A stretch of 64,000 nucleotides of DNA from NCBI RefSeq assembly GCF_032854445.1, contig NC_088304.1, positions 2,416,001-2,480,000 of the forward strand, given 5' to 3'. Position numbers and translations under genes: made by a program. The DNA is from Liolophura sinensis (taxonomy: Eukaryota > Mollusca > Polyplacophora > Chitonida > Chitonidae). The notes below the pieces were generated by a model that did no database searches, was not told the DNA's origin, and saw only the letters and a list, made by a program, of their open reading frames with translations. Shown one piece after another: positions 1 through 64,000 of the stretch (the first letter of the stretch is position 1; the number at the start of each line of letters is the position of its first letter).

Positions 1-401
1 AGTTCAAAACAGCGCTAACAAATTCCGATTTCGGGGCCTCATTGGCCAACAGCTTACTGGCGTGAAACCGTCTATACTGTTCAGTCCAAGATGGCCTAGG
101 ACTGAAATGCAAACACTAGAAGTCCACATACATCCCGTCAACTTTGGAAGGTCCAATACCTCAACGTTGCCTTGATATAGGTATTCGATTTTATTCATTT
201 ATTTATTTGTTTGTTTTTTGACTGGAGCTTTACAGCTTTATAAAGAATATTATACAACGGTGGATGCGATTTTAAGTCTGAGGGTTTTGTAACTGAAAAA
301 TACTGAATACAGCGTATAACAATCATGTAATAAATGAACTAAAAGCTAAATAAATAAGTATTAGTGAGCTCAGTTCTACGAAAAATAAGCGATTTTCTTA
401 C

Positions 402-3400
402 CATAAATTGCGTCTTGAACTCTTTGATGAGCGTTTGAACATTTGATAAATGCTGGTGGTGCAGACGTTCGTAATCCCCGTTAAATTTTTTCAAGATGGG
501 AACCAAGCTGGGAAACAATCCTGCAATGTTAAGAGATATAATACGACATAGAGATTGGGCAATTAGAATCAATCAAAACTGACAGCATGTGCTAAAAAAA
601 CTAAATATTTTGAACAATGTTTTTGCTGTCATTTATAGTATTTAGATGAACAGTGGTTTAATCATCGTTTAACATCTGTAATGGTTTGCTTACTTGCTAA
701 TCCCGTCAAAGCGTTCTCTATATCCCCTTGTTGGAAATTCGCCCTCATGAATCTGAGTAGTAAATCTTCCTCATTCTCTAGAGAGTTCACCGGAAATCCA
801 AATGCTGCACGTGCAAAGGAATCCACGGCGTAACGGTCACACCAGCTGGAACATCAAAACGAGGGAATAGTTGATTGTTTGCACGGAGTTTATTCGGATA
901 GAGCAATACTAAATAATCTTCTAGGCATAGCGAATGATTCTCTGTTCAAAGACGATATCAGTTAGAAGCATCGACACACGTTTTTCTTTAATAAGTGACT
1001 GACAAGCCCCACAATAAAAAAAGGAAGTGTAAGTAAAGAAATGAACGCTTTCTAATCACGACTGAGCATTTAAAGGGAAAAAAGTATAGACTCATTCTGT
1101 CTTGAAGTTAAGTAAATAAAGGCCAAATGCTATACCTTTGGGTTTGGATCTTACACTTTCTCAGAAAGATATCATCCTACTGATATCTTTCAAAAGTAAT
1201 TCCGTTCAACAGGACTCTCAGAATTAGAAAAAATCTGTGTAACTTAGTCATATACGAAATTTTAAGTCAAATAGAGTAATTATACTTAGTGTAGCGCTCA
1301 TCTGAACGTTTTTAAAAAGATATATGCATTTTTGTTATTCTGCTGAGTATATTCTGACTGACAGTTGAAAAAGTACTGGTTATCACAGTTTTGGACATAG
1401 TGAACTTACTTGGCTATGTCTACAGGTTTGTTGATGTGAGCCATCAGGAGACTCGTCATTCCGTCAGCAACACTAGCGACCTCTCCAACCATCTGCAAGT
1501 ATGACGTAATCAATGCATAAAGCGATGATGTCACGAAGCATCACTAATCGTTGTGTACTTGAGAAAAGTGTGACGTGCATGTATGTAATACGGGTAAAGA
1601 TGTCTTTACTGTTGGCATTATTCATGACAATACTAATAAGACCTACGGGCGTAATTTGCACAGAGAATTGAAAATAATATACAGAATAGATTTGCAGATC
1701 GCAATCCAACAACAGGGCATACAGACGTAAAATTGCATTTTTTCCCATTTTTCTCTTTCATACTTTTAAAGAGGATGAGAGCATAACTATGAATTTTTAA
1801 AAATTGATCATTAACTTACTTCAGGTAATGAAGTAGCGTTGAAGGATGATGCAACTACCGCGCGTTCCCGTTTCCACTGGCTACCGGTAGCATTGACAAC
1901 GTTAATGTTGTCTGGCCAGTACAAAAATGGAACGCACTCCTGAAAAGAGAAATATTTATTTTTATAATCTCACAGATCTCATAAAGCTATATTTATTTTT
2001 CTGCACCTTTCAGCCAATACACTCCGGTTTGTTCCGCCTATAAAATTTTCCGCTGCCATATATTAAGTAAATAAATTTTTTTTACGTCATTAACAACTAA
2101 CTAACTAAATAACTAATTAACTAACTAAGTGAAAAAAATAATGTCAAAAGAACCATAGTTTAACAGCTAAACGATTGGTTAATTTATGCATGGTAAAGCT
2201 AATTATAAAATTACAAATTATTAAAGATAAAATTAAAGAGAAGGATAGAACTGTGTAAACAAGCTTACTGTTCTGTCCTGGAATTTGCTGAAGTCATTTC
2301 CCAAAATCTGTTTAATCAGTTCCGGATCTGAAACCACCAAGCTTGGTCTGAGGCCCTCGTAAAAACTGAAAAGTAACAACACTGACTGATATGGATCAAT
2401 AAATATACCCAGATCGTTCAATCAAATCAAACAGCACAAATAAAAAGAAAGAAATAACAACATCAAAAAGGATAACAAATAACTGTCGAAAACATTAATT
2501 TATTACATAAAAGAATGGTTTGTTATGGTTTTACATCACGTTATAGTCCGTTAACTTGTCGCCAATGTTCCGCTAGGAAAGCAATGTCAAAGTCAGTTTA
2601 ATTAAAGAAAACAGTTTAATTGGTGAATTAGAAAAAATATGAACGTCAGATGTATGCATGTGTAGAACTTGTGATATTAATTGTCACTAACTATAGGCAA
2701 TTTCGGTAGTGATTGTGAGAGATTTTATAGATAGCTGAATGTAGGCCACAAGTTTACAAAAGAGACCATAGCATAGTTTTCAAACGAGACATGTCGATCT
2801 AACTTAATCCTAGTTTATTTTTTGAGATTTCCAGACAAAACACAATAGTTCAGCTGCAATCAACACTTACCCGTAAACTTTTCCATAGTGTTTATACCAG
2901 TTCGAGAATACATCGAGTACAAACTAAAATAAATCAATATTACATATTAAAATTAATTACTTTTCGAAGTGATTTTCAAATATCTTAATTAGGTTGTATT
3001 GCTAATGCATGGATATTGATGAATATAAATAACGTGATACAGATGCAATTTTCCAGTTTTTAATATTACAATAAATAAATGAATAAATAAATATTTATTT
3101 TTAAATTATAAGAAAATTTTTAAAGTAATCGAAATGTTAAAAAATCCATTATCTTGAAAGTATGCATGAAAGAGTAAAATTATATGCAGTAAAAAGAAAA
3201 ATAAATGTCTACTTACTTTGGATTTGAATTCCAAAGAATTCCCGAATAGTAGAGAAGGTTTAGGGCCTCGAATTTTCAGCCGCTTAAATACTGCATAATT
3301 TTCCTGAAAATATCTGACAAAGTAAAAAAAAACACATCAGCTAGTGTGATTAAAAGAAAGATAAATTTAAATTCTGTTTTGTTTTGCCTTTGTTTTTGTT

Positions 3401-3994
3401 TTTTGTTTTGTTTTGTTTTTTTTTGTTTTTTGTTTCGTTCCGGGGTAAAATAAATTGGGTATTAATGGTATTAAATTTAAATTCTAATGTAGATGTTATT
3501 TTTCATTCCCCGTTAAAATGAATAAGTTAAACATGGTGACATGTTTACCTGACAATGTGCCCTTCTGAAAACATATAAGTGACATTACAGATTCAGTAGA
3601 TACATTTTCAAGAAAAATTCAAGATCCAAAGAAAATTGATTAAGTTCCAGAACAAATAGACAAGGATTTTTTGTTATATGTTTCATTTGCATGATTACCG
3701 ATTAAACAACCTACTGAAGCTCTTTTCAGTAATCTCAAAAAAAAAAAAAAAGATTGGGCAAATTTCTCGCCAATAATAGTCAAACTTTACACCCGTATTT
3801 ACCAGTTATTAAAACAGAAATAATAATTAGCACATAGAATGAATATCAAATCGAATCGAAAATTAAACTTACAAGTAAATGAGCGCCAGACAAAGGAAGA
3901 GCAGTGCAACTGGTACATAACGGAAGGATCCCAGAATTACGGCGACTCGTACATTGTGGAAAACAGCTGAGAGCGAACCAGTCAAAACAGCCAT
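402..3994 (-). CDS. Cytochrome P450, clan 3-like (CYP3/thromboxane-synthase type), N-terminal half; continues beyond the left edge
   Basis: Heme-thiolate monooxygenase, presumably of the endoplasmic reticulum. Eight exons join in one frame (281 codons): 3994-3873, 3313-3217, 2923-2871, 2365-2269, 1939-1820, 1492-1410, 845-694 and 520-402. Introns are GT/AG, with donors mostly GTAAGT or GTAAGC. Exon 1 starts MAVLTGSLSAVFHN and contains a hydrophobic anchor (VPVALLFLCLALIYL). Exon 2 carries the proline-rich hinge RGPKPSLLFGN. Exons 3-4 give WYKHYGKVYGFYEGLRPSLV and SDPELIKQIL (helix A/B region). Exon 5 contains WKRERAVVASSFNAT, the position of the helix C WxxxR motif. Exon 7 has RYAVDSFARAAFGFPVNS, typical of the clan 3 helix E/F region. 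The I-helix, ExxR and heme-Cys motifs would lie in exons left of the window. The most similar known families are CYP3 and CYP5A; the subfamily cannot be told. No stop or frameshift is seen. The start codon is the first ATG after a TATA box at 4105. Confidence 0.9.
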
Positions 3995-4104
3995 CGTATA
4001 GAATGGTTTATATCAACCAATGTCTCTATATTATCTGAGGCAATCCAGAGACGATTCCCGCTTGCCTCGGAACATACAGAGAGAGGGTGAGAAAGGCTGG
4101 CTAC

Positions 4105-4111
4105 TTTTATA
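4105..4111 (-). promoter_or_regulatory. TATA box of the P450 gene
   Basis: Minus-strand TATAAAA (context GGTATAAAAGTAGCC) lies about 110 bases upstream of the P450 ATG. Transcription would start near 4075-4080 and give an unspliced 5' UTR of about 80 bases. The call rests on sequence and position only. Confidence 0.6.
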
Positions 4112-4669
4112 CCTTGCTGGCGAGTTACCTTTGAACTAAGCCGTTTTTGTTTTCTGCACATTCGGTCAGTCCCGTACAGATACGGAGAGAGATAGGCGCC
4201 AGAAACTAGGTTTGGGATGCTCTGTACTTTTAGCGGTTCGCCAGTATCACACGAACAAGCCGGATATGTGACAATTGTGCTACCTTTTAGAACATTAATA
4301 CCTATCATTGGTCTTTCTATTATTCAGTATAATTTATTCATTGAATCATTTAATTTTACCTAGTTGTTGTCAATTACACTTTAATGTTTGAATTTTGTTT
4401 GAAGATAATTTGCACTCTCAGCTCATTATTATCTTGAAAGAAATGGGAAGGTTTAAATATGCTTCTCTCACAATAGGTCCTTTTGCGAAAATAACATAAC
4501 TCAGTTATTCGTTTTCAAAATGTTGTTGGGTTTTTTTTCTTTACCTTATTCATAAACTTCCTAGAATTTAATGACATTAGAGCAATACACTTCTCAAGTG
4601 TGACTTATATAGCTAAAGAAAATACTGTCACGGGACACAAGAAAGCTTACCGGATGAACAGGCCCTACA

Positions 4670-4885
4670 TAAATTCAGCACCCGCATAACTTTGGCCGTC
4701 GCATAACTTCCACACCTGCATAACTTTGGCCGTCGCATAACTTCCACACCTGCATAACTTCCCTACCCCCATAACTTTGGCTTCCGCGTACATGCAACCT
4801 CGGCAATCGCATAACTTCTACCTCCGCAAAGTTTTGGCTTCCCCATAACTTTGGCTTCCTCATAACTTCTGCATCCGCATTACTT
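4670..4885. repeat. Minisatellite, about 34-bp unit built on CATAACTT
   Basis: CATAACTTTGG and CATAACTTC half-units alternate for about 200 bases with moderate divergence. The open frame inside it is a repeat artefact. Confidence 0.75.
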
Positions 4886-5317
4886 TGGCACCCACACAGC
4901 GATTCTAAACTACTTTCGGGTTATAAGTATGAAGCCAGCGGATAGAGTGGAGGACATACGGACGGACGGATTTGCGGACGAACGCTAAATGTGATAGAGG
5001 AACTGACGTACAGACACTCGTGCGGACTATTTAATGGGTCAGGGAACGAATCCGCCGATGAAGTGAGGAAGAGATCTGCGGGGGTTTCGCTAAGCATCAC
5101 AGAATATTTGTATAATTTAGAATAAACTATATCTGTTGTTTTAAAGGAGTCAGTAACTATAGTAAATCACTCATACAAATGTTATGAATATCGTGTGTAT
5201 GGTTCTTTACATATATACTTAATATTAAATGTTCATGAAATAGGCCGGATTGCCAAAGAGAACGGTCTTATGTGGATGTTTGGCGCCAAGATGGCCACAA
5301 CGATCGAAAGCGAATCA

Positions 5318-5890
5318 CATTTGTAAGGTGGCCAATATACGACATTTTCCTTTTTCTTACCTTTTGTGAGTACGACGTTAAACCCCAAGCACTCACTCAC
5401 TCACTCTTACCTTTTGTAACTTTTTCTTAGGTTTTCACCAGGGTGAAAAGGTTTTCACCTGTGTGGAAACGGTTCTGGGTGAAAAGATGGGAAACGTTTC
5501 CACCCAGGTGGAAACTCACGTGATGCAAGAAGCCTCGTTCTCGCTTCCGTGGGCAGCCGAACTTTAGGACGGGTTATTAATGGAAGATGAATCATTTTGA
5601 CTACAGATAAAATTGTGGAGACACTCTGTAGGGAGGTCGTGTGGAATTCCATGTGACTTGCCTCATCCACGCCTTTCTCCGTCATACTGAAGTTCTTACG
5701 TTTTGTAGTTCATCATCATTCTGCCCACGGAAATGAGAACGAGGCTTCTTGCATCACGTGAGTTTACACCTGGGCGAAAACATGAAAACCGTTTGCACCT
5801 GGGTGAAAATGGTTTCATCCATGTGAAAACCTAAGAAAAAGTTACAAAAGTTAAGAAAAAAAGGAAAAATGTCGTATATGGGCTACCGTA
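5318..5890. mobile_element. Foldback element with long imperfect terminal inverted repeats, about 570 bp
   Basis: The left arm reads GGCCAATATACGACATTTTCC inward from about 5330, and the right arm ends GGAAAAATGTCGTATATGGGC near 5883. Paired inner segments include CACGTGATGCAAGAAGCCTC (5518 onward) and its complement (about 5742-5762), and GTTTTCACC runs against GGTGAAAA runs. The left arm carries an extra stretch at 5363-5408 ending in ACTC repeats, which looks like a short SINE-tail insertion. No coding capacity is visible, so it is a non-autonomous foldback or MITE-like element. Confidence 0.75.
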
Positions 5891-8010
5891 CATTTGGCAT
5901 CACTTTAATATGTGATGCCAAGATGTGTTTGCCTTTAATGGTTGAAATATTAATTATTGAAAAATAGTTTCCTATAAAAACGTAATTTTCAATGTGAAAA
6001 TATACATCTTCTACAACAAAACCAGAAGAAAAATCTGTAAAATACAAGTCTACTCATATCCCAACCATTCTGTGTTATAAACCATTGCACTATATATCGG
6101 GCCCTATTTATGGCCCTGTGTAAGGAAAACATACCAAAAATTCAAATCAAGTTGCCCAAATAAACCACCCCATAAACTAGGCAGGGGAGTTGCCCTAGAA
6201 CCTCACACCAGAACCTTATAGGCTTCTAAATGGTCGACTCTGGCACTTTGGACCACTTGTACGTATCAGATATGAAGCAGAGATAACGCAGGCTTAAATA
6301 AATCTCTCAGAGACAATGACTTGCTATTTTAGGACTTTCTCTTCTATAAATAGACCGGATTATCTACAGACGACTGTATTTCGGACTTGATTTTTATCTT
6401 AATGGTTGTTTGTCTGAAAATTGGGTTATAGATATACCAAGGCTGCTGCACTATTAGTACTGAGTACGGCTAGGTGACTTGGGGTACTTTTATCTGAGGC
6501 GAAGCTGCACATCCGATATCCATATACCAGGGGCCAATCTGGGAGCCTAGATTAACTTGGGTAAAATTGTACTAAAGCATGTTTTTAAGAATTTGATTTT
6601 GATTACGATTGTAGGCTAAAATCATATTTATAAAATGGACCTAAGGATCTTACCCGCTATGTGGCAAATCAGACATCCTATTACCAGAATAACCCCAAGT
6701 CTAAGGAGCAATTCTGACAACAAAGTTTTTATATGGGGCTAAAATTAAACGCCACACTTAAGAATAATTCGCCTTTACAACGGGGGCAAGAGTAGGTCTA
6801 ATGCGTGAGGAAAACCGTATGGAGATGCAGGTGCCCCTGTACTGACATTAACCTGGGAATCGGAAAATGTATCTGTGGCCTCAGTAAGATCTCGCGAGAT
6901 CTTGACAGACTCATGTTCAGTAAGTTTCATGATGAAGCGTATACTTGGGTTTCATTCGTCGAAGGTTATAACATATAACCATGGAAGTCTAGACATTTTT
7001 TTCTAAATAGTCCTCAAAACGATTGAGAAATTGAGAAAAAAATATTTACAGGGGAAAATATCACCGTCCATCTACGCTTCTACACTTTTTCCAAAGAGGA
7101 AACATCTTGGAATTCTGACGCAATTCTGTAGTGGAGAAATAACTCGCAACAGTTATTTCTCCTACTTAAACGTTTTTGTAGTAATGTAACAACTATCGAT
7201 TATATTTCAAGAATCGCGGGTGTAATTTCAATCAAATAATAATAATAAAACGTTAGAACGTAAATTGGCGTCAGTGGATGCTCTTTCGTGCTGGCGGAGC
7301 CGCTTTATTTGCATAGTGGAATATAACAGGTAGCATATTTGGTCTTTTGTGACGGTGTTAAAAAGTTTTAGCGCAAGAGCGTTAGAGCTTTTAGCCAATG
7401 GGAGTTCAGCCGATTACATTCTATGAGCATACGTTTAAAATCGTTTAAAAGGAAAAGAAATTTTGCATTCTTCCAAACCATCAAGTACATGTCGTTATTG
7501 TACATAATATGTCCTTGCAAATATGCCAAACATATAGCAAATCGGTCTTTAAACATTTTTGAACCCTACAAGCCCTATATTTTTTGATACAGTTTAACGA
7601 TTTCAGACGTAGACAAAAGGTATATGGCCTTTTGAATGAAACATTTTGCTGTCATGTAACCTAGCAATATTTGAAATTTTAGTTTTTGGTATGTTGATCG
7701 CATTTTGCGACAAATCCGTAAAGAAACAGACCCAGAAAAGAAATAAGCCCTGGCCAATTTGTGATTAAAACTGTCAAACTCAGGAAGCATACGCATAATA
7801 TTCAAAACCTAACATTTTTGTCACAAGACAAATTCGGTATAATCAGTGCATCTCCACAGTTTTCATGATATAAATGTAGTTTTTGCAAACTTAATTTGTC
7901 CTAACGTGCTGTATCCGCATATTAAATATCAGCTCAATCGAATTAACCGTTCTCGAGAAAAAGACATCTTAACGTTTCTTTATCGATGGCAGTATGGTGG
8001 AAAAATAGAT
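5891..8010. other. Gene-free stretch
   Basis: AT-rich unique-looking DNA. Short open frames at 7368-7805 (minus) and 7846-8031 (plus) have no recognisable motifs, no supporting splice context and ordinary length for this base composition. Nothing else is supported. Confidence 0.5.
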
Positions 8011-8011
8011 A

Positions 8012-8375
8012 ACGCATCTATGAGTGAGTGAATGAGTGAGTGAGTGAGTGCTGCGGTTTAAGTCATACTCAACAATTTTTCAGTCATATGACGACGAAGG
8101 AATCCTTAGAGTGCATGTAATGTGCCTCCTTGTAGCAGGATGGATTTCTACCGTTCTTTTATCTAGTGCTGCTTCAATGAGACGACTTACCGAAGGCAAG
8201 TAAACCCGAGCCATTATACTGATACAAGTCAACCACTATCCCCTTCATGCTGATCGCCAAGCGAGGAAGTTACAACTTCCTCTTTTAAGGATATAGGTGT
8301 GACCCGACCCAGGATTGATCCTGGATCCACCGCCTCCCGAAGCGGGCACTCTACCAATTGTGCTATCGGGAGCCG
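8012..8375 (-). mobile_element. tRNA-derived SINE with ACTC-type tail (family B)
   Basis: On the minus strand a tRNA-like head (about 8372-8297) begins GGCTCCCGATAGCACAATTG and has an A-box-like TAGCACAATTGGTAGAGTGC and a B-box-like GGATCAATCC. A body follows with a TCATATGACG core near 8083. The element ends in a CACTCACT tail (8012-8050 as TGAGTGAG on plus). The anticodon arm pairs poorly, so this is a SINE head rather than a tRNA gene. Diverged copies of the body occur at 11.8 kb and 30.8 kb. Confidence 0.75.
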
Positions 8376-11300
8376 GTCAGCTCATCAGTGCGTTGGCATA
8401 TTGAAAACTGTTCTTCTTGTGTCTCAGTGGTCATTTGTAATGGGTATATCATTACTTCGGTTTCCATGACGCCATTTCTGAGTTGAATAAGTGGCCAATC
8501 CTTGCCTTGAGAAATCTAATGCTGTTTCTCACACGTCTCTAGGTTTATTTGTAAATGTGATAAGAAAACTTTTTTTTCTTATTTTGATGATGTCACTTCC
8601 GGTCCGTTAATATGACAATTCGCTATATATGAGTCAGCGTTAATTTTTTGTGGAATTATTGTTTCCTCTACTCTCCCATTTTGTTCACTGATGGCTCAAA
8701 TTCACTCCGGGCCATACGTCATAATTTTAAGACATTCTGAAATGTCATGATTTTCTCACAGACCGTTGTCGTTAAAAACGTGACACAGTTTTTCCGATAA
8801 TAATAATAATACTAACGATTTCTATAGAGTTTCAAGCCGAAACCTCGGATAAATATGGAATGAAACAAAAACAAAAAGTGACGACAAAGATTAATGAGCA
8901 CAAAGGGAAGACTGTAAAATGCACTGAAAAGTTGAAAAAATCAACTGGTTTCTTTGACAGTCGAACGATATATGTAGTTGTTAAATGTCTCCACTTTCGT
9001 GGTGTTGACAGTGTAAGCCATACAAATCACACCAGCACGAGGTTAACAAAATACTGCAGTGCCATTTTGTGACGTTGCCACCACGTATGCATATAGTTTA
9101 CAAACGAAATACACATGATGGGAACATTGGACACCTTGGGTCCTCTGAAACAGAAAATCGACAGACAGACGTCTTGGTATTCCTTCTGATGTATACGCCC
9201 TATTTAGAGGCTTACACAGTATTCAACCAGAGTTACGCTGTTGTACTTTACGTATTTCTTCATTTATTAGTAGATGAACACTCTTCTCGCAAATATTTCA
9301 CTTACATGAAGTCGATATGCAGGTTTCAATGCGACGGAAATCATCGCCCTTCTCAGCGCGCGTAATAAAAATGTGTTGATTAAACAGCCTGCAGCTGAAT
9401 TTTTGCTTCCTAACACGTAGATCATGGTCGACTTTGAGATTTCAGATGAACAGCGTTCTACTAGAAAATTTCTCCTTTACTATGCTGTGTTACATATTCA
9501 TCACTCAGCTTATTAAAAGTGCATTTCACCCACCATTATCTGGTCGTGAGATATGATCGATAAATTATTTGACAACACTCGAGACGAGCAGGCCTGTGAG
9601 AATGTCACTAAATGCAGCCAATTATCAGATACAGGGGGTAAATTTAGAAATCCTGTGATAAGGTAAGTTATAAATAAACTGAAGCTGATGCGCTGTTGCT
9701 TTTATGTTATCACTTGTAAACAGATTGATAGACGCGAACAATACACTTGTTATCAAAGGGCATCTACTACTAACTCGTATTTAACATATAGGAAATTAAG
9801 TCGGTGATAAGTCGTGTAGTTCATTGGATGATATTCTAATTGTTAATCTGACGGGCCTTCTCATGTATAAAATACGATGTGATTCTGAATGATACGGAGC
9901 CATAAAAGTGAGATGGTGAAAAAAAATTTTTTTGGAAGAAAAAAAAAAAAGAATTATTTCAGTGAAAAAAACCAAATGACATGTCAAAATTTGGGGGAAG
10001 AGAAAACCCTCGGCTTTAAAAGTCGGGTCCCCGAGTTTAGAAGTCGGTGCCCTGACCTAACTGACCAATCACAGGTCGTTTGGCATCACACCGCCAAAAT
10101 GGCAGCCACAGACGAGCATCTCTACATGTTCTGACTAGGATCTCACCGTGAGATAAATAACTTGTATTCTGCATCAAGAACGAGGATTACAATGGACATG
10201 ATCGCCCACACAGGTTAATTCCAGTCTGTTTAAAAGCACATATTCTCAGCTGCCACGCTGCAGTGCTTGTGAAACATCTACATGTACGGCTTTGCTTGAT
10301 GGGCACGACTAGGTCTATGCAGAAAAACAGTGACGTACTGAAAGAATAAAAGAGTACAGCACTTTAGACCGGTTAGTTTTAGGCGGGCAATGCATTTCCC
10401 TTTGTCAACTAGGCGGATTATATATAATCAGATTTCAAAGAGACATATATGGACTGAAGAAAAATAAAATACAAAATACAGCGTGCAAAAGCCCCGCCCT
10501 TGTATGGCCCAGTTGAGTTCTTTCAATCTTAATTGCAACAGCTATATGTGAGACACCATTCAAATACATGTACTAGGTCCAGGAAGGGAGGAACTAAGGC
10601 AAGTCGTACATACGTTAGGACCAAAGACCTTAGCTTTATTTCACATTCATGTCTGAGGACGGTGGTGAAAAGTTTTATACTTATCGTAGTATCTGGTTGA
10701 GTGTTTATTAATAGTTATCTCAGATTGATGGGGGTTATACTATAGATCGTGTTGGCGCTCCTCGTCGTCTGTATTCACGTGTATGTAAAACCAGTCTTAC
10801 TAGCTACCAAAATTGCCTTTGGTCAGTGACACGTAACAACACAAGTTCTACACGTGGATATGTAGGAAGGTCATATTCTTGCACACAAAATGAAGTTAGA
10901 TCACTTTTTTTCTACTTCTACCGTGTAAGCTCGGTTTCGACGGCAAGTGGCTCGAGTGACGCCATAAACTAAATCCTGTTTTTGACACCGCCATATTTGA
11001 TATTGTTCGCGCATTTTAGTATAAGATAACCTTAATAACTGAAATGTAGATTTTTTTCTTACAGTGTTTGATCTCATGGCAGTATGGTTTAGGAGATTTG
11101 CATGTTAGAAAGTTCTGTTTTTAAAAAACAATGTGTTCTGACAGTAGTGTAGCTGTTTTACTGTGTGGAGTTTGTCCTAACCGCATGCTGGTGCAGCTAT
11201 TGTAAAACAACTTACTCCCTTGAATAGTAATCACCTCATCCTAGGCATTGAGAGGTTGGTGTTGAAATTAGGATTATGGGATTTAATATTATGAACTAGA

Positions 11301-11789
11301 AAGAGTATTCTAGCTGCATTTTTCTTGCAATAATATAAACTTACATCATGTCTATGTGTAGAGCTTGTGTTGTTACTTGTAGCTAAGGAAAGGCGATTTT
11401 GGTGGCGAGTATAACTGATTTTACATAAAGCTGAATACAGGCGACTGGCTTAAGTAATGAGCTATAGTATTGTACACGATCTGGATACTGGTCTCACTCA
11501 TTCGCTAAAACCATTTCTTTCATACTGAAGCTCAGTATGGAATCCAGGTGTCGATGCTTGAGTTTTCAAATATTTGAAGAGGCCATACTGGATATTTTAG
11601 CCAAAAAAGAAATCGATAAGCGCAATCCAGTAGAATTTTTGTTATTATTTTAGAATTTTAGAATAGCCCAAATAATTACCTTTGGCGAAATATCAGACTC
11701 GTCTGTGCAAGTCTGTGTAAAAGTTCAAAATCGGTCATAAAAATCATAAAATTTCAAAGTTAAGTGTGTATGTGTAGATGTATCTTTGG
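8376..11789. other. Gene-free stretch
   Basis: Several short plus-strand frames (8860-9072, 9069-9365, 9889-10134) lack recognisable domains, and none joins convincingly to another by splice sites. A poly-A rich patch lies near 9918-9950. No gene is called. Confidence 0.5.
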
Positions 11790-12040
11790 TCGAACCTGAA
11801 AATTTCCCAGTCATATGACGTGTGCGTGTAACAGTTCGAGTCCATGTAGCCAAAGTATTGCTGCTACTGAAGTATCATGTCGAGGGTACCAGACATGACA
11901 ACCCACCCGGTCACATTATACTGACACCAAACAGGACACCCCACCCAGTCACATGATACTGACACCGGGTGAAGCATTCATGTTTCCTGGCTCTCATATC
12001 TCAGTGCTGAGCGCCATGCCGGGCAGCAACAAGTTCAAAC
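11790..12040 (-). mobile_element. Diverged copy of SINE family B body
   Basis: Shares the CAGTCATATGACG core, the phrase CACATTATACTGACACC and the terminal GCCATGCCGGGCAGCAACAAG-like block with the 8.0 kb copy (there CATTATACTGATAC and GCCAAGCGAGGAAGTTACAA). The internal part around 11905-11970 is partly duplicated. The tRNA-like head is not recognisable. Confidence 0.55.
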
Positions 12041-12206
12041 TTTAGAATCAAATTTAACACTGTAAATTATCCAGGTACGAGTTACGTTATTTACTGAAGG
12101 GAATAATTTGAACAAATTCTTGGTAACTACAGAAAAAAAATTTTATTGGATTACAGAATATAGATTTGTCTTCAAAAATTCTCCGGTGTAGCCTCTGTAA
12201 ATTAGG

Positions 12207-12395
12207 CTGCATGAGGATTTACATGAGGATTCACATGAGGATTTACATGAGGATTCACATGAGGATTTACATGAGGATTCACATGAGGATTTACATGAGG
12301 ATTCACATGAGGATTTACATGAGGATTCACATGAGGATTCACATGAGGATTCACATGAGGATTTACATGAGGATTCACATGAGGATTCACATGTG
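12207..12395. repeat. Minisatellite, 12-bp unit (ACATGAGGATTY)n
   Basis: About 15 copies alternate ...GATTTACATGAG and ...GATTCACATGAG, making a 24-bp higher-order unit. Both strands stay open (MRIYMRIH repeats on plus, NPHV repeats on minus) only because the unit is a multiple of three. Confidence 0.9.
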
Positions 12396-12897
12396 TCGAA
12401 GCTAGTGGCTCACCTGAGCTGATCAAACAATAGTTAAAACAATCCACGAAAACGACATAAATGCATTTCAAATCTTTATTACATTTCACAATGTGTATAT
12501 AATTATCACAAAATGTAATTAAGCACAATAGAATTAATTATAAAAAATAAAATTTAATTATACATATTATACAAAATAAAATTTAATTATAAAATATATC
12601 ATGGATTATATATTAACCTCAGCAAAATTTACAGAAATTCGACTCAGCTGTGTAAGAATTTTGTGCAACGTTTCAGCAGCTGCTACTCCCAATGAGATGG
12701 ATCTAACATTCTCACTTTGTTATCTTCTTCATTATGATGACAATAACGATAAAAATAAAACGGCAATGATCACGACGTTGATAATAAGGGTATACTCTCT
12801 CGGATATATGCGTTTTCTCGGGAATAGTCGATCTTAAGCAGTTAAAATAAAACAGCACTGTGGAGGAAATCCGTGATAAATATTGTCCCTTCGTGGT

Positions 12898-13065
12898 CCT
12901 AGGGTTACGATATAACGTTAATGGTCACAGCGTGGTCCCATGGTTAAGACATAACATCCATGGTTACAGAGTGGTCCCATGGTTACGACATAACGTCCAT
13001 GGTTACAGAGTGGTCCCATGGTTACGACATAACGTCCATGGTTACAGCCTGATGCCCATAGTTAC
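12898..13065. repeat. Tandem repeat, 39-bp unit
   Basis: About four copies of a unit containing GTGGTCCCATGGTTACGACA and TAACGTCCATGGTTACAGA. It lies just downstream of the P1 stop codon and may be part of its 3' UTR or flank. Confidence 0.8.
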
Positions 13066-13257
13066 AACGTCACGATCATTGTGGCAGGCTCTGCTCCACT
13101 GGTTCATAATTTTTCCTCGTTATTTCGTGACATTTATACAGACCTATACAGATCCATTTTTGTGGATCATTACACAGACACATAGACAGATATACAAACA
13201 CCGTGTTACCTCTATCACCTCTATTACGACTGTTGATGTGCCCAAATCGTCTTGTCC

Positions 13258-21282
<8,025 letters not shown>

Positions 21283-22010
21283 TCTGTAATAGGAGATAAG
21301 TATTTGAATGACCGAATTAATTGAAACTAAAATACCATTGCCATATTTATGCCCCGTTTGCTTCTTCCAAGAAAAAAAGTCGTGCAGTGAAGCGTCAGAA
21401 AACGAAAAGAATAAGTTCAGTAACAGTAACTCCGGTTTTCAGAAAACTACAGCTGCCTTCGCACATACTCAGACATATACACAAGGCATAAGATGAAATA
21501 GTTCAAATGTATTCCTTTACTGGTATGTACAACGCATATAAAAAGCTTTGAAGAACCGTCATGATACGGCTAAACTAGTAAGCTAAATCAACAAGTTTAG
21601 TTTGTAATGTTTGTTCTCTATGTATGTACATTTTTCTAGCACGTAAAAGTGACCATTTCAAACACTATTTATATCTACATGTATGTATGTGAGCAACAGG
21701 GATTCTTGGAAATTTTGAGGCTCTGTGCTAAGACACAAAGATTTTGGACAGTGAGGCAGAGAGTTCGAACCTTGCTTTCGCCAACTCAGCTGTGACATTT
21801 ACCATTGTCTGTGTTAGACATCATGTAATGCGGATTACCGTCATTCATATAAGTGAAATGACAACTAAATGCACGTAATAAAAAAATTAATAAATGAGCT
21901 AACTAACTTACAGCTTGCAAGTTACAAACAAAAAACATTCTTTTCCGAGACTTTCCGCCGTTTCATAGATAACAGATATTTGTCACGTGTATCATTAAAA
22001 CTCAGCTTAC

Positions 22011-22143
22011 CTGAAAAAATGATTCCTGCAATTCACTTCAGTGCTACGATATAATAAACCTCTATAAAAACAACGTCAAAAGTCGTTAGTCTATCCCCCT
22101 ATGTTATCGCCTTCGCTGCAGTGGTGTTGGCTTGTCGCCGTCT
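22011..22143 (-). other. Non-coding 5' exon of P1
   Basis: A donor GTAAGC follows position 22011. The matching acceptor (CTATTACAG) lies one base before the P1 start codon at 21282, so the 5' UTR is interrupted by an intron of about 730 bases. The upstream limit is set from the TATA box at 22170 and is approximate. Confidence 0.55.
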
Positions 22144-22169
22144 GACACAATATACTACCATCAGCTTCC

Positions 22170-22176
22170 TTATATA
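22170..22176 (-). promoter_or_regulatory. TATA box of P1
   Basis: Minus-strand TATATAA (context TTGCTATATAAGGAAGC) lies about 30 bases before the inferred start of the non-coding exon. A core promoter is inferred from sequence and position. Confidence 0.5.
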
Positions 22177-22179
22177 GCA

Positions 22180-23097
22180 AGTCTTAACTACGCTATAGGA
22201 CGCGAAATGACCTTACGGCTTGGATGACGTCACAGATCCGGGATACTCTGCCAATGGGGAATTGCGCGAGGCAGTTACCCAGTAGGTCAGTTTACACTTC
22301 AGATATAGAAATTTCACCTTAAGCGGTTCACCTTAAGAACATCCGATCCCGTCATATTCACGTCCCATGAATAATTCTACGATTCAAAAAAGAACCGGCA
22401 AAACATCACGTCCGCTTCTTACAAGTTATATTTTCAGTTACACAGAAAAACCAAAGCCTGTGTATAGATCTCTTCTCGTCATATTGCACGTGAAGTATTA
22501 TATATGACACTTGTAGGCCTAATGAATATAATCAGCGTTCTTTCATTTTGGTTTTTATGCCACGGTAAAAGGGGATTTTTTGTAGTATTCTTAAGAATTG
22601 AAATAATTTTTCTTTAAATTAACTTTTTCGGATCTATAACAAGAGGAATAAGTGTTTAAAAATAAAGTTGATGATATTTCAGTTCGTTTTTAATATTTGT
22701 CGAAAATACAATTACTGTTTAATGTTTAATATGAATGTATATAGAATACAGTTAGACTGTTTACAACATCACGATAATCCGATTAACGGATTAAAACATG
22801 TCTAAAATGTGTCTGTATATCGTTCCCTTTATCGGTTGTTACAGTGTTATTGAGGAACTGTTCACCTGTTTATTAACAGTATTGAATAATGGATGATATC
22901 GACCTTCTGTATGGATATAATTGTACATAGGCTGGTTAGAGAAATTGCAAAATAGTAGTTTAATGAGCTAATATAGGTACACCCAATAGGAATTTCTGGG
23001 ATCAGTTTTTCTTGTGTTAATATTATATTAATGACAACACACAATGAAAAAAAAGAAACATGGAAAGGACCAAGAGCTTCAATTCTGACACACACAC

Positions 23098-23134
<37 letters not shown>

Positions 23135-23570
23135 ATCGATTATTTCCCCCAATATTTTGTTAGGTACACAGAGCCCATAAAAAGATCCATGATCAGGCCC
23201 CATGACTCGTGCTGTGTCTTAGTCCATGGTTTGTGTTATATCTGGTGCTAATATTGGTGTCATGCCTGGTAACATGTCTGGTGTCAGGTCTGGTGTTTTC
23301 GGTACGATGTTTCACTCAAAGAACAAAGAAAGAGAAGAAAGGCTGACAATGCATTTATCGCAGGTTAAGGAACTTTATCTTTATATAAATGAACAATTTT
23401 TCCCTGAACTAGTCGGCCTTGTCATTGAGGTATGCTTGCTGATGCGCCAATTCCCTGATCTTGTAAGCTACCTATATAATTGTCTATATAACTTAAACTA
23501 TCTTCCTCATTACAAAGCATTAACTGGGACATCCTTGGACTACTGGTTACTGTGATGCCCCATCACAATG
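22180..23570. other. Gene-free stretch upstream of P1
   Basis: AT-rich DNA with one CA microsatellite. The short frames (22862-23203 minus, 23226-23555 plus) are either repeat-driven or featureless. Confidence 0.5.
23089..23132. repeat. (CA)n microsatellite
   Basis: Near-perfect CA dinucleotide run with one CG interruption, in intergenic DNA upstream of P1. Confidence 0.95.
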
Positions 23571-23790
23571 ATCCAGAAGCCTCTCACCAATACCATCGTT
23601 GCGAGTTCAAGTCCAGCTCAGTATGTTTCCACTCCGGTCGTACCTGGGAAGGTCTGTTACGGACTTGTGGATAGCTGTGGGTTTCTCGCGGGCTCCTCTC
23701 GGTTTCCTCCCATCGAATGCTGGTCACCGTCGTTTAAGTGAAATATTCTTGTGTACACCGTATAACTCCAGTCATAAAAAATAAATATAA
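23570..23790 (+). mobile_element. SINE family A, diverged partial copy
   Basis: Contains AGAAGCCTCTCACCAAT, GCGAGTTCAAGTCCAGCTCA and GTGAAATATTCTTGTGTAC in the order of the full copy. The tRNA-like 5' end is lost. Confidence 0.75.
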
Positions 23791-24044
23791 AGCATTAATT
23801 AATACAAAAGAGGTAAACATGGCCAGAGTAGATGCAGAATTATTCACTGAAACACACATTTTCGGTACAGCAATGACTCAAGTCTGTGAACATTTTTCGG
23901 AGCTACAATATGTTGATTGAAAAGTGGATTATCTTGCGGCTGTGTAATCGTAACGAGCTATTACGAGCTCTTATCAAAGATAAACACATGGCAGTTCCGG
24001 AACTCTGATGACCTATCTTATTTTCATATGTACATGTAGAACGT

Positions 24045-24170
24045 GCGTGGGTTGTTGGCATATTGTGAAGGGGGTGGGGTGTTGGAATGTTGTGAAGGGG
24101 GTGGGGTGTTGGCATGTTGTGAAGGGGGTTCGGTGTTGGCATGTTGTGGAAGGGTGAGATGTCGGCATAC
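24045..24170. repeat. Tandem repeat, 27-bp unit
   Basis: Four copies built on GGTGTTGGCATGTTGTGAAG with G-rich spacers. Confidence 0.8.
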
Positions 24171-24239
24171 AATGTAAGACAGTAAATATACACGCTGATG
24201 AGACAAAGACCAGGATACATGTATATAGATATATATATA

Positions 24240-24390
24240 TCAGTATGTTTATTTATTTCATAGGTGTTTTAAACCTTGCTCAAAAATAGTTCACTTTTAC
24301 GACGGCGGGCAGCATTGTGGTGGGAGGAAAGCACGGAAAACCAAAGACGATCCTCAGGTTGCTGGTAGATCTTCCCTCGGTATATGAGTA
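24240..24390 (-). mobile_element. SINE family A fragment, degenerate
   Basis: TTTATTTATTTCATAGGTGT, GGTGGGAGGAAAG and CCTCAGGTTGCTGGTAGATC are reverse-strand family A blocks with several substitutions. Confidence 0.55.
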
Positions 24391-26429
24391 TTAATTAACA
24401 CAGTAACCAATTACCGTGTGCATAACGTAATTCAAGAGTGAAAATAAATTGAATATTTGTATGTATATTGTGTTAGTTATTTAGTCATTACTTAAATAAA
24501 TCATGGGCGGAGCGTCACACATATTTCTGTAAAGCATTATATACTATAAATAGTCTGACCTAACTAGTGCAGAGAGGTAATGTACTGTTATAATCTAAGC
24601 TAGACAACTCTGAAAACCATGATAAATTCGCCAGGAAAACAAAACAGCCAACAACAACATTTCACAACTTCACACCTCTACTTTGTTGTCGTATAGTCAT
24701 TTTACTCCTTCAAGATCAGCTGAAACGAAAATAGCCTATGGCACAATTCTTTAGGCGATGTACCGTATATATATATGCCGTGTATTATATACTGCAATAT
24801 GTATGGTTTGTACATATGAATTCGTTTACGACTGAAGTTTGTGTTATTTTAGCTGTTTTTAAATATATCCGTTTACATTGTCTCATTTTGGATGTTCTCA
24901 TCATCGCATACAAAACCATTTACTGTCTACTAATTTAAACATATCCTCACCAGGATATGGCTGAAGTATTGCCAGTGTGGCGTTAAACCCTACTCATTCA
25001 TTCATTTATCCATTCATCCATTGCGCTGACTGGACAACTGAATTAATGGAGAGCTATGTCCTGTTCTACCCATTCAAGCACTCACATACTATGTTTATGG
25101 TAACTGCCTTGGCAACGTGTCTTAAACACACATGTTGTCATGGTAATTTATTAGAGTTAACTAAGCCAGACAACGTAGATTGTTTAATTTGTGTCCTTTC
25201 TCAGTTCTCAAATGAGCATTTTAAGAGCTACGGACCACTAGATCATAGAATATTGCCTCCTCTAGTTTGGTGATCAGAGGTGTTCACGCTGGAAAATTCT
25301 TATCATTGACGAGCGAGGATTCAATCCAGCCCCAGGCTCTAATTCGGGCTGTGGCGTTTATACGAATTCTGTGCTTGATAAGGAATAGGTTCTGTCTGAG
25401 CTTGGACAGAAAGTCACTGTTATGCAATAAGTTGACGCCAAGAGATATAATAACCAGGGCAGTCTGGTGCGAGACAAAACAACTGTCGTACCGTAAATGG
25501 TCTGGAAAGTCTGTATCTTGTTTTTGTTAGAGAGTTTACCCCCAACTTTCGTTACCAGTTGCACAATTGCTTCAATTCATACATAATATATCGGTATCCA
25601 CTGACGGTAAATCAAATTCAGACATTTAGAGAAAAGAATTGATTCGTTCATTCATTCATCAATAAAACAATAAATAGAATAATGAATAAAGCGATGGTAA
25701 TCGAGAAACGTACTAAATATATTTTACATTTTTTGTACATGCGTAAGATGTGTATTTTTATATTCGTCGATGGTCTAAACGAATCCCGCTTTTGTGACAA
25801 TGTTAGCTGAAATGGGTGGAGGCAGTATGACAGTAGATCCGTAACCGAGTGTGCGGTATCGTCGAAAAGAATGCTACGAGTCCATTGTGTGTATTGTAGT
25901 AATCTTTATACGAGGTATTGCGGTTTGAAATGCAACAGGCTTTTCGGGGGAAATCCCCCCTTTGTAATTCTACGCCACTGAACCTAATGCATGCGTGGCG
26001 GAAGAACGTGGGTTTTTCCTAATATCTTTAACTTTTCAAACCTCCCGGACGTAGTCGACCTATTTAGTGACACCACCCCTAGCTAGATTACTGCCCCGTT
26101 AGGCGGAGATAGGTTGGATAGCATGTGGCGTTCCTGTTACCATGGCCATTTCAAAGGTCAAGTGCACGCTGCTTGGGCTTTAATTAGGCTTATTCAATGT
26201 AACAAGCCTCGAAGTTTATGGTGAATGCATGGCTGCTGGGGTGTATCTGCCATAGACACGCTTCACCTACACACTGACTTTCCTCACAAAAATCTTTTGG
26301 CATATTTGCAACATGTTTATTCAAGCACATTCTGAGTGCATTATTATGTGTAAACTGATATAAAGTTTTATAAAGGTTTTTGTGAAGCGCGAAATTTGGC
26401 CAACCCAAAACAAATAAACATGTTTATTT
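24391..26429. other. Gene-free stretch
   Basis: No recognisable coding, RNA or repeat feature. Plus-strand frames at 24977-25273 and 25267-25530 overlap by only a few bases but show no domain or splice signals, so they are not called. Confidence 0.45.
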
Positions 26430-26610
26430 ATTTACATATTTAATTGGTATTTTTACGCCGAACGCAAGAATATTTCACTTATATGACGGCGGTCAGCAGT
26501 ATGGTGGGTGGAAACTGGGCAGAGCCCGGGGAAAACCCACGACCATCTGCAAGATGGTGACAGAACTTCAGTCGGAGAGGAAGCCGACTTGAACTGGACT
26601 TGAACTCACA
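26430..26610 (-). mobile_element. SINE family A fragment
   Basis: TTTACGCCGAACGCAAGAATATTTCAC, TATGACGGCGGTCAGCAGTA and GGAAAACCCACGACCATCTG match the reverse complement of the full copy. Only the 3' two thirds are present. Confidence 0.75.
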
Positions 26611-26888
26611 GCGGCGGTGAAACCAATGTACATGTAGTTTTCTCAACAAAATCAAATTAAACGGGTGCATAAATTGCAGTGAAAATTGATCTTTCGTATA
26701 CGAAAAGACTGCGGAATTAGAGTAGCTGTTTGCTTTGAGTCAAAGAAAGCATCAAACAAATTTTGTTGCTACAATTTACCACGTGGACGTTAGATTGCAC
26801 TTTTCATTACGAAATACCAAACTTTTAAAAGTGATCGAAGTGATTTTAAGTCATTTGACAGCGTTTTTTTACTATTTTTAACCTGTTA

Positions 26889-27185
26889 ACCTGGGCAAAA
26901 ACTTGGATTGTTAACTGGGATGCTAACCTGGGTAAAAACCTGAGCTGTTAACCTGGGCAAAAACCTGGTCTGTTAACTAGAAAATAAAACCCGAGTTGCT
27001 AACCTGGGCAAAAACCTGGACTGTTAACTAGAAAAATTACCTGGGCTGATAACCTGGGTAAAAAGCTGGGCTGATAACCTCAGTAAAAACCTGAGTTGGT
27101 AACCTGGGTAAAAACCTGGGCTGTTACCCTGGATAAAAAAAATGAACTGATAACCTGGGCAAAAATGTGGGCTGTTTATCTGGAC
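26889..27185. repeat. Minisatellite, 25-bp unit (AACCTGGGTAAAAACCTGGG...)
   Basis: About 11 diverged copies with spacers such as CTGTT or CTGAT. Internal point changes dominate over indels. Confidence 0.85.
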
Positions 27186-28039
27186 AAAAAAAAAAACCTT
27201 CATTTTTTTATAAACGGGCAAAACATTTATTACAACTGGCTACAGTATAGTTATCAAATCTACCGTATTTCACTGCTATAACATTTGTCATTTTTATCAA
27301 TCTTCGTACAAGTACACAAAGAAACTATAGAGATACACTGAAGAAATTAGATAAGTGGAAAATGAAGGGTCTCCAGGACGTAGTAAACCTTGTGCTCTTC
27401 CTAGATTGATATATTTATTTCATGTTATTCTGTTGACCTGAGCTCAGTGACATTAGAATTCATGCCACGTGGTTGTACATCCTGTTCCCAGTTGTATAAC
27501 CTTACAGCTTACCGTAAATCTTTAAATAGTTTAGTCATATGGTTTACGTGTGTCCGGTTCTTTGTCAAGATATCTTTTCTTGCATTATGTATTTAACGCT
27601 TCTTATGAGAAATGTGAAAGTTTTTTTTCTTTCTGTTCATTTTCTAGACAAATAAAAAACACCTAATATAAATAATTTATAACGCCGGGGGCCCGTTCTA
27701 CGAATCAGTAGATATCAGTGATATCGTAGAGTGGAAATGTCACAATCCATGATAAATGCGTTTGACACAACATTGCGACAACCGTATAATAACGGCCATT
27801 CGTGGACACTCATTTGTGCCGTTGTCGCAAAATCTTTTCGAGGAAATGAGACGCACATTGAATAAGACATTTGCTGGTTTTCTGGGAGGTTTTCTGCTAA
27901 TTCATTACTAGTCTGTTTATAAGAGAGTCGAGGTGTAAAATACCTTTATTCAGCGTAATATTCAGCTACATAATTAACATTTTGCTGAATATTAAAGTTA
28001 AAAAAGTCTTACAATTTCTTTATTCCTTTTTTAGTTTTA
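27186..28039. other. Gene-free stretch
   Basis: AT-rich intergenic DNA between a minisatellite and a local duplication. No feature is supported. Confidence 0.45.
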
Positions 28040-28460
28040 ACAGACATGAGTTTCCAAGACTTTGAGAACTTTTGAAACTTTCAAATGTAAGAGGAAAAAT
28101 ATGTATGATAGTTTCTTTTATGTACTTGGATAATAAAACTTTGAAAATGTTAACATGGACAAAAAAGCATTTTAAAAACAGCTCTAATATGTTTTACAAC
28201 TAAACATGTCACATGTTTACTATAACTAACTATTACTATTTATATATTTCTATAACTTTACTATTACTAATAACTATAATTAGCATGTTGCCAAGTCTAT
28301 GAGAACTTTTAAAACTTTCAGATGTAAGGGAAATATTAAATATTTGTATGACAGTTTATTTTTATGTTCTTGGAAAATAAAACTTTGAAAATGTTAACAT
28401 GGACAAAAAGAAAAGAATTTTGAAAACAACTAAACACGTCACATGTTTACTATAGTAAAC
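28040..28460. repeat. Direct duplication, two copies of about 170-190 bp
   Basis: GAAAATGTTAACATGGACAA, AGAACTTTT.AAACTTTCA and GTCACATGTTTACTATA occur in the same order at about 28045-28230 and 28295-28455. No coding potential or inverted termini are seen. Confidence 0.75.
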
Positions 28461-29276
28461 ACACAATGAACGGTAATCACTTTTACATGTTTATCGGCGT
28501 GTTACACTTAATAACACAATGTCATGTTTGCCGAAAACATCCACCACAGCAAGCTTACACATTTCACATGTTTATTGTAATATAATTAATGACGTACAGC
28601 TAGAGATTAAAATCAGAGCAGCAAGGACAGTATGATAGCAAGCATATTGTCACGCATCACCCGTGAAAAACAGCCCTTTATCAGTTTACCTCAAGTAGGG
28701 ATTTGTTCCAGCTGTTCATGTAAATACATAAATTGTAACAAATTACATGCTTCCTAACATATAAACACATCTCTTTAATTGTTAAACATAGTTTTTATGA
28801 ATAAACAGCAGATTGTGTGCAAATTAACAGATAAGTTTTTTCATACACGAAATATACATATACATTAGCTGCACATAGGGAAGTCAGTCATGTGGAACAT
28901 CAAAGTCTTGAATGTGATTCTTTGAAACCATATTTAATCTATGTAATACATGGTAGGTCGGTCGTCGAATAACTGCAGTATATAGTGCGTGGGTGTGACG
29001 AATACGAGAATCAAGAAACGCAGAGAAAACTCTACATCTATACAATTACTTAAATGTTTTTTTCACCAATTAAATGCAGTCATTTGTTTAGATTTCTAAA
29101 GTGGACTGTAATGACCGTATAAACAGCTCTGGAACAGCTATTTTCCCCAGTACCAACTAAGTTTATTTTGGTCGTATTATGAGCCAGTAGCAAATGCCCA
29201 AAATTCTTTTTGTAAATGTATATAAACAAATATAAAAAACAGATATAAAACAAATGAGAAGAAAAGTAGTCAACGT

Positions 29277-29395
29277 GTTCCAGTGACATCATGACGAGAA
29301 AAGCAGTCATCAGTTTTCAATAACGTCATGAAGAGAAAAGCAATCATTAGTTTTCAGTGACATCATAACGAGAAAAGCAGTCATCAGTTTTCAAT
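29277..29395. repeat. Tandem repeat, about 38-bp unit, three copies
   Basis: Units contain CATCATGACGAGAAAAGCAG and TCATCAGTTTTCA. It abuts the 28-bp array to its right. Confidence 0.8.
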
Positions 29396-29399
29396 AACA

Positions 29400-29822
29400 G
29401 ATTGTGGAAATGCAAACAATTATATCGGATTTTAGAAATTCAAACATTCATATCAGATTTTAGAAATTCAAACATTCATATCATATTGTGGGAATGCAAA
29501 TAATTATATCAGATTTTAGAAATGCAAACATTTATATCATATCCCGTGAATGCAAACAATTATATCAGATTTTAGAAATGCAAACATTTATATCATATTG
29601 TGGGAATGCAAACATTTATATCATATTGTGGGAATGCAAACATTCATATCAGATTCTGGAAATGCAAAACATTCATATCAGATTCTGGAAATGCAAACAT
29701 TCATATCAGATTCTGGAAATGCAAACATTTATATCATATTGTGGGAATGCAAACATTTATATCATATTGTGGGAATGCAAACATTCATATCATATTGTGG
29801 GAATGCAAACATTTATATCAAT
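29400..29822. repeat. Minisatellite, 28-bp unit (AATGCAAACATTTATATCAT...)
   Basis: About 15 copies, with two main variants of the unit end (ATTGTGGG and TTCTGGAA/TTTAGAA). Overlapping open frames here are repeat artefacts. Confidence 0.9.
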
Positions 29823-30394
29823 GATAACTTATTTCCCAATAGTTTGGCAAACTCATATATGTATATACGCTGATATATCTGTCTTATTAATTTGAAATCT
29901 CCAATTTTCCCTTTGCCAAAACAGACACATACACTATATTTCGGCATTTACTATAATCTTGGGTTCATTTGTGGGTGTATGGAGTAGTTCCAGCCGTATG
30001 ATGTTGTAATTTAGTGAATACTATCTATATTCAAGGTCAAGGCATATATACTGATAGCTGAAAATATCATTGTGTCAAACAGCACATACGATATGGACAT
30101 GGATATGGATTTCCAGAGAAGATAAAATCAGCGTGCTAGTTGGGTTTTGATAAAATCTAATATAGAAAAATGAAATGGTAATTCCGATTAATAGCACTGC
30201 ATGTATAGTGACAGTTTTTGATGTGTAAGAAAGCCTGATCGTTGGTCTATTTGTTGTTGATGTTGTTAATGACAACGCTGTATGACGTATACACATCACA
30301 CATTTGCACGTCTTTTTGAATTTGACTGAACGGTGAAAAAAAATAATAACAGATATATGCATATGTTCATCGAAATTTACAAACATAAAAACTT

Positions 30395-30512
30395 GAGGAT
30401 GGTCGTGGGTTTCCCCAGGACTTTCTCGCGCCATAATGCTGGCTGCCGTCTTGTAAGTGAAGTGTCATTGAATATGGTGTAAAACACGAAACAAATAAAT
30501 AAAGAAATAAAT
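30395..30512 (+). mobile_element. SINE family A 3' fragment
   Basis: GAGGATGGTCGTGGGTTTCC, GCCATAATGCTGGCTGCCGT and GTAAAACACGAAACAAATAA match the full copy with about 10-15 percent apparent divergence. Confidence 0.75.
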
Positions 30513-30779
30513 TAAAACATGTAGAAAACGTACCACAAAATAAGTCTACGTGTACGTAAAAAGTGTAACGTGACGAGGATATATACATACAGATATGTCG
30601 TCAAATATTAAAGCAAATAGGTAACTTAGTAACTGGTGTTAACAGCTAGAACCTTCAGGTTCATATTGCTAGTGTTAAAAGTGTACGAATTTATTGTACA
30701 TCTCACCCGGATCGTTTCATACCAAGGAATTTTAAAATGGTATATTTTGTTGCTACCTTGCTTGGTACTGAAAACTGAG

Positions 30780-30940
30780 AGGTGAGTGAGAGGACTCAGG
30801 ACTGGTTGTCCCGGTGTCAGTATAATGTAACTGGGTGAGGTGTCATGTGCGGTGTCTTCGGCATGATACTTTAGTAGCGGATTCACTTCGCCGACATGAA
30901 CGCACTCTGCCAGAGGAAGACGCAGCATATATGTACCATG
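30780..30940 (+). mobile_element. SINE family B body fragment
   Basis: Its reverse complement carries AAGTATCATG, CTCACCCAGTTACATTATAC and TGACACC, as in the 11.8 kb copy. A minus-strand frame of 130 codons (30626-31015) runs through it and is not called as a gene. Confidence 0.55.
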
Positions 30941-31019
30941 CTTCATGACTACTCGTCGTCCTATGACTGAAAAATTGCTATAAGTACAACGTAAAACTCC
31001 ATTTGACATCTCCATATCT

Positions 31020-32600
31020 GCTCTCGACAGTTTCTCGTCATTTAAACTGGCCGAGCTATAAATACGAAGAACTCGATATATTTATATCAATAAAGTTGCA
31101 TATAAGTTAGATTTCTATTGACTTCCTGTGGCTGTAGAACAGACAAAAAAACAAAAAGGCCTCCATCGCATGCGCTAGCTGGTTTAGCTCGGGTATGTCC
31201 ATAAAGATTCTCTGTGCATGTGGGACATACATATATTTTCTTAAAAATGTTGAATAACTCTGCATATAACATCAACAAGAAATCTATTTGTTAATAATTT
31301 AAAAAATCACCGATGTGTTGTCACATCAAAAAACTGCGACGCTTTTTTTTTAATAAATGCGTCAAAATCAAGAATTCCAGGTGGGGCCTATTTCACAATT
31401 TTCCTGCTTTTTCTCAAATTTGAAATCCAAATTAAACTGTTAAATACGAGCAACAAATGGATATAATTTTGACCGCTTATGCTATGTTGTGGTTGCATAA
31501 TTTAAACCATGTCTGAGTATTCAGCTTCAATTTTGTTTTGTAAATGAGTTTTTGACTTTACATCAAAATTAGAACAAATCGTATATATATGTGTGATGAC
31601 GTAGGACATCAGCAAAAAATACTAGTTAACAATATAATCAAATCAATAAGATCGTACTCTGTTTCAGAAGTTTTCTAACTGCATTTTTTTGATTAAAGAG
31701 TATGTAACTTTATACTTTTGTAAAGACATTTTATTTCAAAATAACAAAATCTGGAAGTGTTACATAAAGTGTTATATATAAATATAGTTATTAATGGTAT
31801 ACTTTTACTCTTTTATCAAATCTGCATTATCCATGCTTTTGTTGTTGACAAATAATGGAGGACAGTGCAGATAAAATTTTTGAATTATTTTAATCATTAA
31901 TGTTTTGATTGAGAGGTTAAATGTCATCAAAACGTTTATCGTTATAGTTTTTTACAGAAAACATTACATGAAATATTGACCTATATGCATACTAGTATTT
32001 TAAGGCTAGCTACATTTATCGTTTGGAGATTAAATGTGGTGCTAATCCTAATAATGAAACACTTTTCAATGAATTTCTCAACTGCCATTGTTTGTGGGGC
32101 ATTACAAACAATGGACCATTCACGTCGAGAGCGAGGCCGTTTCGGTAATCTTCATGCGCACCTTCCTAGAACCGCTTGACTTCCCACCAATAACTGTACG
32201 CCACAGTTTCCAGTTTCCGAGAGCTCTTTCCGCACAGAGGGATCAAAACCTGTATTTATAGCAATTGGATCGATGACATTTCCGAAAATTTTAAATAGGT
32301 TAGATGTGTTTGATACGAGAGATAAAACACTATTTGCTACGCAGCGGAATGGTTCTGGCAGATCCTGTTTGTGGTCCAGTTTTAAGGGTCAAGTGACAGG
32401 AAATATTGACACTGCGTTAAGGAAATGACCTAAAACGCTCATTGGCTGTGAATTTTCTGTGGGATGAGTGTTATTGCAATCATTTAGTGAGCCATCTTTA
32501 AGGTTTATACGCGTGTATTCGCAAAAATATCAAATTAAAAAAAAATATCCAAAAATAAGTTAAAAAGAAATAAAATGCTGTAACAAAATAACAAAAAAAT
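31020..32600. other. Gene-free stretch
   Basis: AT-rich DNA with no recognised coding, RNA or repeat signal. Confidence 0.45.
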
Positions 32601-32620
32601 GGTGAAATCGGCATCAACTG

Positions 32621-32920
<300 letters not shown>

Positions 32921-33017
32921 GTATAGCTTCATATTTGTATGGAAGGGAGTCACCTGAGCACCCGGAGTAAACCCCTGACCTTTGTCAGGTACGCTGAAAG
33001 AGGTTATCTATTGATTT

Positions 33018-33217
33018 TAACAAAAAGTATGTTGTCTGAGTGATGCTGGAATGTATTCTGTTATTGCAGCAGATTATTCTGTTAAATATAACAAACATAT
33101 TCTACATATTCATTCAACATAAAGATTCAATTAGATTAATAGGATATCATGTTGAATCTGATAGGATATTGTGTTACAATAACAAAATACATTCTAGCTT
33201 CACTGGGACGAGTAACC
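33018..33217. mobile_element. Palindromic MITE (family M), partial copy
   Basis: Begins GTTGTCTGAGTGATGCTGGA and ends AAATACATTCTAGCTTCACT, the reverse complement of the start with changes. The outer terminal repeat is lost on both sides. Confidence 0.7.
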
Positions 33218-33344
33218 TGCGAGAGATCAGCGGCGCCATGTTAAGCAATCAAGTGAGTCACCTATAGTGACAAAGACATAAAGCATGATCGTAGGCGTAA
33301 CCTAGAAGAGTATGAATAGAGGTGTCAGTTCGACGGAGGGGCAT

Positions 33345-33550
33345 ACGTGATCAAGTGAGTTAGCGTGCTGGGTTACCACAATGATCATGAAAGAGTAGTC
33401 TATCACCAGATGCGATCGCTTGTGAGTTTAAGTCCAGCTCATGCTGGCTTCCACACCCTGTGGGTTAACCCTTGGCTTTGCCCGGTGTCCTCTCACCATA
33501 ATGACGGCCGCCGTCGAATGAATGAAATATTTTTGAAGAGGGTTTAAAAC
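33345..33550 (+). mobile_element. SINE family A, diverged copy
   Basis: Contains GAGTTTAAGTCCAGCTCATG, CTGGCTTCCACACC, CCATAATGACGGCCGCCGTC and GAATGAAATATTTTTGAAGA in family A order. The tRNA-like A box is barely recognisable. Confidence 0.7.
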
Positions 33551-34436
33551 TACAACAAAGAATGAATGTTCGGGCCGTTGAAACTGTAAATGATCGTTTA
33601 ATCATGAACTGAAAGACAGGGACATTCGGTAGATTACCGGCTAAATTGTTGTTCACACCTACATAGCGCTCATAATGATTGACCAATATGGACGCAGGTT
33701 CGAATCCAGTTCTACTCGGCTTGATTGCGGCTTTAAGCCAGAGGTTTTGTCATGTACATGGCAAAGTGCATAATTTACTCTAGAACAAATAGACAAAAGA
33801 GAAGTCTTTGAGAATACAGGCACCGCGTCTGACACTCGTAAGCCTTATACGAACCGCACACAAGAATTCCACCAAAGACGAGGAGTTAGTTTTTTTACTG
33901 ATGCCGACTGACTGATTGTTGTTTAGCGCCGTGCTCAATTACTGGGGCTACATACATATTCACCGGAAATTTACTGTGGTAAAGACCCAGTGTGGATTTG
34001 TGTAAAACCGTGCTCAGATCTTCACTCACACTCGTATGTTGCTGTTTAAAGTTATCTTTCATTCAAAACCTTTTAAATTTATCAGATGATAAAGAGGATG
34101 CTGATATGATAACATAGTTAACAGTTAATTGATAAGGGTACGTATGGTTTATACATATTATCTGGATGGACTGCCCTGTGGAACGATCCAGATTTTTATT
34201 CACATGTGACACATTTGTCTAACAACTGCAGAAGACGACATTTGTGTGATAAGATTGTTATCATCTATGACAGTACTCCTTTTCAACACTTGGTTTTATT
34301 AACTGTAAGACTGGTGAGTCAGTCATGCAAATGCACATGGATCTGCATCAAGATAGTTCGGTACAGCACACTGTATACCATCGTAGCTCTAGCTCAATTA
34401 CAATGTTAGTTTCATTAGACTCAAAAATTTAACCTG

Positions 34437-34668
34437 AACATTTGAACAGAAAGGCTGTTGTCTGAATGATGATAAAATGTATTCTATTATTACAACATAA
34501 TACTGTGTCATATTCAACACGATATCCTCATTAAAATCATTAGGTTGAATAAACAGAATATGTGTTTTATATATTTAATAGAACAATCTGTTGCAAATGG
34601 CAGAATACATTCTAGCATCACTCAGACAACAGATTTTCTGTTAAAATTAACATATTCATTTTTTAATT
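34437..34668. mobile_element. Palindromic MITE (family M), near full-length copy
   Basis: The left arm has GAACAGAAAGGCTGTTGTCT and the right arm AGACAACAGATTTTCTGTTA, with an AT-rich centre containing GAATGTATTCTATTATT-like and inverse motifs. It has no coding capacity. Confidence 0.75.
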
Positions 34669-35324
34669 CACGATTTGCTGCAACGATTCGTGTTGCTGGA
34701 AAGAATTCATGAAAGAAGAAAAGAAAGGTAGTTATAAATAGTTTTTGCCGCTTTGATGCATGTAAACCATAGTCAGCTAGTCAGTCAGCCAATGTATCCT
34801 TAATTGCCACCGTTCACACAAAACGTCAAGACGATGTTACAAAACGGTGTAACAGCAATGTGATCTAGCACATGCCTGGGTTACGAACGACTATGAGCAC
34901 ACAAATCACGGGATTATAATAAAACATGTCTTCCTTGTCCAGTAGGCGTTCCCGGATGCACCATGTAGGTTAAACACGGACACGATGCGTAAAAATAATA
35001 TTGGCCCGCCTGTACGTAGAGACTGTTCTGAAAGTAAATACGAATTGAAATTTGATTGGAGTAAATGAAAAGCTTTTGTACACAAGAAAGTCCTTTTGTC
35101 GGGCAAATCTAAACTAGGAATGTTGTTATCAAACTGTTAAAACACACAAATAATTTCTTGTGGTTTCCCATCAATTTGCTGCAGTCATAGGCCTCTATGC
35201 CGCACTCACGTCACATTCCTTTGGTATGTTTAGACAACCACAGTCTTTTATTTAGTCTATATAACTCAGCCATGATCAATATCCTGCAGTTAATGCATGC
35301 TTAACATTAAAGGCTTGGTAGAAA

Positions 35325-35390
35325 AATACACTCAAAGAATTAATCTGTTAATTTGAACAGAAAAGTGGTTATCTGAGTAATGCTACACTG
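35325..35390. mobile_element. MITE family M, one terminus only
   Basis: ATTAATCTGTTAATTTGAAC and TGGTTATCTGAGTAATGCTA match one terminus of the family. The second terminus is absent. Confidence 0.6.
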
Positions 35391-35454
35391 TGGTCCACTT
35401 TGAATGTCAGCTCCGGTCACAGTCCGTGTCATTCAGTAGTATGTCGTGGAAAAC

Positions 35455-35457
<3 letters not shown>

Positions 35458-35494
<37 letters not shown>
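35458..35494. repeat. (AT)n microsatellite
   Basis: A pure AT dinucleotide run of about 37 bases. Confidence 0.9.
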
Positions 35495-35498
<4 letters not shown>

Positions 35499-35789
35499 GA
35501 CAGTACGTCAGCCATATGTGGGAAATTATCTGCAAGTAATATTTCCAGGTCTTCTCTGGGAGTACCAGTTCCAGAAATGGTCCAGTAATAACTTGGGAAA
35601 GCGAGTTCCCATATCTGGGACTCGGCGTCTCACTGTGCCGACACTGGGAATCCCAGTCCCACTGTTGCTCAGGGGCACTTGTATGTATAGACAACTTCTC
35701 CTAATATAAATGTTTCGGCACATACTTAGGAATTATAAACTTTTGGTCCAGAAAATCCAATTACAAACTATTGAGATATACTGTCACAA

Positions 35790-35900
35790 TCATGGTTGGG
35801 AATATCAGTCCCACAACCTGGGAAAGTCAGTCCCACAACCTGGGAAAGTCAGTCCCACAGCCTGGGAACACTTGTGTCACAATTTGGAACTAGCAGTCCC
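35790..35900. repeat. Tandem repeat, 22-bp unit (CCTGGGAAAGTCAGTCCCAC)
   Basis: Three clear copies and flanking degenerate ones. Related CCAGTTCC/GGGACT motifs spread back to about 35560. Confidence 0.75.
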
Positions 35901-36077
35901 ACTGTCTCTTGGTAAGCTCTAAAGCTGAAATCCCACTTCAGTACTGACAACTTGTCCAACTACTACTTTAACTGCTGATATGAAGGTAAAATACCTGCCT
36001 TAGACAGCTAACTAGGTGGAAATTGAGATGTTAACACGACGGTGGTCCAAGATCATCTGGAATTAAAAGCATTTTTT

Positions 36078-36079
<2 letters not shown>

Positions 36080-36153
<74 letters not shown>
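36080..36153. repeat. (AT)n microsatellite
   Basis: A pure AT run of about 74 bases. Confidence 0.95.
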
Positions 36154-36154
<1 letters not shown>

Positions 36155-36777
36155 TGGTTTTAGGGTGACTTTGCGAGCGGATATCGTGGCCCATCAAATG
36201 AGTGCTTTATTTTTTTTAACGTATGAATATTTTTATAGATAATGGCTGTGCGTTGGTGTACTATTTATATGGGTATATGAATCAATTAGTGGAATTAATC
36301 CTTTTTGTGGTAGTATGTATATAGCTTATTGTATAGGTTCAAATGCTGCCATGGTTATTTAACAGAAAGGGGATATTTACGTCATCTTTACATTAGAAAT
36401 ACATAGATCAACATTACAGAATTACACTGAGTTGCCTATACAGAAATTTACACAGACAGAAAACAACAGTAGTGCTTTTATTTATTGGTTAACAGTTTTG
36501 TTCTCTTGCTTCCTCCTCTGTGACGTGGAGTTCAGGTGCTCCCGCCACTTACACCGGACGCCGTCCAGGAAAAAAACAGCGTACTGTAAACCTGTGCCTG
36601 CAACAGGTGCGACAAGTATAATTGAGGAGCAAGGATGTCTTATTAAGTCCTATTGTTATGAAGCCTTTTATGTTACTGGTATCCGTTTCCTTGGAGTTAA
36701 TTTTCTTTGGTCCCATGGGCCTTCGTATTGCTTTTCCTGTCTTCTTCTTAGTTGATTTCTTTTTCTATTTTCAGTCT

Positions 36778-37353
36778 TTATCCGTGGCCTCCCATGGCGG
36801 CACAGACAGCACGTTTCATAGACCGGTAGAACAATTCCTGGCCTAGAGTGTTTAGGTGCACTCTGTCGTTGGTTAGAATTTGCTTTTGTGGTCGGATCAG
36901 TCCACTCTGTCCCCAGAAGGTGGCCAATTGGTTGTTTGTCAGCTTCATGTTAATTCCATGGATTTTTGTGTTATAAATGTGGACCGAAATTTGTCGAGTT
37001 ACCTCACGGTAAAGAAGCTGGCTGACTTAGATCCTTTGAATTTGGAATTTCGATTTAAGCGCACCAACATAGTCTAGAATATCAGCGCAAATTGCTGATG
37101 CTGGTTTGGGGGAGTCCCCATCGTTTACCACCGATGTGGAAGATAACTAGGTCAGGTTTTGTCTCCTGAAGGACACCTTCCAATCTTCCAGACTAGGCCC
37201 CTATCTAAGTGTCCCAACTCTAGCTCCCCCAGTGCCAAAGAACCAAAAGTCATGGTCTGTTCTAAAGTCGATTCTAGAGTTTGGGACCGAATTTCGAAGG
37301 ATACTATTCTGCAGCCTATGAACGTAACTGCTGCCGATAATTAAAATTTTCAT
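36778..37353 (-). pseudogene. Broken SGNH/GDSL-hydrolase-like ORF, probably retroelement-associated
   Basis: The minus strand starts MKILIIGSSYVHRLQN, in the place of the SGNH block I (normally GDSxxR). KPDLVIFHIGG follows (37165 to about 37125) and then, after a one-base shift, an ND that completes the IGGND of block III, then ADILDYVGAL. NDRVHLNTLGQELFYRSM near 36810-36870 corresponds to the block V D-x-x-H. The frame is interrupted by a TAG after VGTLR, by a shift before the block III segment, by the shift in IGGND and by a TAA after FQIQRI, so no functional protein can be made. Such hydrolase-like ORFs are often found with retroelements in invertebrates. The neighbouring RT fragment is suggestive but not proof of a shared origin. 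Confidence 0.6.
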
Positions 37354-37738
37354 CCTTTTTTTTTGTTGTTCCTGTGAAAACAAATATAGAAAACAAATAT
37401 ACAAGATAGTTGTATTTTTGATTAGCGAAGTGGTTTTGTTTATAAGATAGTGTATATCTTAAGCAAGAAGATATTTGATCAAACACATACTTAGGAGCAA
37501 ATTAATGGTATAGCTACCAATCACAACGTGAAAGAGGGTCTGCCCTCGTATGATCATATACACATTTGTAAATAAATACAAAATAAATATCAACTAATAA
37601 GAATAGATAAATAACAACAAGCAAGTGGGCAGATTAGTAAATGGTGAAATATTATCACTCACTACAGTCATCAGCTTGTGTGGTTACATTGTTTTCGTGT
37701 GCTTTGTTTTTGCAAACCGGTTCATAGATGTTTTATTG

Positions 37739-38027
37739 GCCCTCAAGATCAAGGTATCGCCAAGATATTCGGGGATAAAGTTGTAGGAAGGAATTATGCA
37801 TCTGTGAAATAAACGGCCCTCAAGATCAAGGTATCGCCGATATAGTCGGGAGTAAAGTTGTAGGAAGGAATTATGTATCTGTGGAATAAACGGCCCTCAA
37901 AATCAAGGTATCGCCGTTGTTGGTATATGTGTTTGGTAATTTCGGAAAATGCACTGTCTTTAATCAGAGAATAGTGACGTATTGTTGACCAGAGCAGAAA
38001 CGGCTCTTAGAATCAAGGTATCGCCGT
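37739..38027. repeat. Four spaced copies of a 24-bp motif (GGCCCTCAAGATCAAGGTAT...)
   Basis: Copies start near 37739, 37815, 37892 and 38002 and share ATCAAGGTATCGCC. Between the first three copies the spacer also repeats (GTTGTAGGAAGGAATTATG). They lie just 3' of the RT/RNase H remnant in its orientation and may be part of its 3' UTR. Confidence 0.7.
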
Positions 38028-38112
38028 TGTTGGTCAACGGTGTTTTATTAGATTCGGCTTTCGTAACCCGTCGATTTTATGTATTCTTTTAGTAAGGAGA
38101 ATATTTGTGCTC

Positions 38113-39541
38113 TCAGATGTGCTCTTGACAGGCTGGGCAAATTAGTGAAGAATTTTGGATTATAGTTGCTAGATGTGCTTTGAGCCCTGTTTTCCCTAGT
38201 GTCAGGCGTGATATGTTTTTGTCACCCTGCTTATTCATTAATTGGAACGAATTTAATTTTGTAATCGTTCCGTCCAATATTTTATAGTGCCACCGTCCAC
38301 GAGATTCTTTATCCCATTCCTCTTTCCACTGAGTGTTAATTTGGGTATTGATCAATGTGTATTTTTCAGTTTGGCTCAGGGAGACGTCTATATCTTGTTG
38401 ATGTTTTTGTAGGCTCGATTTGGCTGCCTGATCTGCAATTTCATTTCCTCGAATATTAACGTGCGTTAATTTTCTAACGTTAGTTAGCGAGATTATTTCT
38501 TGTAGGAGGTCTGGTCTGCTCTCAGATTTTGAGTTTTGGATTCAAATGAATCCACTGAGGGAGTCGCTTAGTATGCATACTCGGTTTGGTTTGTTCTCAA
38601 GAATCCATTGTAGTGCCATTGTAATTGCAACTAATTCACTAGTATAGACGGAGAGGTGGTTGGGTAGTTTATAGTTTTTAACTATGTTTAAGTCTGGTAT
38701 TGCAAATGATGATCCAGTGTGACCTTGCACAATTTTGGATCCGTATATATTTTTGGATGACCGTTGTAGTGTTTGTGGAAGTGTTCTAAGGCTTGAGGTT
38801 TGACATATACCGGGTTTTCCAGTTTTGAAATTTGGTCATGGAGTGCAGTGTCTGTTTGGGGAGTTTGCAATAACCACGGGGGTTGTTGTTGATATGCGTT
38901 TTCTTGTTGCTTTGGCAAGGCAATGTCATATTTGCAAAGTAGTCTGTTGATTTCATATCCTATTGGAGCTGAGTGTTTTGTCCATTTTTTTCCAGATATT
39001 CATATTCAGAATATGGGAGGATTAGGTTGTAACATGGATGTGTATTACCGTTAGCGCTTATTTTTCCTGCATATTTGAGCGTTAGTTATTCTTTTATGAG
39101 GTGAAGGGGTTTTTCAAGTGTTTCTGCTTGGAGACTGCAAAGCGAAGTGCCTTTGAAAGCTCCCTTTCCTACTTTTAAGGCAGAATATTGGATACTATCA
39201 ATTCGCTGTAGTAGAGTTTTGCACGGGGATTGATAGACTATCGCACCATAGTCTATTCTGGAGCGAATTAGACACTGGTACATTTTTATGAGTGTGGTTT
39301 TCTTGGCTCCCCAGCCTGAAATGTATCTCATTAGATTGAGATCGCGTTGGCACCTGATTGTGAGCTCATCAATATGATCTTTCCATGTTAATCTACTATC
39401 AAGAATCATACCTAGGTATTTTACTTTGTCTTTGAATTCAATTTTCTTTTTATCTAAGAAAAGTTCAATATTTACTTTTCTTCTGTTTGTCAAGACAATA
39501 CCTGTTGTTATTTTAGTGGGTGAGAATTCAAATCCCCATTA
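38113..39541 (-). mobile_element. 5'-truncated non-LTR retrotransposon: RT C-terminus, RNase H and zinc-knuckle-like end
   Basis: At 39541-39086 the minus strand reads the end of a reverse transcriptase: KVKYLGMILDSRLTWKDHI, then LIRSRIDYGAIVYQSP and LQRIDSIQYSALKV, the usual region after the RT palm. An RNase H domain follows in two frames: GHPKIYTD (38918-38745), then TGSSFAIPD, YTSELVAITMALQWI and CILSDSLSG (38730-38542). The final part (38355-38113) has TGLKAHLATI and CPACQEHI, the cysteine-bearing C-terminus common in such elements. At least two frameshifts and a stop break it, and there is no 5' half. It resembles I/Jockey-type elements with RNase H; the exact clade is uncertain. Confidence 0.85.
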
Positions 39542-40230
39542 AAAGGGGTAAAAGTGGGAATTTTCCTAGTATCTATAGTCTACCCTCATAAATATTCATG
39601 AGTACCAAGGATGGTACACAGGGCAATGATTGGCTAACACCAAAGTTACAAAACATCTATGTATAGAAATACTATACATGTACATGCGTATCTAATCGTA
39701 TGGCGCAAAAACCTAACTGTAAATAGATTTTAATAATGAAAAGATGAACAATAACCTGTAGGTAAAAGGGAGATGAGCCTGTAGAGTAAAAATATTTACT
39801 TTCGCAAGTACAAGTCTATGCCCCTTTTGAAACTGTTCAATATGAGTTTAAGAGTCAAGGATGTCGTAAAGTTGACAACTTCCTCAAACGGCAGTTCACC
39901 GTGAAGTACGATCGTGTGCGATGAAACAACAACAACGAAATAATTATTTAGTTTCCTAAACTTGGTACAAAGGACGTTTTATGCCAAAATCATGGCACAG
40001 TCAATGAGTACTAGTGTTGTTTTAACTTGAAAGATGCTGTACGTAGTTTGTTGCAACAAGAATCTGTCCAAAAGTAATGGAAACTCTACTCCAATTTCCC
40101 ACTTCAAAATATTAACAGTGGTGGATATTTCGCCAAACATAAGGTCTCTAGAAAAATGCTGTTTGCAACCTTGCCAAACTATATCTGATCACCACACTTG
40201 GAGAGAAACTCCTTCATCTAATTAAATCAT
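39542..40230. other. Gene-free stretch
   Basis: No recognisable gene, RNA or repeat between the truncated retroelement and a SINE. Confidence 0.45.
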
Positions 40231-40231
40231 C

Positions 40232-40370
40232 GGGGCCTCCGTGGCTCAGTCGGTTAGCGCGCTAGCGCAGCGTAATGACCCAGGAGCCTCTCACCAATGC
40301 GGTCGCTGTGAGTTCAAGTCCAGCTCATGCTGGCTTCCTCTCCGGCCGTAAGTGGGAAGGTCTGCCAAAT
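40232..40370 (+). mobile_element. SINE family A, 5' half with tRNA-like promoter
   Basis: GGGGCCTCCGTGGCTCAGTC and GGTTAGCGCGC form the tRNA-like A box, and TGAGTTCAAGTCC the B box. The sequence then follows the family to GGGAAGGTCTGCC and stops. The 3' half is missing. Confidence 0.85.
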
Positions 40371-40544
40371 ATCCTGTCTCTATATGCTCAAAATCTTCCA
40401 AATATTCCACAAAAATTCTAATTTAATTTAAGGATACCTCTAACCCATAAAAATTCACATTCTACAGGTAAAACGTTATGGACAAGGCAGTAAATTAACA
40501 CCTAACCTGCCATGCAATTATATGAAATAATATACTGTCTCTAG

Positions 40545-40668
40545 CAAAATCGCCACAATATTATGTTGAGTATAACACAATATTATGTTATAACAACAGA
40601 ATACTCTCTAACATCACTCAGGCTGATTTCTGTAAAAATTAACAGATTAATTTTTTGAGTGTAAATTT
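40545..40668. mobile_element. MITE family M, right half
   Basis: CTCTAACATCACTCAGGCTG, AAATTAACAGATTAATTTTT and the GAGTG end match the right terminus of the family. Confidence 0.6.
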
Positions 40669-41034
40669 ATTCAAAGAGAATTAACATGACAATTTATGGA
40701 AAACATACAGAAATCATAAGTTGAAATTTATCTCATGAGCAAAATATTTGGAGGTCTTAGATCCACTGAGATCTTACCTCATGGAGGTATTTTGTCACTG
40801 GCTTACCAACGAACATGTTCAATATGAGCAATAGGGATGCTAGAATGCATCTCCCTAAATATTTAAGCATAGATTCGAACCCATTGCCTCTAGGGTCGGA
40901 AGTGGGAGTGTTGCCCGGGTGATGAAAACGTTCGTCGCTTTCAATCGCTAGGTCACGAATATTACGTTCAATTCAAGCCTTGGAGAAAGATTTTGTGAAT
41001 TTTCGTGGGTCTCAGTATTAATGGGAACTTGGTG

Positions 41035-41725
41035 GCAATGAATGACAGACGACGCTCGTGTGGCAGTTTGCCCAGTCTGATGTTCGTCGTGTGACAGGTT
41101 GAGCAGTCTGGTGTTCATCGTTTGGCGTTTCGCGCAGTCTGATGTTCGTCGTGTGACAGTTTGCACAGTCTGGTGTGCGTCGTGTGGCGGTTTGTGTCTG
41201 ATGTTCGTCTTGTGGCAGTGGGCGCAGTCTGATGTTCGTCGTGTGGTGGTTTACGCAGTCTGATGTTCGTCGTGTAACAGTTTGCACAGTCTGGTGTTCG
41301 TCGTGTGGCGGTTTGGGTCTGATGTTCGTCGTGTGGCGGTGTGCGCAGTCTGATGTTCGTCGTGTGGTGGTTTGCGCAGCCTGAAGTTCGTCGTGTGACA
41401 GTTTGCGCAGTCTGGTGTTCGTAGTGTGGCGGTTTGTGTCTGATGTTCGTCGTGTGGCGGTGTGCGCAATCTGATGTTCGTCGTGTGGCGGTTTGCGCAG
41501 TCTGATGTTCATCGTGTGGGGGTTGGTGTCTGATGTTCGTTGTGTGGCGGGTGACGCAGCCTGATGTTTCGTCTTGTGGTGGTTTGCGCAGTCTGATGTT
41601 CGTCGAGTGGTGGTTTGCGCAGTCTGATGTTCGTCGTGTCAGTTTGCGTAGTCTGATGTTCGTCATGTGGCAGTGTGCGCAGGCTGATGTTCGTCATGTG
41701 GCAGTGTGCGAAGGCTGATGTTCGC
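41035..41725. repeat. Minisatellite, 31-bp unit (GTCTGATGTTCGTCGTGTGG...)
   Basis: About 22 copies, including some truncated units lacking GCGCA. Because 31 is not a multiple of three, all three minus-strand frames show the same TTNIRLRKPPHDEHQ-like peptide, giving overlapping frames up to 183 codons. These are artefacts and no gene is called. Confidence 0.92.
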
Positions 41726-42289
41726 AGCGGACCACTTGTTTTCCATCAGCATGGCTCGACGCCAAGATTTTAATACCTGTAAAGCGACTTTTTGCACCTC
41801 GGTTAAAAGTGAAAACTTCATACTGTCGAACAAAAGTGGTCAAGGACACCATGGTCATCACGGAGCCCCGCGTTTCTTGACAATATATATTTATTTCTTT
41901 CACAGACAACTCTTCCTCCTTGCTGCAAAGCTTCTCAAAGAATTATCCTAGCGTGACCAAAGCTGCACGACTATCCGTACCACCTCATGGATCTTCCTCA
42001 TGACTAATACGCGCATTACTCTTTTTGTTTTAGAAATACCTAGAACAACAGTTTTGTGTCAGAATGTGAGTTCAGTCCAGCAGGATCCTGGTTTCGAGTT
42101 CGTGGAAAACTTTTCTGAAGGACTGGGTGTCACAGATAACATGTCACCACATCACCTGACCTGGTCATGACGAGTGTGTGTCGGCCGTTCAGGGAACTAT
42201 TCAAATATTTCACCTCTTTGCTCACTATCATGACTACGTGACTTTATCGGCCATTTTGAGTTCATATAGATAATGAGCATGATGGATTT

Positions 42290-43160
42290 GAAGACACCCA
42301 GCCATGGCCTCGGCAAAATGGATTCAGGTGGCGCAAACCGTACTCTCCCCTCGCCAGACCATTCGAATCTATCGATTGTATACTAAGCTGCCAGCTATCA
42401 CACTGTCGCCGTTGCTCTGGTTTTACTCTCTATGCTGTACGTCCTTTGAATATATTGTATTCTTGCATAAACCAGGATTCTGCTGGTCGACTAAGCATCC
42501 CCGAGGTCTAGTCCTTTTCATATTGTTTCAATGTTATTGTATGTTAAATGTTATGACAACACAGCATTTTGAGTCATTGTAGACCAATGACGTTTAATAA
42601 ATTGGAAATAATATTACTGAATTGGTTTTACTTAATGGTACTTAAGCCATGGTGCTCGGGGAGGGGGGGGGGGAGGGGTAAATGGCTACTATTTATGCAT
42701 TTACATGAACAGTCAGAATAAATCCCTGACTGAGGTAAATTGACGAGAGGCCGAATTTAATTGGTTACCTGTGACCATTTGCCAGCTATCACACTTTCCC
42801 CGTTGCTCTGGTTTTAATCTCTATGCCGTACGTCTGAATATATTGTATTCTTGCATAAACCAGGATTCTGCTGGTCGACTAAGCATCCCCGAGGTCTAGT
42901 CCTTTTCATATTGTTTCAATGTTATTGTATGTTAAATGTGATGACAACCCAGCAACGTTTGAACTTAATGCTACTTAAGCTCTTGTGCTGGGGCGTGTGA
43001 ATGGCTACCATTTATGCATTTACATGAACAGTCAGAATAAATCCCCGACTGAGGTAAATTGACAAGAGACCGTATTTCACCGTTTACCGTTTGCCAGCGA
43101 TCATACTCCTCTGGTTTCACGCTCCATGCTGTACGTCTTTAAATACATTTTATTCCCATC
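42290..43160. repeat. Repeat family R390, three tandem partial copies
   Basis: TTGCCAGCTATCACACT, TTGCTCTGGTTTTA and CCAGGATTCTGCTGGTCGAC recur at about 42390, 42780 and 43090, giving spacings near 390 and 310 bases. Between copies, GGTACTTAAGCCATGGTGCT and a G-rich run occur as at 13.68 kb. No open frame is shared between copies. Confidence 0.8.
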
Positions 43161-43942
43161 ATCAGGGCAGTACACAAATCATTAATTGCATGATTTTATC
43201 CATTGTTTGTATTGGTTGAAGTCTCAAAGACAAATATGTTACGAAGAAAAGAAACGCCTTCAACTGGATGATCATAACAGTAGTTGTTTCATTTATTTGT
43301 ATGTGTAAAGGCCTGTATCACTTTGCCTCACTTTCTCAAGATGGAGATTCACAGCTTTGCAGTCTTCCGAGTTTTGATATTTACACCGTTTTGTCTGAAG
43401 TCGCATCTAAACCGTATATTACAATATGATAGGCCTACTGTATAGTGGTCCTTCATAGTTGATGATAGGATTTCATCCATGAGACATGCAATCTCCCGTT
43501 ATGTTGTTCACCGTATTCATGGTTCAGTTCACACTTTGATCTGGAACTGTTTCGTCACTGATGTCGGAACACAGCCTCGTAAATATCTCATCGGATGTCA
43601 CTTAGACATTTAACAATTTTTTCAGTCCACCAAGAGTGTTCTCCTTAGCTCATAGCTGGCTCTCAGTGGGTGTCACTTTCTGTTTATCAGTGGCATTCAG
43701 AATATCAGCCTGCAATGTTCAAATTTAAGACACCGGAGAGGTGTCACCTTAACATCCCTCTGGCGTAATGTACGTTGAAGAGAAAGGGAAGTAATTCAGA
43801 AAGACAAGGAGTTGGATCATCTAGTGTGCATATTTTAGCCCTGTTGGATTGGATTTTCTGACTGACGGAATGGCAAGTGGTTAAGAGACTCAGCGGTCAA
43901 CCGGCAATTATCAAATTTAAATGACTTTCCTTTGCACGGCTC

Positions 43943-44101
43943 CTTACATGGGTTAGAGGCCGTGTTGACGCACTGTCTGGTACGAGTTCGAATCCCTTAC
44001 ATGGGTTAGAGGCCGTGTTGACGCACTGTCTGGTACGAGTTCGAATCCCTTACATGGGTTAGAGGCCGTGTTGACGCACTGTCTGGTACGAGTTCGAATC
44101 C
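43943..44101. repeat. 53-bp tandem triplication inside the P2 TSP1 exon
   Basis: Three identical or nearly identical copies, each ending in GTCTGGTACGAGTTCGAATC on the plus strand. Two extra copies add 106 bases, shifting the frame by one, so the TSP1 cysteines beyond NPCK are read out of frame. Confidence 0.95.
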
Positions 44102-45040
44102 CGAAAGAGCATGCTGAGTAACCAGACCAGGTCTGCCACTGACCCTCGACACACTCTTGCCATTGGGTAAGGTCAACTTCCGGCAGACTTGCGCAGAGAA
44201 CAGTTGGATTCCTATGAACAAAGTATCCAGGAAACACACCAGTTATTACACATGCAAAACACCAATGCAAAACAACATTTGTTTTTTTTTGTTTTTTGAG
44301 AGGGACTTGAATAGAAAATAACATTACGCTATTAGCAGGCATCTCACTCATGTAGAATTAAGCTTGTGGCATTGAGCTGTTGTTATTGTTTATATATTTT
44401 CCAAGATATAGTAATATAGTAATAATAGATGTGTCGAAACAGAGATTGGCATACCAGCCGTCAACCAGTAAGGACGTTACAAATCAATACTTGCCAGGGT
44501 AATTTACAAAACGACAGACGGATGCATGGACAGACGGAAGAACGGACGCACCTTCGAAGGAACGAAGGAAAAGACGTACGTGCGAATGGACGGAGGACTA
44601 GACGTACGTATGCATGTCACTCCAAAATCCTATCATCCTTCGGGTACGTTGATAATGAGAGTTTGACTATTGATATTCTCTTTATTGCTTCAAAAACATA
44701 CACTGTATCATGACGTAAACATGCTCTCACCATGATGCCGCCGCAGTACTGCCAAAGTGGTGCTAAGCCATAATTCACAAACAGCGAGCTGTATATTTGC
44801 CGTTAGAGTTAGGCTCCAAGGCTATCAAAACAAAATGTGAAGTATTTCTTTATTGTTTTGGGATTGGTGTCTGACGCCTCAACAACAGATTCTGGGTCAT
44901 TTTCATGTTATGTCAGGTCTATTTTCTGATGTCACATAGCAGCCCTCCGCACATAGCTGCGCGGTTGCATGGACCGGTGTGAACAGGATTTGAACCTAAT
45001 GTTCTCTGGGATGGGGCCGTAGTGCAATGTGCGCGCTCAA

Positions 45041-45272
45041 AAATAATCTGTCATACTTGACAGAGTCTGTTGTTTGAATGATAAACGAATGTGTTATTGT
45101 AGCAGATTATTTTATCATTCCAGCGGACTATTCTGTTAAGAATAACACACATATCCTGTTAATTCAAGATAAAAATGGTATCAGACTAACAGAATAATAT
45201 GGTGATTATAACACAATACACTGTAATATATAAACTCAGGCAACAGACTTTTTATTAAAATGAATAGACTAT
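45041..45272. mobile_element. Palindromic MITE (family M), P2 intron 11
   Basis: GAGTCTGTTGTTTGAATGAT on the left and CTCAGGCAACAGACTTTTTA on the right are inverted. The centre holds CAGATTATT and AACAGAATAATATG. It interrupts the intron before the TSP1 exon. Confidence 0.75.
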
Positions 45273-46194
45273 GTTTTTCTTTGTGTTTTACTGTAAGGTC
45301 TACATCTACCAACCAGAGGATACAAGAATTACGGGTTAATTCTTTCTCGGCCTTGATCAAGGAAATTTGTAAATTTCTCGGCTCTCAGTTTTCGTGGGGC
45401 CTTGGTGACAAACAGGGTTCGAATTGGGTTTGGAGCCATTTTACTTTCGTTGATGACATCGCACGTTTAAAGTTTGTCAGTAAGTTGTCAGAGATCATCG
45501 ATTTACTATGGACATTGCAATTTTCTCCACACATAAAACATACCACAATCGCATATTATTGTAAATTCTAGAGTGTAAAGAGTTTCCCCGATTTAATTCT
45601 ATTCTTAAACAACGGTCAAAAAGATTAAATAAATGGTGGTCTCCAAATAAACGTATTACATACCACATGAATAAATAGTGGTCTCCAGATGAACGTATTA
45701 TATACCACATGGCCTGCAAGGACCCGGAACACAAACATCACGGCTCTAGAAAGCCCAGTGTACATTTCACAAGAACGCCATACATCTACATATTTACATA
45801 ATACAGTTTTAACACTTTACTGATGTCTTGGACGCATGGTTTTGATAATCAACAAAATGTGATGGAAATCATGACGTTATTTACAGAATCTGCCAAATCT
45901 TTCAAAGCCCAGACAACAAAACGACGTGTACTGGTAATTGTCACATTTAGCTAACCCGTGTCATTCCTTTATTTGAAATGTACGACACGTTCCATTCAAG
46001 TCAGTATTCAAGGCCTGTGAGCTTCAAAAAGTGCTGTTTGGTCAGAATTGCGATGTTTGTTCGTGAGACCCGTGTCCCATAGGCAGCGAATGTCGGTGGT
46101 TTAAAGTACATAGAGGTTTCCTCGCAGATTTTCACTATGTCAATTACACCTGGCGAGTTACCTGATTAACACCTGATTTTCTATTAACGGCTCA

Positions 46195-46360
46195 CTTATT
46201 TATTCATCTATTTATTTGATTGGTGTTTTACGCCGTACTCAAGACCATTTCACTCATACGACAGCGGCCAGCATTATATTAGGAGGAAATAGGGCGGGCA
46301 TAGCCCGGGGGAAACCCACGACCATCAGCAGGTTGCTGTCAGACCTTCCCACGCACGACT
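46195..46360 (-). mobile_element. SINE family A fragment, P2 intron 11
   Basis: TTTGATTGGTGTTTTACGCC, GACAGCGGCCAGCATTATAT and GGGGGAAACCCACGACCATC match the reverse complement of the full copy. Confidence 0.85.
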
Positions 46361-46492
46361 GGATTAGTGTTTCACGATGTGCACTTGTAATACTTGTTAC
46401 TCACATTACATCACATGATATTATGCGTGATGACAAACCTTTTTGTACATTGGATATGGCGTAAAAAATCAGTCAAACCAAATTATCGGATA

Positions 46493-47050
46493 ATATCGGC
46501 AACCAGTCAAACAGCCAGTCAACCAAACAGTCAGTCAGTCAAACTGTAAATCAGTCAAACAGTCAGTCAGTCAAACAGCCTGTCAGCCTGTCAGTCTGTC
46601 AGCCAGTCAGCCAAACAGCCAATCAGTGAAATAGCCAGTCAGCGAAACAGTCAGAGACAGCCAAACAGCCAGTCAGTCAAACAGCCAGTCATCCAAATAG
46701 TCATTCAGCCAAGCAGCCAATCAGTCAAACAGCCAGTCAGTCAAACAGCCAGTCAGTCAAACAGCCAGTCAGTCAAACAGCCAGCCAAACCGCCAGCCCA
46801 CCAAACAGTCAGTCTGTCAAAGACAGTCTGCCAGATAGTCAGTTAATCAGTAAGCCAGTCAGTCAGTCAAACGGTCAGAGGGTCAAATAGCCGTACATTC
46901 AAACAGCTAGTCAGTCAAACAGTCAATCAAACAGTCAATCCAACAGTTCGTCGGTTAATCAGTCAGTCGGTTAATCAGTCAGGTATTCTGACAGTCATTT
47001 AATCAGTTAATCAGTCAGTCAAACCATAAGCCATGCACTCAGTCAAGCAA
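46493..47050. repeat. Minisatellite of CAGTCAAACAGC type, about 16-bp unit, P2 intron 11
   Basis: About 550 bases of CAGTCAGTCAAACAGC variants with phase changes (4-bp CAGT slippage within a 16-bp unit). Confidence 0.9.
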
Positions 47051-47499
47051 TCGGTTAGCGAATCAAAATATTCGGGCACCGGCTCTGTACAGTGTATTCT
47101 TGAGAGCTATTACATATCTCGTTAAATATGTTTTTTTTTTTTGCGGGTTAGACTGAAAGCGCTTTACGACGCAAAGTCTCGCCCAGCGACAAATGGTTTT
47201 TGGTGTATGCTCTGCATGGCTGGTTCTCAGAAAATTGTGTTTTATGGGACACCATGATTCAATTCTGCAAACCGGAATGCATATATTAGTTTCAATCCAA
47301 ACCAAATCCGGGTGGGTAAGGTCTTCCGTGTTCTTACCTTGGGTTATACACCTCTGTAAAGACGTCAGCCTGTATTTCACCAATATTTCCATTCTCGCAA
47401 ATGATTTTAGCCAGACTTGATTTGCGTATTTCATCAAGTTGTCCTAAAATGAAAACAACGACAGTAACTGATTAATTTACAGACCTTCATTAAATATGT

Positions 47500-47592
47500 C
47501 CTACCATAATACTGGCCGCCAGCACATAAGGGAAATATTCTTGAGTACGGCGTAAAACACCAATCAAATAAATAAACAAATAAATAAATATG
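47500..47592 (+). mobile_element. SINE family A 3' end, P2 intron 10
   Basis: CCTACCATAATACTGGCCGC, TCTTGAGTACGGCGTAAAAC and CAATCAAATAAATAAAC match. A second short piece, CTGCAGTACTGGCCGCCGAC, follows at about 47597. Confidence 0.8.
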
Positions 47593-48939
47593 TCCTACTG
47601 CAGTACTGGCCGCCGACACATAAGGGAAATATGAGCTTTATACTTACAATCTTCTAAATGTAAATGTTTGAACGTCAAACTTTTGGTAGAACTAAAACCA
47701 TACACGTTATATGGTGTGGCTAGTGAGTCCCAAAATATTCAAATTTTCTGCAACACCTACGACACCAAATATGACACTCTTCCTTTTCAGCGTATGTATA
47801 CAGACACCTTGTTGACATTTTTATTTATTTATTTCTTTATTTATTTTTGGCTTTTGGCAAATATTTTACTAAGAGCCAAGTGGAAAAGCAAGAATCGATA
47901 TTTATACTCTACCACACTGATCATAAACACTAGCATATGGCCCTCCAAGAATAAAAAATCGGTGCTATTTAGAAAGAATAGTACTTTTAAGCTAACTTAC
48001 CGATTTTGAATTTTGCTGCAGCATCGTTGGTTTCATAGTAAAAACTATCAGCGTGTTTCAGTATCCAGAACTGTCTTCCAATCAGACAAGCTCCTGTTGG
48101 TCCCACAGCGCGACCCTCTAGCGGTGTCTCAGTGACGATTCCTGTCCACAAGTCGATGTCATCAGGGTGGCTAACAACACATGGACAGACAGAGTTATTC
48201 CCCTTGAAATGTAATTTGCCATCATTAAATACAATGTTTCAAAAATTTTCTTTAGCGTTACAATGTTTACGATGTTTTAGAATCATTTACTACCCACGGG
48301 TATGGCAATGGAATTGGCACCATCCTTAAATATCGACCATACTGCCTTCGCTGAGGAGGCGAACCTAACGTTTTTGATATTGCCGTCTTATTTTCTCACA
48401 TAGACAACCGAAGCAGCACGTGCTAGGCCACAAATGAATCCGACTCATCTTCCCGAAGCGTATTTTAGCGACAACACGACAGCCGCCAGTATAAGCATAT
48501 CAATAAGTATATTTTTAGTATTAACTAAAACACAAATTAAATAAAACTGATTGATATGAACATGAGACGCATCATTAAAATGGTATTAGGGGTTTGGTTT
48601 TGGTATCATTAATCCCTTGTGGGTTTGTAAAGCTTGAAATTCTTAATCCAGTTAACAAGCGATAATGGAGTCCTACTTTAACCTGGCGACCAAACCTCAT
48701 GTGGGATGATCATATTTTGACAGGCTTGTGATTTGTGCACAGTTTAGTTGTGACACGCTGAGTTATACTGATATAAATATTTGTTTTGTTTTTTTAATTG
48801 TATATGACGTCCGTCCCCACAATGCAGATCTTGACTCTTCCAAGCTATCTACTTTCTATGCAACCTGGAAGAAAATTTCCGAATGTGACAACTGGTATGA
48901 GGAAGTAACTGCATACCATTCCAGAACACAGTCCTAATA

Positions 48940-49062
48940 TAACTGCTGCGGATGGTCGGGGGGTTTCCCGGGGCTCCCGGTTTCCTCCCACCATAATACT
49001 GGCCATCGCCGTATAAGTGATATATTCTTCAGCACGGCGTAAACAATAAACAAATAAACAAA
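48940..49062 (+). mobile_element. SINE family A 3' half within the interval where P2 exon 9 is missing
   Basis: CTGCGGATGGTCGGGGGGTT, CCCACCATAATACTGGCCAT and CACGGCGTAAACAATAAACA match the family. It lies between P2 exons 10 and 8, the place of the lost catalytic exon. An insertion-linked deletion is possible but not shown. Confidence 0.8.
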
Positions 49063-50012
49063 TAATAGAACTGTTTGGAGTCTAGCGTTCCTAATACAGA
49101 AGAAAAATGTATTCAAAAGTCACCATAATTGCTGAAAAATTTGCTTACCTGTTTTAAAACAATGTCTGCATTGTCGAGCAGAATGGCGTCCCGTTGGCTG
49201 TGGGGTCTTGTAGCAGAAGATCTCCGTGGGCGCTTGGGGTCACTTTAAGTAAGCCTGAAATACAGATCCTCATCACTGTGAGACGGTTTAATTAAAAAAA
49301 AGTCTTATGGAACTCTTTGGCCAATTGTGTTGCGAATATGTTTATTCCAACGGCTACTATGGTTTGAAATACTTAAATTTTGTCCTTGAAATAATTAAAC
49401 CCATCGTTGTTCATCAGCCAAGCATGTCATTTATCCCGAAAGCTCATTGGTTACCGTTGTAGACATTCATCATTTCAGTGTTGGATTTTTGTAACAGAAT
49501 TATAAGAGCACTCCATCTTAGTTTGTAACTGAAACACCTCTCTCAGTTTTATACGTATGGAGCTACTTGATTGGTGTTTATCACTGTAAACTACTCGAGA
49601 ACTTTTGACTTCTACTTTATGGCAGAAAATTGGAGTAACGAGACATCCACCGCTTTTAGCCAGATACCTGACAAAATGTCCTGACTTAAAGTTGCAGTCG
49701 AACTCGCGAGAGCTGGATTGAAGCCTGTGGTATCGGTGAAAAAACAAAGGGTTTGGCTGACTTTATTAGCAAGGGTGGACGTCATTTTTAAGATTTAAGT
49801 GCAATGTTGTTCTGGTTAAATTTTATTTTCGAGATTTTGAAATGGTTTCGTAGTTCTTTTTATTTCACAATTTAATTCCCCAACAACATCAGCTGAAATG
49901 GACAGAAATGTTGCTAAAAGCAGGCTAGAGATAGTCACTTGAAGAAACGGACACCTGTTTACATGCAACAGGCCAACAAACGTTCACAGTAAGAGCGACT
50001 GTACTCTCGAAA

Positions 50013-50232
50013 AAATAACAGTAAATTTACTTAAAAAGATAATTAAGAAAATCTGTTGTTTGAGTGATGCGTATTATGTTATCGCAGCAGATTATTCTGT
50101 TAAATATCTATATATTCTATTAATAAAAATTGTATTAGACTAAGAGTATATCGTATTCCAAATGACACAGAATATATTCTAACATCACTCAAACAACAGT
50201 TTTCTGTTAAAATTATCCGACTATTTTTTTAG
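50013..50232. mobile_element. Palindromic MITE (family M), best-preserved copy, P2 intron 7
   Basis: Left AGAAAATCTGTTGTTTGAGT pairs with right ACTCAAACAACAGTTTTCTG. The inverted termini are about 55 bases around an AT-rich centre with GCAGATTATTCTGTTAAATA. It sits about 55 bases upstream of the P2 exon 7 donor region on plus coordinates. Confidence 0.8.
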
Positions 50233-53200
50233 CGTAGTAAACACGGACTATATAAGCAGGCAGCGTCGAAACAAGCTAAGAGGTTACCATTAATGCCAAG
50301 TCTAATGGTGCGCATGGTCGTAACGTCACTTCCGTAGATTGCTGAACCGTCAATGAAATGAGTGACTTGGTCAAGCTGTTGACGGAAACCTGGGGGAAAG
50401 TACGAATAGTGTTAAAACCCGTAAAAGCAGCCAGTGTCTATTTTCACCAAACTGCGTAAGCCAATTCTTTGTGTCAACTTGTTTCTTGTAAATCACGACA
50501 CTTTATACGGCGCTATAACCTAGACAAGGCCATTTACGAAAAACGTTAGGAGAAATCTGATTAGGGAATATGCTTTTAAATATTTTAATATTTGAGAAAG
50601 TTGCCCGGGTTTATGGTTGTACAGTGCGAACCACAACTCTGTACCAGGCACCAGACAAAGTTCCTATCTCCTAAAAAATAATGGTATTAGACGATGACGT
50701 ACCCAGCTGGCAGTCCAGATTGGGGGTAGGCGCTGCGCGTACAAAGTTCATGCATGTCCTGTGGAACTGCGAGAAGAATTGGTCCTCTACAGACACTTCT
50801 GTCGGGCGACATCCGAGTCTGGCGATATAGAAATGGATTGGGCGCAACAATTATGCGAGCATAGCGAATACTATGGCAGCTATTTTACTAAAATTGTCAT
50901 TTTAGACGTTCAACATTCTTCATTTCTCAGGTTTTTCATACTTCGCTAAAATGTGCATTATGTAAAACTTAAAGTAAAGTACTCCAGAAAGCCTTTACTC
51001 ATTTGTGTTTACTATGTATTTTGGGTTTATCCGAGTCTTTTTATGGTTGTTATCATGATTACTGCTGGTATATTAGAATCGTCTCCCATTGACTAATATA
51101 TACGACTGAGGAACCCAAGTTTTAACGCTATGGTTGATGACAGCAGGAAGAATCCAAGCTTGTTTTACGCACGGTACAAAGAATTTAGCTTCCGCTGTCA
51201 CTTCCGATTCTGTGGCCATTTTCGCGAAAACAGTTCTTGTAGTTTTTCTTTTGTTTGTCTAGTTTACAGCGCCATAAGGTGACATGAGTTACAAGTAAAA
51301 TTAGATTACCAAATTTTGTGAAAATGTCGCCAGTTCCGGAAGCGTTTCTTTTAACCTAAAACAAAGCTTCTAATAACTCACCACGTGTAGGTATGGTTCC
51401 AATTGTGGTGCAGTTGTGTTAAGGAAATAAAGACTTAAAAAATCATCATCGTCAGGTACATTGTTTATACTTTCTTAGTTCTTTGGTAGGTTCTGTTGAG
51501 CGTTGATTGAATGGTTGTCGATTGGCACAGTAATTTCTGCTTGGACGTCTAGATACACTACTGTACTTCTCTGAAAATACCTCCACTGGTGTTATTTTTG
51601 TTTGACCTTTCTTGAACAGTGTGTTTGATATTGTAGTCCTAAGATGGAATTAACGTACTTGTTCATACTGTTGGATCATCGATGACGTCACACGGGAGTT
51701 TCTACCTTAACGTTGGCAACTGACAAAACTATTCCGTGGCTCATTGTGTAATCTGTACTTTTTTATATAATATAGCTATTCAGTATAAACTAAATACATA
51801 GTTTAGATAAAAAGGAGTTAAGCTCGTGACATCAATGGTTCATAGCCCCCAACTTATAATATAAATGTCTGAATGCATCTATAGCTTCTGTTCAACAAAG
51901 GTTATTGAAAAAGCCTGAACATATTTCAGATACATTTTCAGAGATGTCTCTAAAAGCTATGACTTCATGTAATGTTGTATATTCATTTAAAACATAAGGT
52001 ATAAACAAATGGAACTTATATGATTGAAACAATTGATTAAATGAGTTTTCCATATAAACTTTATATACATCAGTTTGTTTAAAGCCACTGGTATCAACTT
52101 TGCCATCAGCAATGCAACACGACAAAGCGCTGCCATTGTTTCCTGAAAAAATTAAATACATAAATATTTACTTACTGGCCTCTGTTTGTTTGCGGACAAC
52201 GCAGGAATATTTGACCGATTCATAGTTTCGAGCAACCGGGCCCCTTGTAAGGAGCTGGAGGTGATAAGACACCATGGAGCTAAAAGGGCCGAAAGTTGAG
52301 TTTGACCGATTCCGAAATGTTTAGGTATTACGGCACATTGAAACTGTTATATTTAAAGGCTAGATATATTCCGATTACTTTTCCAGAAAGAGCTGTTTGT
52401 ACCTAAGAGCTATACTTTTCATTTTTGATGCAAAAATCTTCTTCAATGCCTGTCACCTGGGTTAAATTCGCATTGTTTTCACCTCCAGTATATTGCCAAT
52501 GTGGCGTAAAGCCATAATCGTACATCCACCTCCAATATTCTATTCACGTGACCAAAAGTATGCTGATGATTGGCTCAGAGCAGCTATAACATTATCGCAA
52601 AACTATAAATACGATGGTGGCTATGATCATGGATAGGGGAAACCGAGCATGTAGGGCCAGGGGGAAACCATGCAACGCACTAAAACCAGACACCTTACAA
52701 ATCCTACTCGCGCAATGCAGCAACCTAGACAAAAATGAATTTAATCCATCACCGTCAATGTTAAATGGTTATGAGAAAAGTGATGTAAGATCAGTGTTCC
52801 AACAGTGGGATTTGAATTTTTTTAGTCAATGAACTTATGTTGAGAAAATGTTATAAAACAATTTGACACACCCGATATCATATGTTAAGGTTCTTCCATC
52901 AGAACCGGAAAGCCTTGTCGAACACTCTTCTGCAGTCTTGGACAAATAACATATCATGTCAAACCTTCCGTCTAATGACTGTATACATGGCATACTCCAT
53001 ACAGCGCATGTGCTCGCGATATACCACTGTCATGCACCACTAAACAAGCTTGAGATTTAGAAGTTGTGCGACGCACGTAGGTTTGTGTAGCCCTAGCGCC
53101 ATCACTGGTGTCCTTGCGCGGACACCTTGTGAAGTTGTTTTACGAGTTGATTAGAATTATGTCCATACCTTAGATAAAGAGAATGCATGTGTGTAAAACT

Positions 53201-53342
53201 TAGGACAGATTTTTTGTGTTTTCTGACCTCACACCCTGTCTCATCATTACAGCCCCCGTGACCTCGGTGTTGTTCAAGATTTCTGTACAGATTGTGGCAG
53301 TGGTGAGTGATATAATCTTAGAGTATGTAAACATCGCTCGAC

Positions 53343-53640
53343 ATCAACAAATGCTTGGGGGGCCTCCGTGGCTCAGTCGGTTAGCGCGCTAGCGCAGCGT
53401 AATGACCCAGAAGCCTCTCACCAATGCGGTCGCTGTGAGTTCAAGACCAGCTCATGCTGCCTTCCTCTCCGGCCGTACTTGGGAAGGTCTGCCAGCAACC
53501 TGCGGATGGTCGTGGTTTTCCCCCGGGCTCTGCCCGGTTTCCACCCACCATAATGCTGGCCGCCGTCGTATAAGTGAAATATTCTTGAGTACGGCGTAAA
53601 ACACCAATCAAAAAAAAAAAAAAAAATCAACAAATGCTTG
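53343..53640 (+). mobile_element. SINE family A, full-length copy with 15-bp target-site duplication, P2 intron 4
   Basis: Identical flanks ATCAACAAATGCTTG at 53343-53357 and 53626-53640 bracket the element. The 5' end is GGGGCCTCCGTGGCTCAGTC with tRNA-like A box (GGCTCAGTCGGTTAGCGCGC) and B box (GAGTTCAAGACC). The body includes TGCGGATGGTCGTGG and CACCATAATGCTGGCCGCCG. It ends GTACGGCGTAAAACACCAAT plus poly-A. The intact duplication indicates a recent insertion. All other family A entries here are fragments of this sequence. Confidence 0.93.
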
Positions 53641-54965
53641 AGTTCTTACTCTTTTTCTATAACAAACTGGAATCTGATTGTCAATAAAACATTCAGCCAA
53701 TCAAGAAAGTGGAAAGCTGCTGACAAGACATACCCTTGGAGAAAGCATTTCTCGTGACGTCATGAGTGATGAACTGTCCGAACTCCATGGTCATGTGATT
53801 TATATGCGGATGGAGATTGGCTAATGTGCTCTTTTTGTGAATATTTGTACTGATCACTCATGGCAACGGAAGGGGCGTTCCCGACCTGGATTCATTTCTC
53901 AGGGACCCGACACCTAAAAGTAATATAAGGCATTTAGTAATTATTTGGATTTCAAATATTTTCTAGCAACATTAGAAGGACACCTAGCAACTAAACAGGA
54001 AATCGTTCCACTTCGATGCAGCAGTGAACCAGAAAAACAAATAAATCTTACCTGAATATTAAGTACAATTACTAAAGAACGTAAACGTGAAAATTTAGAG
54101 TGATGCCATTTATTTTATTTGTTTATTTGTTATTTTTGATATGTTTTAGCAAAAGACAAAAGTACTAGTAGTGTCAAAAGCAGAATTAATTATCAAACAA
54201 TATCAAACTGTCTTGAAACAATGGCGATCCTGCGTAAATCAGGTGAAGTAAGCAGTGCCCATGAACTCGGAATTGTCGTTTACTATATCTGACTTACTAT
54301 TGATTTCTTACAGCCAGTTTGATTACCCCTCTCTGAGGGGTAATGAGGGTAATGGAGGGGTCAAGTCTTAGAGGCAAGCAGTTTCAAAACACAAATACGC
54401 GAAAAGCTAACTTCACTCGCAAGCGCCTGCCCGTGTTACATGTACATGTATGTAATATATGATTTTTTGTTGTTTTTTTAAATAAGGCAAGTAACGAAGA
54501 CCTTCGGCACACGAACAGTAATGTTACAAAGGGAAATACGTCACATAACAATGGCAGGTGCCTATGTTTCACATCTAAAAGAATACGGAAGTAAGAATTC
54601 GTTTTGGGGAAGGTTTGATTTGGACAAATCAGTATTGTCAGCGACTGCAGCATCTGACCTCAGTTTGACGCGGAACAAGAGCTATACACCCACCATCGCC
54701 ATACTCCGGGGGTAAGAATCTCTCGTAGGGCGTGTTGGCTTTTCGCCACAAAGGGTTCTGAAGGTTGTTACACGACCCATCTATCGCCCTGTATGTGTAA
54801 GTGACGTCACACTCAATCATGGCTCGGAATGGACAGGGCAGCTGGACACAGACCCCCATTACAACTTATGGAAAATTAATGGGGGGTCCGAGGCCAGCTG
54901 GGCGCTTATTTTACGCATGGTCCTCAGAGTCACGGAGTCTGGCTGTCGTAGATTTAAACTGGCGA

Positions 54966-55046
54966 AGAAAATAATGGGCGGAGCGAAAATAATGGGCGGA
55001 GCGAAAATAATGGACGGTGCGAAAATAATGGACGGTGCGAAAATAA
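54966..55046. repeat. Tandem repeat, 18-bp unit (AAAATAATGGGCGGAGCG)
   Basis: Four to five copies with GGGCGGAGC/GGACGGTGC variants, in P2 intron 2 just upstream of exon 3. Confidence 0.85.
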
Positions 55047-55084
55047 TATCGGTGGTCAGTTGCTATCATTAAGGATCTCTGAGA

Positions 55085-55215
55085 ATTATTGGCGTTTGAT
55101 TTATTTACTTATTTATTTGATCACTGTTTTACGCCGTACTCAAGCATATTTCAATTATACGTCGGCGGCCAGCATTATGGTGGGAGGGAAATGGCCAGAG
55201 CTCGGGGGAAACCCG
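55085..55215 (-). mobile_element. SINE family A fragment, P2 intron 2
   Basis: TTTTACGCCGTACTCAAGCA, GTCGGCGGCCAGCATTATGG and GGGGGAAACCCGTGG match the reverse complement of the full copy. Confidence 0.85.
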
Positions 55216-55704
55216 TGGACGTTTGAGTTCACAGCATATATAGAGGTTCAAATGGTAAACTTGAATGAAAAATAAATGAATTACTCATTCTACCGGGTTT
55301 TAACCTCATTCCCAATTTTGTTAGCTTTACAGGTGAAGAAAATAAAAAGATTAGATAAGGTTCAGATTGAAAAGTGCAAAATTTGGTTGTTAATGTGGTC
55401 TTCCATATCTTTTTAGATTTTTCTTTGCAGAGAAAAACACACTTGAAAATAATCTTTGCATGGTGGGTATTTGAGACCACCTCTTGTTACGCCTTGTCTT
55501 TGCGTAATAATGTTATACATGAGGATGCAACACATGTGACAGCATTTTCAATTATCCTTTTCTGCTGATGAAGAAGTCAAAAGAAAAAAATTTGATGATC
55601 TTTCATGTGATTTTGACCTAAATTTTATATTTTCTTCTCCATTATTACCACCTATCTTTAGCAGATGCCCGACAAACTCCATGGCTTTAGACGGCATGCA
55701 AATT

Positions 55705-55723
55705 GGGGGGGGGGGGGGGGGGG
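55705..55723 (+). repeat. Poly-G run of about 19 bases
   Basis: An uninterrupted G run in P2 intron 2. Its length in an assembly is unreliable. Confidence 0.85.
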
Positions 55724-55844
55724 TAAAGGATCGATCACTGTACCGACCTTACTGGTCATATCAATTATACAAATGGGCCAGAAAAATTATAATAAATGGA
55801 ATATTCAGAAAAATATAGTAAAAAAACTATAAATATATTTTACT

Positions 55845-55990
55845 GATATATTTGATTGGTGTTTACGCCGTACTCAAGAATATTTCTCTTATACGACATC
55901 GGGCAGGATTATGGTGGTTGGACACCGGACGTAGCCCGGAGGAAACCCACGATCATCCGCAGGTTGCTGGTACATCTTCCCACTTACGGC
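55845..55990 (-). mobile_element. SINE family A fragment, P2 intron 2
   Basis: TTGATTGGTGTTTACGCCGT, CTCAAGAATATTTCTCTTAT and GGAAACCCACGATCATCCGC match the reverse complement of the full copy. Confidence 0.8.
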
Positions 55991-56092
55991 ATTAACTATA
56001 AAAAAGCACTCTAAAACAGTTTTTAAATTCTGGGGTTTTATTTTTTTTTATTTGACCACTGTTCCAATTATGTTGATATAGGCAAATATGTA

Positions 56093-56139
56093 ATGATGAT
56101 GATGATGATGATGATGATTAATAATAATAATAATAATAA
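56093..56139. repeat. Compound (GAT)n(AAT)n microsatellite
   Basis: About eight GAT units followed by about six AAT units. Confidence 0.9.
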
Positions 56140-56824
56140 AATTAATTATAATAATGCTTTATTTCTCTTACCAAGGTTCATATAAAAAGGTTTTACAATA
56201 GAAATAAGAGACCATGTTAAAACAGCCCAGGGATTGGTCTAGGGCGTATACAAATGCCACTGCATAGGACTACAGGTAGACGGTGTTATCAGGCTTGCAT
56301 TCCACGAACTCTTTAGCAGGAAATGAAAGTAGGTTTTCGATTCCAACTTTAGTTAGGCTGGAAGTGCTTTTTATTAATATGTTATCACAGTTATTCACAT
56401 GATGTGTCCGCCCACTATAAAACCTCAAAGTGTGACAAAGACAAACTCTACAGATGTTAGGTGTCTAATACTTAAAAACAACTAACAATATATACACATG
56501 TAAGTTAAACAATAAAACTGCAGCTTGTTTAACCAGTAGAGCTACACAACGCATATGGCAAAGAATTCTTGAATAAGTATGGCAAGTTTAATATTTTGTC
56601 TTCGATACCTGCATAAGAATTATTAGGTAAATTTTGAATCGTGTGATCCTTCATTCAGAAGGTTTCACATGTTTCTCTATAAATATACACTTCTTATTCT
56701 CTGACAAGACTGGAGCTGGCTTTCTCGAAAACGGCTCCAGTCATGGCTATCTCACGCGCCTGCGCATTAGACACAAAGTGTGGACCGAATACATCCTTCC
56801 GTCTTTTTAAATCTTGTCTCTGGT

Positions 56825-58290
56825 CTGAAGAAAAGAATAGATATGCCACAGCTCTTTAAATATCTGTAATAAACGGAAAAGAGGGAGGGCCAAGATGGGC
56901 AGTTCAAGGGAGGTAATCGGCTGGTGTAAGCAGACCTTACTGTTAAAATGAGTTTCATATGTGGTACATATTCATGACAAGGGTCTCCATTTTTTGCATT
57001 ACGAATGCAAGCTTAGCATCTACGTTACCATAATGCACGCTATCACTCACAGCTGTCGAGAAAATGAGTTTTATGACAGTTTAAAATGTAGATTTTTTTG
57101 CAAATATGGAAAACGTCAGTTAAAGTGAAAGACAGCACCTGACTAATGTTTATGTCCACGGAAAGACTACCAATCGAAGTATCTTAAACCGGCATTAATT
57201 TTTTTTTTTTTTAGATTTTTTTAACCCAGTAAAAGTTTAGTGAAACTTAATCTTGATACAGCTTCAGCACATCTCCATTACTGAGAGCAAGGTGACTCTC
57301 GCTCTCTAACGTTGAAGGCATTTTCCGTATAATAGTTTAAGCAGTAGAATGTGGCAGATGAAAGTTGTGGACTAGGGTGATGAAGGCCCAAGTCATAAAT
57401 ATAATTTTTCTGGAAATTGGACATTCTGGAAGAATATTCCTTCCACTGCTTGAACTGTTGATGCACTAGGCGTATTATATCATTAACAAGGAGCTTCAAC
57501 GACTCTGTTTAAATAGGCATTCGACTGTCTCTGGATTTTATGCTTCAGTTTTGTATCACTGGCTTCTAAAATGAAAGCAGTGCTGACCTAGTTATCGCGG
57601 ACCTCAAAGAAACCACAAGGCGTTTCAACAATTTTACTGTATTTTATAAAAGAAAATAGAAAAAACATCCCTTGTATGCGAGAAAGACGAAGGAGTAAAA
57701 TTTAAGTTCTTCAGCTGTAATTAATTCAGAGAGAGAAATATGTCATAAGATTTAATCAATCTTAGTCGTTGTCAGGTGAGATCCCGTCCTCTCATTCCCA
57801 TAAACCTTCGGCTTCCCTAATGAATTTTGCACTGACCCTGATATTTGTTATTTAGAAACTGCTTACTAAACGCTAAAATGAACGACAAAAACATGTATTT
57901 GGGGAGATGGGTGCGGTTTGGACCGAGACGGTATGCTACTGTCTGGCATAATTTGTGATACGGTCTTTGAATATATTAGGGCTTGTAAATGAACTGATTT
58001 TACGTCTGTGGGGGTCCGTAAACGATACAGACCTGCCCCACAACACTTTATGAAATGGCCCTTTGGCTACTGTACTTCAGCGTTTACCCGTGACCAATTA
58101 CCAGCTGTCACTCTTTTGTTGGTGATCCAGGTTTACCCTCTACACCTTTTACTATATCCTTTCTCCAAGTAAATCTTGACGTTGACATTTATGTCAAATC
58201 TTGACCAATGTTTACCGAATATTTATTAAAAATCGTCGTATATTTAGATCAAAAATAGATCTCATTTGTTCTTTTTATTAAAATCCTTAC
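56825..58290. other. Region between the Gln-rich exon and P2 exon 2; no exon resolved
   Basis: If the two belong to one transcript this is an intron. Two weak exon-like minus-strand stretches were seen. One follows an acceptor at about 57715 (TTACAG, then LKNLNFTPSSFSHTRDVF, stop near 57638). The other is at about 57507-57278 (SLKLLVNDIIRLVHQQFKQW, stop TAA). Either could be a terminal exon of the Gln-rich gene, but neither has homology I recognise. A degenerate R390-like phrase (CCAATTACCAGCTGTCAC) lies near 58092. Confidence 0.35.
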
Positions 58291-61200
58291 CTTCTTGGAA
58301 TGCTGTTTCACGAAAGCCGCCAGTGGAACAGACGAATCCGTTTGTGGTGGGAATCTTTGCTGCAGTGGGAACCCGCGCCGAGGCTGCACTGCCTGTTGTG
58401 GATATGGAGTCACTGGGGGGCGGGGTAACACTTGTCCGGACGGGGCCGCCTCAATTTCGATAGCTCGATTTACAGGTGACGTCATTGATTCGACTCCGTG
58501 AGGATTGTTTGTTGCCAGTTCCTCACTATGTTGCGTAGTTTGCGGCGCTCCTGTATCAGTTACCATTTGTCTGAAACGCTGGTCTGCTTGGCGGATTCCT
58601 TGTATCACTGCAGGCCTGAGCTGCCTAAGCCCTTGTCTTTGTTGTGATCCACGACCAGTACCATATTCGACGCCCTGACCACTCTGAGCCTTTGACATGA
58701 AACCCTGTTCACGATGAGAGATTCTCAGGGGTCCCTGCCTGGACTGAGTGGCCATGCGAGATCTTTGACCGTGTTGAATGGCTCTCTTGATTGTCCGTTT
58801 ACGTTGTTTTTCCGTCTGAAATTGCGGTCCACTTTGTGCGTCTGTTTGAGATCCCTGTCCACGTTGTGTGTATGTCTGAGATCCCTGCCCGCGTTGTGTG
58901 TCTGTCTGAGATCTATGTCCACTTTGTGCGTCTGTTTGAGATCCCTGTCCACGCTGTGTGTCTGTCTGAGATACCTGTAAAAGTTGAGTTCCCTCAAATC
59001 CTTGTGCACGTTGAGTTATTTTTCCACCTTGCGGAGTAAACTGAATTCCTGGTGGAGGATGACCAACTGACTGCGTTATTTGTCCTTGTGCAGGCTGACC
59101 AGCTGACTCAACTGGTTGTCCTTGTGTAGGTTGACCAACTGACTCAGTTATTTGTCCCAGCGCAGGTTGACCAATTGACTCTGTTATTTGTCCTTGTGCA
59201 GGCTGACCAGCAGACTCAGTTATTTGTCGTTGTGCAGGCCGGCCAGCTAACTCAGTTATTTGTTCTTGTGTAGGTTGACCAGCTGACTCCGTTATTTGTC
59301 CTCGTGCAGGTTGAACAAGAGACTCAGTTGAATGTGCTTGTACTGGCTGACCAATTGACTGAGTCGTTTGTCCATGTGCAGGCTGACCAGCTGACTCCGT
59401 TATTTGTCCTTGTGCAGGCTGATCAGCTGACTCAGTCGTTTGTCCTTGTGCAGGTTGACCGCCTACATCAGTTATTAGTCCACCTTGCGGAGCGAGCTCA
59501 TTTGCTGAACCAAGTTGACTACTGGACTTAGTTATTTGTCCATTTTGGGGAACAAGATCAATTCCTTGTGCACGTTGACTACCTGACGCAGTTATTTGCC
59601 CACCTTGGGGAACAAGATCAATTCCTTGTGCACGTTGACTACCTGACGCAGTTATTTGCCCACCTTGGGGAACAAGATCAATTCCTTGTGCACGTTGACT
59701 ACCTGACGCAGTTATTTGTCCACCTTGCGAAGCAAACTTAATTCCTGGTGCACTTTTTAGGGCCTGGATAAGATTCGTGAATATGGGAAAGCCAAATGGT
59801 GGGAGAGGTTCAAGCAGGACCTCTACGGCTTGAGTGGGTAGATTAAATCCCTGTCTTGATTGTGACGCTTCCCTTGTACTTTGTGTAGTATTTGGTTGAA
59901 CGTCACGCTGTCCTGTAGAACTTTGTTCACGCTGTACTACAAGAACCGTCTCTTCACGTCCACGCTGTTTCGCAAAGTTTGAGTTTGTACCAGTATCGCG
60001 ACGTCCATCAAAGATTGTACCTAGCTCGTGTGGATTCATTTGTGTGCCTTGTCTGTTTTGTCTTGCGAGGTCTGTGCCTTGCTCACTTTGTCGGACAGGA
60101 CCTATGCTTTGGGCACGCCTTCTGGGAATACCAGCACCTTGTTCAGGCTGTCCAGGAGGACCAGTATTTTGTTCAGGCGGCCTAGCAAAACGTGTGCCTT
60201 GTTCAGGCTGTCCAACAAAACCTGTACCTTGTTCACGTTGTGTCAGAAAAGCAGCGCCTTGTTCAGGCTGTCTCATGAAACGTGTGCTTTGTTCAGGTTG
60301 TTTAGAAAAACCTATGCCTTGTGCCAGTGCCACAGCCATATCTAGCCGTTGTTCACGTTGTGTGGCCGAGTTTGCGCGGGACCTAATTCCAATACTATTA
60401 CGTGCCCCTATTTCAGGCTGCGCGTCAGCTGGGTAACTTTTCACTTCAGATCGACCTGACCCTGACCCGCGATATGCCCCCTGACCTGTTCTTCCATTTC
60501 CGAAAGCTGTCGCAGTTCCCTGATCACGTTGACTAGTGGTCGTACTTCCATGATAGAAAGCCACTTTATTCTTCGGTGTGTGCTTAGCGGCTAATGCATA
60601 CCACTGTCCCTGTTGGCTTCCTCTATCAACGGCAAGTCCAGGTTTCTCAGTTCCTCGACCAGCCCTGACGTCAGATACCTGCCCAGTTTGACCAACGCCA
60701 GAAGTAGCACTCCCAAGGGTTTGTGACTTAGTCCCTGGTATACTTCTACCCACAAGTTCAATCGTCATACCAGGCTTTGCCACAAATTCAATCCTCTGTC
60801 CTGTACTTGAAGACAACGTTAACACCTGTCCTGATCTTGCTCTGAAATCAAACTTTCCTTCGCGTGATTTCACTGGTGGTTCACCCACGTTCGGTTGCCG
60901 ATTTTGCCAACCACGTGTCTCGCCTGTCTGCTTTTTAAAAGCTGCGGCGTTTCCTCTCTGAGACAAAAGCTGTGCTCTCCATTGCTGAGTCGCGGCCCTT
61001 CCTCTCTGATTCTGAGTCAACGGCTCTTGTCCCCACTGTTGAGTCGCGCCGTTTCCTCTCTGATTCTGAGTCAAGGACTCTTGTCCTCCCTGCTTAGCAG
61101 CTGCTGAAGGATTATTTCCAGACTCAAAATGGGACCTAGGATGAGCATAGCCTGCGATACCAGTTCGAAGCAAGGGATCGCCTACAAAGCTGTTCTGATT

Positions 61201-61410
61201 GACTGTTGCGGTTCCTGATTGAGGTTGTGAGGTCTGCTCTCTTGTCTGTTGATACTGATGTTGTTGTTGTGTATCATAAAGCTGTACACCATGCCATCCA
61301 CCAGGAAATCCGAATCTCCAATAGTGTGCATCGTACAACCATCCTAAGGATCCCGGAGCCCACAGGCAGAAGAAAAACACCACACCAAAAACGTACGTAA
61401 GGGTCCGCAT
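58291..61410 (-). CDS. Large first coding exon of a secreted, Gln/Gly-rich repetitive protein (1040 codons, unrecognised family)
   Basis: The start is MRTLTYVFGVVFFFCLWAPG, a signal peptide of about 24 residues ending near SLG-W. It is preferred because an acceptor (TTTTGTTTCAG) lies four bases before this ATG, as in P1, so the in-frame ATG further upstream would be intronic. The mature part has no cysteine. Order: aromatic segment YDAHYWRFGFPGGWHG (to about 45); Gln-rich units with TQNQRG (100-170); a less repetitive part with GQVLTLSSSTGQRIEF (200-240); about eight PEQGTxFxxQ units (350-450); three 20-residue units around GGQITASGSQRAQG (557-617); about a dozen 12-residue GQPAQGQITESA units (645-790); about six 10-residue RGQGSQTDTQ units (805-870); and a Pro/Gln tail. 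After QHSKK a donor (AAG/GTAAGG) ends the exon in phase 0, so more protein follows. Composition suggests an extracellular structural matrix protein. It may be the N-terminus of the P2 peroxidase or a separate gene. Confidence 0.75.
59558..59740. repeat. 60-bp coding repeat, three nearly identical copies in the Gln-rich exon
   Basis: Each unit encodes 20 residues around QITASGSQRAQG. Near-identity at all codon positions indicates recent unequal exchange or slippage while the frame was kept. Confidence 0.9.
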
Positions 61411-61414
61411 TATT

Positions 61415-64000
61415 CTGAAACAAAACGCACATTTTAAATGAATGTGGAGACAGTGTCGGGACATAATTCATCGGCAGTACTAGAGCTATATCAGAAAACC
61501 ACATTTGAATTGGTAAATGATTGACGTTACATAGACAGTATTACAGCCAATCACTAAAGCACAGCTCATTAAATGAATGATTGATATCTATCTAACTCGC
61601 CCTCCATCGTTTTGACACCAAATCAGAAAACAACATTTGAATGTAGCCCATGAAGGATTATGGCTGATCGACAAATCCGTAGTACATTTGAATGTAGCCT
61701 ATATAAAATTATGGTTGATCGTAACATCGGTAGTACTAGCGCCAAACCAGATTTAAACGAGTAAGGGGTTAGGTTAAACCCAACATGGACAGTATCTACA
61801 GCTACATCCTGAATCCACAGCTGGAGAGAGCGGCCGTGTCGGACTGGTTAAGGTGTCGATCGATAGGTCACACGAGGTACGACCTGTGACAGGGAATTTG
61901 TTGATAGCCCTGCTGTCAGTGGTCCTGAGGGATCTGTCACAATAAGGGTCGATAACTCTGCTGTGACCGTTGGTGCAGTCTAACGTTTATTGCAGATCAC
62001 TGGTCTTCCACCAATATTGTGTGCATATCTGTACGTCGGGTATTCGTCAGCAACTTCCCAAAGGCCTGTGGTTTATCCCAGCCACTCTGCACTTTGAACG
62101 CCAACGAATAAGCGCAAACTTCTTGAGTATGGCTTTAAAAATATTCAAATAAATAAATAAAATCTCATTTGAACACGGTGTATTAACAGTCATATCGTAA
62201 AATCACATTTGGAAACAATTCCGTTCATTATCCGTTCATTAAAGGGCTTAAGTTCATAAATGTGTTACAGTATTTCTGCTGTAAATCTTGACTTGTGTTC
62301 ATTGGACATTTGATCAAATCGTTCTGCTTGCGATTAAATTGACGGGTTTGTGATAAAGTTGTTGTGCTTGTGATAAAATTGTTGGACTTGGGACCATATC
62401 GCCGTATTCTCGATCAAATTAAAGGGTTTGTGATCAAACTAATGGGCTTGTGATCCAACTGAAGGGCTTGTGATTTAATTGACGGGCTTGTGATCTAATA
62501 TAGAAAATTATTTGCATGAAAGTGATCAAAGACAAAACTGGTGTTGGCAGGGTCTAACTTGCGGTAAGGGGCCAGGAATTATGCGTCTGTTAGTGGCAGG
62601 AGGTATTGTGAATAAAAGGAAGAGCAGTGTAGACTGGAAACAACCAGTTGAGTATGAGGCAAGGAATTATGTATTTGTTACTGGCAGGAGGTTTTGTGAA
62701 GTAAAGGAAGAACAGTGTAGACTGGAAACAACAAGTATGAGGTTGTTCGTTTAATGGACCCAAATACACATCTTAGTTAGTCGTTGCATTATTGTGTTGC
62801 AAGGAAACGCACTTGACATTGTGTTTCGACCACTTAACCCATTCATCAATTTTTCGTACTATTTTTAATTTTTAATTATTATGTTTTGACACAATAGAGA
62901 CTCGTATTACGTTAAGGTATATTTATCTTGAGACTTTTTTCCCTATGAACAGGTTTTGTGTATAGCATCCCACGGTAACTCATGAGAAGGTCTAAGGATT
63001 GTCGTAGCTTTCCCCCCCTGGGCTCTGAGCTTACCCCTGCTCTCGTCACAATGTTGGCCGCCGTCGTATAAGTGTAATATTCTTGAGTAGGGCGTAAAAT
63101 CAAGTAAATAAATAAATGCAGTATAACATTCCGTTTTGTGTGTAGAGTTCTTTGGCCCTGAATTTCTTGTGAACAGTAGGGTCAACTTCTGCTTCTGTGT
63201 TAGATATACTGATGTAAATACCGTCACCCCATTTCCCTCAAGTCTTTTGCCTCGTACATTGTCTAACATTGATTCGGTGATGGTAAATGGGTACTGGAAA
63301 ACCGGGTGTCTTTCAGCAGAGGGTACAACCTATGTAGCTTATTATGTTAACATTTGTACTTTTTTGTCAAAGCTTTTGGCTTGTACATTGTCTAACACTG
63401 CTTGCGTCACTGTTCATTCTTATCAAACATGGGTTTCTTTCTAAACAAACTCTAACCGAGAGTTTAGAATTAGAACATTTATACTCTTTCATCGTGGATT
63501 TTGGCTCGTGCCGAGTGTTCATTAGCTAACATTAATTGCCTCACTGTGCACTTGTATCGGATAAGCCGGGTGTCTTTCTACTGAGCGTATAACGTAATGG
63601 TGACAACGGCCTGTCCTGGAGAGAGTACCGCTATATGTTTAGGCTGGACAAGTTATACCTATTACATCATACATACAACGAACTTTGCAGAGGTCAAAAC
63701 TCTCTTGTTACAATCGGGTGATCGAGCGTCGTGACCTAATCTCGTGACGTCATTAGTTGTCATAATCACCTGACTAAATCTAGTGACTTAACATCGTGGT
63801 ATAATACAGAAAATAAATTATTGTACTATTATTTCCCATTATACGCAATAATGGGAAAATCTCGGCGAATAAAGTAATTCGGTTGTAAGCTGAGTGGTTT
63901 ACCGGTGTCGTTTATTCCTGCCTTTGTAGGCCTAATAACGTTATGTTGACAAACTGGTAATTTATCACATAGCTATGGTCGTTAACATACTGATACAGAG
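61415..64000. other. Upstream flank of the Gln-rich exon: degenerate repeats, no gene
   Basis: Contains a two-copy repeat (TTGAATGTAGCC, 61633-61750), a degenerate tRNA-like SINE head (61829-61925, GTCGGACTGGTTAAGGTGTC) with an AAAT-type 3' end at 62115-62160, a 20-bp array GGGCTTGTGATCAAATTGAC (62338-62500), a two-copy repeat of about 88 bases (62570-62745), a family A SINE 3' fragment (62975-63118) and a three-copy diverged repeat of about 150 bases (GTACATTGTCTAACA, 63180-63600). The non-coding first exon expected for the Gln-rich gene should lie here but could not be placed. Confidence 0.5.

Follow-up and report, generated by a model that had tools for sequence, protein, structure and literature searches.

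A glutamine-rich repeat exon, probably encoding a secreted protein, beside a broken peroxidase gene in the chiton Liolophura sinensis

Mollusc matrix proteins are often orphans of unknown origin. Among the shell matrix proteins of Haliotis, the account in PMC6003135 describes several that are Gln-rich, namely QRP, the Q-rich Tri_33510/CLC_62 and the Q/G/P-rich idb_20008, the last of which is secreted and carries tandem repeats of 5-16 residues. A second kind of repetitive protein is defined by SilkSlider as silk-like when it has at least 25% Gly in an 80-residue window, a signal peptide and no transmembrane segment (as given in PMC4944945), and 31 silk-like structural proteins are reported from Acanthopleura granulata in PMC7850002. 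In the account of PMC6351634, RTMP1 is the radular teeth matrix protein 1 of Cryptochiton, and peroxidasin-like proteins are reported from chiton radular teeth.

The locus described here comes from a chiton assembly of 632 scaffolds and 609,495,693 bases that PMC11068029 presents as Liolophura japonica, a name changed to L. sinensis in a correction (PMC12441733). The window, that is the whole stretch of DNA analysed, comprises 64,000 nucleotides without N bases, and all positions below refer to it unless another contig is named. Its main feature is the following.

58291..61410, minus strand: Gln-rich coding exon of 1040 codons, with a signal-peptide-like start and no Cys after residue 15

The product of this exon, hereafter the Gln protein, resembles the Haliotis proteins, as PMC6003135 describes them, in being rich in Gln, rich in repeats and predicted to be disordered; the features of the Gln-rich shell-matrix type (Gln above 10%, repeats, and disorder by a low-confidence model of residues 1-360) are all found in it. 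Haliotis belongs to a different molluscan class, and two of its proteins are described with Gln blocks of up to 10 or almost uninterrupted 24, in PMC6003135, whereas the longest Gln run in the chiton protein is 3. With silk-like proteins it has in common repetition, low complexity, a signal-like start and a candidate matrix role (as described in PMC4944945 and PMC7850002), but Gly makes up at most 20% of any 80 residues, compared to the 25% of the SilkSlider definition (PMC4944945). RTMP1, compared by its description in PMC6351634, likewise belongs to the secreted, repetitive matrix proteins of chitons that lack known relatives; it differs in being Gly/Ser-rich with a Trp/Phe-rich part. The haem peroxidases of the chiton tandem array (genes A, C and others) share leader slot and strand with the Gln exon and differ from it in donor phase, and the Gln exon is without their catalytic part. 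The Gln exon is ordinary in kind and somewhat unusual in context.

The Gln-rich exon and its predicted protein

The frame begins with an ATG at 61410 and continues on the minus strand through 1040 codons without a stop, as the original prediction had claimed, to the sequence AAG/GTAAGG at 58291 (the slash marks the splice point); the remaining five frames across the exon contain 32 to 69 stops each. The longest open frame was 255 codons in 200 Markov sequences with the composition of the exon, and 186 codons in 30 sequences of 64 kb with the composition of the window. The GC content at codon positions 1, 2 and 3 (0.64, 0.53 and 0.32) shows strong coding periodicity. The exon is therefore a real open frame, far beyond chance. 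No stop or shift occurs in its 3120 nt, and 169 of its codons are a single C-to-T change away from a stop. For a neutral frame with this length and codon content, the probability of carrying no lesion is 0.017 at 0.01 substitutions per site and with an assumed indel rate.

Gln accounts for 15.6% and Gly for 12.7% of the Gln protein, whose predicted total length, depending on how the exon ends, is about 1045-1053 residues. Gln occurs about every six or seven residues and 25 Lys are scattered along the chain, while Tyr is found at 13 of 1040 residues, 10 of the 13 before residue 330. The start is hydrophobic (Kyte-Doolittle value 2.62, against a maximum window of 1.66 in the remainder), and AlphaFold2 places a confident N-terminal helix at residues 2-17, with pLDDT values of 86 and 75 for the first two ten-residue blocks. 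Both observations agree with the signal peptide that had been proposed, suggesting that the protein is probably secreted. Its only Cys, residue 15, lies within this signal-like start, which leaves the mature part cysteine-free, again as expected; the mature part has a pI of 10.5 and a GRAVY of -0.93. In the model of residues 1-360 the mean pLDDT is 36 and the pTM 0.19, 331 of the 360 residues fall below a pLDDT of 50, and a weak, low-confidence hairpin appears at residues 196-210, so that this low-confidence model points to a disordered protein. A Pfam search of the exon gave 0 families at E 1, and a PDB search with the N-terminal 360 residues gave no match up to E 1. A peptide-hormone precursor was also considered and rejected: there are 7 dibasic places, but without the spacing of the repeats.

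Four tandem arrays lie within the exon.

60136..60322, minus strand: array of a 10-residue PEQ-type repeat
59443..59753, minus strand: 20-residue repeat, three near-identical copies and diverged ones
59047..59481, minus strand: 12-residue QPAQGQITES-type repeat, about 12 units
58801..58978, minus strand: array of a 10-residue SQTD-type repeat

Most of the frame falls outside these arrays. The 12- and 20-residue types of the original prediction are recovered, but the other two arrays have 10-residue units where one 10-residue and a second 12-residue type had been listed, and an 18-residue pair is present in addition. The three almost identical 60-bp copies are as described: they encode identical protein and differ at third positions only, and their neighbours are more diverged. 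The expected recent selection on the repeats appears in part. The pN/pS ratio between units is low in the smaller sets (0.54 for five SQTD units, 0.34 for the 18-residue pair and 0 for the three core 20-residue copies), but not in the larger ones (0.93 for the 12-residue repeat, 0.82 for PEQ and 1.14 for six 20-residue windows). The larger arrays show almost no bias against amino-acid change, which indicates that sequence constraint is weak there now; most repeats look free to drift provided that the frame stays open. Composition, repeats and disorder model agree with the general picture of a low-complexity, Gln-rich protein of secreted type that has been changed by repeat expansion.

A relative of the Gln protein in the same genome

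The genome searched comprised 609,464,459 bases in 632 contigs. The whole exon gave at least 58 rows, with 44 of 532 candidates scored: the exon itself and at least 57 weak matches, those listed all lying within residues 624-861, which correspond to the 12-residue array and its surroundings. Residues 861-1040 searched alone matched nothing except themselves. Residues 1-360 alone matched themselves, a minisatellite frame (E 0.69) and one further locus, L037 (C8:9065698-9066135, E 0.0077).

L037 encodes a 305-residue protein in a single open exon with its own TGA stop. It starts directly after TTTTTGCAG/AATG, its start is hydrophobic, and it contains 12.5% Ser and 10.5% Gln; no donor of L037 scores above 4.9. 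When twelve peroxidase exons were searched against the 3.4 kb of L037 and the 6 kb that follow, the best E was only 0.61, whereas 9 of the same twelve fell below 0.01 against the region of gene B described below, one of them being B's own MID exon. BLASTP of the Gln exon against L037 gave an E of 3e-9. Residues 43-314 of the Gln protein align with L037 at a score of 132, compared to 67 for the reversed sequence; the maxima were 97 in 1000 global shuffles and 101 in 1000 shuffles within 30-residue windows, and 0 of 1000 reached 132 in each. The most conserved stretch is the following.

60724..60855, minus strand: 44-residue core (residues 186-229) in common with L037, at the low-confidence AlphaFold2 hairpin

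The two proteins share here the motif FxxxSxxGQVxTxSxxxGQxIExxxxxGxTIxL. Over the 44 codons pN is 0.34 and pS is 0.62, and the differences by codon position number 17, 13 and 24, which indicates that the protein was constrained after the Gln protein and L037 separated. This divergence, together with the lesion-free Gln exon, supports the view that the coding frame has been kept. Near-significant Pfam matches were absent for both proteins, and sequence comparison unites them in a small family of which these two members were found; the statement that the exon belongs to no recognised family holds for Pfam, but it does have this one relative.

That the 20-residue repeat descends from the core is suggestive only: with the L037 core, the score was reached by none of 2000 shuffles and none of 52 control windows; with the core of the Gln protein, by 36 of 2000 and 8 of 52. 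A two-sequence profile of the Gln protein and L037 against the PDB gave 17 rows, every one of them ubiquitin or a derivative of it (lowest whole-sequence E 1.7e-5). In 16 of the 17 no single stretch passes alone, and the remaining one has an E of 0.018; we take this as a chance likeness in which a short hairpin is summed over repeated ubiquitin copies.

Peroxidase gene B and the leader-exon slot

Downstream of the Gln exon, on the same strand, lie exons of an animal haem peroxidase gene, B. The exon names are coined in this analysis.

56701..56824, minus strand: MID (second) exon, with a strong phase-1 acceptor and without the GT donor of its sisters
54694..54841, minus strand: CPF exon, with only a weak phase-0 acceptor and none recognised where A and C have theirs
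53734..53913, minus strand: distal-His exon, with an in-frame TGA
50703..50818, minus strand: CPI exon, open
50288..50389, minus strand: DAS exon, open
49149..49254, minus strand: GLLK exon, 106 nt compared to 111 in A and C, with a frame shift
48001..48170, minus strand: SHP exon, 95.5% identical to gene C
47349..47441, minus strand: tail exon, open across the match
43910..44210, minus strand: TSP1-like exon, with its frame disrupted by a perfect 53-bp x3 tandem

The same exon order is found in gene A (21.3 to 13.3 kb) and in gene C (C10:2,493 to 2,484 kb, beyond the window), the exons of both being open where compared. In the distal-His exon, the TGA of B stands at the place of a CGA in A. 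No catalytic exon of B was found between the GLLK exon and 48170, nor did B contain a match to the 571-bp catalytic-exon stretch common to A and C. Gene B is thus broken in the assembly by a stop, two frame-shifting changes and lost splice sites, with its catalytic exon not found. As for the age of the damage, the perfect 53-bp x3 array indicates that this lesion is young, while the slightly larger number of unique residues in B (29 of 206 compared, and 18 in A and 22 in C) hints that the decay did not begin just recently; silent sites are saturated among A, B and C (dS) and give no date. The remains of B carry 2 lesions in about 1060 nt, against 0 in the 3120 nt of the Gln exon (P = 0.064, a comparison that leaves out the TSP1 exon and its lesion).

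As to the suggestion that neighbouring secreted peroxidases might cross-link the polymer, the copy directly downstream is broken, the neighbours with open exons where compared are A and C, and Tyr is scarce in the repeats. With so few Tyr, most of them before residue 330, the repeats would be poor substrates for Tyr coupling, and their composition does not support peroxidase cross-linking.

The Gln exon occupies the place of B's leader exon, directly upstream of the MID exon. Tested against PF03098, it has no An_peroxidase domain; the leader test, a signal start directly upstream of a MID exon, finds one in it. Three of the seven sister leader exons that were read (A, C and L015) start with AG/AATG; those of L012, L013, L014 and L017 also follow an acceptor but lack this start, so the layout is not a family constant. 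The roughly 11.7 kb that precede the MID exon of B were scanned for an ATG with an AG no more than 12 nt away, a hydrophobic core and an open frame of 45 codons or more. Three starts were obtained, and the one with an AG is the Gln exon (AG/AATAATG). Control scans of A (2.0 kb) and C (2.9 kb) gave only the respective leader exon. In parts of nine other loci the scan recovered L015's leader exon and proposed plausible short leaders for L016 and L018; the start that it gave in L017 is part of the MID exon rather than a leader, L020 gave one candidate start, and L011 to L014 gave no start with an AG. A similar signature, with [CT]AG at a distance of up to 7 nt, has 4 occurrences on the minus strand of the 64 kb and 2 on the opposite strand. 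We regard the acceptor-ATG-signal layout of the Gln exon as informative, not as proof.

Sister leader exons are very unequal in length: those of A and C have about 95-99 codons, L017 has an open frame of 171, and the candidates in L016 and L018 run to about 45. The L013 leader is a Pro-rich repeat. Comparison of the tail of the Gln exon with their ends gave nothing significant, the best being L013 (36 of 500 shuffles). In the positive control, 12 of 21 pairs of sister leaders had more than 50 shuffles out of 200 with at least the observed score, which makes the lack of likeness between the Gln exon and its sisters uninformative. Nor did the shuffle comparison uphold a resemblance, spotted by eye, between one tail helix and the end of the L013 leader exon.

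The ends of the Gln exon are marked by three features.

61411..61431, minus strand: splice acceptor directly before the start codon (TTTTGTTTCAG/AATA-ATG)
58285..58293, minus strand: strong donor AAG/GTAAGG, phase 0
58222..58251, minus strand: in-exon stop TGA (58251-58249) followed by AATAAA (58227-58222), a possible unspliced 3' end

The acceptor before 61410 scores 4.4, in the 97th percentile among 3401 AGs. The donor is as strong as had been stated, with a log-odds of 11.5 against a donor matrix, and 2 sites on the minus strand of the 64 kb reach 11.4 or more. A donor of this strength calls for one or more additional exons; downstream of it only peroxidase remnants were recognised. Its phase is 0, whereas the leader-exon donors of A, C, L012, L013 and L014 and the MID acceptors read are in phase 1 (L015 is ambiguous, with two overlapping sites). 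Joined to B's MID exon, the strong donor gives five codons and then a stop. A weak phase-1 donor at 58527 (score 5.5, compared to 4.8 and 5.0 for the donors taken for L014 and L015) would enter the MID exon in frame and meet a stop two codons beyond MID's lost donor. In an unspliced reading the AATAAA starts about 22 nt beyond the stop at 58249; this signal occurs 78 times on the minus strand in 64 kb and could therefore be there by chance. All three possible 3' ends retain residues 1 to about 961, and none gets to a catalytic peroxidase. The strong donor could also be joined directly to the CPF exon, both sites being in phase 0, but the acceptor is weak (score -2.6, 66th percentile of the 3401 AGs on the strand) and the next exon contains a stop.

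Origin and possible function

The best explanation, to which we give about an even chance, is that the Gln exon encodes a secreted, basic, disordered Gln-rich repeat protein belonging to a small family, probably an extracellular matrix or cuticle polymer. The signal peptide would export the protein and the low-complexity repeats would keep it unfolded, while hydrogen bonding by Gln, Ser and Thr would hold the polymer together. With Tyr rare, Gln everywhere and Lys scattered, links made by a transglutaminase fit the composition better than Tyr coupling; such an enzyme may perhaps use the Gln and the scattered Lys, and Tyr coupling by a peroxidase would tie at most the N-terminal end. The composition of the protein hints at a matrix role, and we infer this role together with secretion, expression and the kind of cross-link. 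As to origin, the tandem peroxidase copy B may have supplied the exon as its leader and later lost its enzyme part to decay. The probabilities that we attach to the best explanation and to its rivals overlap, since this leader-exon origin is counted among the rivals.

The rival that survives best, which we consider possible if tentative, is a separate gene that was never part of peroxidase B and landed upstream by chance, B having lost its own leader. It concerns origin and is compatible with the function given above. L037, which ends in its own stop and next to which no peroxidase exon was found, is consistent with such a gene, as are the phase mismatch with the MID exon, the in-exon stop followed by AATAAA, and the four sister leaders of seven (L012, L013, L014 and L017) that lack AG/AATG. 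Slot, strand and the one acceptor-ATG-signal start in the stretch argue against it, and the missing likeness to sister leaders says little in its favour, 12 of 21 sister pairs failing the same test. The same slot and strand point to the leader-exon origin, which we hold to be unlikely; here the leader exon would have expanded by repeats into a secreted polymer of a thousand residues before the catalytic part decayed, and the relative on C8 would represent a product of the same kind that arose earlier or was relocated.

Rather unlikely is a dead gene, in which peroxidase B is wholly a pseudogene and the Gln exon its first exon, as yet unbroken. The exons recognised downstream do belong to a broken gene, the larger repeat arrays are near-neutral in pN/pS, and the perfect 53-bp x3 lesion is young. 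This reading has to account, however, for 3120 nt without a stop or shift despite 169 codons one C-to-T change from a stop, for the unique residues of B (29, against 18 and 22 of 206), which hint at decay that is not brand new, and for L037, whose open frame elsewhere shows that the protein is of value outside the peroxidase gene.

We consider it quite improbable that the Gln exon is the N-terminal exon of a working fusion, a secreted peroxidase carrying a very large Gln-rich tail, enzyme and substrate sharing one chain, with the assembled copy being a damaged allele or a misassembly. Strand, slot and the sole acceptor-ATG-signal start in about 11.7 kb upstream of MID would suit such a fusion, as would the great variation in length of sister leaders, including the Pro-rich repeat of L013, and an assembly for which PMC11068029 gives 14X HiFi coverage and 1.24% heterozygosity. 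Nevertheless, B has an in-frame TGA, a 5-nt shortening, a 53-bp triplication and no catalytic exon found, it lacks the MID donor and the usual CPF acceptor, and the window is without N. The phase-0 donor also disagrees with the phase 1 of the A, C, L012, L013 and L014 leaders and of the MID acceptors, the donor at 58527 that would be in phase has a score of only 5.5, and the surroundings of L037 yielded no peroxidase exon. Least probable of all, and very unlikely given L037, is a chance frame running through a minisatellite, which would suit the several tandem arrays in multiples of three, the at least 57 weak matches elsewhere (those listed all within residues 624-861) and L038, a minisatellite open over hundreds of codons in this genome, but most of the frame lies outside the arrays, and the start layout, donor, coding periodicity and L037 favour a gene.

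In the Gln protein we find an orphan with a readable context, comprising open and broken sister peroxidase genes, a common strand and one relative elsewhere. If the leader-exon origin is true, it would offer a concrete route from an enzyme gene to a secreted structural protein. If it is false, the Gln protein would be one more lineage-specific Gln-rich secreted protein, and a candidate for the proteomics of chiton shell, girdle and radula.

SHP and TSP1-like exons of the peroxidase genes

The exons compared among the broken peroxidase B and its sister genes A and C are the following.

Window 48170-48001, (-) strand: SHP exon of peroxidase B, with a sequence match to gene C
Window 43942-44102: perfect 53-bp x3 tandem inside the TSP1-like exon of peroxidase B
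Window 13303-13485: TSP1-like end exon of gene A
C10:2484012 region (locus L009): TSP1-like end exon of gene C

The SHP exon of B is 95.5% identical to that of gene C. This match covers 179 bp and stops at, or close to, the boundaries of the exon; the same region shows approximately 75% identity between A and C. From its sequence, B's SHP exon looks like the product of gene conversion or of a recent exon copy.

The thrombospondin-1-like exon is the last exon in genes A and C, and that of gene C gives a Pfam TSP_1 hit with an E-value of 0.0011 that falls short of the curated cut-off. In B, the perfect 53-bp x3 tandem shifts the reading frame of this exon.

Other open frames

A 150-residue frame (window 39086-39538, (-) strand) resembles by eye the tail of a non-LTR reverse transcriptase; a Pfam search at E-values up to 0.1 found nothing for it. 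Elsewhere in the genome, L038 (C12:28147507 region) is a long minisatellite, unrelated to the Gln-rich exon, in which both strands hold several open frames, the longest running to 466 codons, a caution that long open frames by themselves can be repeats.

Peroxidase family in the genome

Animal haem peroxidase exons gave at least 82 matches genome-wide (81 of 170 candidates scored), several of which, among the matches listed, are clustered, on C1, C3, C6, C10, and C11. Judged by sequence, the peroxidase family of Liolophura sinensis is large.
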